In this document: positions 1 to 64,000 of the stretch, piece by piece
Layout: each line of letters starts with the position of its first letter
Position numbering within the stretch: the stretch's first letter is position 1
The notes under the pieces: generated by a model
The model's database searches: none
The model's input: the letters and a program-made list of their open reading frames with translations, nothing else
Told to the model about the DNA's origin: nothing
Source: Leifsonia sp. TF02-11
GTDB taxonomy: Bacteria > Actinomycetota > Actinomycetes > Actinomycetales > Microbacteriaceae
NCBI RefSeq assembly: GCF_017565305.1
Contig: NZ_JAGEKP010000003.1
Coordinates: 186,001-250,000, forward strand
Length of the DNA stretch: 64,000 bases
Direction of reading: 5' to 3'
Made by a program: the position numbers and the translations under genes

Positions 1-79
1 ACAGCGCGGCGGGGTCGTCGATGCGCGGCGCACGGACGACGGCGAGTGCGCGGTCGGCGGTGAGGGTCTCGATCAGCAT
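1..79 (-). CDS. KDPG/KHG aldolase, N-terminal fragment cut by the window edge
   Basis: Only the first 26 codons lie in the window. The start ATG at 79 has an AGGAG ribosome site just upstream. The visible N-terminus (MLIETLTADRALAVVRAPRI) resembles class I 2-dehydro-3-deoxy-phosphogluconate aldolases, which open with a short helix and then an AVVR-type first strand. This enzyme splits KDPG to pyruvate and glyceraldehyde 3-phosphate. The call is supported mainly by context: a KDG kinase, which makes KDPG, lies 1.4 kb away, and the gene follows the deaminase on the same strand after a 73-base gap. The catalytic lysine lies outside the window. Confidence 0.55.
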   Translation of the reverse strand, partial: MLIETLTADRALAVVRAPRIDDPAAL

Positions 80-91
80 GGGTCTCCTGTC

Positions 92-139
92 AGCGAGCGG
101 CTCAGCGAGCGGCTCAGCGCCCGGATCAGCGCCCGGTTC
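92..139. repeat. Four 12-bp tandem repeats between deaminase and aldolase genes
   Basis: Two identical units AGCGAGCGGCTC are followed by two variants, AGCGCCCGGATC and AGCGCCCGGTTC. The array fills most of the gap between the deaminase stop codon and the aldolase ribosome site. It is probably a small slippage-prone spacer; no function is visible. Confidence 0.7.
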
Positions 140-152
140 AGCGGTGCGTGCG

Positions 153-1403
153 TCATCCGAACGCCGTGTCCAGCAGCCCGATCACGCGCGGTTCGGGAGC
201 GAGGGCGTCATCGACCACGGCGAGCGCCCTCCACTTGTCGAAGGTGGTGCACGGATGCGACAGCCCGAAGCGGATCACGTCGCCGACCTCGACGACGGCG
301 TCCTCCGGCACGCGCACGAAGGCGTGCTGGTCGTTGAGCGCCGTGGTGACCGCCCCGTCCAGTGGCTCTGCGGCAGCGGCACCGAAGCGCCGGATCGCCT
401 GAGGGATGGGCAGCCCTTCGTCGTACGGGAGGTCGCGCTTGCCCGCGTCGACCAGCACCAGCCCTGGTTCAGGGTGGGAGACGACGGTCGCCCACCCGTG
501 GATGGCCGCCCGGAATTCCCGATCGGACGGGATCCGTCCCAAGGGCGTGATCTCGCGGTAGTGGCCGTCGTCGTGGGTGATGTAGGCGCCCGAGCGCAGC
601 AGCACCTCGACCCGCCGTCCACGGCTTCCGTCGTGGTCGCGCCGCGGTGCGAGGGCGTCGGCGACCTGGTCGAAGTAGGCGCTCCCCCCGGCGGTGAGGA
701 TCACCGCGTCGTCCGGCGCGTAGAGTCCGGCGGCCTCGATGGCGTCGTGCAGCGCCAGAAGCTCGTCGAGGTAGTCCCCGACGTGCGCGAGCGACTCCGG
801 GGAGGCGTCGTGCGCCAGCGCTCCCTCGTAGCCGGCGACCCCCGCGAGCCGGAGTCGCGGCGACGCGGCGACCGCGGACGCGACGGCCAGCGCCGCCTCC
901 ACCCCGCGCGCGCCCGTGCGACCTCCCGCGCCTCCGAGCTCGACGAGCACATCGAGCGGGGCGGGGGTGTCGACTCCGCTCAGCGCCTCTGTCATGATCT
1001 CGACGGCTCGGGTGGAGTCGGCCCACACCGTCAGGCGGCCTGCATCGGCGGCGAGCGCGCGCAGGGCGGCCGGCTGCACGAGGGCGTTGGCCAGCAGCAC
1101 TCTTGGAACGCCCCAGCCGAGCGCGACGGACGCCTGCCACGGCGTCGCCACGGTGATTCCCCACGCTCCCGCTTCGAGCTGGCGGTTCCAGAGCTCGCGA
1201 CTCATGGTCGTCTTGCCGTGTGGTGCGATGCCGACTCCGGCCTCCCGGCACCACGCGGCCATCGTCGCGAGGTTGTGCGCGACGGCGGACTCGCTGAGGG
1301 TCACGAGCGGAGTGGGGAAGTCCCGGAGGAGCGGACGAGCGCTCGGCAGGTCGGAGACGTCTGCCGCCGTGAAGCCGAGTGGCGCGGCCTTGTACTGCTC
1401 CAT
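153..1403 (-). CDS. PLP-dependent D-amino acid deaminase (D-serine dehydratase/D-threonine aldolase-like)
   Basis: The 416-residue protein has an alanine-racemase-type N-terminal barrel. The PLP lysine is K64 in IAPHGKTTMS. The C-terminal domain carries SHPCTTFDKW, with H383 and C385 in the His-x-Cys zinc arrangement of eukaryotic-type D-serine dehydratase (D-threonine aldolases have His-x-Asp). It probably converts a D-hydroxy amino acid to a 2-keto acid and ammonia in the cytoplasm. The start at 1403 was chosen because AGGAGG lies just upstream. It is divergent from the kinase-iclR-ridA operon. RidA in that operon would clear the enamine such a dehydratase releases. The substrate is inferred. 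Confidence 0.8.
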   Translation of the reverse strand: MEQYKAAPLGFTAADVSDLPSARPLLRDFPTPLVTLSESAVAHNLATMAAWCREAGVGIAPHGKTTMSRELWNRQLEAGAWGITVATPWQASVALGWGVPRVLLANALVQPAALRALAADAGRLTVWADSTRAVEIMTEALSGVDTPAPLDVLVELGGAGGRTGARGVEAALAVASAVAASPRLRLAGVAGYEGALAHDASPESLAHVGDYLDELLALHDAIEAAGLYAPDDAVILTAGGSAYFDQVADALAPRRDHDGSRGRRVEVLLRSGAYITHDDGHYREITPLGRIPSDREFRAAIHGWATVVSHPEPGLVLVDAGKRDLPYDEGLPIPQAIRRFGAAAAEPLDGAVTTALNDQHAFVRVPEDAVVEVGDVIRFGLSHPCTTFDKWRALAVVDDALAPEPRVIGLLDTAFG

Positions 1404-1423
1404 CCATCCTCCTGGTCGATTGA

Positions 1424-1440
1424 GTTGCGTGCTGCGCAAC
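1424..1440. promoter_or_regulatory. Candidate IclR operator in the divergent promoter region
   Basis: An inverted repeat GTTGCG-TGCTG-CGCAAC lies between the divergent deaminase and KDG-kinase genes, with a further GTTGCA half-site at 1445-1450. IclR proteins commonly bind short TTGCG/CGCAA-type palindromes in such gaps, and an IclR gene is two genes away. Binding is inferred. Confidence 0.5.
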
Positions 1441-1505
1441 GCCCGTTGCACGATTGCTGCTCTCTTGTCTAGCATGATCCCGGACGATCGCGGAAGGGGA
1501 GACGG

Positions 1506-2525
1506 ATGGCGATGCCCGCAACCCTGGTGACCATCGGCGAGGCGATGATCGCGCTGTATCCCGATCACCACCTCCCGCTGTCGGACGCGCGCAGCTTCGG
1601 CTCCGACGTGGGCGGTGCCGAGTTCAACGTGGCGACCTCGCTCGCTCGGCTCGGCCTGCCGACCGCGTGGGTGTCGCGGCTGGGCGCGGACGGCTTCGGC
1701 GACCGCATCCTCGCCGCAGCCGGCGAGGCCGGCGTGGACACCTCCGCCGTCGAGCGCGATGCCGCGCGACCGACCGGTCTGTACGTGAAGGAGCCGGTCG
1801 TCGGTCCGACCGGCGTGCGGACGCGCATGCACTACTACCGCAGCGGGTCGGCGGCGTCCGTGCTCGGTGTGGCACAGCTCCGTTCGGAGCCCGCCGCCGC
1901 CCTCCTGCACGGTGCGGCCCTCGTCCACACCTCCGGCATCACGCCCGCACTCTCGGCGTCCACCGCGGACGTTGCCGCGAACCTCCGCTCGCTCATCGGG
2001 CCCGCCACGCTCGTCAGCGTCGACCTCAACCTCCGGCCGGCGCTCTGGATCGATCGCGACCGCTCGGCGCTCGAGGCACTCGTCACGCAGGCCGACATCC
2101 TGTTCGCCGGGGACGAGGAGACCGCGACCCACTTCGGCCACACCGACCCGGTGCGCATCTTCGCCGACCTCCCCCACCTCGAGACGCTGGTGCTGAAAGA
2201 CGAGGAGCGACGAGCCTCCGCCTACCGAAGCGACGGCAGCGCCACCCATGTCCCGTCCCTCACCGTGGAGGTCGTGGAGCCGGTGGGCGCCGGCGACGCC
2301 TTCGCCGCCGGCTTCCTGGCCGGGCGCGTGGAGGGACGCGACGACACCACCTCCCTCCGCTTCGGCCACGCACTGGCCGCACTCACCCTGATCGGACACG
2401 GCGACCGCCCGCTGACCGTGCCGACCCACCGTGAGCGAAACACGATCGCAGCGGCCGACGACGCGACGTGGGCGAGGTGGCGCGTACATCCCGGGGACAT
2501 CCCGTGGCGCGAGGCGACGCCATGA
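1506..2525 (+). CDS. kdgK: PfkB-family sugar kinase, probable 2-keto-3-deoxygluconate kinase
   Basis: This is a 339-residue ribokinase-fold kinase. The N-terminus has the GEAMIALYP strand and the GGAEFNVATSLARLG substrate-binding glycine motif. The C-terminal PfkB signature is EPVGAGDAFAAGF, with catalytic base D264. The MHYYRSGSAAS segment matches KDG kinases, which phosphorylate 2-keto-3-deoxygluconate to KDPG, the substrate of the aldolase starting at 79. The stop overlaps the next start by 4 bases, so it is translationally coupled to the iclR gene. A second in-frame ATG two codons downstream is equally possible as the start. The exact sugar acid is inferred. Confidence 0.82.
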   Translation: MAMPATLVTIGEAMIALYPDHHLPLSDARSFGSDVGGAEFNVATSLARLGLPTAWVSRLGADGFGDRILAAAGEAGVDTSAVERDAARPTGLYVKEPVVGPTGVRTRMHYYRSGSAASVLGVAQLRSEPAAALLHGAALVHTSGITPALSASTADVAANLRSLIGPATLVSVDLNLRPALWIDRDRSALEALVTQADILFAGDEETATHFGHTDPVRIFADLPHLETLVLKDEERRASAYRSDGSATHVPSLTVEVVEPVGAGDAFAAGFLAGRVEGRDDTTSLRFGHALAALTLIGHGDRPLTVPTHRERNTIAAADDATWARWRVHPGDIPWREATP

Positions 2526-3319
2526 GCCAGTCCGTCGCCCGAGCGCTCGACCTTCTCGGGCTCGTCGCCCGCGGCGTCCGAACGCTCGACGCGCTGGCCG
2601 AGGAGCTCGGGGTGCACAAGTCGACCGTGCTCCGGCTGCTGCAAACGCTCGAGTCCCGAGGATTCGCCGGCCACGACGCCGCCCACCGCTACCACGTCGG
2701 CCCCACGGTCTTCGCGCTGGCCTCCGACGCACTCGACGGCGTCGACGTGCGGGCGGCGTCCGGCACGATCCTCCGCGAACTCGCCGCGGCCACCGGCCAG
2801 ACGGTGCACCTGGCGACCTATCAGGACGGCGTCGTCACCTACATCGACAAGGTCGACGCGCGGCAGGGCCTGCGGATGTACTCGCGGATCGGCCTGCCTG
2901 CGCCCCTGCACGCGACGGCGGTCGGCAAGGTGCTCCTGGGCGGCCTGGAGCCGGCGGAGCGCGAGCGCGTCGTCGCCGACCTCGACCTGCCTGCCTTCAC
3001 CGCGCGCACGCACGTCACCCCCTCCTCGCTCCTCGTCGATGTCGCGATCAGCGCAGAGCGCGGCTGGGCGGAGGACCACGAGGAGCACGAGACGTTCATG
3101 AACTGCATCGGCGCACCCGTCCGCGGTCCCGACGGGCGGATCGCCGCCGCCGTCTCGATCTCGGTGCCGAACGTGGTGCTGCCGCACGACGGCGTACTCG
3201 CGCTGCTGCCGGCGCTCCTGGACGCGACGCACCGAATCTCGGCCGAGCTCGGGGCCACAACCTCCGCTCTTCCGACCTCCGCACCATCGAAATCGGCACC
3301 AACGAAGGGAACCCCATGA
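2522..3319 (+). CDS. IclR-family transcriptional regulator
   Basis: The 265-residue protein starts with a winged helix (SQSVARALDLLGLVARGVRTLDALAEELGVHKSTVLRLLQTLE, given here in outline, about residues 2-45). The IclR ligand-binding domain follows, with TGQTVHLATYQDG and the LPAPLHATAVGKVLL segment typical of the effector pocket. It is the middle gene of a kinase-iclR-ridA operon with ATGA overlaps at both ends. It most likely senses a sugar acid or keto acid and controls this operon and the divergent deaminase through the palindrome at 1424-1440. Confidence 0.88.
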   Translation: MSQSVARALDLLGLVARGVRTLDALAEELGVHKSTVLRLLQTLESRGFAGHDAAHRYHVGPTVFALASDALDGVDVRAASGTILRELAAATGQTVHLATYQDGVVTYIDKVDARQGLRMYSRIGLPAPLHATAVGKVLLGGLEPAERERVVADLDLPAFTARTHVTPSSLLVDVAISAERGWAEDHEEHETFMNCIGAPVRGPDGRIAAAVSISVPNVVLPHDGVLALLPALLDATHRISAELGATTSALPTSAPSKSAPTKGTP

Positions 3320-3720
3320 CCGACCGGATCGCCGTCAGCACGACCGAGGCCCCCGCCCCCGCGCACACGTTCCCGCAGGGGGTGCGCCGCGGGCCGTTCC
3401 TGCAGGTGTCCGGGCAGGGACCGGTCGACCCGCAGACGAACGAGTACCTCCACCCCGGCGATGTGAAGGCACAGACCGTCCGCACCCTCCGCAACGTGGA
3501 GGCCATCCTCGCGGCAGGAGGAGCCGGCTTCGACGACGTCATGATGCTGCGCGTCTACCTGACCACCCGTGACGACTTCGCGGCGATGAACGAGGCGTAC
3601 GGCGAGTTCCTCGCGACCCGCGTCGCCTCCGGCGTGCTGCCCGCCCGCACGACCGTGTTCACGGGGTTGCCGCGCGCGGAGATGCTGGTCGAGATCGACG
3701 CGTTGGCGGTTCTCGGGTGA
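3316..3720 (+). CDS. ridA: RidA-family enamine/imine deaminase
   Basis: This is a 134-residue YjgF/YER057c/UK114 protein. The active-site arginine that binds the substrate carboxylate is R111, in the LPARTTVF motif, and the VEIDALAVLG C-terminal strand is typical. RidA hydrolyses reactive 2-aminoacrylate or related enamines to keto acids and ammonia, protecting PLP enzymes. It overlaps the iclR stop by 4 bases. Its position beside a PLP-dependent deaminase gives an obvious partner. It carries a 15-residue N-terminal extension rich in Ala and Pro before the core fold. Confidence 0.88.
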   Translation: MTDRIAVSTTEAPAPAHTFPQGVRRGPFLQVSGQGPVDPQTNEYLHPGDVKAQTVRTLRNVEAILAAGGAGFDDVMMLRVYLTTRDDFAAMNEAYGEFLATRVASGVLPARTTVFTGLPRAEMLVEIDALAVLG

Positions 3721-3780
3721 GGTGCTCCTCCCGGGTCTGACAGTTCCCCGCGACCACACCGCGCAAACCGTCCCCGGTGG

Positions 3781-3786
3781 TACGTT
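3781..3786 (+). promoter_or_regulatory. -10 box for a probable leaderless polyketide synthase mRNA
   Basis: TACGTT (TANNNT form) ends 6 bases before the GTG start at 3793, and no ribosome site is visible. This spacing places the transcript start at or next to the start codon. Confidence 0.5.
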
Positions 3787-3792
3787 TCGCAT

Positions 3793-4902
3793 GTGAGCCG
3801 TATTGTGGCCGTGGCGCCCGTGCTTCCCGCCCGCAGCTACAGCCAGGGCGAGATCACCGCCGCCCTGCTCGCGATGATCACCAGCGACCCGCGGCGGCAG
3901 GCTGTGATGCGGCGCATCCACGCCGCCAGCGGTGTCCAGACCCGCAGCCTCGTGATGCCGCTCGAACGGTACAGCTCGCTGGGGTCGTTCCGTGAGTCCA
4001 ACGACTTCTTCATCGCCGAGGGGACGACCCTGGCCGAGCGGGCCGTGACCCAGGCGCTGGCGGCCGCCGGCCTCCTCGCGACCGATGTCGACTTCCTGCT
4101 CTTCACCTCCGTCACCGGCATCGCCGCGCCGTCCATCGACGCCCAGCTCGTGCAGCGGCTCGGGATGCGACCCGACGTCAAACGTCTGCCGAGCTTCGGC
4201 CTCGGCTGCGTCGCCGGTGCCGCCGGGATCGCGCGGGTGCACGACTACCTGCAAGGCCACCCGCGCGAGGTCGCGGTGCTGCTCTCGGTGGAACTGTGCT
4301 CGCTGACCGTGCAGGCGAGGGACGACTCGATGGCGAACATCGTGGCCAGCGGGCTCTTCGGCGACGGCGCGGCCGCCGTCGTGATGGCGGGAGACGAGCG
4401 CGCGCGCGAGCTGGACCTCCCCGGACCGGAGATCCTCGACACCCGCAGCCGTATCTACCCCGACACCGAGGACGTGATCGGGTGGGACATCGGCGGCACC
4501 GGCTTCCGCATCGTGCTGAGCGCGGGTGTCCCCGATGTCATCGACCGCAACTTCGCCGACGACGCGCGCGGGCTTCTCTCCGAGCACGACCTCGCGGTGG
4601 CCGACGTCGGCGCGTGGGCCGCGCACCCCGGAGGCCCCAAGGTGTTGGAGGCGTTCGCCCGGTCGCTCGACCTCCCGCCGGATGCGCTCGATGCCAGCTG
4701 GCGGTCCCTCGCCCGGGTCGGCAACCTGTCGTCGGCGGCCGTGCTGCACGTGCTGGCGGAGCAGTTGGATGCCCACCCGCCGGGCACCATCGGCCTCCTG
4801 TTCGCGCTCGGGCCCGGCGTCACCAGCGAGCTCGTGCTGCTCCGCTGGACCGGCAGGGCGCACGCCGGCCGGACGTCGCCGGAGCTCGGGGCCGCCGCGT
4901 GA
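3793..4902 (+). CDS. Type III polyketide synthase
   Basis: This 369-residue chalcone-synthase-fold enzyme has the full catalytic triad: C139 in SFGLGCVAGAAG, H278 in WAAHPGGPKV and N311 in VGNLSSAAV. Type III synthases extend an acyl-CoA starter with malonyl-CoA and cyclise the chain. The gene order with an isoprenylcysteine-methyltransferase-like protein and an FAD hydroxylase matches the srsABC operon of Streptomyces griseus, which makes alkylresorcinols and alkylquinones. I therefore infer a phenolic lipid product in the membrane. The GTG start fits a leaderless promoter. The stop overlaps the next gene (GTGA). The starter chain length cannot be read from the sequence. Confidence 0.92.
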   Translation: MSRIVAVAPVLPARSYSQGEITAALLAMITSDPRRQAVMRRIHAASGVQTRSLVMPLERYSSLGSFRESNDFFIAEGTTLAERAVTQALAAAGLLATDVDFLLFTSVTGIAAPSIDAQLVQRLGMRPDVKRLPSFGLGCVAGAAGIARVHDYLQGHPREVAVLLSVELCSLTVQARDDSMANIVASGLFGDGAAAVVMAGDERARELDLPGPEILDTRSRIYPDTEDVIGWDIGGTGFRIVLSAGVPDVIDRNFADDARGLLSEHDLAVADVGAWAAHPGGPKVLEAFARSLDLPPDALDASWRSLARVGNLSSAAVLHVLAEQLDAHPPGTIGLLFALGPGVTSELVLLRWTGRAHAGRTSPELGAAA

Positions 4903-5429
4903 TCTGGTACACCGTGCTCGTCCTCGCGACGGGGGCGGAGCGGATCGCCGAGCTGGTCGTGTCGTCGCGCAACGCCCGCTGGTCGTTCGCGCGCGGCGGC
5001 GTGGAGTACGGCCGCCGCCACTTTCCGCCGATGGTGGCGCTGCACACCGGACTCCTCCTCGCCTGCCTCGCCGAGGTCTGGCTGCTCGACCGCCCGTTCC
5101 TCCCCTGGCTCGGCTGGCCGATGCTGGTGCTCGTCGTGGCGAGCCAGGCCCTGCGATGGTGGTGCATCGCGACCCTCGGGCCGCGCTGGAACACGCGGGT
5201 GATCGTCGTGCCCGGCCTCCCGCTGGTGGCGCGCGGCCCCTATCGCTGGCTGCACCACCCCAACTACGTCGCGGTCGTCGTCGAGGGATTCGCGCTGCCG
5301 CTCGTGCACTCGGCGTGGATCACCGCCGTCGTCTTCACCGTGTTGAACGCGGTGCTCCTGCTGGCTTTCCGCATCCCCTGCGAGAACCGCGCGCTCGCCA
5401 CCTCCGAGGCGTCCGCCGCCCGCGCATGA
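4899..5429 (+). CDS. Isoprenylcysteine carboxyl methyltransferase-like membrane methyltransferase
   Basis: The 176-residue protein has about four membrane segments. The ICMT/PEMT C-terminal signature is GPYRWLHHPNYVAVVVEG, followed by a PCENRAL tail that resembles the conserved E-x-x-L region binding S-adenosylmethionine. In srsABC-type operons the equivalent enzyme (SrsB) O-methylates the alkylresorcinol. The GTG start overlaps the synthase stop, and its own stop overlaps the flavoprotein start by 4 bases, so all three are translated together. Confidence 0.87.
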   Translation: MIWYTVLVLATGAERIAELVVSSRNARWSFARGGVEYGRRHFPPMVALHTGLLLACLAEVWLLDRPFLPWLGWPMLVLVVASQALRWWCIATLGPRWNTRVIVVPGLPLVARGPYRWLHHPNYVAVVVEGFALPLVHSAWITAVVFTVLNAVLLLAFRIPCENRALATSEASAARA

Positions 5430-6475
5430 CCGCGCCGCAGCTCGTGATCGTGGGCGGAGGCCCGATCGGGCTGGCGTGCGCGATCGAAGCGCGGATGGCC
5501 GGTATGGACGTCGTCGTGGTCGAGCCGCGCGACGACCCGATCGACAAGGCGTGCGGCGAAGGCCTGATGCCGGGCGCGCTCGCGGCTCTGCACCGCATCG
5601 GCGTGGATCCTCCCGGCCATCCGCTGGCCGGGATCGCCTATCTCGACGACGGCCGGCGAGTGGAGCACCGCTTCGCCGACCGACCGGGGCGGGGCGTGCG
5701 GCGTACCGTGCTGCACCGCGAGCTCGCCCGCCGCGCCGCCGAACTCGGCACACCCGTCGTCCGGGACCGGGTGACCGGCGTGGTGCAACGGCGGGATGCC
5801 GTGGAGTTGACTCTCGGGGCCGACGGCGCGCAGACGCTCGAGACTCCGTGGGTGATCGCCGCCGACGGTCTCCACTCGCCGATCAGGCGCCTCATCGGCC
5901 TGGAGGGGCGAGCGCAACGTCCCGGCCGGCGCCGGTACGGGCTGCGCCGCCACTATGCGGTGGAACCGTGGACCGATCTGGTGGAGGTGCACTGGTCGCC
6001 GCTCGTGGAGGCGTACGTGACCCCCGTGGACGACCACACCGTCGGCGTCGCGGTGCTCGGGCCTCGCCCGCTCGGCCAGGACGCCTCGATCTCCGGGATC
6101 CCGGCCCTCGCCGAGCGACTGGAGGGCGCCCCCGCCGTCTCGGATCCGCGCGGCGCGGGTCCCCTGCTGCAGCGGTCGCGATCGAGGTCCGCGGGCCGGG
6201 TGCTCCTCGCCGGCGACGCCTCCGGCTACGTCGACGCTCTGACCGGCGAGGGGATGCGTGTCGGCTTCGCGCAGGCGCGCGCGGCCGTCGCGGCGGTGCG
6301 GGCGGGGAACACGGAGCAGTACGAGCGGGCGTGGCGCGCCACCACCCGCGACTTCCGCATCCTCACCACGGGACTCGTCGTCGCGGCGCGCTCGTCGCTG
6401 CGACCCCGCATCGTCCCCGCCGCGACGGCTCGCCCCCAGCTCTTCGGGGCGATCGTGGAGCGCCTGTCCCGCTGA
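5426..6475 (+). CDS. FAD-dependent monooxygenase, phenolic-lipid hydroxylase candidate
   Basis: This 349-residue PHBH-fold flavoprotein has an N-terminal dinucleotide motif (VIVGGGPIGLACAIEA), the CGEGLMPGAL substrate loop seen in geranylgeranyl-reductase-like and hydroxylase enzymes, the NADPH-linked ADGLHSPIRRLIG motif (about residue 150), and the FAD-ribose motif GDASGYVDALTGEGM (about residue 260). By analogy with SrsC it would hydroxylate the resorcinol ring toward a quinone. It is the last gene of the operon. A plain oxidoreductase role cannot be excluded. Confidence 0.85.
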   Translation: MTAPQLVIVGGGPIGLACAIEARMAGMDVVVVEPRDDPIDKACGEGLMPGALAALHRIGVDPPGHPLAGIAYLDDGRRVEHRFADRPGRGVRRTVLHRELARRAAELGTPVVRDRVTGVVQRRDAVELTLGADGAQTLETPWVIAADGLHSPIRRLIGLEGRAQRPGRRRYGLRRHYAVEPWTDLVEVHWSPLVEAYVTPVDDHTVGVAVLGPRPLGQDASISGIPALAERLEGAPAVSDPRGAGPLLQRSRSRSAGRVLLAGDASGYVDALTGEGMRVGFAQARAAVAAVRAGNTEQYERAWRATTRDFRILTTGLVVAARSSLRPRIVPAATARPQLFGAIVERLSR

Positions 6476-6542
6476 CGGGCGAGCGCCCGCAGCCCACACC
6501 GGTCGCGCGGGAAACGCGCACCCGGCGGCCAGAGACATCAGG

Positions 6543-6548
6543 TAGTAT
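6543..6548 (+). promoter_or_regulatory. -10 box upstream of the partition-like gene
   Basis: TAGTAT lies in the 114-base gap between the polyketide operon and the gene starting at 6590. The surrounding bases are locally AT-richer than the flanks. No convincing -35 box is seen. Confidence 0.35.
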
Positions 6549-6589
6549 GCTGCCGACAGATGACACATGCAATATGTTTGCGAGGTGCG

Positions 6590-6928
6590 ATGACCAACCA
6601 CGACCAGCCCGATCGCGGCGCCGAAGCGCAGCTCGACCAGGACTCCACCCCACTGGCGGAGTTCCGGGTACGCCCGACGGCGGTCGCCGAGAAGGCGGCC
6701 CCTGCCCGACGCACGAGCGTCACGTTCTATCTCAGCGAAGGCCTCCGCAACCGCGCGCGAGCGGCCTACCGTTCCACCTCCTTCGAGGAGCAGGACAGCA
6801 GCTGGTCCGAGATGATCAACAAGGCCCTGATCGCCGAAGTCGAGCGCCGCGAGGCCGAGTACAACAGCGGGGAGACCTTCGCAGCGAGCGAGGAGCCCCT
6901 CTCCCCCGGTCGTCCGATCGGGTTCTGA
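6590..6928 (+). CDS. ParB-like ribbon-helix-helix DNA-binding protein, orphan
   Basis: The 112-residue protein has a disordered N-terminal 40 residues and then RTSVTFYLSEGLRNRARAAYRSTS, where a basic strand and helix resemble the ribbon-helix-helix centromere-binding ParB proteins of small actinobacterial plasmids. A helix containing SWSEMINKALIAEVERREAEYN follows. The start at 6590 has GAGGTG upstream. No parA lies nearby, so a chromosomal regulator role is at least as likely as partition. Confidence 0.65.
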   Translation: MTNHDQPDRGAEAQLDQDSTPLAEFRVRPTAVAEKAAPARRTSVTFYLSEGLRNRARAAYRSTSFEEQDSSWSEMINKALIAEVERREAEYNSGETFAASEEPLSPGRPIGF

Positions 6929-6931
6929 GCG

Positions 6932-6979
6932 ACGTCACGGGGGCGGGCCGGCCTGTGCGACCGGCCGCCCCCGTCGCGT
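6932..6979. terminator. Bidirectional terminator hairpin between converging genes
   Basis: A long GC stem (ACGGGGGCGG on the left, CCGCCCCCGT on the right, extended by CCGG pairs with one bulged G) fills the gap between the partition-like gene and the chaplin-like gene. It can serve both strands. Confidence 0.7.
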
Positions 6980-6992
6980 CATCCTTCCTGCT

Positions 6993-8666
6993 TCATCGGG
7001 TGTGGTGGCGGCGCTCACGGTTGGCCGCGCCGAACACGGCCAGCGCACCGAGCAGCGCGAGCAGGGCACCGAGCGCGCCCAGAGTGAGCGCATCCGAACC
7101 TGTCGACGCCAGGGCGGTCGTCGCACCGGATGCGGTCAGCATCGTGGCACCTCCTGCGGACGCGACCGAGACGGTGCCCCCGGTGGACGGCCCGGTCGGG
7201 GTCGTCGGCGTGGTCGGGGTCGTCGGCGTGGTCGGTGTGGTCGGGGTCGTCGGTGTGGTCGGCCCGGTCGTCGAGCCGGTCGTGGTGCTGTCGCCGAGCA
7301 CGGCGATCGCGTCACCCGAGACCGTGATCGGCAGCGACAGCGCCACGGGCAGCTGCAGGCCGCCGAGGATGCTGCCGGTGCCGCTGGTGGTCGATCCCGT
7401 CGGCGTGGATCCGGTGCCGCCGGATCCGCCCGTTGGAACGGCCGCCGACGAGCCGCTGCTCGTCGCGTTGCCGAGCACGCTCACCGCGTCACCCGTCGCC
7501 GTGACCGGAACCGCGGCACCGATCGGGGCCTGAAGGCCGGACAGGATGCCGCCGGAACCGGAGGTCGACCCTGCGGAGCCCGCTGCGGCGGAAGGAACCG
7601 TCGCCGACGAGCCCGACGACGTCGCGTTCCCGAGAACGCTCACCGCGTCGCCCGACGCCGTGACCGGAAGCCCGGCCGAGACCGGAGCCTGAGCTCCGGA
7701 CAGGATGCCACCGGACCCCGACGTCGCCCCGCCCGAGCCGCTCGCAGCCGGGGTCGACGCCGCCGGCACAGCCGCCGACGAGCCCGACGACGTCGCGTTC
7801 CCGAGGACGCTCACCGCGTCACCCGACGCCGTGACCGGAAGCCCAGCCGAGACCGGGGCCTGAGCTCCGGACAGGATGCCACCGGACCCCGACGTCGTCC
7901 CACCCGAGCCGCTCGCAGCCGGGGTCGACGCCGCCGAAGTGGACTTGCTGCTCGTCGCGTCACCCAGCACGCTGATCGCGTTGCCCGACGCCGTCACCGG
8001 AGCCGCGACTCCGATCGGCGCCTGGAGCCCGGACAGAATGCCGGCGGCACCCGAGGTCGAAGCATCCGACGCCGAAGCCGGCGCACCGGTCGACGCCGCC
8101 GGCGCAGCCGTCGACGCACCCGACGAACCCGCGTCGCCCAGCACGCTGATCGCGTTGCCCGATGCCGTCACCGGAACCGAGACAGCGATCGGCGCCTGCG
8201 CCCCGGAGAGCACGCCGCCCGCTCCGCTGGTGGACGCGCCGCTGGTCGGTGCCGCTGAGGTCGGCGCAGCGCTCGGGGCACTGGCGGCCGTCGATCCGTT
8301 GGAACCCGCGTCGCCGACGGCGCTCACGGCGTTCCCCGTGACGGCGACGGGTACCGAGAGACTGACCAGCGCTTGATCCCCGGCGGCGACGCCGCCGAGC
8401 CCGCTGGTCGAGACGGAGACGGCCGGGGCGGGGGCGGGGGTCGTCGACGATGCGCCGGCCGAGCTCCCGTCGCCCACCAGGGCGATGCCGTTTCCTGCGA
8501 TCGTCACCGGTACGGTGATGCCGATGGCGGCCTGTCCTCCGGAGGCGACGCCCCCGGAACCGGTCGTGGATGGCGCTTCCGCGGCGTTCGCTGCCGCGGT
8601 GCCGGCGAGCCACAGCCCACCGACGCAGAGGGTGAACCACAACCCTCTGGAGACGTACTTGTTCAT
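6993..8666 (-). CDS. Chaplin-like repeat surface protein with LAxTG sorting signal
   Basis: The 557-residue precursor has a Sec signal peptide (residues 1-28, ending ANA-AEA) and then eight repeats built on GGxLSGxQxPxxxxxPVTxSGNAxSVLG, which resembles chaplin domains (the GNxVxVxG pattern). A Pro-Thr linker of repeated PTT follows. The C-terminus is a sortase signal: LASTG, a hydrophobic helix and an RERRHHTR tail. LAxTG suits actinobacterial class E sortases. It is probably anchored to peptidoglycan and forms a hydrophobic, beta-rich coat. The repeats lack the two cysteines of Streptomyces long chaplins. Internal repeats are close to identical in DNA (171-bp period). Confidence 0.8.
   Translation of the reverse strand: MNKYVSRGLWFTLCVGGLWLAGTAAANAAEAPSTTGSGGVASGGQAAIGITVPVTIAGNGIALVGDGSSAGASSTTPAPAPAVSVSTSGLGGVAAGDQALVSLSVPVAVTGNAVSAVGDAGSNGSTAASAPSAAPTSAAPTSGASTSGAGGVLSGAQAPIAVSVPVTASGNAISVLGDAGSSGASTAAPAASTGAPASASDASTSGAAGILSGLQAPIGVAAPVTASGNAISVLGDATSSKSTSAASTPAASGSGGTTSGSGGILSGAQAPVSAGLPVTASGDAVSVLGNATSSGSSAAVPAASTPAASGSGGATSGSGGILSGAQAPVSAGLPVTASGDAVSVLGNATSSGSSATVPSAAAGSAGSTSGSGGILSGLQAPIGAAVPVTATGDAVSVLGNATSSGSSAAVPTGGSGGTGSTPTGSTTSGTGSILGGLQLPVALSLPITVSGDAIAVLGDSTTTGSTTGPTTPTTPTTPTTPTTPTTPTTPTGPSTGGTVSVASAGGATMLTASGATTALASTGSDALTLGALGALLALLGALAVFGAANRERRHHTR
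7443..8617. repeat. Eight in-gene chaplin-like repeats, 57-codon period in the centre
   Basis: The region encodes eight copies of an about 34-residue core joined by Ala/Ser/Gly linkers. The two central copies (starting near 7621 and 7792 on the plus strand) are 171 bp apart and differ at only a few bases over about 100 bp, which indicates recent unit duplication or homogenisation. Confidence 0.8.
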
Positions 8667-8696
8667 CGTTCAGCCTTTCGAGTGAGTGTCTGCGAT

Positions 8697-8710
8697 CTCC
8701 CGGTCGGGAG
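8697..8710 (-). terminator. Hairpin between secreted-protein gene and chaplin-like gene
   Basis: CTCCCG-GT-CGGGAG forms a 6-bp stem. A second small hairpin (CTGCC-GGA-GGGCAG region near 8723-8737) lies next to it. No T-run follows, so it could be a weak terminator or a processing site within one transcript. Confidence 0.4.
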
Positions 8711-8749
8711 GTCGGGTCGCGTTCTGCCGGAGGGCAGAGGGCGACGCAC

Positions 8750-9694
8750 TCAGTCGGGGCTGATGTCGTGGTCGAAGAGCGGTGCAGCTGGCAGGTCGTC
8801 GCCGGAAGGCAGCGCGTCGCGGCCTCCCGGAATGGTCGAAGGGGTCGCCAAAGCGTCGCCGGAGACAGCAGGGGCCGACGCGGCGCCGCCGGACGAGCCG
8901 GCAGAAGAAGACGCGCCCAGAGAACCGGACGGCACGCCGGGCGACGGCGGGTCGGAGCCGCCAGGGGGCGCACCGCCCGGAGCAGGCGCCGAAGACGCGC
9001 CCGAACCGGGAGCGCCGCCGGCGATCGCCGGCGGGAAGAGCGCGAATCCGCTGGCTGCCCACACGGCCGCGTCGGGCGCGACAGCGGTGGTGACGAACGC
9101 CGCGGGCGACTCGGTGGACACCTGTCCGGGCGCGCCCGGCTCCACGGTCGGCGTGCCTCCGACCGGAGGCTGCGACGTGGCAGGCGCGAGCGGCTTCACC
9201 GCGGTGTCGAGCGCGGCCGACACGTTGGAGACGGTGCCGTCGGCCACCGCGGCGACCGGAGCCGTCAGGGATTCGACCGGAGTGGCGCCGAGGACGGCCC
9301 CCACGACCGGGAGCTGCGAGACCGGGGTCGCCGCCACGACCTTGTCGACTGTGGCGGCCACGGGTGTCACGACGGCCGCGACCGGGGTCGACTCGGCAAC
9401 GTGGTCGACGACCTGCGTGACCGGCTGGACCACCTGGGCCACTGTCGAGCGGACGGGCGCGGGCAGCGCGGGCGCGACCGCGGACGTGACCGCGTGCGCC
9501 GTTTCGCCGACACCGGTGGTGAGGTTCGACACGACCGAACCCAGCGGGTCAGGCGCGGGAGGCTCTGCGGCGTTCGCGGAGCCGCCGCCGAACAGCAGAC
9601 CGAGGACGGTGACTCCGCCGCCGAGGACAAGAGCGCCGATCAGAAGCCGCAGTGGAGTGAGGGAGGAGCGCCGCACCTCGGGCACATCCACCAC
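8750..9694 (-). CDS. Secreted Ala/Pro/Val-rich hypothetical protein, partner of the chaplin-like protein
   Basis: I do not recognise a family. The GTG start at 9694 was chosen because AGGGGG lies 7 bases upstream. An ATG at 9724 has no ribosome site and overlaps the previous gene by 26 bases. The 314-residue protein has a membrane/signal segment at about residues 11-42 ending SANAAEPP. A Val/Ala-rich amphipathic region with repeated VxxVVxPV motifs follows, then a low-complexity Gly/Pro/Ser tail. It has no cysteines and no sorting signal. Position and composition suggest an exported wall or matrix component expressed with the downstream chaplin-like gene. Confidence 0.65.
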   Translation of the reverse strand: MVDVPEVRRSSLTPLRLLIGALVLGGGVTVLGLLFGGGSANAAEPPAPDPLGSVVSNLTTGVGETAHAVTSAVAPALPAPVRSTVAQVVQPVTQVVDHVAESTPVAAVVTPVAATVDKVVAATPVSQLPVVGAVLGATPVESLTAPVAAVADGTVSNVSAALDTAVKPLAPATSQPPVGGTPTVEPGAPGQVSTESPAAFVTTAVAPDAAVWAASGFALFPPAIAGGAPGSGASSAPAPGGAPPGGSDPPSPGVPSGSLGASSSAGSSGGAASAPAVSGDALATPSTIPGGRDALPSGDDLPAAPLFDHDISPD

Positions 9695-9698
9695 ACGA

Positions 9699-10928
9699 TC
9701 ACCCCCTGATCGTCGGCCTTCCATTCGAGACAGTGGTGAGCGTACTCCTCTGTCTACCTTCTTGGAAGAGCCTGTTGCGCATTCGCGCCGCGATCAGGAT
9801 CACGACGAGCGCGGCGACCGTCATCGCAGCCCCGACCCAGAGCGGGGAGGCGTAGCCCAGCCCCGCCGCGATGGTGAGTCCGCCGAGCCAGGCGCCGAGC
9901 GCGTTGCCGACGTTGAACGCGGCGATGTTCGCCCCCGAGGCAAGCGTGGGTGCGTCTTCGGCCGAGCGGAGCACGCGGAGTTGCAGTGCCGGTACCGTCG
10001 CGAACCCGGCGGCGCCCATCAGCATGAGTGCGATCACGGCTCCGACCGGCAGTGGGGCGACGACGGCGAAGAGTCCGAGGATGACGGCGAGCGCCGAGAG
10101 CACGACCGTCAGCGTGCCGTCGATCGAACGGTCGGCGAACCGGCCGCCGACCGCGTTGCCGACGAAGAGCCCGACACCGAAGAGGATGAGCAGCCACGGA
10201 ACGGCCGCGGCCGGGAAGCCGGACAGGCCGGTCAGCGTGTAGGCGATGTAGGTGAACGCGCCGAACATCCCACCGAATCCGAGCACTGTCGCGGCGAGCG
10301 AGAGCCACAGCTGCGTGGAACGGAACGCCCGCAGTTCGCCGCGCAGCCCACCGCCCGCGCCGGCGCCGTCGGCGGCCTGTCCCGCCGAGCGCGGCACCAG
10401 GACGGCGAGTCCCACGAGGGCGATCACGCCGATCGCCGTGATGGCCCAGAACGTCGAGCGCCAGCCGAACTGCTGCCCGAGCAGGGTGCCGAATGGAACG
10501 CCCAGGACGTTCGCCGCGGTCAGCCCGGTGAACATGATCGCGATGGCGCGCGCCTTCTTGTCCGGCTCGACCATCCCCGCCGCCACCACGGACCCGATGC
10601 CGAAGAACGCGCCGTGGCAGAGTGCCGCGACGATCCGTCCGGCGAGCATGGTCGGGTAGTCGGTCGCGACGGCCGACAGCGCGTTGCCGATGATGAAGAG
10701 CACCATCAGTCCGAGCAGGACGGTCTTGCGCGGCAGCCGCGTGACGGCCGCCGTCAGGCCGACCGCACCGATCGCGACGGCGAGCGCGTAGCCGGAGATG
10801 AGCCATCCGGCCGCGGCGGCATCGACGTGGAAGTCGGCGCCGACCTCGGGAAGGAGTCCGGCGATCACGAACTCGGTGAGGCCGATGCCGAATCCGCCGA
10901 GAGCGAGGGCGATGAGTCCGACGGGCAT
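9699..10928 (-). CDS. MFS drug/arabinose-type efflux transporter
   Basis: The 409-residue protein has twelve predicted membrane segments and belongs to the AraJ/Cml-like DHA1 family: it opens LIALALGGFGIGLTEFVIAGLLPEVGADFHV and has the RLPRKTVL loop 2-3 motif. It exports small hydrophobic compounds or sugars by proton antiport. The ATG at 10928 has AGGAG upstream. It is divergent from a MarR gene with a perfect inverted repeat between them, so drug-inducible control by that regulator is likely. Confidence 0.85.
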   Translation of the reverse strand: MPVGLIALALGGFGIGLTEFVIAGLLPEVGADFHVDAAAAGWLISGYALAVAIGAVGLTAAVTRLPRKTVLLGLMVLFIIGNALSAVATDYPTMLAGRIVAALCHGAFFGIGSVVAAGMVEPDKKARAIAIMFTGLTAANVLGVPFGTLLGQQFGWRSTFWAITAIGVIALVGLAVLVPRSAGQAADGAGAGGGLRGELRAFRSTQLWLSLAATVLGFGGMFGAFTYIAYTLTGLSGFPAAAVPWLLILFGVGLFVGNAVGGRFADRSIDGTLTVVLSALAVILGLFAVVAPLPVGAVIALMLMGAAGFATVPALQLRVLRSAEDAPTLASGANIAAFNVGNALGAWLGGLTIAAGLGYASPLWVGAAMTVAALVVILIAARMRNRLFQEGRQRSTLTTVSNGRPTIRG

Positions 10929-11001
10929 GGGAACTCCTGGGAATGTCGAGGGTGGTGGAGACGAACGCGTACCATAGTTACTTGCAGACGCGTCATAAAT
11001 A

Positions 11002-11028
11002 GTTGCACATGCAATTATCTTGTGCAAC
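11002..11028. promoter_or_regulatory. MarR operator candidate between MFS and marR
   Basis: Perfect arms GTTGCACA (11002-11009) and TGTGCAAC (11021-11028) are separated by 11 bases that contain a further TGCAATTAT half-site. The position in the AT-rich divergent gap fits autoregulation by the adjacent MarR protein. Confidence 0.65.
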
Positions 11029-11060
11029 CCCGCGTCTGCCACCGACAGTGAGGAGACCCC

Positions 11061-11519
11061 GTGGGCATCGCCGACGACGCCGTCGAAGTGCGCGCACAGG
11101 GCTGGCGAACGCTCGCCGCCCTCCACAACTTCATCGAGAACGAACTGGAGCGGGCGCTCTCCCGCGAGGCCGGCCTCTCGGTGGTCGAGTACACCGTGCT
11201 CGACGCCCTCAGCAGACAGGACGGCTGGCACATGCGCATGCAGCAGCTCGCGCGGGCCAGCGCGCTCAGCCCCTCCGCCACCACCCGCTTGGTCAACAGG
11301 CTCGAGGAGCGCGGCCTGCTCACCCGCGTCGACTGCCTCGACGACAGGCGCGGCATCTACACCGAGCTCACCGCCGGCGGTCACCGGCTGCTCGACACGG
11401 CGCGCCCGGTGCACGACGGCGCTCTGGAGGCGGCCCTGCAGGAGGCGCACAGCATCCCCGAGCTCGCGCCGCTGCTCGACGCCCTTCCGCAATTGGCACT
11501 GGCCGGGGCGGCCGGCTAG
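11061..11519 (+). CDS. MarR-family transcriptional regulator
   Basis: The 152-residue protein has the MarR winged helix: dimer helix at about residues 5-35, recognition region MQQLARASALSPSATTRLVNRLEERGLL, and wing residues DCLDDRRGIYTELT with the conserved DxR. The GTG start at 11061 lies behind GAGGAGACC. It is divergent from the MFS gene and probably represses it until a ligand binds. Confidence 0.9.
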   Translation: MGIADDAVEVRAQGWRTLAALHNFIENELERALSREAGLSVVEYTVLDALSRQDGWHMRMQQLARASALSPSATTRLVNRLEERGLLTRVDCLDDRRGIYTELTAGGHRLLDTARPVHDGALEAALQEAHSIPELAPLLDALPQLALAGAAG

Positions 11520-11580
11520 CGACCTCACGCGCAGAGCGGCGCCGAACTGTCAAGTCTGGTGGGCCCGCGCACGCAGGGCG

Positions 11581-11586
11581 TATAAC
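11581..11586 (+). promoter_or_regulatory. -10 box for a leaderless SnoaL-like gene
   Basis: TATAAC lies 7 bases before the ATG at 11594. No ribosome site is present, so the mRNA probably begins at the start codon. Confidence 0.5.
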
Positions 11587-11593
11587 GGGGTTC

Positions 11594-11947
11594 ATGGCCG
11601 ACGCGATCACGACCTGGATCGACCGCTACCGCACCGCGTGGGAGTCCAACGACCCCGACGACATCCGTGCACTCTTCACCGAAGACGCGAGCTATCGCAC
11701 CGAGCCGTTCGCGGAGCCGTGGGACGGCCACCTCGAGATCGTCGAGGGCTGGCTGGACGCGCAGGACGACCCGGGGTCGGTCGACTTCGAGTGGCGGCTG
11801 CTCGGTCAGGACGGAGCGCAATACTTCGTCGAGGGCGTCACCGATTACCACGACGGCCCGACCTACTCGAACCTGTGGGTGATCCGCCTGGCCGCCGACG
11901 GGCGAGCCGAGGAGTTCACCGAGTGGTGGATGGAGCAGGAGGCCTGA
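11594..11947 (+). CDS. SnoaL/NTF2-like small protein
   Basis: The 117-residue protein has the cystatin-like NTF2 fold: an N-terminal helix pair (WIDRYRTAWESNDPDDIRALFTEDASYRTEPF) and curved-sheet strands (YSNLWVIRL and AEEFTEWWMEQEA). Members are small enzymes or binding proteins, so no substrate can be assigned. It is monocistronic and probably leaderless. Confidence 0.75.
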   Translation: MADAITTWIDRYRTAWESNDPDDIRALFTEDASYRTEPFAEPWDGHLEIVEGWLDAQDDPGSVDFEWRLLGQDGAQYFVEGVTDYHDGPTYSNLWVIRLAADGRAEEFTEWWMEQEA

Positions 11948-11959
11948 GCGCCTCCCGTT

Positions 11960-12337
11960 TCAGAAGAGACCTCCCAGCCACAGCCCCAGGCCGGCCGCGG
12001 CGAGCGCGAGCAGGAGCATCCCGACGCCGTTGACGAACGCAGCACGGTACCGTCGCTGCTGCGCCAGCCGAACCGTCTCGTAGCTGGCCGTGCTGAACGT
12101 GGTGTAGCCGCCGAGGAATCCGGTGCCGAGGATCGCCCTCCACTCGGGCGGGAGACCGTGGGCCGCCGCGAGCCCGGTCACCAGACCCAGCAGGAACGAT
12201 CCGGTCACGTTGATCACCGTCGTGCCGAACGGGAACCCGATCCGGAAGCGTGCGCGCAGCACGCCGTCGAGCACCAGTCTCGAGACCGCGCCGAGGCCGC
12301 CGGCGACCGCGACGGCGAGCGCGAGCAGGGGCGTCAC
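11960..12337 (-). CDS. crcB: Fluoride channel CrcB/Fluc, second subunit
   Basis: The 125-residue, four-helix membrane protein has Fluc signatures GGLGAVSRLVLDG, FPFGTTVINVTGSFLLG (pore Asn) and GFLGGYTTFSTASYE (the GGxTTFS break that binds Na+). Fluc channels export fluoride as dual-topology dimers. Two tandem crcB genes overlapping by 4 bases (GTGA) point to an obligate heterodimer, as in many Gram-positive bacteria. Confidence 0.92.
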   Translation of the reverse strand: MTPLLALAVAVAGGLGAVSRLVLDGVLRARFRIGFPFGTTVINVTGSFLLGLVTGLAAAHGLPPEWRAILGTGFLGGYTTFSTASYETVRLAQQRRYRAAFVNGVGMLLLALAAAGLGLWLGGLF

Positions 12338-12771
12338 CGGCGGGCTCCCCCGCGCCGCGCGATCGCGGCAGCCGCGGCGATGCCGGCGACGGAGGCGAGC
12401 GCGCCGATCACAATGGTGGCCGCTGCATAGCCGATACCCGACACCGGGGCGTTGGCGACGAACAGCCCGTCCGTGTCGACCGCGAACGAGCTGTAGGTCG
12501 TGTAGCCGCCGAGGATGCCCGTTCCCGCGAACAGGCGCAGGTCGCGCCGACGCCCCGCGTCCGGCCCGCGGAGGGCGAGGGCCTCCAGCAGCCAGCCGAG
12601 CACGAACGCTCCCGTCACGTTGATGACGAGGGTGATCAGCGGGACGCCCCCGACCGTCGGTACGGCGGCGGACAGCAGGTAGCGCACGGTGGTGCCGATC
12701 GCACCGCCGACGAAGACGAGCAGCACGGACCGCCAGTGCAGATGCACGGGCAATGGAGTTCTCGCGGACAC
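12334..12771 (-). CDS. crcB: Fluoride channel CrcB/Fluc, first subunit
   Basis: The 145-residue partner has LVFVGGAIGTTVRYLLSA, PLITLVINVTGAFVLGWL and GTGILGGYTTYSSFAVD, the same three Fluc motifs. The GTG at 12771 was chosen over a TTG at 12789 because AGGGTGG is 7 bases upstream. It is followed directly by the second crcB. I see no fluoride riboswitch in the 96 bases upstream. Confidence 0.9.
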   Translation of the reverse strand: MSARTPLPVHLHWRSVLLVFVGGAIGTTVRYLLSAAVPTVGGVPLITLVINVTGAFVLGWLLEALALRGPDAGRRRDLRLFAGTGILGGYTTYSSFAVDTDGLFVANAPVSGIGYAAATIVIGALASVAGIAAAAAIARRGGARR

Positions 12772-12867
12772 GCGGCATCCACCCTTCAATGATGAAGCGC
12801 AGGAACTATCAGCGACCGTCGCGGTTCGGGCACGCGTGCCCCGGCGAGATCCATCGCCGCTGGACCA

Positions 12868-13392
12868 CTATACCGGCGGGTCCTCCCAGGGCAGCGCCTG
12901 GGACCCGCTGACCGGCGCCAGGGGCACGACGATGATGGGCCGGTGCTGCCGGTGGGCGAGGTGGACCGCGACGGACCCGTTGAAGAACTCGCGGAGGCTG
13001 CCGCGGAGTCCCGCCTCGCGCGTTCCGACCACGATGTAGCGCGCGTCCATCTCGTCGGCGAGACGCGCGAGTGCCCACGCGGGGTCACCCGCGAGCTGCT
13101 TCAGCGTGTAGGGAACGCCGCGACCGTCCATCACCTCGCGGATGTCGGACTCGAGCTCGGGGTCGAACGTCTCCTCGTCCACTTCGGGGAGGTCGGGGTC
13201 GTACGGCAGGGCCACAACCGTGCCGTCCACGTAGCTCGAGACCAGGTAGCGGTTGGGATCGACGTTCGCGCAGACCAGCGGCACATCGAGATCGTCGGCC
13301 AGCCGGGCCGCCTGGTCGAGCACCGCGGTGGGCTGGCCGGGCACGACCGCCACGAGGACGCCGCCCGAGCCGGTGCTGCCGTTGCCGCTCAT
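12868..13392 (-). CDS. Universal stress protein A family, ATP-binding type
   Basis: The 174-residue protein has a single USP domain with GGVLVAVVPGQPTAVLDQA at the N-terminus and the ATP-binding G-2x-G-9x-G(S/T) motif in VGTREAGLRGSLREFFNGSVAVHLA, then RPIIVVPL. It acts in the cytoplasm in stress survival. An insertion of about 40 acidic residues (PYDPDLPEVDEETFDPELES) sits in the usual variable loop. The ATG at 13392 is preferred over an upstream ATG whose ribosome site would be too close. Confidence 0.85.
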   Translation of the reverse strand: MSGNGSTGSGGVLVAVVPGQPTAVLDQAARLADDLDVPLVCANVDPNRYLVSSYVDGTVVALPYDPDLPEVDEETFDPELESDIREVMDGRGVPYTLKQLAGDPAWALARLADEMDARYIVVGTREAGLRGSLREFFNGSVAVHLAHRQHRPIIVVPLAPVSGSQALPWEDPPV

Positions 13393-13493
13393 GCCCCTAG
13401 TGTGCACCATCCCCTGCTGCGCATGATGGTCCTCCCTTGGCTCGTCACCACCGGTGGGGTACGTTCGAACCCGAAAGCCAGGGAGGCCACGGA

Positions 13494-13925
13494 ATGAGCG
13501 AACACAAGACCGCGCTCCCCCGCGAGCGCCGCCGGACCACGCGCGGACTGCGGCCGCTGCCACAGCTGACGCGCGACGCGACCGCCCAGCTCAAGCACCT
13601 CCTGACCGCAGAGTTCGCACTGTTCAAAGCAGAGATGGCGGCGAAGGCGAAGGCCGCGGGCATCGGCGCCGGCCTGCTCGTGGGCGCCCTCGTGCTCGTG
13701 TTCTTCGCGCTGGGCGTGCTCGTGACGGCGGCCGTCTTCGCGTTCAGCCTGATCGTGCCCGGCTGGCTGGCCGCGCTCATCGTCGCGGGCATCCTCATCG
13801 TCGTGGCGATCGTCCTCGCGCTCGTCGGACGCGCGATGCTCAAGCGGGGAGTACCTCCGGTCCCCGACGATCTCGGGCCGGAGCTGAAAGCCGATGCGCA
13901 GGCACTGCGAGGGGAGCAGCCGTGA
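13494..13925 (+). CDS. Actinobacterial holin-X/phage-holin-like membrane protein
   Basis: The 143-residue protein has a basic N-terminus, an amphipathic helix (LLTAEFALFKAEMAAKAKAAG) and two long membrane helices (about residues 53-83 and 88-112), the layout of the Phage_holin_3_6 family. Despite the name these are chromosomal, usually with a DUF3618 gene as here. GGGAGG precedes the ATG. Its stop overlaps the next start. Confidence 0.82.
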   Translation: MSEHKTALPRERRRTTRGLRPLPQLTRDATAQLKHLLTAEFALFKAEMAAKAKAAGIGAGLLVGALVLVFFALGVLVTAAVFAFSLIVPGWLAALIVAGILIVVAIVLALVGRAMLKRGVPPVPDDLGPELKADAQALRGEQP

Positions 13926-14125
13926 GCGGCAAAGGGATGAACACGCTCAAGCTCGAGCTGGAGCAGACGCGCGACGAGCTGGCGACGACGCTCGACGACA
14001 TCTTCGCGACCTTCAACCCGCTCGTGCAGATCCGTTCGCACCCGGTCGTATCGGCCGCCGTGTTCCTCGCCGTCGTAGGAGGTGCGGCCGCCCTCGTGGC
14101 GCGAGGACTCTCGCGTGGCCGCTGA
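13922..14125 (+). CDS. DUF3618 small membrane protein
   Basis: The 67-residue protein has the DUF3618 signature ELEQTRDELATTLDDIFATFNPLVQIR and one C-terminal membrane helix (VVSAAVFLAVVGGAAALVARGL). Its GTG start overlaps the holin-like gene by 4 bases and its end overlaps the BrkB gene by 11. Its function is unknown; co-occurrence suggests it works with both neighbours in the membrane. Confidence 0.85.
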   Translation: MSGKGMNTLKLELEQTRDELATTLDDIFATFNPLVQIRSHPVVSAAVFLAVVGGAAALVARGLSRGR

Positions 14126-15095
14126 CATCTCCTGGCGACGCCTTCCCTGGGGATACATCCTCAAGCGAACCCTGCGCAGTTTCGGCCGGCACGCCTGCAC
14201 GGACCTCGCCGCCGGCCTCACCTACTTCGGCGTGCTCTCACTGTTCCCGGCGATGATCGCGCTGGTCAGCATCCTGGGGCTGGTGGGCCAGAGCCAGGCC
14301 GGCATCGATGCGCTCTTCGGGATGGTGGACGAGCTGGCGCCCGGAATGCTGACCGTGGTCAAGCAGCCGATCGAGAGCCTTGCGTCGTCGCCGGCGACCG
14401 GCTGGGCGCTCGTGATCGGCGTCGTGGGCGCGATCTGGTCGGCATCCGGCTACGTGGGCGGGTTCGGCCGCGCTCTCAACCGGATCTACGGCGTGCAGGA
14501 GGGTCGGAGCGCGTTCGCCCTGCGCCCCGTCCAGCTCGGGGTCACGCTGGCGTCGCTCGTACTGATCGCCGTGGTGGCTGTGCTCCTGGTGGTGTCCGGA
14601 CCGATCGCGGAGGCCCTCGGCAACGCTCTCGGCCTGGGAGAGGCGGCGAAGACCGCATGGTCGATCCTCCGCTGGCCCGTGGTCGTCGTGGCGCTGGTCC
14701 TCCTGGTCGCCCTGCTCTACTCGGCGACCCCGAACGTGCGCCAACCGCGGTTCCGCTGGCTGACGCCCGGCGCCGTCGTGGCGATCGTCGTGCTGGGGAT
14801 CGCGTCGACACTGTTCGCGTTCTACGTGGCGAACTTCGGCAGCTACGACAAGACCTATGGCACCCTGGCCGGGATCATCGTCTTCCTGCTGTGGATCTGG
14901 ATCGCGAACGTCGCGCTCCTCCTCGGCGCCGAGCTCGACTCGGAGATCGCGAGGGCGCGCGACCTGGTACGCGGCGCCCGCGTCGAGGAGGGCAGGGTGC
15001 TTCCACTCAAGTCCGAGAAGGCGATCGAGAAGGCGAAAGATGCCGACGCGGCAGACGTCCTGGCGGCGCGCGCGATCCGGCGGCGGTTCCGGTAA
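14115..15095 (+). CDS. YihY/BrkB-family inner membrane protein
   Basis: The 326-residue protein has six predicted membrane helices. Family features are ACTDLAAGLTYFGVLSLFPAMIALVSILG at the first helix, SASGYVGGFGRALNRIYGV in the middle and a GSYDKTYGTLAGIIVFLLWIWIANVALLLGAELDSEI block at the end. The role is unknown; early names (BrkB, RNase BN) were not upheld. The GTG at 14115 with GAGGA upstream gives an 11-base overlap with the DUF3618 gene. Confidence 0.88.
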   Translation: MAADISWRRLPWGYILKRTLRSFGRHACTDLAAGLTYFGVLSLFPAMIALVSILGLVGQSQAGIDALFGMVDELAPGMLTVVKQPIESLASSPATGWALVIGVVGAIWSASGYVGGFGRALNRIYGVQEGRSAFALRPVQLGVTLASLVLIAVVAVLLVVSGPIAEALGNALGLGEAAKTAWSILRWPVVVVALVLLVALLYSATPNVRQPRFRWLTPGAVVAIVVLGIASTLFAFYVANFGSYDKTYGTLAGIIVFLLWIWIANVALLLGAELDSEIARARDLVRGARVEEGRVLPLKSEKAIEKAKDADAADVLAARAIRRRFR

Positions 15096-15182
15096 GGGTG
15101 TCCGCGTCTGCACCCAGGCAGGCGACAGGCACGGACAGGAGGGTGCTGTGATCCTCGTGCACCATCCCTGTCCGGTCACGGA

Positions 15183-15902
15183 TCAGCCGTGGTAACTGAT
15201 CTTCGGCCCGCTGTGCCCGCGCTTGCGGCCGAAGTCGTACCGCACGTCCTTCGGAACCTCGGACTGCTTGGCGACCAGCAGGTTGGAGCCGTGCTTCTTC
15301 CACGGGTTCTTCCTCGGGGTGTGGATCTTGTCGTAGCTGCGTTGCTGCGCTTGCGGCCGACTCTTGGCTTGCTCGGCAACGGACTCCACGAACGACTCGG
15401 AGACCCTGGTGTAGGACTCCTCCGCGACGGGGTCGGCCGTGGCCGAGTCGGGGAGAAGGACGATCACGACCGGGTCGTAGTCCGGTTGCCGGTTGTCGCC
15501 GGCAGCGGTGAGGTCGAGCCCCTTCTCTTCCACATTCGCCGGAGTGCTGCACGAGGCGGCCGTGGTGAGCCGGACGTCAAGGATCGTGATCAGACAGATG
15601 TCACCAGCATTGTCGACTCCCGTCCAGAACGACTTCGCGCCCTCCGACCCGAGCTTCTGCAGGGTGCTCCGATCGATCCCGCCCCTGATCAGCTCATCGG
15701 TGTCGATGGTCGCCGGGAATGCGTCCGCGGGCTCATCCAATACGGCGATTACCCGCTCCGGAGACGGCCCATCGGGCCGAGCATCCGCTGTCGCGACGGT
15801 AACGCCCACCGATGCGCCGATGCCGACCGTGAGCACGCATGCGGCAGCGCCCAGAAGCACCCGGCCCCGGCTACCTTCGAGGGTCAGCTGATCGCGTAGC
15901 AT
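15183..15902 (-). CDS. Exported hypothetical protein, unrecognised
   Basis: I do not recognise this 239-residue protein. It has a hydrophobic segment at about residues 14-36 after a short basic start, so it is a secreted or N-anchored protein. About 200 mainly hydrophilic residues follow, with a conserved-looking FWTGVDNAGDICLITIL segment and one further Cys nearby (possible disulfide). The C-terminus is strongly basic (about residues 190-239, many K/R). The start at 15902 overlaps the preceding gene by 19 bases, so the two are co-transcribed. The ribosome site is weak, consistent with coupling. Confidence 0.6.
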   Translation of the reverse strand: MLRDQLTLEGSRGRVLLGAAACVLTVGIGASVGVTVATADARPDGPSPERVIAVLDEPADAFPATIDTDELIRGGIDRSTLQKLGSEGAKSFWTGVDNAGDICLITILDVRLTTAASCSTPANVEEKGLDLTAAGDNRQPDYDPVVIVLLPDSATADPVAEESYTRVSESFVESVAEQAKSRPQAQQRSYDKIHTPRKNPWKKHGSNLLVAKQSEVPKDVRYDFGRKRGHSGPKISYHG

Positions 15903-16297
15903 GTCAGTCCGATCTGCCCCGTGGTCTTTGCTTGAGCGTTGGCCCACCAGCAATTGCTGTAGCCAGGGCTGTACGGAGTGTGCACGAAGCCCAGTCCTCC
16001 GCCCTTTTCGCTGGAGGCTCCCGCGAGCAACCAGCCCGCTCCAGCCGTGTTTGTCAGGTGGAACTGGAAAATGTTCGTCGCTGCGGACCCCTGCGCACCA
16101 CGAATATTCAGCGGTGACTTAGTCTGTCGGATCTGATCGCGGCTCGAGGCGAGCATGTCCGCGTAATAGGTGTTCTTCGCTGACGCGGCAATGGGAACCG
16201 CCGTGGCCCCCAGGACGATCGAGAGGACTGCAACACCGGCGACCTTCGCTCTCCACCTTCTCGGAGACTCCTGCTCCACGTAGTTTCTAAACCTCAC
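15884..16297 (-). CDS. Small exported hypothetical protein, unrecognised
   Basis: This 137-residue protein is unrecognised. A signal or anchor helix spans about residues 18-40 (VAGVAVLSIVLGATAVPIA, then ASA). The mature part is aromatic and glycine-rich (FVHTPYSPGYSNCWWANAQ) with two cysteines near the C-terminus. The GTG at 16297 has GGAG 10 bases upstream, and a sigma-A-like promoter lies at 16379-16408. The GC content here is lower than in neighbours and rare codons such as AGA and AAA appear, which may point to horizontal origin. It leads a two-gene operon with 15183-15902. Confidence 0.6.
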   Translation of the reverse strand: MRFRNYVEQESPRRWRAKVAGVAVLSIVLGATAVPIAASAKNTYYADMLASSRDQIRQTKSPLNIRGAQGSAATNIFQFHLTNTAGAGWLLAGASSEKGGGLGFVHTPYSPGYSNCWWANAQAKTTGQIGLTCYAIS

Positions 16298-16378
16298 GAC
16301 TTGTGTTCTCCGTTCTTACGTCGGCTGCTCCTGGCTCCCACACGGAGAGCCGGATCTTTCGTGAACAGCACACCAGCG

Positions 16379-16408
16379 ATCATAAAGCATGTGAAGTTTT
16401 ACTCACAA
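16379..16408 (-). promoter_or_regulatory. Sigma-A-like promoter for the exported pair
   Basis: On the minus strand TTGTGA (16408-16403) and TATGAT (16384-16379) are separated by 18 bases. This is the clearest canonical promoter in the window, inside a locally AT-rich stretch. The rest of the 209-base gap shows no gene. Confidence 0.6.
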
Positions 16409-16506
16409 CCACTTCAAGCGGAATCGATATTGTCGAATCCGGCGTCGACCGTTCGACGTTCCGGTGAACGACTCACATCGACGACACGCGACAGAGAGGA
16501 CCGATC

Positions 16507-16866
16507 ATGGCTCAGTTCGCCATCTTCATCTACGGCAATGGGATCGCCGGAACACCTGAGGAGCTCGCCGAGCACGACCGCCACACGGAGGACATGATCC
16601 GTGACGGCGAGCTGGTCGCCGCGTTCGCGCTGGCCCCGTTCACGGAGTCGACCTCGATCAGGGGCACCGGCACGACCGACGGCCCCTACACCGAGTCGAA
16701 GGAGATCATCGCGGGACTCGGCATCGTCGAGGCCGCGGATCGGGAGGCCGCACTCGCGATCGCGCGTCGCAACCCGGCGACCTGGCAGGGTGGCGGGGTG
16801 GAGGTACGCGAGGTGATCGGAGGGTACATCCGCTCGGAAGGAACGCCCGATACGCTCACTGCATGA
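16507..16866 (+). CDS. YCII-related (DGPF) domain protein
   Basis: The 119-residue protein has the YCII/DGPF ferredoxin-like fold: an N-terminal strand AQFAIFIYGNG, and a central segment SIRGTGTTDGPYTESKEIIAGLGIVEA that carries the DGP motif. Such proteins are usually linked to ECF sigma factors, but none is visible here. GAGAGGACC precedes the ATG. It overlaps the NUDIX gene by 4 bases. Confidence 0.88.
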   Translation: MAQFAIFIYGNGIAGTPEELAEHDRHTEDMIRDGELVAAFALAPFTESTSIRGTGTTDGPYTESKEIIAGLGIVEAADREAALAIARRNPATWQGGGVEVREVIGGYIRSEGTPDTLTA

Positions 16867-17525
16867 GCTCTGACGGACGACCCGGCCACGACCTCCCCGA
16901 CAGCCGCGGCCGCACAGGCCTCAACCGCACGGGACTCGACACCACCGGCAACCCCGACGTGCGCATCCGCGACGTGGAGGTCGTCTCGGACGGGTGGCAC
17001 GTCCTCCGTCGGACGACCTTCGACTATCGCGGCCGCGATGGCGCGTGGGCCACGCACTCCCGGGAGACCTACGACCGCGGCAACGGGGCGACCGTGCTGC
17101 TCTACGACCCCGTCGGGCGCACGCTGCTGCTCTCGCGCCAGTTCCGCCTCCCCGCCTACGTCAACGGCCACCCCGACGGGATGCTGGTGGAGGCCGCCGC
17201 CGGACTCCTCGACGGCGACGCGCCGGAGGAGGCGATCCGCAGGGAGGCCGCCGAGGAACTCGGTGTGCAGGTGGGCGCGCTCGAGCACCTCTTCGACCTG
17301 TTCATGAGTCCCGGCTCGGTCACCGAGTGCGTGCACTTCTACGCAGCCGAGTACCTTCCTGCCGCGATCGTGGGAGGCGGCGGGCTCGCCGAGGAGGGCG
17401 AGGAGATCGAGCCGGTGACCGTCGGGTACGACGAGGCACTCGCCATGATCGCCGACGGGCGCATCGTCGACGGCAAGACGGTCATCCTGCTGCAGTGGGC
17501 GGCGCTGAATCTGTTCGAGCGCTGA
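16863..17525 (+). CDS. NUDIX hydrolase, NudK/GDP-mannose pyrophosphatase-like
   Basis: The 220-residue protein has a complete Nudix box (GLLDGDAPEEAIRREAAEEL) at about residues 117-138 that provides the Mg2+ glutamates. The SRQFRLPAYVNGHPDGMLVEAAAG lead-in and the MSPGSVTECVHFYAAEY strand match the ADP-ribose/GDP-mannose pyrophosphatase subfamily (NudK/YffH). It would hydrolyse nucleotide sugars to NMP and sugar phosphate. The 35-residue N-terminal tail before the fold is extra. Confidence 0.87.
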   Translation: MSSDGRPGHDLPDSRGRTGLNRTGLDTTGNPDVRIRDVEVVSDGWHVLRRTTFDYRGRDGAWATHSRETYDRGNGATVLLYDPVGRTLLLSRQFRLPAYVNGHPDGMLVEAAAGLLDGDAPEEAIRREAAEELGVQVGALEHLFDLFMSPGSVTECVHFYAAEYLPAAIVGGGGLAEEGEEIEPVTVGYDEALAMIADGRIVDGKTVILLQWAALNLFER

Positions 17526-17537
17526 TTGTCTTCGAGC

Positions 17538-17556
17538 GCTGACGCGTCGCGTCAGC
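17538..17556. terminator. Terminator hairpin between converging NUDIX and LysE genes
   Basis: GCTGACGC and GCGTCAGC form a perfect 8-bp stem around GTC. The hairpin includes the LysE stop codon, so it sits at the 3' end of both converging genes. Confidence 0.6.
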
Positions 17557-18172
17557 CGTGGAGGAACCGCTCGACCAGCAGGCTGGTGCCGATGAGCACC
17601 ATCATCGCTCCCGACAGCTTGGCGACGACCACCAGGGCGCGCGGGCGTGAACGGAGCAGCCGGCGCGCCAGGAGGGCGACGACCGTGTAGATCACGGCGA
17701 TGTCCGCGAGGTGCAGTGCGCCGAGCACGAGCATCTGCGCCGCGGCGGGCATCCCGCCCGGGCTGGTGAACTGCGGGAGGAGCGCCAGCAGCAGGAGCAG
17801 CCCCTTCGGGTTGATGCCGCTGACACCCGCGCCGCGCAGGAACTGCGCCCGCGCGCTGCCGGCGATGGGCTCGCCGTGCGGGCCGACCGGCTCCACGCGG
17901 CGCAGGAGGGCGTTCATGCCCAGCCAGATCAGGTAGGCGCCACCGCCCACGGTGAGCACGGTGAGGACCACCGGGTACTGCGTGACGAGCGCACCGACGC
18001 CGATGGCGACGCCCGCGATCACGATCGCGTAGGCCGTCAGCATTCCGAGGATGGACGGCACCACGGAGCGTGCGCGCAGGCCGGCGCCGATGACGTACGC
18101 CCAGTCGGCTCCGGGGGTCAGTGCGAGCAGGACGGCGATGGTCCAGAACTGCGCGACGAGTGCGAGGTCCAT
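17552..18172 (-). CDS. LysE/RhtB-family amino acid exporter
   Basis: The 206-residue protein has five to six membrane helices and the LysE hallmark ALTPGADWAYVIGAGLRAR in the first loop, with SGINPKGLLLLLALLPQF in the middle. It exports amino acids such as homoserine, threonine or branched-chain acids. It is divergent from an Lrp/AsnC regulator, the usual arrangement for amino-acid-induced export. Confidence 0.9.
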   Translation of the reverse strand: MDLALVAQFWTIAVLLALTPGADWAYVIGAGLRARSVVPSILGMLTAYAIVIAGVAIGVGALVTQYPVVLTVLTVGGGAYLIWLGMNALLRRVEPVGPHGEPIAGSARAQFLRGAGVSGINPKGLLLLLALLPQFTSPGGMPAAAQMLVLGALHLADIAVIYTVVALLARRLLRSRPRALVVVAKLSGAMMVLIGTSLLVERFLHG

Positions 18173-18240
18173 GGCGGAGAAGCTACGCGAAAGAACGCGA
18201 AAGGTGCTTCGAAATCTGCGGCCGAATCGCGGTTCGTGTA

Positions 18241-18254
18241 GCAGAATCTTCTGC
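18241..18254. promoter_or_regulatory. Lrp-type operator candidate next to the regulator start
   Basis: Arms GCAGAA and TTCTGC with a 2-base centre end immediately before the ATG of the Lrp gene, in the gap shared with lysE. This fits autorepression. Confidence 0.5.
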
Positions 18255-18710
18255 ATGGACAATCTGGATCGGGAGATTCTCTCAGCGTTGCAGGAGGACG
18301 GCCGGATCAGTGTCACCGAGCTGGCCTCCCGGGTCGGCCTCAGCCTGTCCGCGTGCCACCGGCGCGTGCGCGAGCTGGAGCAGTCCGGCGTCATCGAGCA
18401 GTACCGAGCGGTCGTGTCGCCGACTGCCGTCGGCCTCACCTTCGAGGCGATCGTCTTCGTCACGATCAGCCGAACCGACCCGGACACGGTCGGAGCGTTC
18501 GAGGAGGCCGTGGTCGCCATCCCGAACGTCACGGAGGCCGAACGTCTCTTCGGCGACCCCGACTACATGCTGCGCATCCTCACCCCGAGCCTGGCCGCCT
18601 ACCAGGAGCTCTACGACGGCCCGCTCGGCGGCCTCCCTGGCATCCAGCGGATGACGTCGACGCTGGTGATGAAGCGGCTGGGTGCGGGGGCGGGGGTGCC
18701 GTTGGGGTGA
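18255..18710 (+). CDS. Lrp/AsnC-family transcriptional regulator
   Basis: The 151-residue protein has an N-terminal helix-turn-helix (LDREILSALQEDGRISVTELASRVGLSLSACHRRVRELEQSGVI) and the C-terminal RAM/AsnC ligand domain with the GDPDYMLRILTP strand. It is divergent from lysE and probably activates export when amino acids accumulate. The C-terminus ends in a Gly-rich tail. Confidence 0.92.
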   Translation: MDNLDREILSALQEDGRISVTELASRVGLSLSACHRRVRELEQSGVIEQYRAVVSPTAVGLTFEAIVFVTISRTDPDTVGAFEEAVVAIPNVTEAERLFGDPDYMLRILTPSLAAYQELYDGPLGGLPGIQRMTSTLVMKRLGAGAGVPLG

Positions 18711-18741
18711 GGGGGTGACAGCAGATGCTGGACACGCCACC

Positions 18742-18783
18742 CCTGACCGTGTATGGTCAGGAACCCTGCGCCGCCCGGCGCAG
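18742..18783 (+). ncRNA. Two stable hairpins at the head of the rtcB leader
   Basis: Hairpin 1 has CCTGACC (18742-18748) pairing with GGTCAGG (18755-18761) around a 6-base loop. Hairpin 2 has CTGCGCC (18766-18772) pairing with GGCGCAG (18777-18783) around GCCC. Both stems are perfect and sit upstream of a small ORF and rtcB. I recognise no known RNA family; they could end the lrp transcript or form a regulatory leader. Confidence 0.5.
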
Positions 18784-18821
18784 ACGGCCCCGGCGGCACG
18801 CTCACGAAGGAGGGAACCAGG

Positions 18822-18893
18822 ATGCGGAATTCCGCTGATCTGAAGCGCTATCAGCGCACCCTCCGACTGAGCGAGCGCTCTCGGGGTCTGTAG
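18822..18893 (+). CDS. 23-residue leader peptide candidate upstream of rtcB
   Basis: An ATG at 18822 is preceded by AAGGAGGGAACC, a ribosome site as strong as any in the window. The peptide starts MRNSADLKRY, has six arginines in 23 residues and ends at TAG 18891-18893. A 14-bp palindrome (18898-18911) and a 9-bp hairpin (18915-18939) follow before rtcB, the layout of a translation-coupled leader. It may instead be a small functional protein. Coding status is inferred from the ribosome site alone. Confidence 0.45.
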   Translation: MRNSADLKRYQRTLRLSERSRGL

Positions 18894-18897
18894 CACC

Positions 18898-18939
18898 GCA
18901 TCCGCGGATGCCCGCAGCCCCGGCCGTTTACCGGGGCTG
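18898..18939 (+). promoter_or_regulatory. Hairpins between leader peptide and rtcB
   Basis: GCATCCGCGGATGC is self-complementary (18898-18911). CAGCCCCGG (18915-18923) pairs with CCGGGGCTG (18931-18939) around a 7-base loop. No U-run follows, so a translational or processing role is more likely than simple termination. The remaining bases to 19012 contain only the rtcB ribosome site region (GAAAGGA). Confidence 0.5.
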
Positions 18940-19012
18940 TCCCTTCATCTCTCCCGTCACATCGGGGAGCGTGGACCGTCCCGGCCCACCCCTGAGAAGA
19001 GACGAAAGGACA

Positions 19013-20188
19013 ATGGAGAGAATCTCGAACCGCCTGCTCAACTGGGCCTCCCTGCTGGAGGACCGGACGAGAGACCAGGCGGTCACCACCTCGCGGATGC
19101 CGTTCATCCACCCCCACCTCGCCTTGATGCCGGATGCGCACCTGGGCCTCGGTGCGACGGTCGGCTCGGTCATCCCCACCCTCGGCGCCGTCATGCCCGC
19201 CGCCGTGGGTGTAGACATCGGCTGCGGGATGATCGCTGTGCGCACCCAGTTCACGCGGGAGGACGTCGAGAGTGTCGCCGCCCCGCTGTCGGCACTGCGT
19301 GAGGCGATCGAGCGCGCGATTCCGCTCTCGGCCGGCGGCAAGAACAACCGGGTGGTCGCGACCGCTCAGCCGCGCGTCGACGAGCTCATCCGGATGGCGG
19401 ACGACATCGGGCTCGAACCGGCCGACCACGTGAAGGACTGGCAGCGTCAACTCGGTTCGCTCGGATCCGGCAACCACTTCATCGAGGTGAGCCTGGACGA
19501 GACCGACACTGTGTGGCTGTTCCTGCACTCCGGGTCTCGCGGCGTGGGTAACCGGATCGCCGGCCACCACATCAAGGTCGCCCAGACGTTGATGGAGAAG
19601 TGGTGGATCGAGCTCCCGGATCGTGATCTGGCCTACCTCGTCGAGGGCACGCCGGAGTTCGACGCGTACATCGCGGAACTGCGGTGGGCGCAGCATTTCG
19701 CGCTGCTCAACCGTGAGGAGATGATGGATCGCGTGGTCCGCCAGACCGAGGAGTACTTCGGTACGGCGGTCGTGGAGCGTGAGCGCATCAACTGCCACCA
19801 CAACTTCACGGAGCGCGAGCGTCACTTCGGCAAGGAGGTGTGGGTGTCGCGCAAGGGCGCCATCTCGGCCAGGGAGGGCCAGCTCGGCCTCATCCCCGGT
19901 TCGATGGGGACGGCGTCCTACGTGGTCGCAGGCCGGGGCAACCCGCTCGCACTGCACTCGTCGCCGCACGGCGCCGGGCGGCAGTTCTCGCGGTCGGCCG
20001 CCCGCAAGGCGTTCACGATCGACCAGCTGCGTGAGGCCATGACCGGGATCGAGTTCCGCGACACGGACGCGTTCCTCGACGAGATCCCCCAGGCCTACAA
20101 GCCGATCGACCAGGTGATGGCGGACGCGGCGGACCTCGTGGAGATCCGGCACACGCTGCGACAGATCGTCAACGTGAAGGGGAACTGA
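19013..20188 (+). CDS. rtcB: RtcB-family 3'-phosphate RNA ligase
   Basis: The 391-residue protein joins RNA 2',3'-cyclic phosphate or 3'-phosphate ends to 5'-OH ends using GTP and Mn2+. Metal ligands are recognisable: MPDAHLG, GVDIGCGM (D68 and C71), LGSGNHFIE, HSGSRGVG and CHHNF. The GTP-binding histidine region is SSPHGAGRQFSRS. It repairs tRNAs cut by toxin nucleases. It is of the short actinobacterial type, with no archease or rtcA neighbour. It stands alone behind an unusual 300-base leader. Confidence 0.93.
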   Translation: MERISNRLLNWASLLEDRTRDQAVTTSRMPFIHPHLALMPDAHLGLGATVGSVIPTLGAVMPAAVGVDIGCGMIAVRTQFTREDVESVAAPLSALREAIERAIPLSAGGKNNRVVATAQPRVDELIRMADDIGLEPADHVKDWQRQLGSLGSGNHFIEVSLDETDTVWLFLHSGSRGVGNRIAGHHIKVAQTLMEKWWIELPDRDLAYLVEGTPEFDAYIAELRWAQHFALLNREEMMDRVVRQTEEYFGTAVVERERINCHHNFTERERHFGKEVWVSRKGAISAREGQLGLIPGSMGTASYVVAGRGNPLALHSSPHGAGRQFSRSAARKAFTIDQLREAMTGIEFRDTDAFLDEIPQAYKPIDQVMADAADLVEIRHTLRQIVNVKGN

Positions 20189-20202
20189 TGGCAGGGGGAA
20201 TC

Positions 20203-20240
20203 ACGCGGGGTCGTGTCGTTTCGGCGACGCGACCCCGCGT
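20203..20240 (+). terminator. rtcB terminator hairpin
   Basis: ACGCGGGGTCG (20203-20213) pairs perfectly with CGACCCCGCGT (20230-20240) across a 16-base loop, 15 bases after the rtcB stop. Confidence 0.7.
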
Positions 20241-20264
20241 CCGCCGGTGCGAGAGCGGGCAGCC

Positions 20265-20810
20265 ATGAGCCCGTGGGATCCGCAGGTCTCGGGATGGCGA
20301 CCGGACTTCCGACCGGCCGACGAGCAGTTCGAGGGCCATGCCGCGCGGCTTCGTGCGTTGGTCGGACGTCGACTGGTCGAGGGATGGACGGTGTGGATCG
20401 TCGACGAGGACTGGTTCGCCGACCTCCCGGTGGTCATGCGTTTCGACGACGGCTCCCAGTTGGAGGTCTCGTGGAAGAAGTTCGATGATCTCTCGCTCAC
20501 GTGGGACACGATCGATGTGAACGAGCCTCCGAGCACCTGGGTGGACTGGCCGCTCGAATGGCGTCGGAACGCTCATGCCCCGCTGGCGGCCCTGATCGGT
20601 GGCGCCGTGAGGGAGGTCCGTACGACGAGCTTCCTCTTCGAGACGTGGAACGCCGACAATCGGTCGGACAGAACCGCGGCGTGGCTCACGACGGGCCTCT
20701 GGCTGGCCACCGATCGCGGCGACCTTCACGTGTTCAACGCACTGGACGAGAACGGTCTGGCCGCCGAGGGTTTCGACCGGGATGCGTCGCATGACTGGCG
20801 CCCGATCTGA
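20265..20810 (+). CDS. Hypothetical cytoplasmic protein
   Basis: I do not recognise this 181-residue protein. It is acidic, tryptophan-rich (for example GWTVWIVDEDWF and SWKKFDDLSLTWDTIDV), with no signal peptide or membrane helix, and looks like an all-beta domain. The ATG at 20265 is preferred over an in-frame GTG at 20247 because a GAGAGCGGG ribosome-like site precedes it. It converges on the exported M15-like gene with only 9 bases between them. Confidence 0.65.
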   Translation: MSPWDPQVSGWRPDFRPADEQFEGHAARLRALVGRRLVEGWTVWIVDEDWFADLPVVMRFDDGSQLEVSWKKFDDLSLTWDTIDVNEPPSTWVDWPLEWRRNAHAPLAALIGGAVREVRTTSFLFETWNADNRSDRTAAWLTTGLWLATDRGDLHVFNALDENGLAAEGFDRDASHDWRPI

Positions 20811-20819
20811 CCGCAGCGA

Positions 20820-21962
20820 TCACCCGTACCGGAGCGTCGCCCCCGACGACTTCAGGAAGTCGATGTGCAGGTGGTTGCAGGTGTCGGAGAACGGCGCGAA
20901 GTGCTCGAGGCTGATGGAGGCGCGGCACTCGACCTGGCCGAGGCCGGTTCCGCTCGGGACGAGCGGGTCGAGGAGGTGGATCAGCTGCACAGAGCGCGAG
21001 TCGCCGCCCGTCAGCGCCGAGCCGTTGAGGAGGTAGAAGTCGACAGCGTGGCCACCGCCGTCGGCATAGTGCGCCGACTCCGTGCCCGCGCCTTCGATCT
21101 GGCCGGTGCACTTGCGGTTGATGTCGCTGATGCCGACCTGGCTGAAGTTGTCGAGCGCGACCGAGATGGCCTGAAGCACGCGGTAGTCGACGCCGCAGTT
21201 CGGCACCACCTTGCCCTCGGCGAGGTTGGCGATCTCGGGGATGTGGTTGGGGGTGGAGCCGACGAGTCGGCCCGCTGCGACGGCGCCCATGAGCTGCACG
21301 GCGAGAGCCTGGACGGTCGGGGACACCGTGCTGTTGGTGGTGGAGTCGAGCGCCTGCGGGCTTTCGGCGATGCCGAGGCCGTCGCGGGAGACGACCTGAG
21401 CGGTCGCATCGCCACCGGTCAACGTCTGCACGGCGAGCGCGGTGCGAGCGGATCCGGCGGTGGTGGCCTCCCCAGTGCTGGCATAGGAGGGCAGGGCCGC
21501 GGTGCCGAAGAAGGCCGTCAGAGCGACGAGGACGAAGACGTGGAAGCTGCGGCGGCGGCGGTTCTCGACGAAGATGCCCCGCCGCGGGTGGCGGGGGTCG
21601 CGCGGATCGGCGACCGACGGGCCGGCCGAGACGTGCGTCTCCGGCACCGTCGTCGGCAGCGCAGCGGCGGCGCGACGGTCGGCCCGGGAGAGCCGCGTCG
21701 GCTTGACGACGACGCGCTCACGGACGACCTTCTTCGCACCAGCCTTCTGCGCGCGGCGCGGTCGGGAGCGCTCGGCCTCCAGGGCTGCACGCCGACTCGA
21801 CGCAGCAGGCGCCGGGACGGCGGGCGTCGACGGCGCCAGGAAATCGCCTCGCGTGAAGTCGCTCACCGGGTCGGCGACCGCCTGCGTCTGCGCGTCCACG
21901 TCGAGGACGACGGGTGCCCGATAGCTGCGGCGAGGCCGCAGAGGGGCAGGCGACTTGGGCAA
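20820..21962 (-). CDS. Membrane-anchored M15-peptidase-like exported protein
   Basis: The 380-residue protein begins with a 130-residue disordered, basic cytoplasmic segment, then one membrane helix (FHVFVLVALTAFFGTAALPSYA). The outer domain has GGGHAVDFYLLNG and a C-terminal CNHLHIDF motif, the His-x6-Asp and His-x-His zinc pattern of D-Ala-D-Ala carboxypeptidase (VanY/M15) folds, plus cysteines that could pair. A peptidoglycan role is inferred; catalysis is unproven. The TTG start at 21962 is supported by AGGAAG 7 bases upstream and by absence of an ATG. Confidence 0.7.
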   Translation of the reverse strand: MPKSPAPLRPRRSYRAPVVLDVDAQTQAVADPVSDFTRGDFLAPSTPAVPAPAASSRRAALEAERSRPRRAQKAGAKKVVRERVVVKPTRLSRADRRAAAALPTTVPETHVSAGPSVADPRDPRHPRRGIFVENRRRRSFHVFVLVALTAFFGTAALPSYASTGEATTAGSARTALAVQTLTGGDATAQVVSRDGLGIAESPQALDSTTNSTVSPTVQALAVQLMGAVAAGRLVGSTPNHIPEIANLAEGKVVPNCGVDYRVLQAISVALDNFSQVGISDINRKCTGQIEGAGTESAHYADGGGHAVDFYLLNGSALTGGDSRSVQLIHLLDPLVPSGTGLGQVECRASISLEHFAPFSDTCNHLHIDFLKSSGATLRYG

Positions 21963-22048
21963 GCGAAACTTCCTGGACGGTCGGGTCGAGGCGTCGTGGG
22001 GGGGACGACGGCTTCAGGCGTACCAACCATTTCTACCTCATTTCGGCT

Positions 22049-22092
22049 GGACGTTCTATCAATGCGGATGAATAGATCCGACGAGAACGTCC
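22049..22092. promoter_or_regulatory. Nested inverted repeats in a 319-base gap
   Basis: Outer arms GGACGTTCT (22049-22057) and AGAACGTCC (22084-22092) enclose inner arms CGGAT (22065-22069) and ATCCG (22076-22080). The element lies about 90 bases upstream of the M15-like gene, in an AT-richer patch. It could be an operator or an RNA hairpin. The rest of the gap from 21963 to 22281 shows no gene. Confidence 0.55.
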
Positions 22093-22281
22093 GACCGACG
22101 AGAAATGGCGAACGCCTGAGCAGGAAGGAGAATCGGGGTCGGGGCGCATCCCGCGCGTTCGGGTCACGCAGAAGCACCCCGGGCCCGGATTGATCTCGGA
22201 TGCGGGTCCGATAGTCACGAAGATAGCTCCGCGGATCCGCGCGAGGACGGGCGGGTACGGCTGTTACGACAGGCGCGGGGC

Positions 22282-23985
22282 CTACGGGATGGCGACGGCG
22301 AGCTCGACGCGACCGGCGCTCTCGCGCAGCGCGACCTCTCCGCGTTCGGCGAGCTGGAGAAGGCCGATCCCCGGCCTCGCCGACGCCAGCGCACCCCCCG
22401 AGACGACCAGGACAGAGACCCCGTTCGGCGGTACCGGGCTCACCTCCAGAGTCACCGGTGTGCCATCGCCGTGTCGCACGGCGTTGGCGAGGCCCTCCGA
22501 GATCGCGTCGACCACCGCCTCCGCCCTTCCCGGTTCGCGCAAGCGGTCCCAGACGTCGCCGATGGACGACCGCAACGGGATGGCGGAACCCCAGCTCTCC
22601 ACGAGCGCTGCGATCCGCTCCGCGGCCTCCGGCTCGTCGCGCGGTGCGCTCAGCTCGGCGCGGACCTTGCCGACGACGTCACGGAGTTCGGCGGAGGCGT
22701 CCTGCCCCGAACCGGATCCCAGCGCCAGCGCCGCGGCGATCAGCTCCGACTGCACACCGGAGTGCAGGAGGCGGGCGAGCGCGGCGCGCTCGCGCTCCAG
22801 GGCCGAGCGGGTGGCGGCGGCGGCACGGATGTTCGACTGGACGGCTGCCTCCAGTTCGCTCTGGTCGCGGCGCACGCGGGCCGTCAGCGAGGCGACGAAC
22901 GCGACGGCGAAGGCCACCACCCAGTAGGTCGCGGCTTCGAACCAGACCAGGCGCGGGTCCCCGCCGAGCAGCCGGATCACGAGCTCGCTCGTCGCGGACA
23001 ACAAGACGCCCACCAGTGCGTATCCGACGAGCACGACGAACAGGCGGAGCACGGGAGGCGCGCTGCGGACGAGCGGCACCATCACCGCATTGCCGCCGGC
23101 GAGCACGGCGAAGCCGCAGACGAGCGGCGGCAGTACGAAGAGCACACCGTACTGCCAGACGCCGAACGGCAGCACGAGGACGGCGAACAGCACGGCGAGC
23201 GCCACCGGGGGCGCCGCCCGCATCGCGCCGAAGACCGACGCGATCCACTCCCGCCGACGCACGGGCTGCAGGTCGGTGGTGTCATCCGGAGGGAGGCCAT
23301 CGCCCGCATCGTCGAACTCTTCGTCGTAGATGCGGTGGCTCGCAGGCCGGACCACCTCCTCCGCGAGACCGCGCAGCAGCGATGCGGCCTCGCCGGGAGG
23401 GATGCCCCGGATCGCCGCGTTGCGCGTCGCGTCCTCGAGTTGCTCGAGCACGGCGTCGACGGCCGAGTGGCGGAGCTCACGCACCCGCGCCGCTGCGCGC
23501 TCTGCGTCGCGGGCGGAGGCCTCCCGCGCCGCGCGCAGCCTGCGGTACACCCCGGTGTGGTCGCGCACCAGCTGCACGGCGACGGCGATCAGCGAGAACA
23601 TCACGATGGTGGTCACCGTGTTGATCAGGATCCGACCGCCGAGGTTGCCGGCTGTGACCGGGATGTGCAGCAGCTGGCCCGCTCCGAGGAACAGCAGGGG
23701 ACGCAGCACGCCGATCACCGCGAACGCGGCGAACACCGTCGCGGCGCGCGCCGACGGCGGGACGACCAGCAGCAGGAGCCACAGCGCGATCAGGAGCAGA
23801 CCGACGGCGACATGCTCGACGGCGGCGACGGCGACGCCCGCTCCCAGCCCGCCGGTCACGTACTGCAGCCCCGCCATCACGGTCAGCGCGATCGGAGCGG
23901 TGACCAGCCAGGTCCAGATGGTGACCGCGGAGGGTCCCGTCGCCTGGGCGATCAGGCGTCTGGCGATGACGGCGGTGGCTCTCAC
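22282..23985 (-). CDS. Membrane sensor histidine kinase-like protein
   Basis: The 567-residue protein has two membrane blocks (about residues 20-140 and 260-370). Next comes a coiled coil leading to a HisKA_3-like motif RLLHSGVQSELIAAAL, where the usual His-Asp is His-Ser. A compact ATPase domain follows (EGLANAVRHGDG, GIGLLQLAERGEVAL). The GTG start overlaps the response regulator stop by 4 bases. The sensed signal is unknown. The G1/G2 region is short, so kinase activity is probable but not certain. Confidence 0.8.
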   Translation of the reverse strand: MRATAVIARRLIAQATGPSAVTIWTWLVTAPIALTVMAGLQYVTGGLGAGVAVAAVEHVAVGLLLIALWLLLLVVPPSARAATVFAAFAVIGVLRPLLFLGAGQLLHIPVTAGNLGGRILINTVTTIVMFSLIAVAVQLVRDHTGVYRRLRAAREASARDAERAAARVRELRHSAVDAVLEQLEDATRNAAIRGIPPGEAASLLRGLAEEVVRPASHRIYDEEFDDAGDGLPPDDTTDLQPVRRREWIASVFGAMRAAPPVALAVLFAVLVLPFGVWQYGVLFVLPPLVCGFAVLAGGNAVMVPLVRSAPPVLRLFVVLVGYALVGVLLSATSELVIRLLGGDPRLVWFEAATYWVVAFAVAFVASLTARVRRDQSELEAAVQSNIRAAAATRSALERERAALARLLHSGVQSELIAAALALGSGSGQDASAELRDVVGKVRAELSAPRDEPEAAERIAALVESWGSAIPLRSSIGDVWDRLREPGRAEAVVDAISEGLANAVRHGDGTPVTLEVSPVPPNGVSVLVVSGGALASARPGIGLLQLAERGEVALRESAGRVELAVAIP

Positions 23986-24638
23986 AGCCCGGACCGGGGA
24001 TTGCCGTAGGTGGCGGTGTAAAGGGTCGCCGCGGCGACCCGGGGAGCGGTCGTGTCGTCGCCGACGAGCCCGAGCGCCTGGAAGACCCGCTCGACGCTCT
24101 TCTCGACCGCCCGGACCGAGACACCGCGCCTGCGGGCGATCTCGGCGTTGGTCAGACCTTCGGCCAGCAGTCGCGTGGTCTCCCGCTGGGCCGTGCTCAG
24201 GCGCAGCAGCGCGCCCTGCGCTCCATCCGCTCCCGTCAGGTGCCGGACAGGCCGGTCGGTGAGCACCGCCTCGGCGGCATCCACCAGCTCGTCGACGGAG
24301 GCGATCGCGCCCTTGTTCACGAACGAGGCTCCCGCGACGGTGTCGCGCGCCTGCGCCGCGGCGGCCTCCAGGGACAGGTTGCTGAGGAACAGGACCGCGA
24401 TCTGCGGTGCGCGCTCACGCAGGATGGTGGCCAACTCGACACCGTTCGGCCGGGATCCCAGATCGATGTCGGTCACGAGCAGGTCAGGGTCGGCGTGGTC
24501 GAGGACGCGGAGAGCCTCGACGGCCGACGGTGACGCCGTGACCTCGAACCCGCGCTGGGTGAACGCATCGGCGACGAGCGAACGCAGCAAGGCGTGGTCT
24601 TCGACCACGAGAACGCGCCTGCGCCACGTCGCCGTCAT
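23982..24638 (-). CDS. NarL/LuxR-family response regulator
   Basis: The 218-residue protein has a receiver domain with acidic pair in VVEDHALLR, phospho-acceptor Asp in LLVTDIDLG and Lys in FVNKGAI. A C-terminal LuxR helix-turn-helix follows (LSTAQRETTRLLAEGLTNAEIARRRGVSVRAVEKSVERVF, given in outline). A GGAGGTGGGCAGG region precedes the ATG. It is translated with the kinase and is its obvious partner. Confidence 0.9.
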   Translation of the reverse strand: MTATWRRRVLVVEDHALLRSLVADAFTQRGFEVTASPSAVEALRVLDHADPDLLVTDIDLGSRPNGVELATILRERAPQIAVLFLSNLSLEAAAAQARDTVAGASFVNKGAIASVDELVDAAEAVLTDRPVRHLTGADGAQGALLRLSTAQRETTRLLAEGLTNAEIARRRGVSVRAVEKSVERVFQALGLVGDDTTAPRVAAATLYTATYGNPRSGL

Positions 24639-24761
24639 CCTGCCCACCTCCCCCGTCGTCTGCACAGAATAACCGCACGGAGTGGCCGTTCCTCGCCGTT
24701 CGCACACCCCAGTTCGGGAGCGGGGCGGACGGCGAGGCGAGGCGCGACGGGAGACGATGTT

Positions 24762-24795
24762 GCCCGCCCCGGGGTTCGCGCGGCCCGGGGCGGGC
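24762..24795 (-). terminator. Strong terminator after the alpha-mannosidase gene
   Basis: GCCCGCCCCGGG (24762-24773) and CCCGGGGCGGGC (24784-24795) form a perfect 12-bp stem around a 10-base loop, directly after the mannosidase stop. It closes the mannoside operon. Confidence 0.8.
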
Positions 24796-24804
24796 GGTCT
24801 GGCG

Positions 24805-27804
24805 TCAGCCGCGGACGAACCGCAGCGTGACGAGTTCGAAAGGCCGGAGGGTCAGCGTGGTCGAGCCCTCACCGGTCGTGCGCTCGAGCAGATCGGTGCG
24901 ATCGATGCGCTCGTGTGCGAAACCGACGGCGAGCGTGGTCTCCGCGCGCGATCCGTGGGCTTCGTACAGCCGTGCGATCACGTCACCCGAGCCGTCCTCG
25001 GCGAGCTTCACGGTCTCGACGACGACGGCTGCCGACGAGGAGGCCACGAGCGGCTCCGCGGCCGCGGCGGCCGGACGCAGCGGCAGGTTGAGGCGGTAGC
25101 CGGCCTCGATGGCCGCGTCGACGTCGCCGACCGCGATCGAGCTGCGGAGGGTGTGCGCGCCCTGATCCGCCTCCGGGTCGGGGAAGAGCGGCGCCCGCAG
25201 CAGCGTCTGCCGCACGAGCGAGTAGGTTCCCCCGCCCTCCCGCTCGTGCCGCGTGATGTCGTGACCGTAGGTGGCGTCATTGGCGACGGCCACCCCGAAG
25301 CCCGACTCGCCGACGTGCACCCAGCGGTGCGCGCTGGTCTCGAAGCGCGCGACGTCCCAGGTGGTGTTGGTGTGCGTCGGGCGGTCGATGTGGCCGAACT
25401 GGATCTCCGATCGCGCCGAGGTGGTGTGCACGTCGACGGGGAAGCCGAGCTTCAGCATGCGCTGGCGCTCATGCCAGTCGACGTGCGTCTGGATGTCGAG
25501 TGCCGACGAGCCGCCGGCCACGCTCAGCGTCTGCGTCACGGTGGACTCGCCGAACCGGCGCACCAGCCGGACGGCGGCGAGCTGCGGCGTCTCCGTCACG
25601 ACGTCGAGGGACTCGATCGCCGTGAGGTCCTCGCCGGACAGTCGGTACTCGACGTCGACATCCCACGCGTCCCACTGGGTCGGGGTGTCTCGGAAGAGCT
25701 GCAGGAGGTTGGCGCGCGTGCCCGCGGGCACGGCCTCCCGCCCGGTCGACGTGTCGACGATCGACGGGATGAGGCCGTCGGCGTCGACCGTGACCGCGAT
25801 CCTGTCGTTCACGAGGCGGACGGTGTCTCCCGCGCGCTCGACGCGCACGTCCGCTCCCCGGCTCGGGATGCCGATGCCTCCGGGGGCGACGCCGTCGACG
25901 GCGTACGGCGACGCGTTCGCGACGGCGCCCGACCCGTCGCCGGAGTCGCCGGAGGCGCCGAGCGCGGCGAGCGACCGGGCGATCACACCCTCCAGGCTCC
26001 GGGCGACGGCCGCGTAGTTCTCGACCGCCTGGTCGTGCACCCAGCCGATCGACGATCCGGGCAGGATGTCGTGGAACTGCTGCAGCAGCACCGTGCGCCA
26101 GGCCTCGCGCAGCTCGTCCGCCGGATACTCCGCCCCCGCGCGAACGGCGGCCGTTGCCGCCCAGAGCTCCGCTTCGTGCAGCAGAGCCTCGCTGCGCCGG
26201 TTGCCCTGCTTGGTGCGGGCCTGGGACGTGTACGTGCCGCGGTGGAACTCGAGGTAGAGCTCCCCCGCCCACACCGGCGCAGGATCGAACTCGGCGCGCG
26301 CGGCTGCGAAGAACGCGGCGGGCGATGCGACTCGCACGGTAGGCGAACCCTCCAGGTCGGCCGTGCGCGCGGCGGCGGCGACCATCTCGCGGGTCGGGCC
26401 GCCGCCTCCGTCGCCGAATCCGAACGGCACCAGGGAGGTGTTCGCTCTGCCCTTGTCGGCGAAGTTGTGCTCGGCGTGCGCCAGCTCCTCCCCCGAGAGG
26501 ACGGAGTTGTAGGTGTCGACCGGCGGGAAGTGCGTGAAGATGCGCGTCCCGTCGATGCCCTCCCACTCGAACGTGTGGTGTGGGAAGCGGTTGACCTCGT
26601 TCCACGAGATCTTCTGCGTGAGGAAGTGGTCCATCCCGGCCGCGCGCGCGATCTGCGGAAGCGCGCCCGAGTACCCGAACGAGTCGGGCAGCCAGACCTC
26701 GCGCGGCTCGTGGCCGAGCTCCTCGGCGAAGAAGCGCTTGCCCTCCACGAACTGCCGGGCCATCGCCTCCGAGCCGGGGAGGTTGGTGTCCGACTCCACC
26801 CACATCCCGCCGACCGGGATGAACCGCCCCTCGGCGACGCGCGCCCGGATGCGCTCGAACAGTTCCGGGTAGTACTGCTGCATCCACGCGAACTGCTGCG
26901 CCGACGAGCAGGCGAAGACGAAGTCCGGATCCTGCTCCATCAGGTCGAGCACGTTGGAGAAGGTGCGCGCGCACTTGCGGATCGTCTCGCGCACCGGCCA
27001 GAGCCACGCCGAGTCGATGTGCGCGTGGCCGACGGCGAAGACCCGGTGCGCCGTGGCGGCGGCCGGCGAGGCGAGCACGCGGGCGAGTGCGGCCCGCCCA
27101 CGGGCGGCCGTGGCCGACACGGCGAACGGGTCGACGGCGACGACGGCATCGTCGAGGGCGGCGAACAGGGCTGCGCGTCGTGGCGACGTGTCCGGCAGCG
27201 ACGCCGCCAGTCCGCGCGCGGTGAAGATGTCCTGGATCAGCTCCCAGACCTCGCTGTCGCGATGCACGACGTCGATGCGCCGCAGCGTGTAGATGGAGGC
27301 CGTCGGCGCCGTCGACTTACGGCCGACCGGCGTCGGGCGGAACGACCAGTCCGAGCCGACGTCGGGATTCGACGCCGCCTCGACGAAGAGCTCGAACGAC
27401 TCCCCCGGCGCCGCCTGCAACCGCACGTAGTTGTTGAGCGGCTCGAGCGCCTTCACGATCGTGCCGTCGGCCGCCCAGACCAGACCCTCCGCCTGGAAGC
27501 CGACCTGCCCCGCGGTGAAGCCGAGATCGACCACGAGCTCGACCTCCGCAGGGTCGGCCTCCCACTCGGCGGGCACCGTGCCGGTGATGCGGAACCAGAC
27601 CGTCCCCCACGGCCGCCCCCACGGCCGGCCGACGGAGAAGGGCTCGAACGGGCCCTGCACCGCGCGTGCGAAGGGCACCGGCTCGTCCGGCACCTCCCAC
27701 ATCTCCACGGCCACCGGCACGGAGGCCCGCTCGAGGGCGGGCGTCAGGCGCTCGCGGACGAAACGGTCGACCCGCAACTCGGCGAGCTGGTTCTGCTGGT
27801 ACAA
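24805..27804 (-). CDS. Glycoside hydrolase family 38 alpha-mannosidase
   Basis: The 999-residue cytoplasmic enzyme has GH38 catalytic motifs: zinc site VGHAHIDSAWLWP near residue 262, nucleophile Asp in WLPDSFGYSGALPQ near residue 371, and a downstream zinc His in LQQFHDILPGSSIGWVHDQA. The large C-terminal beta domain is present. It removes terminal alpha-mannose from imported oligosaccharides. The TTG start at 27804 is chosen because AAGGAG lies 7 bases upstream. It is the distal gene of a binding protein, permease, permease, mannosidase operon, which marks the ABC system as a mannoside importer. Confidence 0.92.
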   Translation of the reverse strand: MYQQNQLAELRVDRFVRERLTPALERASVPVAVEMWEVPDEPVPFARAVQGPFEPFSVGRPWGRPWGTVWFRITGTVPAEWEADPAEVELVVDLGFTAGQVGFQAEGLVWAADGTIVKALEPLNNYVRLQAAPGESFELFVEAASNPDVGSDWSFRPTPVGRKSTAPTASIYTLRRIDVVHRDSEVWELIQDIFTARGLAASLPDTSPRRAALFAALDDAVVAVDPFAVSATAARGRAALARVLASPAAATAHRVFAVGHAHIDSAWLWPVRETIRKCARTFSNVLDLMEQDPDFVFACSSAQQFAWMQQYYPELFERIRARVAEGRFIPVGGMWVESDTNLPGSEAMARQFVEGKRFFAEELGHEPREVWLPDSFGYSGALPQIARAAGMDHFLTQKISWNEVNRFPHHTFEWEGIDGTRIFTHFPPVDTYNSVLSGEELAHAEHNFADKGRANTSLVPFGFGDGGGGPTREMVAAAARTADLEGSPTVRVASPAAFFAAARAEFDPAPVWAGELYLEFHRGTYTSQARTKQGNRRSEALLHEAELWAATAAVRAGAEYPADELREAWRTVLLQQFHDILPGSSIGWVHDQAVENYAAVARSLEGVIARSLAALGASGDSGDGSGAVANASPYAVDGVAPGGIGIPSRGADVRVERAGDTVRLVNDRIAVTVDADGLIPSIVDTSTGREAVPAGTRANLLQLFRDTPTQWDAWDVDVEYRLSGEDLTAIESLDVVTETPQLAAVRLVRRFGESTVTQTLSVAGGSSALDIQTHVDWHERQRMLKLGFPVDVHTTSARSEIQFGHIDRPTHTNTTWDVARFETSAHRWVHVGESGFGVAVANDATYGHDITRHEREGGGTYSLVRQTLLRAPLFPDPEADQGAHTLRSSIAVGDVDAAIEAGYRLNLPLRPAAAAAEPLVASSSAAVVVETVKLAEDGSGDVIARLYEAHGSRAETTLAVGFAHERIDRTDLLERTTGEGSTTLTLRPFELVTLRFVRG

Positions 27805-27835
27805 ACGACGACTCCTTCTATATAAGAGGTACGGC

Positions 27836-28672
27836 TCAGCCCTTGACCGCTCCGGCAAGCGCCGACGAGCCACCGAGGGAGCGCGAGACGATCACGTAGA
27901 GAGCGATGACAGGCACCGAGTAGATGAGCGAGTACGCGGCGAGTTGGCCGTAGGCCACAGCGCCGTACTGCCCGAAGAACGTGAAGATGCTCACGGCAGC
28001 CGGCTGGTTGCCGGGGCTGAGCAGCAGCACGAACGGGACGAAGAAGTTGCCCCAGGCAGCGACGAACACATAGATGAACACGACGGCGATCCCGGGGCGC
28101 ACCAGCGGTACCACCACGGTCCACAGCGTCTTCATGCTCGAGGCGCCGTCGACCCAGGCCGCCTCCTCGAGGGAGATCGGCACCGAGTCGACGAAGTTCT
28201 TCGTCATCCAGATCGCCATGGGGAGCGACGACGCCGCCATGAACAGGATCGTCCCACCGAGCGAGTCGATCAGGTTGAGCGACACGAAGAGGCTGTAGAC
28301 CGGCACCATCATCGCGGTGATCGGCAGGCAGGTCCCGAACAGGATCGCGTAGAGGAACGGCCGGTTGAAGCGGTTGCGGTACCGCGAGAGCGGGTAGGCG
28401 GCGAGCACCGCGATGACCACGGTGACGATCGCGCACCCGGCGGACAGCAGGAGGCTGTTCCACAGCGGGACGAAGGCGAGCTCCGGAGTGAGCACCTTCT
28501 GGAAGTTCTCGAGCGTCCACTCCTTGGGCCAGGCGACCGACAGGGTCGCGCTCCCGTCGAACGACGCCAGCACGACCCACACCAGTGGCAGCACGAAGAC
28601 GACGCCGATGAGCAGCAGAAGGATGTTGGCCGTCCATTTCAGGGCGATGCCGTTGGGCGAGGACAGCTTCAT
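27836..28672 (-). CDS. Carbohydrate ABC transporter permease (MalG type)
   Basis: The 278-residue protein has six membrane helices and the ATPase-docking EAA loop ISLEEAAWVDGASSMKTLWTVVVPLVRPGIAVV. It is the MalG-like half of the importer. Its ATG overlaps the stop of the other permease by one base (TGATG). No ATPase gene is in the cluster, so a shared MsiK-type ATPase elsewhere is expected, as is common in actinobacteria. Confidence 0.9.
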   Translation of the reverse strand: MKLSSPNGIALKWTANILLLLIGVVFVLPLVWVVLASFDGSATLSVAWPKEWTLENFQKVLTPELAFVPLWNSLLLSAGCAIVTVVIAVLAAYPLSRYRNRFNRPFLYAILFGTCLPITAMMVPVYSLFVSLNLIDSLGGTILFMAASSLPMAIWMTKNFVDSVPISLEEAAWVDGASSMKTLWTVVVPLVRPGIAVVFIYVFVAAWGNFFVPFVLLLSPGNQPAAVSIFTFFGQYGAVAYGQLAAYSLIYSVPVIALYVIVSRSLGGSSALAGAVKG

Positions 28673-29637
28673 CAGTCCACCTCCGTCTTGAGGGCGCGCA
28701 CGTAGACGATCGCGAAGACCGCGCCGACGAGCAGCAGGATGGTCGCGATGGCCGTGCCGTAGCCGAGCTCGGAGAACTTGAACGCCTCCTGGTAGGCCAG
28801 CACGGGAAGGGTCATGCTCTTGTTGCCCGGCCCGCCTCCTGTCATCACGTAGATGAGTGTGAAGACCGAGAGGGTCTGCAGCGTGATGAGCATGAGGTTG
28901 GTGGAGATGCTGCGTCGGATCATCGGCAGCGTCACCAGGAAGAACCGCTTGACGCCGTTGGCGCCGTCGACCTCCGCGGCCTCGGTGATCTCGGGCGGCA
29001 CCTCCTGCAGCGCGGCCGAGTAGACCAGCATCGAGAAGGCGGCGCCGCGCCAGGTGTTGGCGAGGATGATCGACAGCATCGGGAAGGCGAACAGCCACGA
29101 GGGGCCTGTGACGCCGAAGCCGGCGAGGATGGCGTTGAGCGTGCCGTGCTGGCTGAAGAACGCGTACGACGCGAACGCCGCCACGATCTCCGGCAGCACC
29201 CAGGCGCCGACCACGAACGTCGAGACGAGGGCGCCGACCCAGCGGCTGCCGTTGCGCATCAGCAGGGCGAGCACCATGCCGACCACGTTCTGGCCGATGA
29301 CCGCCGAGCCGATCAGGAACACCAGCGTCAGCCACACCGAGACCGGGAAGTCCGGGCTCTTGAACAGGTCGATGTAGTTCTGGAGGCCCACCCACTGCGC
29401 CGACGCCGCCGACGAGCCGGTGAGCGACATGTTGGTGAACGAGCCGTAGAACGACGAGAGGATCGGCCCGACCAGGAAGACGACCAAGAGGCCGATCGCC
29501 GGGACCAGGGGGACGGCCCGGGCGAGGGAACGCCGGGTGTGCGCGCGCGAACGTGCCTTCTGCCGGCCGCGCGGCGGCCGGACCGGGGTGGTCCGGCCGC
29601 GCGCGTCGGAGCCGACGGCATCCAGAGTGGAAGTCAC
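28672..29637 (-). CDS. Carbohydrate ABC transporter permease (MalF type)
   Basis: The 321-residue protein has a 40-residue basic cytoplasmic N-terminus, six membrane helices and the EAA loop VPPEITEAAEVDGANGVKRFFLVTLPMI. It forms the channel with the downstream MalG-type protein. The GTG start is one base after the binding-protein stop. Confidence 0.9.
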   Translation of the reverse strand: MTSTLDAVGSDARGRTTPVRPPRGRQKARSRAHTRRSLARAVPLVPAIGLLVVFLVGPILSSFYGSFTNMSLTGSSAASAQWVGLQNYIDLFKSPDFPVSVWLTLVFLIGSAVIGQNVVGMVLALLMRNGSRWVGALVSTFVVGAWVLPEIVAAFASYAFFSQHGTLNAILAGFGVTGPSWLFAFPMLSIILANTWRGAAFSMLVYSAALQEVPPEITEAAEVDGANGVKRFFLVTLPMIRRSISTNLMLITLQTLSVFTLIYVMTGGGPGNKSMTLPVLAYQEAFKFSELGYGTAIATILLLVGAVFAIVYVRALKTEVD

Positions 29638-29638
29638 C

Positions 29639-30991
29639 TTACTTCGACTCCGTCTTGTCCTTGCCTACGATCCCCACGACGGTGTCGTCGTAGGTCTTGG
29701 CGGCGTCGGCCGGCGATGCCTGGCCGGTCATGACCGACTCCATGGCGACCTGGATGCCGTTGGAGATCTTGGGGTAGTCCGGCGTCGCGGGGCGGAACTT
29801 GGTGACCGCGACGAGGGAGGAGAAGAACTCGGACGTCGGGTTGGACGTCTTGTACTTCTCGTCGTCCGCGACGTCCTTGCGCACCGGGATGCCCGCGGTG
29901 TTGATGTTGTACTCCAGCGAACGCTGCTTGTCGGTCAGGAAGGTGATGAACTTCCAGGCCAGGTCCTTCGCCGAGCTCTTCGCGCCCATCGAGAACGTCC
30001 AGCCGCCGGAGAGGCTGATCGAGCCGGGCTCCTGACCCTTCTGCGTCGGCATCTTGGCGACGCCCATGACCTTGTCCCAATCGGCCCATGGGGTGGCGCC
30101 GGTGGGCAGCCACGCGTTGGAGGCCCACGATCCGTCGAGGTTGATGGCCAGCTTGCCCTGCGGCACCAGCTGGTTGTTGACGGTGTTCTGGTAGTTGGTG
30201 TCGCTGGTGATCTCCTGGCTCGGGCCGAGTCCGCCCTGGTAGACCTCCTTGATCACGTCGAGGGAGTCGGTGAACTCCTTCGAGCCGGTGATCCACTTGG
30301 AGGTCGAGTCGTCGTAGAGGCCCTTCTCGCTCGCTCCGTAGAGGAGCATCTCGAAGCCCTGCATCGAGCTCGCCTCACCGGCGGCCTTGCCCGAGAAGAT
30401 GTTGAGCGGGATCACTCCGGGATCGGCGGCCTTGATCTTCTTGGCGGCGCTGATCACGTCGTCCCAGGTCTTCGGCTGCCACGGTGTGGGGATGCCGGCC
30501 TTCTCGAAGATCTGCTTGTTGTACCAGAGACCGCGCGTGTCGGTACCGGTGGGGATGCCGTAGACCTTGCCGTCGTCGCCCTTGCCCGCGTCCTTGGCGT
30601 TGTCGAAGAAGTTCGACCAGTCCGACCACTTCGACACGTAGGAGTCGAGCGGCGCGAGGTAGCCGGCCTGCGCGTCGGCACGGATGAGGAAGGTGTCTTC
30701 CGACATGATGTCGGGCGCGGTCGTGGCCGCCCGGTTCATCAGGGCGAGCTTGGTGTAGTAGTCGTTCTCCGCGGCCTTGATCGGCACCAGGGTGATCTTC
30801 GAGCCGGGGTTCGCCTTCTCGAAGTCGGTCTTGGCCTTGTTCATGAAGTTGGACATGATGTCCGACCCGTAATCCTGGAAGGCGACCTTGACCGTCTTGC
30901 CGTCGCCGCCCCCGGACGAGGACGAGCAGCCCGCCAACGCGACGAGAGCGGCTGCGGCAACTGCTGCGGCCAGTACCCTGCTTCGCTTCAT
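29639..30991 (-). CDS. Carbohydrate ABC transporter substrate-binding lipoprotein
   Basis: The 450-residue family 1 (MalE-like) extracellular binding protein has a lipobox LVALAGC with acylated C22 and a Ser/Gly linker. The mature domain includes the GIPTGTDTRGLWYNKQIFEKAGIPTPWQPKTWDDV sugar-binding-protein segment. It captures sugar, presumably mannosides, for the downstream permeases. AAAGGAG precedes the ATG. It is the first structural gene after the operator at 31048. Confidence 0.92.
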   Translation of the reverse strand: MKRSRVLAAAVAAAALVALAGCSSSSGGGDGKTVKVAFQDYGSDIMSNFMNKAKTDFEKANPGSKITLVPIKAAENDYYTKLALMNRAATTAPDIMSEDTFLIRADAQAGYLAPLDSYVSKWSDWSNFFDNAKDAGKGDDGKVYGIPTGTDTRGLWYNKQIFEKAGIPTPWQPKTWDDVISAAKKIKAADPGVIPLNIFSGKAAGEASSMQGFEMLLYGASEKGLYDDSTSKWITGSKEFTDSLDVIKEVYQGGLGPSQEITSDTNYQNTVNNQLVPQGKLAINLDGSWASNAWLPTGATPWADWDKVMGVAKMPTQKGQEPGSISLSGGWTFSMGAKSSAKDLAWKFITFLTDKQRSLEYNINTAGIPVRKDVADDEKYKTSNPTSEFFSSLVAVTKFRPATPDYPKISNGIQVAMESVMTGQASPADAAKTYDDTVVGIVGKDKTESK

Positions 30992-31047
30992 CGATGCTCC
31001 TTTGCATTGAGGTCCACCGGCTCCCGTGCCGTGGACTCTTCGTAATT

Positions 31048-31068
31048 TATAAATCAATTTGATTTATA
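31048..31068. promoter_or_regulatory. 21-bp perfect palindrome, ROK operator of the mannoside operon
   Basis: Arms TATAAATCAA (31048-31057) and TTGATTTATA (31059-31068) surround a single T. It is very AT-rich in a 70 percent GC genome and lies 57 bases upstream of the binding-protein start, just after the ROK gene. ROK/NagC-type regulators bind such AT-rich palindromes. It may overlap the promoter. Confidence 0.8.
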
Positions 31069-31129
31069 GATCAAGAGCTACGCAGAAGTTGCCGTCTTCC
31101 CCTCGGTCGGGGGACAGCCGGAGAACCGG

Positions 31130-32377
31130 TCAGAGCCGCCCGACGCGCGGCGAGAAGGTCTCGTCGAGCACCAGGCACGCGGCGCCGACGGCCGCGACGT
31201 CTTCACCGACCGCGGTGCCCTGGAGCAGCACCGGGTGCGTGAGGATGCTCATGTCGATCTCAGCCATCCTGGCCGGCAGCTGCTCGAGGAAGCCTCTCTC
31301 GACCCGCGACCACGACGGGCCGCCGAAGACCACACGGTCGATGTCGAGCAGCGCGGCGAGGTTCGAGAGGTAGAAGGCCGTGTTCCGGATGGACCGGTCC
31401 ATGATGGCCGCGGCGCGCTCGTCGCCGGCGTCGGCGGCAGCGGTCAGCTGGGTGAACAGCGTGTCCACCACCTCCACGTCGAGGTCGAGGTCGGTCCCGT
31501 CGACGACCGTCTCACCGCCGGGAGGCTTCAGCACGCCGGCCCAGAGCCCCTGCATGACCAAGCGCTGGGGACGCACGGACTCGCCCCAGCAGCCGCGGCG
31601 GCCGCACGCGCACAGCGCGCCACCGGGATCGACCAGGACGTGGCCGGCGTCGCCCGCGTTCTCGGTCGATCCGGTGTACACCTCGCCGTTCAGCACGAGC
31701 CCGATGCCCGCGCCGGTTCCGTAGTAGACGAACGCGTAGTCCTTGCTGGCTCCTGCCGGGTCGCGCCAGCGCTCGGCGACGGCCGCGCTGATCACATCCT
31801 TGGCGACCAGCGACGGCAACCCGGTCGCGCTGGTGAGCTCGTCGCGGAGGTGGAAGTCGTTCCAGCCCGGGATCAGCGGAGGCCGCACCACCACCCCGGT
31901 CTCCGCATCGATCGGTCCGGGGGCCGCGACGCCCACCCCGATGACCCTCGATGGATCCACGCCCGGCGTCGCGAGCACGGAGCCGATGGCTTCCAGGATC
32001 ACCGCCAGCGTCTCCTTCGCATCGCCGTCGGGAGGCGACGGCCGCCGGATGTGTTCGACGACCTCACCCTCGAGGTCGAGCAGCACGCAGGTGATCACGG
32101 TCGGGTCGAGGTGCACGCCGACGGCGTACGCGCCCGCCGGGTCAAGGCGCAGCAACGTGCGCGGCTTGCCCGGGCTGCCCTCGTTCTGCTTGCCGGCCTC
32201 CCGGATGAGACCCTGGGTGAGCAGCCGGCGCGTGACGTTGGTGACCGTCTGGGCGGAGAGGCCGGTGACGGAGGCGAGCTCGACCCGGCTCAGACCGCGT
32301 CCCGAGCGGCGCACCGCGTCGAGCACCACGGTCTCGTTGAACGCGGCGATCGCCGGGAGGTTCGCTCCCTTGGGCAC
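31130..32377 (-). CDS. ROK-family transcriptional repressor
   Basis: The 415-residue protein has an N-terminal winged helix (LSRVELASVTGLSAQTVTNVTRRLLTQGLI) and an ROK sugar-kinase-like domain with ATP-type loop GVGVAAPGPIDAETG, GTGAGIGLVLNGEVYTG, the zinc motif CACGRRGCWGE and the ENAGDAGHVLVDP catalytic-site segment. The GTG at 32377 is chosen because GGAGGAGGAGCC precedes it. It probably represses the downstream mannoside operon until sugar binds. Confidence 0.9.
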   Translation of the reverse strand: MPKGANLPAIAAFNETVVLDAVRRSGRGLSRVELASVTGLSAQTVTNVTRRLLTQGLIREAGKQNEGSPGKPRTLLRLDPAGAYAVGVHLDPTVITCVLLDLEGEVVEHIRRPSPPDGDAKETLAVILEAIGSVLATPGVDPSRVIGVGVAAPGPIDAETGVVVRPPLIPGWNDFHLRDELTSATGLPSLVAKDVISAAVAERWRDPAGASKDYAFVYYGTGAGIGLVLNGEVYTGSTENAGDAGHVLVDPGGALCACGRRGCWGESVRPQRLVMQGLWAGVLKPPGGETVVDGTDLDLDVEVVDTLFTQLTAAADAGDERAAAIMDRSIRNTAFYLSNLAALLDIDRVVFGGPSWSRVERGFLEQLPARMAEIDMSILTHPVLLQGTAVGEDVAAVGAACLVLDETFSPRVGRL

Positions 32378-32423
32378 GGCTCCTCCTCCGCGCGGGGCTT
32401 CGGGGCACCCGGCGCTTTCTCGT

Positions 32424-32429
32424 AATATA
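32424..32429 (-). promoter_or_regulatory. -10 box of the ROK gene
   Basis: TATATT on the minus strand lies 46 bases upstream of the GTG start in otherwise GC-rich DNA. No clear -35 box is visible. Confidence 0.4.
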
Positions 32430-32459
32430 CCCACGCGCCGGTCGGCTTCCGCGCGACGG

Positions 32460-33395
32460 TCAGCGGCGGACGGACGTCCGCTCACGCTCGGCGAGCAGTC
32501 CGGCCGCTGTCTCGCCCAGCAGCGAGCGCACGCGCAGCAGCCCGGGATCGGTCGCGGAGCCGGCCCGGATGACGGCGTAGTCGTTGCGAACGACCGGGGC
32601 CGCGAGCGGAATCAACCGCACGCCGTCGGGAACGTCGGCGACGGTCAGCTCGGGCACGAGCGCGACGCCGGCGCCGGCGCTGACGAGGGCGAGGAGGACG
32701 GCGAAGTCGGTCGCCTCCGCCACCGACCGCGGAGCGAAACCCGCGAGGCCGCAGGCCCGCTCGGTCATCTCGTAGCAGGTCCAGCGCCGGTGCGGCACGA
32801 CCCAGTCGTGGTCGGCGAACCGCCCGAGATCCGCCGGGCCATCGGTGACGACCGGGTCACTCGCCGGCACCGCGAGCCAGACCGGCTCGACCGCGATGAG
32901 CGTCGCGACGAAGCCGGGGCCGACCGTCTCCGCCATGTTCGAGTAGGCGTGGGTGAGGGCGATGTCCACCTCACCGGCGGCGAGCGCCGACAGCGCGTCG
33001 CGCGGCTCGAACTCGAGCAGCTCCATCCGGATCCCGAGACCGTCGTCCCCGCTCAGCGTCCGCCAGGCCTCGGCCACCACGGTGCGCGCGATCGACGGGA
33101 AGGCTCCCACGCGATAGGTTCCGACCGCGCCGTCGCGCAGGGCCGCCACCTCCAGCTCCGCGAGGGACAGGAGGTCGGAGACCGCGCCTCCGTGGGCGGC
33201 GAGCGTGCGGCCCGCCGCCGTGAGCGCAAGACCCCTGCCCCGGCGCTCGGTGAGCGGGAGGCCGAGCTCGCGTTCCAGGGCTGCCAGTTGCATCGACACG
33301 CCCGGCGGGGTCAGGTGCAGTTCTGCGGCGACGGCCGCGACCGTGCCGAGCCTGTCGAGTTCGGCCAGCATCCGGAGCTTTCTCGCGTCCAACAC
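32460..33395 (-). CDS. LysR-family transcriptional regulator
   Basis: The 311-residue protein has an N-terminal helix-turn-helix (LDARKLRMLAELDRLGTVAAVAAELHLTPPGVSMQLAALERELGLPL, in outline) and the periplasmic-binding-fold effector domain. The GTG at 33395 gives the usual LysR opening LDARKLRML. Another GTG at 33419 would add eight residues, and neither has a clear ribosome site. It is divergent from an EamA transporter that it probably controls. Confidence 0.88.
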   Translation of the reverse strand: MLDARKLRMLAELDRLGTVAAVAAELHLTPPGVSMQLAALERELGLPLTERRGRGLALTAAGRTLAAHGGAVSDLLSLAELEVAALRDGAVGTYRVGAFPSIARTVVAEAWRTLSGDDGLGIRMELLEFEPRDALSALAAGEVDIALTHAYSNMAETVGPGFVATLIAVEPVWLAVPASDPVVTDGPADLGRFADHDWVVPHRRWTCYEMTERACGLAGFAPRSVAEATDFAVLLALVSAGAGVALVPELTVADVPDGVRLIPLAAPVVRNDYAVIRAGSATDPGLLRVRSLLGETAAGLLAERERTSVRR

Positions 33396-33467
33396 ATCAT
33401 CGATTCTTACGTGTTCCACCAGACAAAGTAAATGGATTTTTCGAATGTACGCACTCAGGGTGGAAGC

Positions 33468-34391
33468 ATGAGCTCGGCGACCACTGCACGCGTCCGCATC
33501 GTCACAGCGGGGCTGCTCGTCGTGGTGCTGTGGGCCAGCGCCTTCCCGGCCATCCGCGCCGCAGCTCCCGCGCTCGGGCCGCTCGGACTGGCGCTCGTGC
33601 GCACGGCGATCGCCTGCCTCGCCCTGCTCGCCGTCGCACCGTTCGCCGGTGTGCGCCTCCCCGCCCGCCGCGACCTTCCGCTCATCGCGGCCTGCGGCGT
33701 GATCGGGATGGCGGCGTACCAGGTGCTCCTGACCGCCGGGGAGCTCACCGTGCCCGCGGGCACCGCAAGCCTCATCGTCGCCGCGGCCCCACTCGTGAGC
33801 GTGGCCATCGCGGCCGGTGCCTTCGGCGAGCGCCTCACCCCGCTCAAGCTGATCGGCGGCGGCGTCGCGCTCGGCGGCGTCGCGATCGTCTCCCTCGCAC
33901 GATCGGGTCTCACGCTGAGCGGAGCGGTCTGGCTGGTACTGGCGGCGATGGTGGTCCAGGGCATCTACCACCCGCTCACCAAGCCGCTCCTCCGCCGCTA
34001 CTCCGGGTTGGAGGTCGCCACGTACGCGATGGTCGCCGGCCTCATCCCGCTGCTGGCCGCGCTGCCGTGGTCGCTCCCTGCGCTGACCTCCGCCGGACCG
34101 GACGCCTGGCTCGGTGCCGCCTACCTCGGCCTGCTGCCCTCCGCCGCGGGGTTCGTGCTCTGGGGCTACGCCGTCGCGCGCCTGCCGATGGCCACCGCGA
34201 CCTCCCTGCTCTACCTCGTGTCGCCGGTCGCCGTGGGGATCGCGGCGGTCTGGCTCGGGGAGGTCCCGCAGCCCGCCGAACTGCTCGGCGGCGCCGTCGT
34301 GATCGCCGGTGTCGCGGTGATCGGACTCAGCCCGGCGCCCCGCGGGACCGCGCCGCCGGGGATCGCAGCCTCGGTCTCCACCCCGCGATGA
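33468..34391 (+). CDS. EamA/DMT-family metabolite exporter
   Basis: The 307-residue protein has ten predicted membrane helices in two EamA repeats, including LWASAFPAIRAAAPALGPLGLALVR and SAAGFVLWGYAVARLPMATATSLLYLVSPVAVGIAAVWLGE. It exports amino acids or related metabolites. AGGGTGGAAGC precedes the ATG at 33468; an ATG at 33432 lacks a ribosome site. It shares a 73-base gap with the divergent LysR gene. Confidence 0.9.
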   Translation: MSSATTARVRIVTAGLLVVVLWASAFPAIRAAAPALGPLGLALVRTAIACLALLAVAPFAGVRLPARRDLPLIAACGVIGMAAYQVLLTAGELTVPAGTASLIVAAAPLVSVAIAAGAFGERLTPLKLIGGGVALGGVAIVSLARSGLTLSGAVWLVLAAMVVQGIYHPLTKPLLRRYSGLEVATYAMVAGLIPLLAALPWSLPALTSAGPDAWLGAAYLGLLPSAAGFVLWGYAVARLPMATATSLLYLVSPVAVGIAAVWLGEVPQPAELLGGAVVIAGVAVIGLSPAPRGTAPPGIAASVSTPR

Positions 34392-34477
34392 CCAGGCGGA
34401 CGCGGACCTGAAGGACCTGGAGGAGAACCACCGCCGACGTGCACCGGCACCCCAGCCCGCGCCCAGCCTGGTGGGGC

Positions 34478-35677
34478 ATGGTGAGTCGCGTGGAGATCGT
34501 GGTCGACGTCGTGCTGCTGGTGCTCGCCGTCCTCGCGGTGGCCGCAGGCTGGAGCAACGGTGCCATCCGGGCCGCCGGTGCGCTGATCGGCCTCGGCGTC
34601 GGCCTGGCCCTCGGCCTCCTGCTCGCGCCGATGGTCGTCGATTGGATGGCCTCCTCCGGGCTCACCGGGGTCAGCCAGCGCTCCATCGTGGCCGCTGTCG
34701 TGCTGCTCGTCTGCGCCGCCGTCGTCTACGCGCTCGCAACCGCCGCCGCCTCGGTGATCGGCAAGGTGCTGCGGCGTGGGCCGATCCGCTGGGTCGACTC
34801 GCTGATCGGCGCCGTGCTCGGTTTCGTCACCTGGGCCGTCGTGGTCTGGCTCGTCGCGGGGTTCGCCATGGCGACCAGCCTTGCCACCGTCGTGCAGGCC
34901 GCCGACTCGTCCCGGGTGGTCTCCACCCTGAACAGCATCGCGCCGCTCCCCTCCTCGACGGTACTCGGCGCGGTCGACGATGCTCTGGCCGGCGCCGGCC
35001 TCCCGAAGGTGTTCGAGGGCGGGGAGTCGATCAAGAGCATCCAGCCGCCGGACTCCACCGTTCCCGCAGCGGTGGCGAATGCGCAGCAGTCCGTCGTGAC
35101 CGTGCTGGCCTCCAAGCCGGCCTGCGGCGTCGACTCCGAGGGCAGTGGGTGGATCGTGCAGCGCGGCCGTGTCGTCACGAACGCGCACGTCGTGGCCGGT
35201 GCATCGTCGATCGTCGTGCGCGAGTCCGGCGGCACCACCGTCGACCGGGCGACGCTCGTCGCGTTCGACCCCGAGCGCGATCTCGCCGTGCTCGACGTCA
35301 CCGATCTGAGCGCGCCAGCACTCGACATCGGGCAGGATCTCGGCGCCGGCGATCAGGCTTACGCGGCCGGCTACCCCGGTGACGGCCCGTTCACGATCAC
35401 TCCGCAGCGCGTCCGCGACCAGCTCACCGCCCGCGGCACCGACATCTACCAGAGCGGAACGGTCGAGCGGCAGATCTACTCGCTCCGCGGGTCGATCCGC
35501 CCCGGCAATTCCGGCGGCCCGCTGCTCGATCGGAGCGGCGATGTCGTCGGCGTGGTCTTCGCGCGCTCGACGGTCGACCCGGAGACCGGGTACGCACTCA
35601 CTCTCGAGGAGCTGCGTCCGGTGCTCGGCTCGGTCGGCCCCACGCCGATCAGTTCGGGAGCGTGCTCCGCGGGCTGA
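34478..35677 (+). CDS. CvpA-domain membrane serine protease (MarP-like)
   Basis: The 399-residue protein has four N-terminal membrane helices of the CvpA type (about residues 1-130) and an extracytoplasmic trypsin-like domain with catalytic H237 (TNAHVV), D268 (ERDLAVLDV) and S345 (GNSGGPL). Cysteines in KPACGVDSEG and SSGACSAG could form the disulfide that regulates MarP of Mycobacterium tuberculosis, an acid-resistance protease. GGTGGGG precedes the ATG. It is monocistronic between the EamA exporter and the oxidoreductase. Confidence 0.9.
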   Translation: MVSRVEIVVDVVLLVLAVLAVAAGWSNGAIRAAGALIGLGVGLALGLLLAPMVVDWMASSGLTGVSQRSIVAAVVLLVCAAVVYALATAAASVIGKVLRRGPIRWVDSLIGAVLGFVTWAVVVWLVAGFAMATSLATVVQAADSSRVVSTLNSIAPLPSSTVLGAVDDALAGAGLPKVFEGGESIKSIQPPDSTVPAAVANAQQSVVTVLASKPACGVDSEGSGWIVQRGRVVTNAHVVAGASSIVVRESGGTTVDRATLVAFDPERDLAVLDVTDLSAPALDIGQDLGAGDQAYAAGYPGDGPFTITPQRVRDQLTARGTDIYQSGTVERQIYSLRGSIRPGNSGGPLLDRSGDVVGVVFARSTVDPETGYALTLEELRPVLGSVGPTPISSGACSAG

Positions 35678-35710
35678 CGGACGGGCTTTCCACATGGTTG
35701 GCTAGGACGC

Positions 35711-36730
35711 ATGAAGGCTGTCAGCTATTCGTCCACCGGTGATTCCGACGTCCTCACGCTCGGCGAGCGCCCCGAACCTCACGCCGGCGCAGGCGAGGTG
35801 CGCGTGCGCATCCACGTCTCCGGCGTCAACCCGACCGACTGGAAGGCCCGTCAAGGCTCCGGCTCCGCGGAGCTCCCGCGCCCCCAGGTTCCGAACCAGG
35901 ACGGCGCCGGCGTCGTCGACGAGGTCGGCCCTGGCGTCTCCGGACTGACGCCCGGCGATCGGGTGTGGGTGTGGGACGCCGCCTATCAGCGACCGGACGG
36001 CACGGCACAGGAGCTGGTCGTGCTCCCGAGCGACCAGGTCGTCGCGCTCCCGGACGACGTGAGCTTCGACGTCGGAGCGTCGCTCGGCATCCCGGCCCTG
36101 ACTGCCCACCGCGCGCTCACGTCGTCCGAGTCGGTGCCGGCCGAGCTGGCCCCGGGCGTTCTCGACGGACTCACCGTGCTGGTCGCGGGCGGGGCGGGCG
36201 CCGTCGGCCACGCCGCCATCCAGCTCGCCGTCTGGGCGGGAGCGACGGTCATCGCGACCGTGAGCAGCCACGAGAAGGCCGAGCTCGCCCGTGCCGCAGG
36301 CGCGCATCACGTCGTGAACTATCGCGAGCCGGACACGGCGGAGGCCATCGGTGCGCTCGCGCCGCGCGGCGTCGACATCGTGGTGGAAGTGAACGTGAGC
36401 GCGAACGCCGAACTCGACACGAGGATCGCGGGCCGCAACGCCACCATCGCGAGCTACGCGGACGCGCCGGGGTCGGCCGAGGTCACGATCCCGATCCGCC
36501 CGTCGATGCAGAAGAACCTGCGTTGGCAGTTCCTCCTCACCTACACGGTGACGCCCGAGGCGAAGGCGGCCGCGGTCCGTGCCGTCGCCGCGGCGGCTGC
36601 GGCGGGTGCCCTTCCCGTCGGTGCGGAGCACGGCCTCCCGATCACGCGCTTCCCGCTCGAGCAGACGGCGGCCGCCCACGACGCCGTGAAGAACGGCATC
36701 GTGGGCAAGGTGCTCATCGACCTGACGTGA
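35711..36730 (+). CDS. Zinc-independent NADPH:quinone oxidoreductase (MDR family)
   Basis: The 339-residue medium-chain dehydrogenase has a GroES-like N-terminus (VSGVNPTDWKARQG, VPNQDGAGVVDEVG) and a Rossmann domain with VLVAGGAGAVGHAAIQLAVWAGATVIATVSS. It lacks the structural-zinc cysteines, as expected for quinone reductases such as QorA. It would reduce quinones or enones with NADPH. The end overlaps the converging MFS gene by 17 bases. Confidence 0.9.
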   Translation: MKAVSYSSTGDSDVLTLGERPEPHAGAGEVRVRIHVSGVNPTDWKARQGSGSAELPRPQVPNQDGAGVVDEVGPGVSGLTPGDRVWVWDAAYQRPDGTAQELVVLPSDQVVALPDDVSFDVGASLGIPALTAHRALTSSESVPAELAPGVLDGLTVLVAGGAGAVGHAAIQLAVWAGATVIATVSSHEKAELARAAGAHHVVNYREPDTAEAIGALAPRGVDIVVEVNVSANAELDTRIAGRNATIASYADAPGSAEVTIPIRPSMQKNLRWQFLLTYTVTPEAKAAAVRAVAAAAAAGALPVGAEHGLPITRFPLEQTAAAHDAVKNGIVGKVLIDLT

Positions 36731-38015
36731 CCGGTTCCGCCGGCGCGGCGGAGCGAGCGAGCCGCACGATCTGCACCACCATCGCGATCGCGGCGGCTGC
36801 GGCGATCGCGGCCGTGTATCCGAGGGCCGTCGGCAGCAGACCGATCGCGCCGATCAGCTCCCCGGCGGCGAGCGCGGGGATGCCGTAGGCCAGGTAGCTC
36901 ACGAGGAACACGCCGGCGAACAGCTCCGCGCGCTGGTCATTGGGGGCGAGCGGTGCGATGATCCGCAGCATCGCAGAGAATCCGGCGCCGAATCCCGCGC
37001 CCGCGACGACGGCGCCGGCGAACAGCACAGCGAGGATCCCGCCCGCGATGCCGACAGCTGCGAGCGCCACCCCGACCATAATGGCCGCCATCGACCACAC
37101 GGTGGTCGTGCGTGCCGGCGCCCGCGTGAGCAGGAGTCCCGCCACGGCGCCGACCGCGGGAGGAACGGCCACGATCGCACCGTTCAGGATCCCCGAGTCG
37201 AGGTGGAAGACGCCGTGCAGGATCGAGGGCGAGAGCCCGATGAACAGTCCGGCGAGCATCCAGGTCGCGACGAACAGCGGGAGGGCCGCGACGAACTCTC
37301 CGCGCGCGGCCCGCGGGATGAAGAGGCGCGGGGTGAGCGACCGCAGAGCGCCGGAACGCGGCGCGACGGTCTCGGGAGACGCGGCGACCACGACGATGCC
37401 GGCCACGAACAGCAGTGCGAGCGTCACGAAGACGAGGGTGGTCGGCTGGGCGGCGAACTGCACCGCGAGCCCGGTGAAGAATGCGCCGAGCGCGATACCG
37501 CCGACCGGGGCGGTGGATCCGATCGTCGCCCCGAGCTTCTTCTGGCGCTCGGGCGCCAGTTCGACCAGTGCGGCGGTGAAGGTGCTCATCGCCGCGCCCG
37601 TCGCGACGCCCTGCACGGAGCGGGCGGCGATGATGGCGCCGATGTCCTTCGAGAACAGGAACATCAGCATCGCAGCCGCCTGGAGAGCGAGCGCACCGAT
37701 CAGCACAGGACGCCGGCCGATGTGATCGGAGAGCGAGCCGGCCACCAGCAGTGTGATGAGGAGCGTGACCGCGTAGATCGCGAACGCGACGGTGAGCAGC
37801 CACGACGGGAATCCCCACTCCTGCTGGTAGAGCACGAAGAGCGGGCTGGGCGCCCCGACGGCGAGGGCGACCGCGACGAACGCGAGGGCTGTGCCCGTGA
37901 AGGCGGCGACAGGGCGGAGTCGGGCGGGGCGCAGGCGGCCCGGGCGGGACTGCGGCCGGGCGACGGCGATTCCACCGGTCGCGACGGACGGGCAAGCGTC
38001 TCCTGCAGTGGACAT
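36714..38015 (-). CDS. MFS transporter, multidrug-efflux type
   Basis: The 433-residue protein has twelve membrane helices and the MFS motif A variant GSLSDHIGRRPVLIG. It has a 35-residue cytoplasmic N-terminus. AGGAGG lies just before the ATG. It is divergent from a TetR gene across a gap that holds two identical operator-type palindromes, so TetR-controlled drug export is likely. Confidence 0.88.
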   Translation of the reverse strand: MSTAGDACPSVATGGIAVARPQSRPGRLRPARLRPVAAFTGTALAFVAVALAVGAPSPLFVLYQQEWGFPSWLLTVAFAIYAVTLLITLLVAGSLSDHIGRRPVLIGALALQAAAMLMFLFSKDIGAIIAARSVQGVATGAAMSTFTAALVELAPERQKKLGATIGSTAPVGGIALGAFFTGLAVQFAAQPTTLVFVTLALLFVAGIVVVAASPETVAPRSGALRSLTPRLFIPRAARGEFVAALPLFVATWMLAGLFIGLSPSILHGVFHLDSGILNGAIVAVPPAVGAVAGLLLTRAPARTTTVWSMAAIMVGVALAAVGIAGGILAVLFAGAVVAGAGFGAGFSAMLRIIAPLAPNDQRAELFAGVFLVSYLAYGIPALAAGELIGAIGLLPTALGYTAAIAAAAAIAMVVQIVRLARSAAPAEPVTSGR

Positions 38016-38027
38016 CTGAGCCTCCTA

Positions 38028-38047
38028 AAAGCAAAAATAGTTGCTTT
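38028..38047. promoter_or_regulatory. TetR operator copy 1
   Basis: AAAGCAA-N6-TTGCTTT with spacer AAATAG, placed over the MFS ribosome-site side of the gap. It is identical in both arms to the copy at 38075, 47 bases away. Confidence 0.75.
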
Positions 38048-38074
38048 AATGGACTATAGGGTGGGATCTGTCAA

Positions 38075-38094
38075 AAAGCAACAAGATTTGCTTT
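38075..38094. promoter_or_regulatory. TetR operator copy 2
   Basis: AAAGCAA-N6-TTGCTTT with spacer CAAGAT. Its right end touches the TAAGCT -10 box (38094-38099) that lies 6 bases before the tetR ATG, so bound repressor would block its own promoter. Confidence 0.75.
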
Positions 38095-38105
38095 AAGCTA
38101 TTCCC

Positions 38106-38708
38106 ATGTCTACGACCACACCGTCGAAGCGGACGGGCGGACGCAGCGCCGCGGTCATCCACAGCGTGCGCACCGCCGTCGAAGAGCTCGTCAAAGAAAA
38201 GGGCAGCGAGCGCGTCACCGTGCCGATGATCGCCGAACGCGCCGGCGTCAACCCCACCAGCATCTACCGCCGCTGGGGCGACCTGCCCACACTGCTCAAC
38301 GACATCGCCACGTACCACCTCGACCCCGATCGCCCGCTCGCAGAGCGCGGCGATCTTCGTGACGACCTCAGCGACTGGGCGAGCGGAATCGTCACGCACT
38401 TCCGCAAGCCGGTCAATGCAGCCCTGCTCCGCGGCGGAGCCGGAGCGGCGGGAGAGCGCGCGTCGGACTGCCTGCGCAACCGGCGCACCGAGGCGGCGCA
38501 GCTGCTGGCACGGCACCCCGAGACCGCCGTCACCGAAGACGACGTCATGGACGTGGTGATCGCGCCGATCATCAACCGCGTCATCTTCCAGCCGTGGACG
38601 CTCGGCGACAGCACGGCGGACGACATGGTGGCCCGGCTGTTCCGGGCGGGCGCCGGGTCGGCCGATGAGGAGACCCGCCGGGGTGCGGCGTCGGGAGATA
38701 CGCCCTAG
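38106..38708 (+). CDS. TetR-family transcriptional regulator
   Basis: The 200-residue protein has the TetR helix-turn-helix (VTVPMIAERAGVNPTSIYRRWGDLPTLLNDI) and a C-terminal ligand domain of the TetR_C_16 kind. The start is probably leaderless (TAAGCT 6 bases upstream). It most likely represses itself and the divergent MFS exporter through the two palindromes between them. Confidence 0.9.
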   Translation: MSTTTPSKRTGGRSAAVIHSVRTAVEELVKEKGSERVTVPMIAERAGVNPTSIYRRWGDLPTLLNDIATYHLDPDRPLAERGDLRDDLSDWASGIVTHFRKPVNAALLRGGAGAAGERASDCLRNRRTEAAQLLARHPETAVTEDDVMDVVIAPIINRVIFQPWTLGDSTADDMVARLFRAGAGSADEETRRGAASGDTP

Positions 38709-38717
38709 TCTCGACAG

Positions 38718-39458
38718 ATGTCCAGCACCCGTACCGCCCCCGAGCGCGCGGCCGCTCGCTCCGGTTGGGCCGTCGGCATCGCGACGGCGCTCTACGGGAT
38801 CTCCTTCGGAGCGCTCGCGACCGCCTCCGGACTCGATGTCTGGCAGGCCTGTGTCCTCAGCCTGGTGATGTTCAGCGGTGGGTCCCAGTTCGCGCTCATC
38901 GGCGTCCTCGCCTCCGGCGGCGTCGCGGCGGGCGGGACGGCGATCGCCGGCGCTGCCCTCCTCGGAATCCGCAACTCGTTCTATGCGCTGCGACTGTCGC
39001 GCATCATCGGTCCCGGCTTCTGGAGGCGCGCAGCCGCGACCCAGCTCACGATCGACGAATCGACGGCCGTCGCCACCGCCCAGACCGAACCGCGCGCGCA
39101 GCGCATCGGCTTCTGGGTCACGGGTCTCGTCATCTACATCGGGTGGAACATCATGACGCTCGCCGGCGCTCTGCTCGGCAACCTGATCGGCGACGTCAAG
39201 GCATACGGCCTCGACGCGGCCGCCGCCGCGGCGTTCCTCGGACTCCTCTGGCCGAGGCTCCGAGCCCGCCAGACCCAGGCGGTCGCCGTCGCGGCCGGGT
39301 TCGTCGCCACACTGCTGACCCCGTTCCTGATGCCCGGGCTCCCGGTCCTTGCCGCCGCAGTGGTCGCGATCGTCTTCGGCGCACTCAACCTCTTCGGCAC
39401 GCGCGACGACGGACGGCATCCCGATCCCATCCCGATGGAACGGGAGGTCGAGCCGTGA
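38718..39458 (+). CDS. azlC: AzlC-family branched-chain amino acid exporter, large subunit
   Basis: The 246-residue protein has about seven membrane helices and the AzlC motifs ALYGISFGALATASGLDVWQACVLSLVMFSGGSQFA and LLGIRNSFYALRLS. With AzlD it exports branched-chain amino acids. A TAGTCT box 6 bases before the ATG suggests a leaderless transcript starting in the 9-base gap after tetR. The stop overlaps azlD (GTGA). Confidence 0.92.
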   Translation: MSSTRTAPERAAARSGWAVGIATALYGISFGALATASGLDVWQACVLSLVMFSGGSQFALIGVLASGGVAAGGTAIAGAALLGIRNSFYALRLSRIIGPGFWRRAAATQLTIDESTAVATAQTEPRAQRIGFWVTGLVIYIGWNIMTLAGALLGNLIGDVKAYGLDAAAAAAFLGLLWPRLRARQTQAVAVAAGFVATLLTPFLMPGLPVLAAAVVAIVFGALNLFGTRDDGRHPDPIPMEREVEP

Positions 39459-39760
39459 CGACCTGGAACATCATCCTGCTCGCGTCCATCGCCGTACTCG
39501 CACTCAAGGCGGTGGGCTGGCTGGTCCCGCCCAAGGCGCTGGATCATCCGACGGTCGCGCGCACGAGCGACCTGCTCACGGCAGCCCTGCTCGCAGCGCT
39601 GATCTGCGTGCAGACCTTCGGGGCCGGTCAGTCGCTTCAGCTGGATGCCCGGCTTCCCGCCATCGCCATCGCTGCGGGACTCTACGCCCTGCGCGTTCCG
39701 TTCATCATCGTGGTCCCGGCGGCGGCCGCCGTCGCCGCGCTCATCCGCCTGCTGACCTGA
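39455..39760 (+). CDS. azlD: AzlD-family branched-chain amino acid exporter, small subunit
   Basis: The 101-residue protein has four membrane helices (WNIILLASIAVLALKAVGWLVP, DLLTAALLAALICVQTF, and a C-terminal hydrophobic pair). Length and topology fit AzlD. It is coupled to azlC by a 4-base overlap. Confidence 0.9.
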   Translation: MTTWNIILLASIAVLALKAVGWLVPPKALDHPTVARTSDLLTAALLAALICVQTFGAGQSLQLDARLPAIAIAAGLYALRVPFIIVVPAAAAVAALIRLLT

Positions 39761-39808
39761 GCCGCTCCCTCCGGCGGCGGTGTCGGCGGCTCTCCGTAAC
39801 GTGCTGAC

Positions 39809-40213
39809 GTGAGCGCACCCTGGCACCCCGTGGCGAACGCGCAGCCCACGGAGTGGCTGCTCAGCCAGGGTGCCCTCGGCACGCCGTATGCCGTCGTCCG
39901 GCGCTTCGCCTTCGGCGATGCCAACCGCCCCGACATCTGGTTCCGCGTGGTCACCTGGGCCCCGCGATCGGAGGGCAGAGAGCTGATCGGCTGGTGCCGC
40001 ACGTTGGAGGCCGCAGCGGCCGTCGCCTGGGATCACCGCTGCGCGGCGGAGTCCTGGCGCCACCACATGGCCAAGCGGCGTTCCGACACGGCCACGATGG
40101 CCGCCCAGCGCCCCAGCGCGGCCGAGCTGGTGCGCTTCTACCGTGCGGCGCTCGCGGCACAGGGTGCCCGCGCATTGCGTTCCCCGCCACCGAGGACGAC
40201 CATGGGGCGGTGA
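39809..40213 (+). CDS. Hypothetical protein, basic and tryptophan-rich
   Basis: I do not recognise this 134-residue protein. It has no signal peptide. The middle (IWFRVVTWAPRSEGRELIGWCRTLEAAAAVAWDHR) looks like a small alpha/beta domain and the end is helical and basic. The GTG at 39809 has TAACGT 6 bases upstream, a leaderless pattern. Its stop overlaps the DUF6328 gene by 4 bases. Confidence 0.7.
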   Translation: MSAPWHPVANAQPTEWLLSQGALGTPYAVVRRFAFGDANRPDIWFRVVTWAPRSEGRELIGWCRTLEAAAAVAWDHRCAAESWRHHMAKRRSDTATMAAQRPSAAELVRFYRAALAAQGARALRSPPPRTTMGR

Positions 40214-40719
40214 GCGATACGTCCGGTCACGACGACATCGATCCCGCCGACGGTCGTCCGGAGTCCGAAGAGCAGCGGGCGGACCGCAACTGGAGCGAGA
40301 TCCTCCAAGAGTTGCGCGTGACGCAGACCGGCACCCAGCTCATCAGCGGCTTTCTGCTCGCCATCGCCTTCCAGCAGCGCTTCGGCTCGCTCGCTCCGCC
40401 CCAAGTGGCCTTCTATCTCGTCCTCGTCGTGCTCGCGGCGGGCTGCACCGCCCTCGGCCTCGCACCGGTCGCCCTGCACCGCCAGCTGTTCCGGCACCAC
40501 GAGAAGGTGCGGACGGTGGCCATCGCCAACCGGCTCCTGCGCGTCACGATCGCCCTGGTCGCCGTGCTCACTTCGGGAGTCGTCGCCTTCATCTTCGACG
40601 TGACGCTCGGCCTGGTGCCCGCTCTCGTCGCCGGGGCCGCACTCCTCGTCCTGCTCGCGCTGCTGCTTCTCGCCTTTCCGGCGCGCGTGCTCAGCCGGCT
40701 CCGCCGACCGCCGGCGTGA
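40210..40719 (+). CDS. DUF6328 membrane protein
   Basis: The 169-residue protein has an acidic N-terminal 35 residues and the conserved NWSEILQELRVTQTGTQLISGFLLAIAFQQRF segment. Four membrane helices include one followed by LAPVALHRQLFRHHEKV. The family is common in actinobacteria and uncharacterised. It starts in the stop of the previous gene and overlaps the converging gntR end by 29 bases. Confidence 0.8.
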   Translation: MSDTSGHDDIDPADGRPESEEQRADRNWSEILQELRVTQTGTQLISGFLLAIAFQQRFGSLAPPQVAFYLVLVVLAAGCTALGLAPVALHRQLFRHHEKVRTVAIANRLLRVTIALVAVLTSGVVAFIFDVTLGLVPALVAGAALLVLLALLLLAFPARVLSRLRRPPA

Positions 40720-41359
40720 GCGTCGCGGCGAGGTCGCTCAGAATCTGCTCCATCACCTCGATCGCCGACTCGTCGGAGGCCGCGAGAGCCCGGGTGAGCG
40801 CCAGCACGCGGTCGCGCGAGGCGGCAGCTGCGCCGACCTCGGAGAGCGCGACGTAGCGGACGAACCGCGGAAGCAGGGTCTCGATCGTCTCGGCGAGGAC
40901 ACGGTCGCGGATGCCGTCGAGGAAGGCGCTGGTGGTGCGCTGGAGAGCGTCGATCGGCGAGAAGACCGACTCCCGCTCGAGCCGTTCCGCGATCACGGTC
41001 AGCTCGAGCTCCGTGTCCACGTCGAGGTCGTCGAGCGATCGGCGGATCGCCGCGGGAAGCAGCAATCCCAGCACACCGATCACGCTGCCGGTCTCGGCGT
41101 CGTCCATCGGCGCGACCAGCGTGTATCGATTCGGCGCGGTGTGGATGAGGCCCACCTGGGAGAGCCGACTCATCGCCTCGCGCACCGGGGTCCGTGAGAC
41201 GCGGAGCGCTTCGGTGAGCTCAGCGTCCTTGAGTCGTTCGCCGGGAGCCAGGTCGCCGGCGACGATGCCGGCCAGAAGGATCGCGTAGACGTCGTTTCGG
41301 AGGAGGCGCCTGTCTGCCGCGAGCGAGGGGAACCGCGCGCGGAGTTCTTCGAGGGTCAT
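40691..41359 (-). CDS. GntR-family (FadR-type) transcriptional regulator
   Basis: The 222-residue protein has a winged helix with GDLAPGERLKDAELTEALRVSRTPVREAMSRLSQVGLI and a C-terminal helical FCD-like effector domain. It is divergent from a second, distinct GntR gene across an AT-rich 118-base gap. The ligand is unknown. Confidence 0.88.
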   Translation of the reverse strand: MTLEELRARFPSLAADRRLLRNDVYAILLAGIVAGDLAPGERLKDAELTEALRVSRTPVREAMSRLSQVGLIHTAPNRYTLVAPMDDAETGSVIGVLGLLLPAAIRRSLDDLDVDTELELTVIAERLERESVFSPIDALQRTTSAFLDGIRDRVLAETIETLLPRFVRYVALSEVGAAAASRDRVLALTRALAASDESAIEVMEQILSDLAATLTPAVGGAG

Positions 41360-41477
41360 AGAGGCTCGTTTCGTGAACTCAGTGTTTGCTCTGGTATATT
41401 TATAGTTTAGCAAGAGGAATCTGATCGCGGCAAACCGATCGTTCCACCCCCGATCCTTCCCCGAGGAGCCCGAAACC
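41360..41477. promoter_or_regulatory. Divergent promoter region of two GntR genes
   Basis: The gap holds GGTATATTTATAG (41391-41403), the most AT-rich run nearby, which could supply -10 boxes in both directions. Imperfect TTGCT and AGCAA half-sites flank it. Cross-regulation of the two regulators is plausible. Confidence 0.45.
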
Positions 41478-42128
41478 ATGCCGATGCCCACCGACCACGT
41501 CGCGCGAATCTCGCTGTCCGACGAGGCGTACGTCCGAATCGAGGCCGCCATCATGGATGGCACGCTCGAACCCGGCGAGCGACTCCGCGACTCCGACCTC
41601 GTCGAATGGCTCGGGATCTCGCGCACCCCCATCCGCCACGCGCTCGACCGACTGGCCGAGCAGGGCCTCGTCGAGATGGAGCGCAATCGCTTCACGCGCG
41701 TCGCCGCCTTCGACATCGTCGGCGTCCTCGAGTCCGTGCAGGTCGCCGGCGATCTCTGGGCCGGCGCCGCGCTGCGCGGTGTCTCGTCGTGGGAGGACGA
41801 CGACGACGATCTCATCGCCGACATTCAGACCGAGCTCGTCGAGGCGGCGACCAACGACGACACGGTCCGCTTCATCACGATCTTCGAGCACCTGGTCGTC
41901 GCCTTCGCGCGCATCGAGGGCAACAACGTCCGCATCCGGACCCTCGGCAACGTCCTCCCCCAGGTGCGGCGCCTCGGTCGCAAACTGCACGGGCGACTCG
42001 ACCCGCTGGTGGTCGCCCGTTTCACCCGCGAACTGCGCGAGGCAACGACGAAGCGTGACGGTCGTGCCGCTGTCACGCTCATCAACGACTACGTGACGCG
42101 GATCGGAGACGTCCTCTCCGGCCTCTGA
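41478..42128 (+). CDS. GntR-family transcriptional regulator, second copy type
   Basis: The 216-residue protein has the GntR helix-turn-helix (LEPGERLRDSDLVEWLGISRTPIRHALDRLAEQGLVEM) and an FCD-like C-terminal domain with an unusual acidic run WEDDDDDLIAD. It is only distantly like its divergent neighbour, so it is not a recent duplicate. No target gene follows it directly. Confidence 0.87.
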   Translation: MPMPTDHVARISLSDEAYVRIEAAIMDGTLEPGERLRDSDLVEWLGISRTPIRHALDRLAEQGLVEMERNRFTRVAAFDIVGVLESVQVAGDLWAGAALRGVSSWEDDDDDLIADIQTELVEAATNDDTVRFITIFEHLVVAFARIEGNNVRIRTLGNVLPQVRRLGRKLHGRLDPLVVARFTRELREATTKRDGRAAVTLINDYVTRIGDVLSGL

Positions 42129-42257
42129 CACTCCGTGACACCACGGGCGCCGATATCCGTGACAGCCCGGATGCCAGCCCCTCGCCTCACGTCCTACCGT
42201 GGAGACACGCTCGGCCAGGGGGATGCCCAGCACGGGGAAATGTCCAGGGGGGACAGA

Positions 42258-42290
42258 AAGAAGGCCGGTCCCGATGGGACCGGCCTTCTT
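42258..42290. terminator. Bidirectional terminator after importer copy 1
   Basis: AAGAAGGCCGGTCCC pairs perfectly over 15 bp with GGGACCGGCCTTCTT around a 3-base loop. It lies just after the binding-protein stop and, on the plus strand, after gntR; with A and T runs at the ends it works both ways. Confidence 0.85.
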
Positions 42291-42308
42291 CGCGTGCTCA
42301 GCTGCGGA

Positions 42309-43400
42309 CTACTTGGTCAGCGGCTCCAGGGTCGGGTCGTTGGCGTACGCCTCCGCCGCGTTCTCCTTGGTGACGATGACCGGCTTCAGCAGGAAGGCCG
42401 GAACGATCTTCACGCCGTTGTTGTAGGACTTGTCGTCGTTCGTGGCCGGCTTCTTGCCCTGCTGCAGGTCCTTGACCATGTCGATGGCCTGCTTGACCAG
42501 GTTGCGGGTGTCCTTGTTGATGGTCGAGTACTGCTCGCCCGCCATGATGGACTTGACCGACTCGGCCTCCGAGTCCTGACCGGTGACGACCGGGATCGGC
42601 TTGCCGGCGCCCTTCACCGAGGTGATGATGGCGCGCGCGAGGGTGTCGTTCGGCGACAGGACGCCGTCCAGCTCGGTCGAGCCGTAGCTGCCCGCGAGGA
42701 GGGTGTCCATGCGGTTCTGCGCGTTCAACGGCAGCCAGCCCTGGGTCGCGGTGGCCTTGAGCTCGGTCTGCTTGGAGACGACCGTCAGCGTGCCGTCGTC
42801 GATCTTCGGCTGCAGGACCTTCATGGCGCCGTCGAAGAAGACCTTCGAGTTGGCGTCGTCGGGCGAGCCGGAGAACAGCTCGATGTTGTACTTGGTCTTG
42901 CCCGGGTACTTGGCCTTCATGCCGTCGAGGAGGGCCTGGCCCTGAAGCTCGCCGACCTTCTCGTTGTCGTACGCGACGTAGTAGTCGACGTTCTTCGAGT
43001 TGAGGATGAGGCGGTCGTACGCGATGACCGTCGCACCGGCGTCGTGCGCGGCCTGGGCCTGAGCGGTCAGCTGGCCGCCGTCGACGGCGCCGATGATGAT
43101 GACCTTGGCGCCGTTGGTGATCATCGACTGGATCTGCGACTGCTGGTCCGAGACACCGGAGCCACCGGCGTACTGCACGTCGCCCTTGAAGCCGGCCGCC
43201 TTCAGGCCGTCGGTGAACAGGCCACCGGCGAGCACCCAGTTCTCCGACGTCTTGGTCGGGAGGGCGACGCCGATCGTCGCGTCCTTGGCGAAGCCGGACG
43301 CCGTCGAGCTTCCGCTGGAGCCGTCACGGCTCGAGCAGCCCGACAGGGCCAGCGCGGCGGCAGCTGCGACAGCCACTGTCGCGAGTGCGAATTTGCGCAT
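42309..43400 (-). CDS. chvE: Multiple-monosaccharide ABC transporter binding lipoprotein, copy 1
   Basis: The 363-residue protein has a lipobox LALSGC (C22) and a periplasmic-binding fold of the ChvE/XylF type: KDATIGVALPTKTSENW, AKVIIIGAVDGGQL, VIAYDRLI, LFSGSPDDANSKVF, GVLSPNDTLARAI and PVVTGQDSEAESVKSI. It binds aldoses such as xylose, glucose or galactose outside the membrane. It is the last gene of its operon, unlike the binding-protein-first order of chvE-gguAB. Copy 2 at 46589 is a close paralogue; the sugar may differ. Confidence 0.92.
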   Translation of the reverse strand: MRKFALATVAVAAAAALALSGCSSRDGSSGSSTASGFAKDATIGVALPTKTSENWVLAGGLFTDGLKAAGFKGDVQYAGGSGVSDQQSQIQSMITNGAKVIIIGAVDGGQLTAQAQAAHDAGATVIAYDRLILNSKNVDYYVAYDNEKVGELQGQALLDGMKAKYPGKTKYNIELFSGSPDDANSKVFFDGAMKVLQPKIDDGTLTVVSKQTELKATATQGWLPLNAQNRMDTLLAGSYGSTELDGVLSPNDTLARAIITSVKGAGKPIPVVTGQDSEAESVKSIMAGEQYSTINKDTRNLVKQAIDMVKDLQQGKKPATNDDKSYNNGVKIVPAFLLKPVIVTKENAAEAYANDPTLEPLTK

Positions 43401-43453
43401 TGCATTCTCTTTCTGTGGTTGGGATGGTGCAGGTTTGCAGGACGAAGTGCTGG

Positions 43454-44803
43454 TCAGGAGGTGAGGGAGCGCGAGGAGTCCTCGGCCGGGTCCGCGGTGG
43501 GGACGACGGCCGGCTGCTCGGCTCCTGCGGCATCCGCGGTGCGCTCCGTGCGGTCACGGCCGCCGAAGAGACGCCCGATCAACGACGGGCCGCCGCGGCG
43601 GTGCGAGTAGACGTCGATCCCCACCGCGATCAGCAGAACGAGGCCCTTGATGATCTGGACCTTGTCGCTGGTCACACCGAGCAACTGCAGACCGTTGTTG
43701 AGCACCGCGATGACCAGACCTCCGACGATGGAACCGGCGACCGTGCCGATTCCGCCCGAAACCGCTGCGCCACCGATGAAGACGGCGGCGATCGCGTCGA
43801 GCTCCCAGCCCAGACCGTCCTGCGGGCCGGACGAGACCGAGCGGGCCACGGCGATCATGCCGGCCAGTGCGGCGAGCACCGACATGTTCATCATCACGTA
43901 GAAGTTGACGCGCTTGATCTTCACGCCGGAGAGCTCGGCCGCGTGCGAGTTGCCGCCGACCGCGTAGATGTGGCGACCGAAGATCGTGTTCCGGGTGACG
44001 AACGAGTAGAGGATCACCAGGACGCCCAGGATGATGCCCGACACCGGGAAGGAGGTCCCCACCCGGCCGCCCGCGAAGAGGAACGTCGCGTAGATGACCA
44101 CGGCGTCGAGCACGACGACCTTGAAGACGCTCACCCACAGCGGCGCCTTGTCCGAGCCCATCTTCGTCTGGTTGCGGCGGGTCCGCGCCTCGAGCAGCGC
44201 GATGACGACGGCGATGATCAGACCCAGCAGCAGAGTGGAGTTGTTGAATCCGGTGTCCGGCCCCCACTCGGGAAGGAACCCCCCACCGATGAACGTGAAG
44301 TCGTCGGGGACCGGGATGGTGTTGGCGTTTCCGATCAGCTGGTTGAGGCCGCGGAAGATCAGCATGCCGGCGAGGGTGACGATGAACGCGGGGACGCCGA
44401 CGTATGCGACCCACCATCCCTGCCAGGCGCCGATGACCACACCGACGAGCAGGCCGAGCACGATGGCGACGGGCCACGGGAAGTGCCATTCGGTCATCGA
44501 CTTGGCGACGATGATGCCGACCAGGGCCGCCACCGATCCGACCGAGAGGTCGATGTGGCCGGCGATGATCACCATCACCATGCCGATCGCCAGCACCAGA
44601 ACGTAGACGTTCTGGTTGACCAGGTTGATCAGGTTCACCGACTCGAGCGTCTTGCCGCCGGTCAGGATCTCGAACAGCACGATGATGACGACGAGGGCGC
44701 CGAGGATGCCGAACTGTCGCCCGGTGGACTGGCCGCCGCCGAACATCTTGCCGAGGTCGCGGATCCCTCCGGACTTCTTCTTCTCTGCGATCTGAGTGGT
44801 CAT
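43454..44803 (-). CDS. mmsB: Multiple-monosaccharide ABC transporter permease, copy 1
   Basis: The 449-residue BPD_transp_2 permease has a cytoplasmic N-terminus, about ten membrane helices, and family motifs [38 protein letters not shown] and [23 protein letters not shown]. The C-terminal tail (about 40 residues) is hydrophilic. The start overlaps the ATPase stop by one base (TAATG). A 167-base stretch (43614-43780) is identical to copy 2. Confidence 0.92.
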   Translation of the reverse strand: MTTQIAEKKKSGGIRDLGKMFGGGQSTGRQFGILGALVVIIVLFEILTGGKTLESVNLINLVNQNVYVLVLAIGMVMVIIAGHIDLSVGSVAALVGIIVAKSMTEWHFPWPVAIVLGLLVGVVIGAWQGWWVAYVGVPAFIVTLAGMLIFRGLNQLIGNANTIPVPDDFTFIGGGFLPEWGPDTGFNNSTLLLGLIIAVVIALLEARTRRNQTKMGSDKAPLWVSVFKVVVLDAVVIYATFLFAGGRVGTSFPVSGIILGVLVILYSFVTRNTIFGRHIYAVGGNSHAAELSGVKIKRVNFYVMMNMSVLAALAGMIAVARSVSSGPQDGLGWELDAIAAVFIGGAAVSGGIGTVAGSIVGGLVIAVLNNGLQLLGVTSDKVQIIKGLVLLIAVGIDVYSHRRGGPSLIGRLFGGRDRTERTADAAGAEQPAVVPTADPAEDSSRSLTS

Positions 44804-46365
44804 TATCGGGAACTACCCTTCGTGGCGGGGCTCTTCGTGGCGGAGGTCATGCTCTTGAGGAGCGTTTCGGGGGTGGCTTCGCTGATGGGAAGCTCGTTGG
44901 TGATCTGGCCCTCGAAGATCGTGTAGATGCGGTCCGAGATGCCGAGGAGCTCCGGCAGCTCCGAGGAGATGACGATGACGCCCTTCCCCTGGGCCGCGAG
45001 AGCCTGGATGATGCCGTAGATCTCGTACTTGGCGCCGACGTCGATGCCGCGCGTGGGCTCGTCGAGGATGAGGATGTCGGGGTCGGTGAACATCCACTTG
45101 GCCAGCACGACCTTCTGCTGATTGCCGCCGGACAGCGTGGCGACGCCGCGGTCGACATCGGGAGTCTTGATCCGGAGGCTCTTGCGGTACTCCTCCGCGA
45201 CCGCGTACTCCTGCTGGTCGTTCACGACCCCGCGCTTGGCGATCTTCTTCAGCTTCGCCGCGACGATCGACTGCTTGATGTCGTCGAGGAGGTTCAGCCC
45301 GAGCACCTTCCGGTCCTCGCTCACGTAGGCCAGGCCGTTGTCGATCGCCTCGGAGACGTTGCGGACCTGGATCTGCTTGCCGTCTTTGTAGATCTCGCCC
45401 GAGACGAAGGTGCCGTAGGATCGGCCGAACACGCTCATGGCGAGCTCGGTGCGCCCGGCGCCCATCAGCCCGGCGAACCCGACGATCTCGCCGCGGCGGA
45501 CCGTGAAGCTCGAGTTCTTCACGACGAGCCGTTCGGCGATCTGCGGGTGCTGGACGACCCAGTCGCGCACCTCGAAGAAGACCTCGCCGATCTCGGGCGT
45601 GCGCTCGGGGAACCGGCTCTCGAGCGTGCGGCCGACCATCCCGCGGATGATTCGGTCCTCGTCGACGCCGTCGCCCTTGACGTTGAGCGTCTCGATCGCA
45701 CGACCATCGCGGATGATGGTGATCTCGTCGGAGACCTTCTCGATCTCGTTGAGCTTGTGGCTGATGATGATCGAGCTGACGCCCTTGTGCTTCAGCCCGA
45801 CGATCAGGTCGAGGAGGTGAGCCGACTCCGCCTCGTTGAGGGCGGCGGTGGGCTCGTCGAGGATCAAGAGCTTGACGTCCTTGTTCAGAGCCTTGGCGAT
45901 CTCCACCAACTGCTGCTTGCCCACGCCGATGTTCTTGATCTGGGTGTCCGGGTCATCGCTCAGGCCGACGCGCGCGAGCAACTCGACGGCACGGCGCTTG
46001 GCCTCGCCCCAGTTGATGACGCCGCCGCGCCCGGGCTCGTTGCCGAGGAAGATGTTCTCGGTGATCGAGAGCTCGGGGATCAACGCGAGCTCTTGGTGGA
46101 TGATCACGATGCCGCGCTGCTCGGAGGACTTGATGTCCTTGAAGCGCATGACCTCGCCCTGGTAGACGATGTCTCCGCTGTAGGTACCGTAGGGATACAC
46201 GCCCGACAGGACCTTCATCAGCGTGGACTTGCCCGCGCCGTTCTCCCCGCAGATAGCGTGGATCTCGTTCGCGTGAACGGTGAGGGAGACGTCCTCGAGC
46301 GCCTTCACGCCCGGGAACTCTTTCGTGATGGCGCGCATCTGCAGGATGACTGCGTTCGACGGCAT
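44803..46365 (-). CDS. mmsA: Multiple-monosaccharide ABC transporter ATPase, copy 1
   Basis: The 520-residue protein has two fused ATPase domains, as in XylG/MglA/GguA. Domain 1 has Walker [21 protein letters not shown] and [12 protein letters not shown]. Domain 2 has signature [14 protein letters not shown] and [20 protein letters not shown], with a degenerate Walker A ([10 protein letters not shown]), which is normal here. It powers the adjacent permease. AAGGAG precedes the ATG. Confidence 0.94.
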
Positions 46366-46588
46366 CGTCGCTCCTTGGTGTGATGTACAGGGTGGTCTGG
46401 TGCGTGCGCGAGGTTCGGCTTGCGCCTAAGTAGTAAACGCTAAATTCAGTCTTGGCGTCAAATAGTGAAGACAACAGATCGATAACGGTCAGGCAGACCG
46501 CACGGTACACCGAGGGCGGGCAGTGGCCCACTGGACACGAAGAAGGCCGGTCCCCAACGGGACCGGCCTTCGCGGCTGAGCGGTTCGA
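46366..46588. promoter_or_regulatory. Junction between importer copies: promoter of copy 1, end of copy 2
   Basis: From right to left on the minus strand this holds the terminator of copy 2 (46542-46571), then an AT-rich patch around 46430-46480 (AAGTAGTAAACGC) that should carry the promoter of copy 1. The patch has no sequence in common with the region upstream of copy 2 at 50744, so the two operons may be controlled differently. Confidence 0.5.
46542..46571 (-). terminator. Terminator after importer copy 2
   Basis: GAAGGCCGGTCCC pairs perfectly with GGGACCGGCCTTC around CAAC. The stem shares its core GGCCGGTCCC with the copy 1 terminator, so the duplication included it. Confidence 0.85.
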
Positions 46589-47680
46589 CTACTTGGTGAG
46601 GGGTGCCAGGAGGGGGTCGTTCGCGTACGCTTCCGCTGCGTTCTCCCTGGTCACGATGAGCGGCGTCAACAGATAGGCGGGGACGATCCGGGCTCCGTTG
46701 TCGTACGACGTGTCGTCGTTGATCTCGGGCTTCTTGCCCTGCTGGAGGTCCTTCACCATCGCGATCGCCTGGTCTACCAGCTTTCGGGTGTCCTTGTTGA
46801 TGGTCGAGAACTGCTCGCCCGCCATGATCGACTTGACCGATTGGGCTTCGGAATCCTGGCCGGTGACGACGGGGATCGGCTTGCCCGTGCTGCGCACCGA
46901 GGTGATGATTCCCCGGGCGAGGGTGTCGTTCGGAGACAGCACGCCGTGGAGCTCGGTGGAGCTGTAGTTGGCCGCGAGCAGCGTGTCCATTCGGTTCTGC
47001 GCGTTCTGGCCCGACCAGCCCTGCGTCGCGGTGGCCTTGATGTCGGTCTGACCGGAGACGACGCGAAGAGTGCCGTCGTCGATCTTCGGCTGCAGGATCT
47101 TCATGGCGCCCCGCCAGAAGACCTTGGAGTTCGCGTCGTCGGGGGACCCGGAGAACAGCTCGATGTTCCACGGCTTCACGCCGGGAAACCGCTTGGCCAG
47201 CCCATCGAGCAGGGACTGGCCCTGCAGCTCCCCGACCTTCTCGTTGTCGTACGCGACGTAGTAGTCGACGTACTTCGAGTTGATGATGAGGCGGTCGTAG
47301 GCGATCACGACCGCGCCCGCGTCGTGCGCGGCTTTGGTCTGCGCGGTCAGCTGTCCTCCGTCGACCGAGCCGATGATGATGACCTTCGCCCCCTTGGTGA
47401 TCATCGACTGGATCTGCGACTGCTGATCCGCGACCAGGCTGGTGCCGCCGGCGTATTGCACGTCTCCCGTGAATCCGGCCTTCTTGAGTCCGTCCGTGAA
47501 GAGGCCGCCCGCGAGGACGAAGTTCTCGGACGTCTTGCTCGGGAGGGCGACGCCGATCGTCGCGTCCTTGGCGAAGCCTGCCTCCGCCGTCGTCGAAGCG
47601 CCGGTTCGGGTGGAGCAGCCCGACAGGGCGAGGGTCGCGGCAGCGGCGATGGCGACCGTCATGAGTGCGAGTTTGCGCAT
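46589..47680 (-). CDS. chvE: Multiple-monosaccharide ABC transporter binding lipoprotein, copy 2
   Basis: The 363-residue protein has lipobox LALSGC (C22) and the same motifs as copy 1 (VIAYDRLIINSKYVDYYVAYDNEKVGELQGQ region, LFSGSPDDANSKVF, SPNDTLARGI, GQDSEAQSVKSI). The differences concentrate after the signal peptide and in lobe-surface segments (for example LDGLAKRFPGVKPWN against LDGMKAKYPGKTKYN). It may have drifted in sugar range. It ends its operon before a terminator. Confidence 0.92.
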   Translation of the reverse strand: MRKLALMTVAIAAAATLALSGCSTRTGASTTAEAGFAKDATIGVALPSKTSENFVLAGGLFTDGLKKAGFTGDVQYAGGTSLVADQQSQIQSMITKGAKVIIIGSVDGGQLTAQTKAAHDAGAVVIAYDRLIINSKYVDYYVAYDNEKVGELQGQSLLDGLAKRFPGVKPWNIELFSGSPDDANSKVFWRGAMKILQPKIDDGTLRVVSGQTDIKATATQGWSGQNAQNRMDTLLAANYSSTELHGVLSPNDTLARGIITSVRSTGKPIPVVTGQDSEAQSVKSIMAGEQFSTINKDTRKLVDQAIAMVKDLQQGKKPEINDDTSYDNGARIVPAYLLTPLIVTRENAAEAYANDPLLAPLTK

Positions 47681-47729
47681 TCTGTAGTTCCTTCTGGTGT
47701 GCGGTGCGTCGTCGTGGACGGCGCAGGAA

Positions 47730-49112
47730 TCAGGTGGTCAACGACCGGGAGGAGTCCTCTGCGGGCTCCGAGCTGGGGACGACCGCCGGCTGCTCGGCCG
47801 CAGCGGAGTCGGCCGCGGCGGTCCGGCCGCCTCCGCCGAACAGGCGCCCGATCAACGAGGGGCCGCCACGACGGTGCGAGTAGACATCGATCCCCACCGC
47901 GATCAGCAGAACGAGGCCCTTGATGATCTGGACCTTGTCGCTGGTCACACCGAGCAACTGCAGACCGTTGTTGAGCACCGCGATGACCAGACCTCCGACG
48001 ATGGAACCGGCGACCGTGCCGATTCCGCCCGAAACCGCTGCGCCACCGATGAACACCGCGGCGATCGCGTCCAGCTCCCAGCCGATGCCGTCCTGCGGGC
48101 CCGAGGAGACCGAGCGGGCGACAGCGATCATGCCGGCCAGGGCGGCGAGCACCGACATGTTCATCATCACGAAGAAGTTGACGCGCTTGATCTTCACGCC
48201 GGAGAGCTCGGCGGCGTGCGCATTGCCGCCGACCGCGTAGACATGCCGGCCGAAGATGGTGCTGCGGGTCACGAACGAATACAGGATGATCAGGACGCCG
48301 AGGATGATGCCGGAGACCGGGAACGACGTGCCGACGCGACCGCCGCCGAACAGCAGCGTGGCGTAGATGACCACGGCGCCGAACATGATGACCTTGAAGA
48401 CGCTCACCCACAGCGGCGCCTTCTCTGCACCCGTCGCGGTCTGGTTGCGACGCGCGCGGACCTCGAGCAGAGCGATCGCGACCGCGACCACCAACCCGAG
48501 CAGCAGGGTCGAGTTGTTGTAGCCCGTGTCCGGTCCCCATTCCGGCAGGAAGCCGCCGCCGATGAAGGTGAACTCCTCGGGGACCGGGATGGTGTTGGCG
48601 TTTCCGATCAGCTGGTTGAGGCCACGGAAGATCAGCATGCCGGCGAGGGTGACGATGAACGCGGGGACGCCGACATACGCGACCCACCATCCCTGCCAGG
48701 CACCGATCACGATACCGACGAGCAGACCCAACAGGATGGCCATGGGCCAGGGCAGCTGCCATTCGGTCATCGAGGTGGCGACGATGATGCCCACGACGGC
48801 GGCGACCGATCCGACCGAGAGGTCGATGTGGCCGGCGATGATCACCATCACCATGCCGATGGCCAGGATCAGCACGTAGGCGTTCTGGTTGACCAGGTTG
48901 ATCAGGTTGACCGGGTCGAGCGTCTTGCCTCCGGTGAGGACCTGGAAAAGCAGGACGATGACGACGAGGGCGCCGAGGATGCCGAACTGCCGTCCCTTCG
49001 ACTGGCCTCCGCCGAACATCATTCCGAGATCGCGGATCCCGCCGGAACGCTTGGTGGCGGGCTTTTGTGTCGTCCGGGGGGTCTGTGTCGTCCCGGGGGT
49101 CTGTGTCGTCAT
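47730..49112 (-). CDS. mmsB: Multiple-monosaccharide ABC transporter permease, copy 2
   Basis: The 460-residue paralogue of the 43454 permease has the same helices and motifs ([31 protein letters not shown]). It differs at the N-terminus, where a short Thr-Gln-Pro repeat ([17 protein letters not shown]) replaces the copy 1 sequence, and in the C-terminal tail. It overlaps the ATPase stop by 4 bases (ATGA), while copy 1 overlaps by one base. Confidence 0.92.
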
Positions 49113-50659
49113 CGGATCGCTGCCTTCTTCTCGGCGGATGTCATGCTTTTCAGGAGCAGCTCGGGGCTGGCCTCCGCGATGGGGAACTCGTTGGTGATCT
49201 GGCCCTCGAAGATCGTGTAGATGCGATCGGAGATCCCCAACAGCTCCGGCAGTTCGGAGGAGATGACGATGACACCCTTCCCCTGGGCCGCCAGCTGCTG
49301 GATGATGCCGTAGATCTCGTACTTGGCGCCGACGTCGATGCCGCGCGTGGGCTCGTCGAGGATGAGGATGTCGGGGTCGGTGAACATCCACTTGGCCAGC
49401 ACGACCTTCTGCTGGTTGCCGCCCGAGAGCGTGCTGACGCCGCGGTCCACGTCAGGGCTCTTGATCCGCAGGCTCGTGCGATACTCCTCGGCGACCGCGT
49501 ACTCTGCGCGGTCATCGACGACGCCGCGAGCGGCGATCTTCTTCAGCTTCGCCGCGACGATCGACTGCTTGATGTCGTCGAGGAGGTTGAGCCCCAGCAC
49601 CTTCCGGTCCTCCGAGACGTACGCGAGACCGTTGTCGATCGCCTCGGAGACGGTGCGCACCCGGATCCGGCGTCCGTCTTTGTACAGTTCTCCGGAGATG
49701 AAGGTGCCGTAGGACCGGCCGAACACGCTCATCGCGAGCTCGGTGCGCCCGGCGCCCATCAGCCCGGCGAACCCGACGATCTCACCCCGTCGCACGGTGA
49801 AGCTCGAGTTCTTGACCACGAGCCGGTCAGGGACCTGCGGATGCTGGACGACCCAGTCGCGCACCTCGAAGAAGACCTCGCCGATGTTCGGGGTGTATTC
49901 CGGGAACCGGCTCTCGAGCGTGCGGCCGACCATTCCGCGGATGATGCGATCCTCGTCGACGCCGTCGCCCTCGACGTTGAGCGTCTCGATGGAGCGGCCG
50001 TCTCGGATGATCGTGATCTCGTCGGCCACGCGTTCGATCTCGTTGAGCTTGTGGCTGATGATGATCGAGCTGACGCCCTTGTGCTTCAGCCCGACGATCA
50101 AGTCGAGCAGATGCTCGGACTCCGCCTCGTTCAGCGCAGCGGTCGGCTCGTCGAGGATCAGCAGCTTGACGTCCTTGTTCAGAGCCTTCGCGATCTCCAC
50201 CAACTGCTGCTTGCTCACCCCGATGTTCTTGATCTGCGTGGCCGGGTCGTCGGCGAGCCCCACACGGGCGAGGAGTTCCGTCGCGCGCCTCTTCGCCGCG
50301 TTCCAGTCGATCACGCCGCCGCGGCCCGGCTCGTTGCCGAGGAAGATGTTCTCGGTGATCGAGAGCTCGGGGATCAACGCCAGTTCTTGGTGGATGATGA
50401 CGATGCCGCGCTGCTCGGACGACTTGATGTCTTTGAAGCGCATGACCTCCCCCTGGTAGACGATGTCGCCCGAGTACGAGCCGAAGGGGTAGACCCCGGA
50501 CAGGACCTTCATCAGAGTCGACTTGCCCGCACCGTTCTCTCCGCAGATCGCGTGGATCTCGTTCGTGCGGACGGTGAGGGCGACGTCCTCGAGCGCCTTC
50601 ACCCCGGGGAACTCCTTGGTGATGGCGCGCATCTGCAGGATGACTGCGTTCGACGGCAT
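49109..50659 (-). CDS. mmsA: Multiple-monosaccharide ABC transporter ATPase, copy 2
   Basis: The 516-residue double ATPase is nearly the same as copy 1, with [34 protein letters not shown] and [15 protein letters not shown]. The first 50 codons and the leader ATCGTCGCTCCTT before the ATG are also shared. The C-terminus is shorter (EKKAAIR instead of the copy 1 [11 protein letters not shown]). It is first in its operon behind the ROK gene at 50850. Confidence 0.94.
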
Positions 50660-50743
50660 CGTCGCTCCTTGATCGTGGTCGGGCCGGATGCGGGTGTGCG
50701 TGATCGCGCCGTGCGGGCGACGCGATGTCAATGTTACCGCCAA

Positions 50744-50765
50744 ATATCGATGCTTACATATCGAT
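50744..50765. promoter_or_regulatory. Direct repeat ATATCGAT before importer copy 2
   Basis: ATATCGAT occurs at 50744-50751 and 50758-50765, 14 bases apart, in an AT-rich patch between the ROK stop and the mmsA start. Overlapping CGAT/ATCG half-sites give weak dyad symmetry. It is a candidate ROK or promoter element. The rest of the 190-base gap shows no gene. Confidence 0.45.
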
Positions 50766-50849
50766 CGAACGAGCATCGACGACCGTCTGCCAACTGGGCG
50801 GCGGGTGGTGTCGGCTGATGTTTCGGGCGAGACCGCCCGGAGTAGGGCT

Positions 50850-52040
50850 CTACTCGTTGCCGGCGAGCGCGCCCTGGATGACCAGGGCCGCCGCACCGAG
50901 CGATTCCGCGCGGTCGCCGAGCGACGAGATGCGCACAGCCGTCGTGTCGGCGATGACGGGGATGGCGTTGTGCTGGATCCCGCGCCTGATCGGATCCAGG
51001 AGCGCGTCGCCGAGCCCGACCAGCGGTCCGCCGATCAGCACCAGTTCGGGGTTGATGACGTTGGCGATGTTGCCGATCGCCTGGCCGATCGCGATGCCGG
51101 CATCGCTCACCACGCGAAGGACAGCGGGGTCGCGGTCCCGGCCGCGCTGCAGGATGTCCGCTGTGCTCACCGGCGCGTTCACCCGGTGCCCGAGCGTCTC
51201 GATCATCACGGTGGTCGACGCGATCGTCTCCAGGCAGCCCCGGTTGCCGCAGCGGCAGATCACTCCCTGGTCGGTGACGGGGGTGTGCCCGAGTTCTCCG
51301 GTGATTCCGAGGAAGCCGTAATACGGCTGACCGTTGAGGATCAGCCCGGCGCCGATGCCCGTGCCGATCTTGACGAAGATCAGGTTGCGGACCCCGCGAT
51401 TCGCACCCCAAGTCACCTCTGCGAGCGCGCCGAGGTTCGCATCGTTGTCGACGACGACCGGGAACCGGAACACGTCCTCGAGGTCACGGAGCCGCACACC
51501 GACCCACTCCGGGAGGATGGCGCCCTGCAGCACCGTGCCGGTGCGCCGGTCGATGGGACCGGGTATGCCGACCCCGACCGAGAGGACCGACTGCCGATCG
51601 TGGCCTCCCGCGAGGAGCATGCGATCGAGAAGTTCGGCGGCCTCCCTGACCGCCGCCGAGACGTCGTAGCCCAGCGGCAACGGCACCTCCTCCTCGGCGA
51701 TCACTTCGTAGCCGAGGGTGCAGAGCACGATCCGCACGTGCCGCCGCCCGAAGTCCACACCGACGGCGATGTCCCCGGTGTCCGTCAACTGGACCAGGAG
51801 TGCGCGCCTGCCGCTGGAGGTCACCGGCGAGGTCGCGACGACGCCCTTCACCGCCATGTCTCGCACGATGTTGGACACGGTGGCGGTGGACAGCCCCGTC
51901 CCGCGCGCCAGCTCTGCCTGGGTCGACGGGCCGTTGGCGAGCAGGAACTCGACGAGCCGCTCCTGATTCAAGTGCCTGAGCGCGCCCTGAGACCCGGGAT
52001 TGCGTGCGCCACGTAGGGGAAGACCCGAGGTGGCGGTCAT
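50850..52040 (-). CDS. ROK-family transcriptional regulator (XylR-like)
   Basis: The 396-residue protein has a winged helix ([32 protein letters not shown]) and an ROK domain with [31 protein letters not shown], zinc motif [10 protein letters not shown] and [11 protein letters not shown]. It lies directly upstream of the importer copy 2 operon and is on the same strand, so it likely represses it. The ATG at 52040 has no ribosome site; an in-frame TTG start at 52076 is the alternative. Confidence 0.88.
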
Positions 52041-52165
52041 AGCGATAAGCGTGAATGATCGCTGAGTTGTAGTCAAGTTGTGAACGTAACGGTTCGGCCC
52101 GCGTTCCTTCGAGTGCGTTCAGGGCCACGCCGCTCAGCGTCTTCGCCCGCTGTCACAATGGACGC

Positions 52166-52981
52166 ATGCCCATCCTGAACAAGGACATGCAGGTCTGCAT
52201 CTCCCTCTCCGGCCGACCCAGCAACCTCGGGACGCGATTCCACAACTTCCTCTACGACGAACTCGGGCTGAACTTCATCTACAAGGCGTTCACGACGGAT
52301 GACCTGGAGGGCGCGGTGCGCGGCATCCGGGCGCTCGGCCTTCGTGGGTGCTCGGTGTCGATGCCGTTCAAGGAAGCGATCATCCCGCTGGTCGACAACC
52401 TCGAGCCGTCGGCGCTGGCGATCGAGTCGGTCAACACCGTGGTGAACGAGGATGGTCTGCTCACGGCCTCCAACACCGATTACGAAGCCGTGGCCCAGCT
52501 CCTCGACGAACACGCGGTCGACCCGGCATCGCGCGTGATCGTCCGCGGATCCGGCGGCATGGCGAAGGCCGTCGTCGCCGCCTTCCGCGGGGCGGGTTTC
52601 GACGACCTGACGGTGCTCGCCCGCAACGAACGGGCCGGCACGGCCCTGGCGGACAAGTACGGCTACTCGTGGGCCGCACACGATCCCGAGCCCGATTTCG
52701 ACGTGATCGTGAACGTGACGCCGCTCGGCATGCGCGGCGCCGAGGAGGACGCCCTCGCATTCGACGAGACTTTCGTGCAGCGCGCGTCCGTGGTCTTCGA
52801 TGTGGTGGCCTTCCCGGCGGAGACGCCGCTGATCGCGGCCGGGCGGGCGGCGGGCAAGCGGCTCATCACGGGCGCCGAGGTCGTCGCGCTCCAGGCTGCG
52901 CGCCAGTTCGAGCGCTACACCGGCGTCGCACTCACTCCGGAGCAGGTCGCCAGGGCGTCCGCGTTCTCTCGAGCGGAGTAG
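52166..52981 (+). CDS. Shikimate 5-dehydrogenase-like protein
   Basis: The 271-residue AroE-fold protein has catalytic K69 (SMPFKEAI) and D105 (SNTDYEAV), with the NAD(P) loop RGSGGMAKAVVAAF near residue 130. AroE reduces 3-dehydroshikimate. The N-terminal substrate motif is unusual (ISLSGRPSNLGTRFHNF), and the nucleotide loop is GSGGMA rather than GAGGxA, so this is more likely a paralogue acting on quinate or another acid. It is monocistronic, divergent from the ROK gene. Confidence 0.8.
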   Translation: MPILNKDMQVCISLSGRPSNLGTRFHNFLYDELGLNFIYKAFTTDDLEGAVRGIRALGLRGCSVSMPFKEAIIPLVDNLEPSALAIESVNTVVNEDGLLTASNTDYEAVAQLLDEHAVDPASRVIVRGSGGMAKAVVAAFRGAGFDDLTVLARNERAGTALADKYGYSWAAHDPEPDFDVIVNVTPLGMRGAEEDALAFDETFVQRASVVFDVVAFPAETPLIAAGRAAGKRLITGAEVVALQAARQFERYTGVALTPEQVARASAFSRAE

Positions 52982-53106
52982 GCAGGTCGAGCCGATTCCT
53001 TGACCCTGCCCTCCGGGTCAGGGTCTACGCTGGCGGCGGAGCAGCATGATCGTGCCGCTGTGGAGGTTCATCCGATGCAGATCACGAGCTGGCCGATCGG
53101 GCCGGC

Positions 53107-53487
53107 GTGACGGTGAAGGCCGTGCGCTACTACGAGCGCCTCGGACTGCTCGCACCACATCGCCTGGCCAACGGATACCGGGACTACGACGACGGCCAGC
53201 TGCGTGCCGCGCGGGAGATCCGCGAACTCGCCGCCGTCGGCATCCCGCCGAGCAAAGCAGCACCCTTCATCGCGTGTCTCGGATCCGGCCATGCCCGCAG
53301 TGACGAATGCCCCGCCTCCGTGCTCGCGTACTCCGACGGCATCGCCGAGCTGGATGCCGCGATCGCCGCACTCGAAGCGCGCCGCGAGCAGCTCTCCCGC
53401 CGACTCGCGTCGGCGACCGACGCGGTGCCGCCGTCGCCCGACCAGGGCACGGGGTGCACGGTGATCGACTCGCTCCTCGCACACTGA
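53107..53487 (+). CDS. MerR-family regulator with its first helix out of frame
   Basis: From GTG 53107 the frame gives TVKAVRYYERLGLLAPHRLANGYRDYDDGQLRAAREI and a C-terminal coiled coil with a single CPASV cysteine motif. Full MerR proteins begin MQIxELAxRAGVTVKAVRYYE. The missing part is present upstream from ATG 53076, but one base is lost near 53087: ACGAGCTG would read ACG GAG CTG with one more G. As written the protein lacks the first recognition helix and is probably inactive. A sequencing error in a G run is the alternative. Confidence 0.75.
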   Translation: MTVKAVRYYERLGLLAPHRLANGYRDYDDGQLRAAREIRELAAVGIPPSKAAPFIACLGSGHARSDECPASVLAYSDGIAELDAAIAALEARREQLSRRLASATDAVPPSPDQGTGCTVIDSLLAH

Positions 53488-53628
53488 GTCCCCCCGAGGT
53501 CCCCCCTCGCCCGGCGACGGTGTCATCCCAGGGGATGACCACGTCCCGCCCACCGGCCGATGTCCCGGCTCCGCATCCCGGCTTGACTGGATGTCGTGGC
53601 CGAGGGGAAGGCCACAGAGGGGAACGAG

Positions 53629-53850
53629 ATGACCACGCTGGAGCACCGCCACCACGGGGAACTGGCACGAGCGCGGGGGGCGCTCGCGTCGGTGGCGGAG
53701 AACGCCTACCTCAGGCTGTTCGCGACACTGGTTGTCCTCGCGGCCGGCGCCGCAGTCCTCGCCATCATGATCGGCTTCATGTTCGACATCGTCGTGCCGC
53801 TGATCTTCGGCGACGAGCTGCGTGCGCTGGCTGCGCTCCTTCCTCACTAG
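53629..53850 (+). CDS. Small single-pass membrane protein, unrecognised
   Basis: The 73-residue protein has one or two hydrophobic segments (LRLFATLVVLAAGAAVLAIMIGFMFDIVVPLIF) after a 28-residue helical start. AGGGGAACG precedes the ATG at 53629. A GTG at 53596 would extend it by 11 residues, with no ribosome site. No family is recognised. Confidence 0.6.
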   Translation: MTTLEHRHHGELARARGALASVAENAYLRLFATLVVLAAGAAVLAIMIGFMFDIVVPLIFGDELRALAALLPH

Positions 53851-53903
53851 TCGGAGCCGCTCCACCCCTGTTCCCGCGACGCGCCGAGGCTTAGAGTCGC
53901 GAC

Positions 53904-54467
53904 ATGTCTCTCGTGTTCTCCGCGATCGCCTCGCTCGACGGTTACACCGCCGACACCACCGGCTCCTTCGACTGGGCAGCGCCTGACGAGGAAGTCCACT
54001 CCACTGTCAACGCCCGCGAACGCGGTGTCTCCACCTATCTCTACGGCCGCCGGATGTTCGAGACGATGCGCGTCTGGCAGGACATCGGCGCCGGCGACGA
54101 GCCCGCGGTGATGCGCGAGTACGCGGACATCTGGCGTGCCGCCGAAAAAGTCGTGTATTCGTCGACGCTCACCGGTGTGACCACGCCGCGCACGCGTGTC
54201 GAGTCCGCCTTCGACCCCGCGGCCGTGCGTGTTCTGGTCGACTCCGCGCCGGGGGATGTCTCGATCGGCGGCCCGACTCTGGCAGCGGAGGCGTTCCGCG
54301 CCGGGCTGGTCGACGAGGTCACGCTGCTTCTCGTCCCGGTCTCGGTCGGAGGTGGTACGCCCGCCCTGCCGACCGACTTGATGCTGCGGCTGGAACTGCG
54401 CGAGGAGTACACGTTCGCGTCCGGCGTGGTGATGGTGCACTACCGCGTCATCGCACCCGAAGCGTGA
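53904..54467 (+). CDS. RibD C-terminal/dihydrofolate reductase-like protein
   Basis: The 187-residue protein has a DHFR/RibD fold: FSAIASLDGYTADTTGSFDWA, YLYGRRMFETMRVW, VSIGGPTLAAEAFRAGLVDEVTLLLVPVSVGGGTPAL. Such proteins are NADPH-dependent reductases of unknown substrate. TAGAGT lies 6 bases before the ATG, a leaderless pattern. The end overlaps the converging hypothetical gene by 20 bases. Confidence 0.88.
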   Translation: MSLVFSAIASLDGYTADTTGSFDWAAPDEEVHSTVNARERGVSTYLYGRRMFETMRVWQDIGAGDEPAVMREYADIWRAAEKVVYSSTLTGVTTPRTRVESAFDPAAVRVLVDSAPGDVSIGGPTLAAEAFRAGLVDEVTLLLVPVSVGGGTPALPTDLMLRLELREEYTFASGVVMVHYRVIAPEA

Positions 54468-55011
54468 CGCTCGGCCGGTCGAGCGCAACCTCCAAGTCGC
54501 GCAGCGTGACGCCGTGTTCGGCGAGGAGCGCGACCGGGTAGAAGAACGGGTCGAGACCGGTTCCGGTGTCGGGGAGGTCGATGCCGTCGGATTCGAACGG
54601 CAGCGGATGACCGGACGTTCGCGCGATCAGGTCGCCGTCGTCGCCCAGCTCGACGGAGACGGACCGGGTCGGAGCACCGCGTTCGAGGAAGGCCCAGCTC
54701 ATCGCCGGAAGCCGCACGTCGATCGTCGCACGGTAGACGTCGCGCTGCTCGCTGAGCAGTCCGGATGCCCAGCCCACCGTCTCGCTCGCGCCGTGCAGCA
54801 ACATCCAGCCGTTCATCGAGGCGGTGAGGACCAACAGCCCGGCACCTTCGCCGAGGTGCGGGTTCTCGCACCACGAGAACTGCTCGTCGAGGATCTCGGC
54901 CTCGAGCTCGGTCGCGAGTCCCCGTGCGGGAGCGGCGGGCAGGAAGATCCAGCTCCCGCTCGCGAACACGTCGACGAGCGATTCGCTCAGCACCGGGACG
55001 TCCTCGGACAC
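54448..55011 (-). CDS. Hypothetical cytoplasmic protein
   Basis: I do not recognise this 187-residue acidic protein. It has no signal peptide or membrane helix; alternating beta strands and the LATELEAEILDEQFSWCENPHLGEG stretch suggest a globular alpha/beta fold. On the minus strand TAGAAT lies 6 bases before the GTG start, overlapping the stop of the marR gene above, so it has its own leaderless promoter. Confidence 0.65.
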   Translation of the reverse strand: MSEDVPVLSESLVDVFASGSWIFLPAAPARGLATELEAEILDEQFSWCENPHLGEGAGLLVLTASMNGWMLLHGASETVGWASGLLSEQRDVYRATIDVRLPAMSWAFLERGAPTRSVSVELGDDGDLIARTSGHPLPFESDGIDLPDTGTGLDPFFYPVALLAEHGVTLRDLEVALDRPSVTLRVR

Positions 55012-55020
55012 GCGAAGATT

Positions 55021-55458
55021 CTACGGCGCAGGGCTGTCCAGGCGCTCGCGGAGGCGGCGCGCGAGCAGGACGGCGGCCTCCAGCTCGCGCGCGTCCGCGA
55101 CGGCCGCGGTCTGCTCGGCCCAGGCTCTGCGGCGCGGGCGGATCCCGTCGAGGACCTCCCTGCCCCGCTCGGTGAGCGCGACCAGCGGAGCGCGCGCGTC
55201 GGCGGGATCCGGCCGGCGGACCACCAGGCCGGAGGCCTCCAGCTGTGCCACGGCCTCTGCCGCCGACTGTCTGCGCATCCCCCGGCGACGAGCGATCGCC
55301 GCAACGCTCAGGGGACCGTGCGCCACCGCGCCGAGCGTGAGCCAGCGGGAGGACGTCAAGCCGTCTTCCTTCACGATGGCGTCGCCCGCGCGCGTGAAGG
55401 CGTCGGCGAGGCGGAAGACCTCGTCCACCAGCTCGGTGAGCCGGTCGCCGGCACTCAC
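55021..55458 (-). CDS. MarR-family transcriptional regulator
   Basis: The 145-residue winged-helix protein has GPLSVAAIARRRGMRRQSAAEAVAQLEASGLVVRRPDPADARAPLVALTERG, with the conserved DxR wing pattern. The GTG start overlaps the VOC gene stop by 4 bases. The palindrome at 55819, upstream of the VOC-marR pair, is its likely operator. Confidence 0.88.
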   Translation of the reverse strand: MSAGDRLTELVDEVFRLADAFTRAGDAIVKEDGLTSSRWLTLGAVAHGPLSVAAIARRRGMRRQSAAEAVAQLEASGLVVRRPDPADARAPLVALTERGREVLDGIRPRRRAWAEQTAAVADARELEAAVLLARRLRERLDSPAP

Positions 55459-55802
55459 GCGCGCTCGCTGAGGCAGACGATGTGACCGTCGCCGTCGCGG
55501 ACGACGGCCATCCGCTCGCCCCACGGCTGTGCCTGCGGTGCGTCGACCACGGAACCTCCCGCGCGGGCCCAGGCGTCGACGACGGCGTCCAGCCGGTCGA
55601 CGGCGAAGCCGATCGCCACCGCGGTGTCGGAGGGCTGGGCCTCCCGTTCGTGGAGCATCAGCTCGACGCCGTCGGCGCTCGTGAGCCACGCGAGCCCCTC
55701 CGCCTCACGGTCGAGACGCAGGCCGAGGGCGTCGCGATAGAGGGCGAGAGCGTCCGGGATGCGGGAGGAGGAGACGATGAGGCGCTGGATGGTCGCGGTC
55801 AT
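55455..55802 (-). CDS. VOC-superfamily (glyoxalase/bleomycin-resistance-like) protein
   Basis: The 115-residue single VOC domain has an N-terminal beta strand ATIQRLIVSSSRIPDALALYRDALGL and a C-terminal GERMAVVRDGDGHIVCLSE, with the usual terminal Glu near the metal site. It may bind or detoxify a small molecule sensed by the co-transcribed MarR. The ATG at 55802 is preferred; an earlier in-frame start would overlap the operator. Confidence 0.85.
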   Translation of the reverse strand: MTATIQRLIVSSSRIPDALALYRDALGLRLDREAEGLAWLTSADGVELMLHEREAQPSDTAVAIGFAVDRLDAVVDAWARAGGSVVDAPQAQPWGERMAVVRDGDGHIVCLSERA

Positions 55803-55818
55803 GACCCCATGGTCAGGT

Positions 55819-55838
55819 ATTGACAGGTTCCTGTCAAT
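55819..55838. promoter_or_regulatory. MarR operator: 20-bp palindrome at the MFS/VOC junction
   Basis: Arms ATTGACAGG (55819-55827) and CCTGTCAAT (55830-55838) with a 2-base centre are perfect. It sits 17 bases upstream of the VOC start and contains the stop codon of the preceding MFS gene. Confidence 0.75.
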
Positions 55839-57237
55839 CCTCGTGTCCGGTCGCAAGCCGATCCACGCGCCGGAGCGAGCGGTCGAGGAGCGTGATCACG
55901 AGGAAGACCACGGCCGCGCCCAGCATGAACCAGGCCAGCTCGTGGAGCCCGGCCGTGTTCGCGGTCGTGTGGAAGAAGGCGCCGGTCGCCGCGGAGGCGA
56001 GCATCGCCCCCAGATACATGAACGTGCGCAGGAGCCCCGAGGTGGCGCCCATCCTCGTCGGGTCGGCCTGGTGGTAGAGCGTGTTCTGGATCGCCAGGTT
56101 GACGATGCCCTGCGGAACACCGACCACGACCGCGATCAGGAGGAGTGCCCAGAGCGCGGCCTCGGGGCCGACGAAGAGCAGCAGCACCGCCATCACGACC
56201 TGCCCGAGCGCACCGACGATGAGCTTCCAGCGGATCTCGGGGCGACGCCCGAAGACCCAGGCCACGACGATGCCGACACCGAACGTCGGGAGCAGGACGA
56301 GGCCGGCGAGGGCCGGCGAGAGCCCCCGTCCGCCCTCCAGCCACTGTGTGAAGCCGTAGAGGTAGCAGTAGCTGACGGTCGCGGCGAGGACTGCTCGGGC
56401 ATACGTCACGAGGAGGGGAACGTTGCCGGCGAACACCCGCACGTCGATGAAGGGGTCGTCGCGGCGCAGTTCCCACAGCGCGAAGCCCGCACCGAAGACC
56501 ACCGCCAACCCGAGCAGCCACAGCTGCGCGAGCTGGACGTTCATGAGGAAGAGTAGCAGGCACACCAACGTCGCGGCGAACAGTGCGATGCCGACGAGGT
56601 CGAGACGCCGCCGCGCCGGACGGGTGGCGTCGAGAGCGGTGTGGCGGGGCAGGAAGAGCAGGGTGAGTACGAGCGATGCGAGCGCGAGCGGGATGTTGAC
56701 GGCGAAGGTCGCCCTCCACCCGCCGACCTGGATCAGGAGGCCGCCGAGGGTCGGCCCGATCACCGCGATCGTCTGCGTCGTCACGGAGAGCGCCGTCAGC
56801 ACGCCGGCCGGGCTGCGCATCCCGGTGCGGGTCGCCTCGCTCCGGATCAGATACATCGCCGCGGGGTAGCCGGCGCAGGTGCCGAAGCCGAGGATCACAC
56901 GCGCGATCACGAGCACAGCGATGTTCGGGGCGAAGACGCCGATCACGCCCGCCAGCCCGGTGAGGATGGCGCCGGCGATGGACAGCCGGCGCGGCCCGAA
57001 CATGTCGACCAGCCGACCGACGAGCGGCTGGCCGATGGAGGTCGCGAGGTAGAGGGAGGACACGAGCCAGGCCGTCTCGGACGCCGGCGCTCCGAGCGCC
57101 GTCGCGATCGGCACGAGGGCGACGGCGATGATCGACGAGTTGACCGGGTTGAGCACCGCGCCGATCATCATGGGCGCCAGCAGCCGACGGTCGAACCGGT
57201 CGGCCGGCCCCGGCTTGGCGGTGACCAGATCGATCAC
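55834..57237 (-). CDS. MFS multidrug transporter (EmrB/QacA-like)
   Basis: The 467-residue protein has about fourteen membrane helices. It opens APMMIGAVLNPVNSSIIAVALVPIATALG, has motif A GRLVDMFGPRRLSIAGAIL and the DHA2 motif C-like GPTLGGLLIQVGGWRATFAVNIPLAL. It exports drugs with protons. The GTG start overlaps the marR stop by 4 bases, so repressor and exporter are co-transcribed. Confidence 0.9.
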   Translation of the reverse strand: MIDLVTAKPGPADRFDRRLLAPMMIGAVLNPVNSSIIAVALVPIATALGAPASETAWLVSSLYLATSIGQPLVGRLVDMFGPRRLSIAGAILTGLAGVIGVFAPNIAVLVIARVILGFGTCAGYPAAMYLIRSEATRTGMRSPAGVLTALSVTTQTIAVIGPTLGGLLIQVGGWRATFAVNIPLALASLVLTLLFLPRHTALDATRPARRRLDLVGIALFAATLVCLLLFLMNVQLAQLWLLGLAVVFGAGFALWELRRDDPFIDVRVFAGNVPLLVTYARAVLAATVSYCYLYGFTQWLEGGRGLSPALAGLVLLPTFGVGIVVAWVFGRRPEIRWKLIVGALGQVVMAVLLLFVGPEAALWALLLIAVVVGVPQGIVNLAIQNTLYHQADPTRMGATSGLLRTFMYLGAMLASAATGAFFHTTANTAGLHELAWFMLGAAVVFLVITLLDRSLRRVDRLATGHED

Positions 57238-57674
57238 GGCCGCACCAGCTTCTCGATCAACGCGGTCGCGGCGAGGATCGTCTGTCGTTCGTCCTCGGTC
57301 AGGCGCTCCTCCATCGCGTGCGCGAGCCACTCCCTGCGGGCATCGAGGTTGCCGCTCTCCGCGCTGCGGCCCGCCTCGGTGAGGGCCACGAGCTGTCGCC
57401 TGCCGTCGGTCGGGTCGGGTGTCCGTGTGACGAGGCCGAGTTCCTCGAGGGAGGCGATGGTCGTGGCCATCGACTGCGGGCGCACCCCTTCCAGCTCGGC
57501 GAGGCGCGACGCCGTGTTGCCCTCCCCCTTGCCGATGCGCGCCAGGGCGGACGACTGCTGCGCACTGAGCCCGGCCGAGTCGCTCGCGACCTCCCTCAGG
57601 CGACGGCGGAGACGCGCGTACGCGACCCGGAGGTCGAGAGCGGCACGAACGGAGGACGACGACGGATCGGTCAT
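57234..57674 (-). CDS. MarR-family transcriptional regulator
   Basis: The 146-residue protein has a winged helix with ASRLAELEGVRPQSMATTIASLEELGLVTRTPDPTDGRRQLVALTEAGR and the DGRR wing. It is the first gene of the marR-MFS operon and is divergent from the APC permease. Half-sites TAACTG (57685-57690) and CAGTTA (57707-57712) lie just upstream. Confidence 0.9.
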   Translation of the reverse strand: MTDPSSSSVRAALDLRVAYARLRRRLREVASDSAGLSAQQSSALARIGKGEGNTASRLAELEGVRPQSMATTIASLEELGLVTRTPDPTDGRRQLVALTEAGRSAESGNLDARREWLAHAMEERLTEDERQTILAATALIEKLVRP

Positions 57675-57684
57675 ATCGACAGTC

Positions 57685-57712
57685 TAACTGTTAAGTCTGG
57701 ACTGCGCAGTTA
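57685..57712. promoter_or_regulatory. Candidate operator of the marR-MFS operon
   Basis: TAACTG and CAGTTA arms are 16 bases apart, with a second smaller dyad AGTC-TG-GACT (57694-57703) nested between them. The patch is AT-rich and includes the gap to the divergent permease. Confidence 0.5.
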
Positions 57713-57744
57713 AAACTGTTTAAAATCGCGTCACCCTCCGTCGC

Positions 57745-57750
57745 TATGCT
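57745..57750 (+). promoter_or_regulatory. -10 box for a probable leaderless APC permease mRNA
   Basis: TATGCT lies 7 bases before the GTG at 57758. It overlaps the alternative ATG start at 57746, which argues against that ATG. Confidence 0.5.
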
Positions 57751-57757
57751 TGCGCGC

Positions 57758-59014
57758 GTGACCGGCTCCCCCGCACCGTCTCGAGGTGCGCTCGCGCGAC
57801 GACTGAACCTCGGCGACGCCGTCGTCATCGGCCTCGGCTCCATGATCGGCGCCGGGATCTTCGCGTCGTTCGCGCCCGCCGCGGCGGCCGCAGGGGTCGG
57901 CCTCCTGATCGGTCTCGTCATCGCCGGGTTCATCGCCTTCTGCAACGCGACCTCCTCCGCGCAGCTCGCCGCGCAGTACCCGACCTCCGGCGGCACCTAC
58001 GTCTACGGGAGGGAGCGCCTCGGCGAATGGCCGGGCTTCCTCGCCGGCTGGTCCTTCGTCGTCGGCAAGACCGCCAGCTCGGCGGCCATGGCCATCACCT
58101 TCGCAACCTACGCGGTGCCCGCCGCCTGGCTGAAGCCGGTGGCCATCCTCGCCGTCGTCGTCCTCACCATCGTGAACACGCTCGGCATCACCCGCACAGC
58201 ACTCCTCACGCGCATCCTCGTCGCTATCTCGCTGATCGCCCTGACGGTCGCCATCGTCATCGGCTTCACGCACACCTCGGCGAGCGCCACGGAGCCGGGC
58301 ACGGCGGTGACCGTCTACGGCGTCCTCCAGGCGGCGGCCTTCCTCTTCTTCGCCTTCGCCGGCTATGCGCGCGTCGCGACCATGGGCGAGGAGGTCATCG
58401 ACCCGGCCCGCACGATCCCCCGCGCCATCACCATCGCACTCACTGTCACACTGGTGGTCTACGCCCTGGTCGCCGTCTCGGCCCTCCACGCGCTCGGAGC
58501 CGCCGGCCTGGCGTCGGCGACGGCTCCGCTCACCGACGTCGCCGCCACCACAGGAGCCGAGTGGCCGGGGGTGGTCGTCAGGGTCGGCGCCGCCGCCGCC
58601 GCACTCGGCGCCCTGCTGGCGATGATCGCGGGAATCGGCAGGACAAGCCTCGCGATGGCGCGCAACCGCGACCTCCCCTCGTGGTTCGCCGCCGTGCACC
58701 CGCGCTTCCACGTGCCGTACCGCGCGGAACTCACGCTCGGGCTGCTCGTCTGCGTGCTCATCGCGGTGACCGACTTGCGCGGAGCGATCGGCTTCTCCTC
58801 CTTCGGCGTCCTCCTCTACTACTTCGTCGCGAACCTCTCGGCCTGGACCCAGGACCGCGCGAACCGACGGTATCCACGCGCGCTGGCTGTCGCCGGCGCG
58901 ATCGGGTGCCTGGTACTCGTAGTCGCGTTGCCGGTGGGGGCGATCGTTGCGGGGATCGTGGTACTGGCGGTGGGGGTCGGGTACCGGGTGATCCGGTTGC
59001 GGGTGGGGCGGTGA
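57758..59014 (+). CDS. APC-family amino acid permease
   Basis: The 418-residue protein has twelve membrane helices. The helix 1 substrate-binding unwound motif is GLGSMIGAGIFASF, and ATSSAQLAAQYPTSGGTYVYGRE and FFAFAGYARVATMGEEVIDPARTIPRAI are typical of the cationic or neutral amino acid group. GTG 57758 fits a leaderless promoter; the ATG at 57746 would add four residues. Confidence 0.88.
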   Translation: MTGSPAPSRGALARRLNLGDAVVIGLGSMIGAGIFASFAPAAAAAGVGLLIGLVIAGFIAFCNATSSAQLAAQYPTSGGTYVYGRERLGEWPGFLAGWSFVVGKTASSAAMAITFATYAVPAAWLKPVAILAVVVLTIVNTLGITRTALLTRILVAISLIALTVAIVIGFTHTSASATEPGTAVTVYGVLQAAAFLFFAFAGYARVATMGEEVIDPARTIPRAITIALTVTLVVYALVAVSALHALGAAGLASATAPLTDVAATTGAEWPGVVVRVGAAAAALGALLAMIAGIGRTSLAMARNRDLPSWFAAVHPRFHVPYRAELTLGLLVCVLIAVTDLRGAIGFSSFGVLLYYFVANLSAWTQDRANRRYPRALAVAGAIGCLVLVVALPVGAIVAGIVVLAVGVGYRVIRLRVGR

Positions 59015-59043
59015 GACAGGCGTGGCCGGGACCGCAAAGAAGA

Positions 59044-59072
59044 AGGGCCGGATCGAAACTCGATCCGGCCCT
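59044..59072. terminator. Terminator between permease and tRNA-Leu
   Basis: AGGGCCGGATCGA pairs perfectly with TCGATCCGGCCCT around AAC (13 bp). It follows the tRNA on the minus strand and the permease on the plus strand. Confidence 0.8.
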
Positions 59073-59081
59073 ACTCGTCCG

Positions 59082-59165
59082 TGCGCGAGGGGGGACTTGA
59101 ACCCCCACGCCCTTGCGGGCACTGGCACCTGAAGCCAGCGCGTCTGCCAATTCCGCCACTCGCGC
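59082..59165 (-). tRNA. tRNA-Leu (anticodon CAG)
   Basis: Read on the minus strand, the acceptor stem is GCGCGAG/CTCGCGC with discriminator A. The D-arm region is GGCGGAATTGGCAGACGC, the anticodon arm CTGGC-TTCAGGT-GCCAG gives anticodon CAG, a long variable arm marks a class II tRNA, and the T-arm is GGGGGTTCAAGTCCCCC. CCA is not encoded. It is on the opposite strand to the following operon, about 150 bases away. Confidence 0.96.
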
Positions 59166-59319
59166 GAACCAAGGAAGAGTAACACGAGCGCGTGGCCGCC
59201 GACGAATCGGCCGGCGGCGCCCATCCCTGATCTTCACCACCTGGCCAGCCGCCCGGGGGTGTCTTCCAGGACGTTCCGACTAACATGCATGTAGCTGGCA
59301 AGCCGGGAGCGGGAGACTA

Positions 59320-60033
59320 GTGGGCATTCTGGACAACTTCGAGCGGGGGCTCGAGCGCGCGGTCAATGGCGCGTTCGCGAAGACCTTCCGGTCTGGGCTT
59401 CAGCCTGTCGAGCTCACCAGCGCCATCCGCAAAGAGATGGACACGCGGGCGGCTGTGGTCGCTCGCGACCGGGTTCTCGCCCCCAATCGCTTCGTCCTGC
59501 GCATGTCGACCGCCGACTACAAGCGCATGCGTTCCATGGGGGCCGCGCTCACCGACGAGCTCGTCTCGTTCGCGCAGAAGCACGCGACCAGCCAGCATTA
59601 CCAGTTCGCCGGCGGCCTCTCCATCGAGCTGGTGGAGGACGAAGACGTCAGCGTCGGGATGCTGCAGATCGACTCCGAGAACGTGAAGGGCGATGTCGCC
59701 TGGACTCCCGTGCTCGACATCGACGGACGCCACTACCCGCTCACCGGCGGACGTACGGTCGTCGGTCGGGGCAGCGACGCCGACATCACCGTCGACGACA
59801 CCGGTATCTCCCGCCGGCACGTCATGATCACTTGGGACGGCCACCGCGCACAGGTCGAGGACCTGGGCTCCACGAACGGCTCCAAGCTGGACGGGCAGCC
59901 GGTGAAGAAGGCGATCCTCGAACCCGACTCCGTCGTGACCATCGGCCGCACCCGTATCGTGTTCCGGGTGCTCCCCCAGGCTGCGCCGTCCCCGCGCTCT
60001 ACGCAGGGCGACAATTTCTGGAGCACCTCGTGA
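59320..60033 (+). CDS. fhaA: FHA-domain protein FhaA (DUF3662)
   Basis: The 237-residue protein has an N-terminal DUF3662 domain (GILDNFERGLERAVNGAFAKTFRSGLQPVEL, about residues 2-115) and a C-terminal FHA domain with GRGSDADITVDDTGISRRHVMI and LGSTNGSKLDG that binds phosphothreonine. In mycobacteria FhaA binds pseudokinase MviN to control cell-wall synthesis. It starts a five-gene run with overlaps that would continue to pknA/pknB outside the window. GTG start. Confidence 0.93.
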   Translation: MGILDNFERGLERAVNGAFAKTFRSGLQPVELTSAIRKEMDTRAAVVARDRVLAPNRFVLRMSTADYKRMRSMGAALTDELVSFAQKHATSQHYQFAGGLSIELVEDEDVSVGMLQIDSENVKGDVAWTPVLDIDGRHYPLTGGRTVVGRGSDADITVDDTGISRRHVMITWDGHRAQVEDLGSTNGSKLDGQPVKKAILEPDSVVTIGRTRIVFRVLPQAAPSPRSTQGDNFWSTS

Positions 60034-60629
60034 ACCCGAGCGAGCTCACGCTCCTTGTGCTGCGGTTTGGGTTCCTCCTGCTCCTCTGGCTCTTCGTCTT
60101 CGGCATCGTGTACGCGCTCCGCACCGACCTGTTCGGCCAGCGCGTCCGCAAGCTCCCCGAGTCGCAGGCAGCGCAGGCGCCGCCGTCGCCGTTCCCCGCG
60201 GCGGCACCCGCTCCTGTCCCCGCCGGGGCGCCCGCCGGCGTCGCAGGGCCGACCGAACCGGTCATGAAGCACGCCCCGGTGTCCAGCCTCCCCGCCGGCG
60301 CGAACACGGCGAGCGGCGGCACGAACGCCAGCCTCCAGACGGCGCATCGGCTCGTCATCACGTCGGGGCCGCGCTCGGGCACCGAGCTCGCACTCGGGCG
60401 TGACCCCATCACCATCGGACGCTCGAGCGAATCCGGCCTCGTCATCCGCGACGACTACACGTCCACCCACCACGCGCGCCTCCTGCTCTGGAACGACGAG
60501 TGGATGATCCAAGACCTCGATTCCACCAACGGGACGTTCCTCGACGGTCGGCGCGTCACCGTCCCCACCCAGGTACCGCTCGACACCCCGATCAAGATCG
60601 GGACGACCACATTCGAGCTGCGACGGTAA
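60030..60629 (+). CDS. fhaB: FHA-domain membrane protein FhaB (FipA-type)
   Basis: The 199-residue protein has an N-terminal membrane helix (LTLLVLRFGFLLLLWLFVFGIVYAL), a Pro/Ala-rich linker with a conserved MKHAPV-like region, and a C-terminal FHA domain (TIGRSSESGLVIRDDYTSTHHARL, LDSTNGTFLDG). It would recruit phosphorylated partners at the division site. GTG start overlaps fhaA by 4 bases. Confidence 0.92.
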   Translation: MNPSELTLLVLRFGFLLLLWLFVFGIVYALRTDLFGQRVRKLPESQAAQAPPSPFPAAAPAPVPAGAPAGVAGPTEPVMKHAPVSSLPAGANTASGGTNASLQTAHRLVITSGPRSGTELALGRDPITIGRSSESGLVIRDDYTSTHHARLLLWNDEWMIQDLDSTNGTFLDGRRVTVPTQVPLDTPIKIGTTTFELRR

Positions 60630-60632
60630 CCG

Positions 60633-61877
60633 GTGGCAGCGAACCGGGCAGCCGCGGTCTCCCACACCGGGAAGATCCGCTCGAACAACCAGGACTCCGG
60701 CTATGCCGGGCGTGAGCTGTTCGTGGTTGCCGACGGCATGGGCGGCCACGCCGGCGGAGACGTCGCCAGCGCCATCGCCGTCAACCGCATCCGCGAGGCG
60801 GACGGCGACTACGAGACGGCCTCCGAGGCCGAGTTCGCTCTGCAGTCCGCCCTGATCGCGGCGAATTCGCTGCTCGCCGAGACGGTCTTCGAGCATCCGG
60901 AGCTCACGGGCATGGGCACCACGGTCAGCGCCCTGCTGCGCGTGGGCGACGAGGTCGCGATCGCGCACATCGGCGACTCCCGCATCTACCTCTTCCGCGA
61001 GGGCGAGCTCAGCCAGGTCTCCGTCGACCACACGTTCGTCCAGCGGCTGGTGGACAGCGGCAGGATCACGGAGGAGGAGGCGATGGTCCACCCCCGCCGT
61101 TCCGTGCTCATGCGCGTGCTCGGCGATGTCGACGCCTCCCCCGAGATCGACACCCTCATCCTCGCCACCCGGCCGGGCGACCGCTGGCTGATCTGCTCCG
61201 ACGGCCTCAGCGGCGTCGTCAAGCACGACGATCTCCTCGCCGCCCTCGCGTCCAAGGACGCGCCCAAGCAGGTCGCCGACCGGCTGGTCAAGCAGAGCCT
61301 CGACGCCGGCGCACCCGACAACGTCACCGTGGTGATCCTCGACATCGGCGACGTGAGCCGCGGCGACGTCGTCAAAGACCCGGTGACGGTGGGGTCGGCC
61401 TCCGCGCCGCTCCAGTTCGGAGAGCCGAAGCCCACCACCCGCGCAGCCCGCCTCCCCACCCTGCGCCTCCACCCCGTGCGACCGGCGACCGGGCCGACCC
61501 ACTTCGAGCCGGAGTCGGACGACTACCTCGACGAGCTGATCGAAGAGGACGAACGCCGGGCGCGGCGTCGGCGCCTCACCTGGATGGTCGGGCTGGCGGT
61601 GCTGGTCATCGCGATCGTCCTCGCCGTGCTCTTCGGCTACCAGTGGACCCAGTCGCGCTTCTTCGTCGGCGCCTCCCCCGCGGGCAAAGTCGCGATCTAC
61701 CAGGGCGTGCAGCAGAACCTCGGACCGATCGTGCTCTCCCATGTCTACGAAGAGAGCGACGTGCCGGTCAAGAGCCTCCCGCAGTACGACAAACAGCTCG
61801 TGCAGCAGACCATCAACGCAGACGACCTGGCGGCCGCCAGAGCGATCGTGGACCAGTTGACCGATGCCGCCAAGTGA
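60633..61877 (+). CDS. pstP: PP2C serine/threonine phosphatase PstP
   Basis: The 414-residue protein has a PP2C domain (SNNQDSGY, VVADGMGGHAGGD, IGDSRIYL, ICSDGLSGVV, PDNVTVVILD) with the Mn2+-binding aspartates, then a linker, one membrane helix (MVGLAVLVIAIVLAVLFGYQW) and an outer C-terminal domain. It dephosphorylates targets of the PknA/PknB kinases, which would follow beyond the window. GTG start. Confidence 0.94.
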   Translation: MAANRAAAVSHTGKIRSNNQDSGYAGRELFVVADGMGGHAGGDVASAIAVNRIREADGDYETASEAEFALQSALIAANSLLAETVFEHPELTGMGTTVSALLRVGDEVAIAHIGDSRIYLFREGELSQVSVDHTFVQRLVDSGRITEEEAMVHPRRSVLMRVLGDVDASPEIDTLILATRPGDRWLICSDGLSGVVKHDDLLAALASKDAPKQVADRLVKQSLDAGAPDNVTVVILDIGDVSRGDVVKDPVTVGSASAPLQFGEPKPTTRAARLPTLRLHPVRPATGPTHFEPESDDYLDELIEEDERRARRRRLTWMVGLAVLVIAIVLAVLFGYQWTQSRFFVGASPAGKVAIYQGVQQNLGPIVLSHVYEESDVPVKSLPQYDKQLVQQTINADDLAAARAIVDQLTDAAK

Positions 61878-63258
61878 GGTGAGGGAACGCAAGCAGGCCA
61901 GGCCGGCCACCGGCCCGGTCAAGCGGTTGCGCCTGCCCGCGAAGCTGCGCAACCTCGAACTGCTGCTGCTGCTCATCGCGTGCGGGATCAACGCGGCAGC
62001 GGTCGTCCTTGTGCAGCTCGGGGCGCTCGGGCACGTCGACCTGACGCTGGTCTACCTCGGCGCCGGCCTGTCCGTCCTCGTCATCGGCATGCATATCGCT
62101 CTCCGGTTCGTCGCGCCCCAGGCCGACCCGTTCCTGCTGCCGATCGCCACCGTGCTCACCGGCATCGGCATCGCGGAGATCTACCGGATCGACATCCACT
62201 TCAAGGACTCGGGCTGGGACAGCGCCGGCGTCAAGCAGATCGTCTGGGCCGCTGTGGCGATCGCGTGCGCCATCGCCGTCGTGATGATCCTCCGGAATCA
62301 CCGCGTGCTCCAGCGCTACACCTATCTCTTCGGACTGGCCGCGCTCGTGCTGCTGCTGCTTCCGATGCTCCCCGGCATCGGCCGCGAGATCTACGGTGCG
62401 CGCGTGTGGATCGGCATCGGGCCGTTCAGCTTCCAACCCGGCGAGATCGCCAAGCTCTGCCTCGCGGTCTTCTTCGCCGGCTACCTCGTGCAGGCGCGGG
62501 ACTCGCTCTCGATGGTGGGCAAGAAGTTCCTCGGCATCCGCTTCCCGCGGGCCCGCGACCTCGGGCCGCTGCTGATCGTCTGGCTGATGTCGATGGCCGT
62601 CATCGTCTTCCAGCACGACCTGGGCACCGGCCTCCTCATCTTCGGGCTGTTCCTGGTCATGGTCTACGTCGCGACGGCGCGGATCAGCTGGGTCATCCTC
62701 GGTCTCCTGCTGATCGTCGGAGGGGCCATCGTCGCCAGCCAGCTTCTCACCTACGTCAACGACCGCTTCGTGAACTGGCTCGACCCGTTCGCACAGAAGG
62801 TCTACGACGAACAGGGCGGGAGCTTCCAACTGGTGCAGGGTCTCTTCGGGTTGGCGCACGGAGGGCTGATCGGAACCGGGCTCGGGCAGGGCCAGCCGTG
62901 GGTCACCCCGGTCTCGCAGAGCGACTACATCATCGCCAGCCTCGGTGAAGAGCTCGGGCTGGCCGGCCTGTTCGCGATCTTCGCGCTGTACCTCATCTTC
63001 GTGGCGCGCGGTCTGCGGATCGGCTTCGCCGGACAGGACGACTTCGGAAAGCTGCTCGCGGTCGGCCTCTCCTTCACGCTCGCGCTCCAGTGTTTCATCG
63101 TCATCGGAGGCGTCACCCGCGTCATCCCGCTCACGGGGCTCACGACCCCGTTCCTCGCGGCCGGCGGTTCGTCGCTGGTGGCCAACTGGATCATCGTCGC
63201 GCTCCTCCTGCGCCTCTCCGACACCGTCCGCAATCAACCCCGTCTGGTGGTGAGCTGA
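61864..63258 (+). CDS. rodA: RodA/FtsW-family peptidoglycan glycosyltransferase
   Basis: The 464-residue SEDS protein has about ten helices, with conserved REIYGARVWIGIGPFSFQPGEIAKLCLAVF, VFQHDLGTGLLIFGLFLVMVY and FLAAGGSSLVANWIIVALLLRLSD. It polymerises glycan strands from lipid II with its partner PBP. The start overlaps pstP by 14 bases. Confidence 0.95.
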   Translation: MPPSEVRERKQARPATGPVKRLRLPAKLRNLELLLLLIACGINAAAVVLVQLGALGHVDLTLVYLGAGLSVLVIGMHIALRFVAPQADPFLLPIATVLTGIGIAEIYRIDIHFKDSGWDSAGVKQIVWAAVAIACAIAVVMILRNHRVLQRYTYLFGLAALVLLLLPMLPGIGREIYGARVWIGIGPFSFQPGEIAKLCLAVFFAGYLVQARDSLSMVGKKFLGIRFPRARDLGPLLIVWLMSMAVIVFQHDLGTGLLIFGLFLVMVYVATARISWVILGLLLIVGGAIVASQLLTYVNDRFVNWLDPFAQKVYDEQGGSFQLVQGLFGLAHGGLIGTGLGQGQPWVTPVSQSDYIIASLGEELGLAGLFAIFALYLIFVARGLRIGFAGQDDFGKLLAVGLSFTLALQCFIVIGGVTRVIPLTGLTTPFLAAGGSSLVANWIIVALLLRLSDTVRNQPRLVVS

Positions 63259-63261
63259 GCG

Positions 63262-64000
63262 ATGAACCGCGAGATCAAGAGGGTGAGCACGATCGTGCTC
63301 GCCATGTTCCTCGCCCTGCTGGTGTCGACGTCGATCCTGCAGGTCGTGCAGGCGGACAACCTGGCCGCGGACTCGCGCAACACCCGTGCCCGCAACGACG
63401 GGTACGCCGCCCAGCGGGGCGCGATCCTGGTGGGCGGACAGCCGATCGCCCAGTCCGTGCCATCGAGCGACGTCTACAAATGGCAGCGCGTGTACAGCAA
63501 CGGTCCGCTGTACTCCGCCGTCACCGGCTTCTATCCGATCAACGGCGAGGCGACGGGCCTGGAGGGCGCGCTCGACGACAAGCTCGCCGGAACGTCCAAC
63601 TCGCAGTTCTTCGACCGCATCAATTCGATCCTCACCGGCAAGAACCCTCAGGGCGCCAGCGTGGAGACGACGATCGATCAGAAAGCGCAGCAAGCGGCGT
63701 GGGATGCGCTCGGCAACTACCAGGGCGCGGTCGTGCTCCTCGAGCCCAAGACCGGCCGGATCCTCGCAATGGTATCCAAGCCCACGTACGACCCGAACGT
63801 TCTGGCGTCCCACGACACGGCGGCAGTCAACACGACATATCAGCAGCTGCTCGACACGGCGGGTGACCCCCTCATCAACCGCACCATCGGCGGCAATCTC
63901 AACCCGCCTGGATCGACCTTCAAGCCGGTGATGAGCGCTTCGGCCTTCGGAACCGGCGAGTACACGAAGGACAGCCAGCTCCCGAACCCGGCGTCGCTCC
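63262..64000 (+). CDS. pbpA: Class B penicillin-binding protein PbpA, N-terminal part
   Basis: The first 246 codons are visible before the edge. An N-terminal membrane helix (TIVLAMFLALLVSTSILQV) and a dimerisation domain with the RGAILV motif precede the transpeptidase start, with S218 and K221 in the SxxK motif GSTFKPV. The remaining SxN and KTG motifs lie outside. It is the transpeptidase partner of RodA, three bases downstream of it. Confidence 0.93.
   Translation, partial: MNREIKRVSTIVLAMFLALLVSTSILQVVQADNLAADSRNTRARNDGYAAQRGAILVGGQPIAQSVPSSDVYKWQRVYSNGPLYSAVTGFYPINGEATGLEGALDDKLAGTSNSQFFDRINSILTGKNPQGASVETTIDQKAQQAAWDALGNYQGAVVLLEPKTGRILAMVSKPTYDPNVLASHDTAAVNTTYQQLLDTAGDPLINRTIGGNLNPPGSTFKPVMSASAFGTGEYTKDSQLPNPASL

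Follow-up and report, generated by a model that had tools for sequence, protein, structure and literature searches.

What bacterial RtcB repairs, and how its gene is switched on outside the RtcR-controlled enterobacteria, are poorly known, and the rtcB locus of Leifsonia sp. TF02-11 raises the question of whether an RNA leader exerts that control. In the window analyzed here (the whole 64,000-nt stretch), a sequence-only reading had proposed that a leader peptide and an RNA switch govern the ligase gene, possibly by sensing arginine tRNA damage. Among the matches listed from the open-licence PubMed Central literature, no rtcB leader came up.

Layout of the leader in the window

Upstream of the leader lies a gene of the Lrp/AsnC family (Pfam AsnC_trans_reg, 1.5e-17) and downstream of it rtcB; the single downstream ORF examined had no Pfam match. 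All of the elements listed in the sequence-only reading, i.e., the hairpins, the Shine-Dalgarno (SD) site, the 23-codon ORF with six Arg (hereafter uORF), the 14-bp palindrome, and the 9-bp hairpin, are present (Table 1), although two of them require another interpretation. Specifically, the first of its two hairpins overlaps the -10 box of the sole sigma70-like promoter found and, therefore, probably precedes the transcript, and it is not kept in eight aligned relatives. The palindrome proved clade-specific, being missing from the aligned relatives L007 to L009, and would form the apical part of an antiterminator. As a separate observation, the inverted repeat on the -10 box could be an operator, though the aligned relatives do not conserve it.

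Table 1. Features of the rtcB leader and their positions in the window
Feature	Position	Strand	Basis
Sigma70-like promoter, TGGACA-17-TATGGT	18729..18757	+	Promoter search: 1 found, 0.1 expected
Inverted repeat CCTGACC/GGTCAGG (N6 between; perfect; the first hairpin)	18742-18761		Seen in sequence
5′ hairpin CTGCGCCG-CC-CGGCGCAG, near presumed transcript start	18766..18783	+	Seen in sequence
SD site of uORF, GAAGGAGG	18806..18813	+	Seen in sequence
uORF, 23 codons, six Arg, MRNSADLKRYQRTLRLSERSRGL	18822..18893	+	ORF reading and relatives
Arm A′ (putative antiterminator 5′ arm, inside last uORF codons)	18881..18891	+	Pairing tests
14-bp palindrome GCATCCGCGGATGC	18898..18911	+	Sequence and alignment
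Arm A, common to putative antiterminator and terminator hairpin	18914..18923	+	Pairing tests
9-bp hairpin (A:B)	18915-18939	+	Seen in sequence
Arm B, partner of A (18931-18939) or of C	18931..18942	+	Pairing tests
Pyrimidine tract 3′ of hairpin, U-poor in this window, CCCTTCATC	18940..18955	+	
Arm C, complement of B	18973..18984	+	Pairing tests
SD site of rtcB	19004..19010	+	Seen in sequence
rtcB, RNA ligase	19013..20188	+	Pfam RtcB 2e-120

The RNA from 18762 to 19030 folds better than 200 out of 200 dinucleotide shuffles (z = -4.81). Two complementarities had been overlooked in the sequence-only reading: the end of the uORF (arm A′) pairs with arm A, i.e., the 5′ arm of the 9-bp hairpin, and arm C complements the 3′ arm of that hairpin. 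The predicted energies are -26.2 kcal/mol for the antiterminator and -18.9 kcal/mol for the terminator. The window's leader is a weak example of its family (see below) with respect to its Gln count (the uORF contains one Gln only), its tract after B, and the terminator scan, a simple version of which yielded 0 U-rich terminators at the leader.

A known RNA family (T-box, riboswitch, or another Rfam class) was considered and rejected, since no Rfam 15 match of the leader reached its gathering score. Allowing E-values up to 1 returned four sub-threshold hits only, all to animal families, the best of which, to the CPEB3 ribozyme, scored 20.6 bits (gathering score, 35; E = 0.0044). Elsewhere in the window, Rfam placed a fluoride riboswitch at 12793-12867 (RF01734, 36.2 bits) and a tRNA gene at 59082-59165 (RF00005, 54.2 bits), both on the minus strand.

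Leaders upstream of rtcB in the Micrococcales

The leader was sought in other genomes with a detector that has three requirements: an SD site, an ORF 15-60 codons long, and, ≤60 nt from the ORF stop, a GC-rich hairpin containing a CGGGG-like motif. Once duplicates (identical last 200 bases) had been removed, 100 out of 174 distinct regions were positive. Five were discarded as spurious before the statistics (L021, L127, L170, L078, and L081; the first two later appeared genuine by eye), and the 95 used lie upstream of distinct rtcB genes of the Micrococcales. The leader is genuine and conserved in relatives. These 95 leaders comprise 47 from loci around RtcB relatives (best 80 of 592 confirmed), L001 to L009, and 39 others. 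L001 to L009 (L001 being the window's own genome) were collected by leader DNA, which matched 10 of 40 genomes, including a 29-base match, L010. Both L010 and L011 were excluded before detection; the latter, from Leifsonia virtsii, has the closest named RtcB relative among the matches listed (84% identity) and carries the same uORF as L009. Further upstream stretches were taken from family, order, and class samples. Twenty additional positives called by eye, including four of a Demequina type with a different hairpin, enter the distribution counts only and stand outside the statistics.

The distribution of RtcB itself is patchy: it occurs in 61 of 299 Microbacteriaceae genomes (E-value 1e-100), 96 of 396 genomes of the order (1e-150), and 25 of 296 genomes of the class (1e-160). 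Among the 63 Microbacteriaceae loci that form the examined part of 66 RtcB places, 46 have the leader (35 by the detector and 11 by eye), while the 17 negative loci hold RtcB copies of 65-71% identity (14 loci) or 73-76% identity (three loci). In the order and class samples, 19 of 59 loci were positive, five of them by eye, and four of these five have the Demequina-type hairpin. Genera with the leader include Microbacterium, Curtobacterium, Agromyces, Herbiconiux, Subtercola, Frondihabitans, Glaciihabitans, Rathayibacter, Labedella, and Brevibacterium, and it is also found in metagenome-assembled genomes (MAGs) of Salinibacterium, Arthrobacter, and Renibacterium. Outside the Micrococcales, none of 17 new class-level loci (L191 to L207), read by eye, had the leader.

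Several loci show other arrangements upstream of rtcB. The Demequina-type loci (L069, L183, L208, and L209) have a different hairpin, GCCCACACGACCGTGGGC, 3′ of a short ORF, which may be a diverged version of the attenuator proposed below. In three leader-free class-level loci (L193, L197, and L200), an element resembling GCAnnnCGAAAACC recurs, by eye, within ~110 nt upstream of rtcB and may reflect a different mode of rtcB control there. In Flexivirga caeni (L049) and in L160, rtcB is preceded, again by eye, by a longer ORF and then a strong hairpin whose tail is T-rich. Finally, a tRNA-Tyr (gta) gene lies at 2331-2414 of the Zafaria cholistanensis locus (L078), ~90 nt upstream of rtcB at 2501.

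The general layout of the leaders is as follows: promoter, 5′ hairpin, SD site, uORF, hairpin A:B, and rtcB. Strict sigma70-like sites were found upstream of the uORF in 21 leaders (0.3 expected by shuffling) and between the hairpin and rtcB in 0 of 95; the latter says little, because shuffles also give just 0.3 per 95. Hairpins of at least 6 bp occupy the 5′ position in 90 leaders (42 expected). The uORFs range from 18 to 52 codons, start with ATG (n = 75) or GTG (n = 20), and stop with TAG (n = 55) or TGA (n = 40). Arm A begins a median of 16 nt (minimum, 9 nt) after the uORF stop, rtcB lies a median of 83 nt beyond the end of B, and 54 of the 95 leaders have at least 5 T among the 9 bases after B. 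Because the uORF and the A:B hairpin were detection criteria, finding them does not count as independent evidence. Taken by itself, the hairpin is unremarkable, since the pattern for GC hairpins of this general sequence matched in 27 of 80 family genomes.

Composition of the uORF and pairing of its 3′ end

We then compared the uORFs of 24 independent close pairs. A ratio of Ka to Ks below one, the check named beforehand for a functional peptide, was not obtained: pS and pN were both 0.098 (ratio, 1.01; 0.78 and 1.07 in the other two frames), and this ratio was therefore rejected as proof of a functional peptide. Over the last six codons and the stop, 97% of bases are kept, and residue identity is 97% in the last six codons and 79% in the rest. 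The first of these two identities would be expected if it is the RNA arm A′ that is being preserved. From these comparisons, it seems that translation and the 3′ end of the uORF matter, not the peptide.

Relative to 200 flanking ORFs, the uORFs are richer in Gln (9.1% versus 2.7%) and Arg (12.3% versus 8.2%), have Tyr and Asn raised 1.8-1.9-fold, and are poorer in Gly, Ile, Met, Cys, and Trp. When the uORF body (one per cluster) was set against the N-termini of flanking ORFs, a control that uses the leftmost start and may contain untranslated codons, Gln was still fourfold up (9.4% versus 2.3%), whereas Arg was nearly level (12.3% versus 11.7%), which weakens Arg as the main signal. Gln also stayed high against shuffling within codon positions (267 versus 185, SD 10), as did Arg and Glu. 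Every one of the 95 uORFs contains Gln (~54 expected), and every one likewise contains Arg and Leu; by expectation, 41 would lack Gln, 8 Arg, and 6 Leu. The codon CAG occurs 250 times in the uORF frame and 16 and 21 times in the other frames.

Within the uORF body, Arg is nevertheless more strongly conserved in the 24 close pairs than any other residue (93% versus 79% overall; p = 1.3e-6, uncorrected for 20 residues), with Gln at 85% (p = 0.06), and CGC makes up 221 of the 292 body Arg codons, against 44% in flanking ORFs. Arg is thus conserved and CGC-biased but not clearly enriched, so that the arginine sensing proposed earlier is supported in part only, by conservation and codon choice but not clearly by abundance. 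QR pairs are doubled (25.0 versus 12.4 expected). The motif +X+, at which ribosomes stall in the macrolide-type manner, was rejected as a candidate, being halved (10.6 versus 20.0 expected).

Gln is scarce toward the end of the uORF, with 14 occurrences in the 570 positions of the last six codons. Counted from the stop (n = 95), codons 1-6 hold 1, 1, 7, 4, 0, and 1 Gln and codons 7-9 hold 17, 13, and 13; the scarcity is not clean, as Gln rises again to 7.4% at codon 3 and 4.2% at codon 4. The last six codons are where a ribosome would cover A′. By arithmetic with the usual ribosome footprint, a stall at codon 7 from the stop would leave approximately the last 12 nt free, where A′ lies.

Three pairings, A′:A, A:B, and B:C, emerged from the folding of these leaders. 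In a scan of 18-nt windows, arm A bound more strongly than its shuffled versions, by 1.65-1.74 kcal/mol (SE 0.22-0.23), a gain confined to windows centered 5-10 nt upstream of the last base of the stop codon (means elsewhere, -0.6 to +0.7). Partners of A over the whole upstream part showed no enrichment (6 of 95 at the 5% level), and a pairing of A just anywhere upstream was rejected. When a ribosome was modeled on the ninth codon before the stop and B was taken as not yet transcribed, the antiterminator left exposed had a mean energy of -20.4 kcal/mol versus -13.9 kcal/mol with its 5′ part shuffled, and all 39 uORF clusters gave a negative z (mean, -2.4; p = 3.6e-12). The A:B terminator hairpin has a mean of -20.0 kcal/mol, and such near-equal predicted energies would suit a switch. 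If the ribosome is positioned on the stop codon, every one of the 95 leaders folds into A:B; with a stalled ribosome, the terminator is still favored at equilibrium in 74 of 95, and folding order must therefore matter. The search for B:C gave a score of 24.0 versus 18.8 in shuffles (mean z, 1.75), with 36 of 95 leaders in the top 5%.

Next, each arm was tested on its own leader against arms from other clusters (39 clusters). This swap test favored the native partners for A:B (p = 4.9e-8; 5.3e-8 in the reverse direction), B:C (p = 4.4e-5), and A with the last uORF codons (p = 0.014), while the controls, i.e., A with the uORF body, the 5′ leader, or the downstream region and B with the uORF end or body, were null (p = 0.16-0.62). 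Because the clusters are related, these p values serve as guides. Arms B and C can be seen to change together, as in L071 (GGTACGGGG and CCCCGTACC), L177 (GGTGCGGGG and CCCCGCACC), and L116 (GCTCGGGGC and GCCCCGAGC). Comparison of the leaders thus lends good support to the earlier proposal that a leader peptide and an RNA switch control rtcB. The initial observation is confirmed and extended, and its interpretation, right in kind, is partly supported; the emphasis moves from arginine and a conserved peptide to the translation of a drifting, Gln-rich uORF that ends in an antiterminator arm.

A probable ribosome-mediated attenuator and its alternatives

Taken together, the leader is probably a ribosome-mediated (leader-peptide) attenuator of rtcB that would turn the gene on when translation stalls. 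Behind this reading stand features obtained by comparing sequences: the parts and their spacing, the three pairings, the lack of peptide-level constraint, and the Gln enrichment with scarcity near the stop. Such an attenuator has a translated short ORF with a ribosome site, to which the uORF and SD site of the 95 leaders (a detection criterion) and the in-frame CAG bias point, and an antiterminator arm that overlaps the uORF end and competes with the terminator arm, as A′ appears to do. It would further have an intrinsic terminator with a U-tract and regulatory codons at which a stalled ribosome leaves the antiterminator arm unoccupied; on these points, only 54 of the 95 leaders have at least 5 T after B, the scan gives no terminator in this window, and the scarcity of Gln near the stop is not clean at codons 3 and 4, with a single Gln in the uORF of this window. 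Also weighing against the reading are the equilibrium preference for the terminator with a stalled ribosome and the unenriched whole-upstream search for partners of A.

We infer termination and read-through, the direction of control, the role of C, and the signal as follows. A ribosome reading the uORF to its stop would cover A′ and leave A, located ≥9 nt past the stop, uncovered; A would then pair with B, and transcription would end upstream of rtcB. If ribosomes stalled in the uORF body, or if the uORF were untranslated, A′ would pair with A and leave B free, polymerase would read on, and B would then pair with C, which may hold the leader open and free the rtcB SD site. The likeliest signal would be slowed decoding within the uORF body, where Gln CAG and Arg CGC codons would be the preferred places to stall; the ligase would thereby be tied to damage of tRNAs or ribosomes.

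Colicin D cleaves arginine tRNAs, and a Gln CAG-rich uORF with conserved Arg CGC would suit the sensing of such damage, although tRNA loss and general stalling are not separated here. Tentatively, the system may form a closed repair loop, a possibility we would not call probable: the uORF body would sense tRNA damage, its Gln CAG and Arg CGC codons setting the tuning, damage (e.g., by an anticodon nuclease) would deplete these tRNAs and stall ribosomes upstream of A′, and rtcB would be transcribed so that the ligase mends the same tRNAs, the A/B/C exchange adding a second, translational gate.

The stall could instead come from drugs. In the antibiotic-responsive leaders of erm and whiB7, drug-stalled ribosomes on a uORF open the downstream gene, and codon identity would carry little weight if rtcB were opened likewise. 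The RNA logic (A′:A, A:B, and the antiterminator) would be identical, and PMC5175333 describes E. coli rtcAB as activated by translation-impairing agents and as aiding survival of ribosome-targeting antibiotics. However, the depletion of the macrolide-type motif +X+ speaks against this explanation, which also leaves the enrichment and position of Gln unexplained, and we regard it as doubtful.

It is unlikely that control is mainly translational, i.e., that the exchange of B:C and A:B exposes or hides the rtcB SD site with little termination of transcription. In its favor, SD accessibility averages 0.33 when A:B is forced and 0.64 when B:C is, an increase seen in 81 of 95 leaders, the tract after B tends to complement the rtcB SD site (mean z, -0.79; SE 0.16; 22 of 95 at the 5% level), and many leaders have U-poor tracts after B. 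Yet part of the accessibility change is topological, coming from the nested model itself, and this window shows no such change (0.44 to 0.46), and the T-rich tracts found after B in 54 leaders also count against it. Ensembles with B:C forced are less stable on average than those with A:B forced (-71.2 versus -79.0 kcal/mol).

We find it very improbable that the locus merely encodes a translated small transcript whose own ordinary terminator lets through a constant flow to rtcB with no sensing: the commonness of similar GC hairpins and the neutral peptide agree with this, but the A′:A and B:C pairings and the constant geometry would go unexplained. Finally, that the leader RNA is cut and re-ligated by RtcB, or that a cut state favors B:C, giving feedback on rtcB, deserves almost no credence, its sole support being the position before rtcB and the A:B/B:C exchange, with the uORF geometry left unexplained.

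If the ribosome-mediated attenuator is the correct reading, its conservation in the Micrococcales would name the input of rtcB (stalled translation), and its leader offers swappable codons for learning which tRNA or ribosome damage matters. Its peptide evolves at a near-neutral rate while the frame, last codons, and Gln content are kept, and protein-based gene finding would miss such a leader.

The trp, his, and leu attenuators of amino acid operons are likewise leader-peptide, ribosome-mediated devices, with which the rtcB leader shares a short translated uORF, a mutually exclusive antiterminator and terminator, and ribosome position as the input. In contrast to those, it would control an RNA ligase rather than biosynthesis, has scattered Gln and Arg codons rather than a run of one regulatory codon, and gives the terminator arm B a second, downstream partner, C; the terminator here is a predicted one. 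As in the erm and whiB7 leaders, uORF translation would choose between alternative hairpins in response to translation trouble, but the rtcB leaders are depleted in +X+ and their peptide is not conserved. In E. coli, rtcB responds to damage of the translation machinery, as described in PMC5175333 and PMC12606134, and rtcBA is under a protein activator, RtcR, with a CARF domain and a sigma54 promoter (PMC12606134). The link of rtcB to translation-machinery damage would thus be common to both systems, whereas the device differs: in the rtcB leaders, it would be a uORF-bearing RNA that acts in cis behind a sigma70-like promoter.
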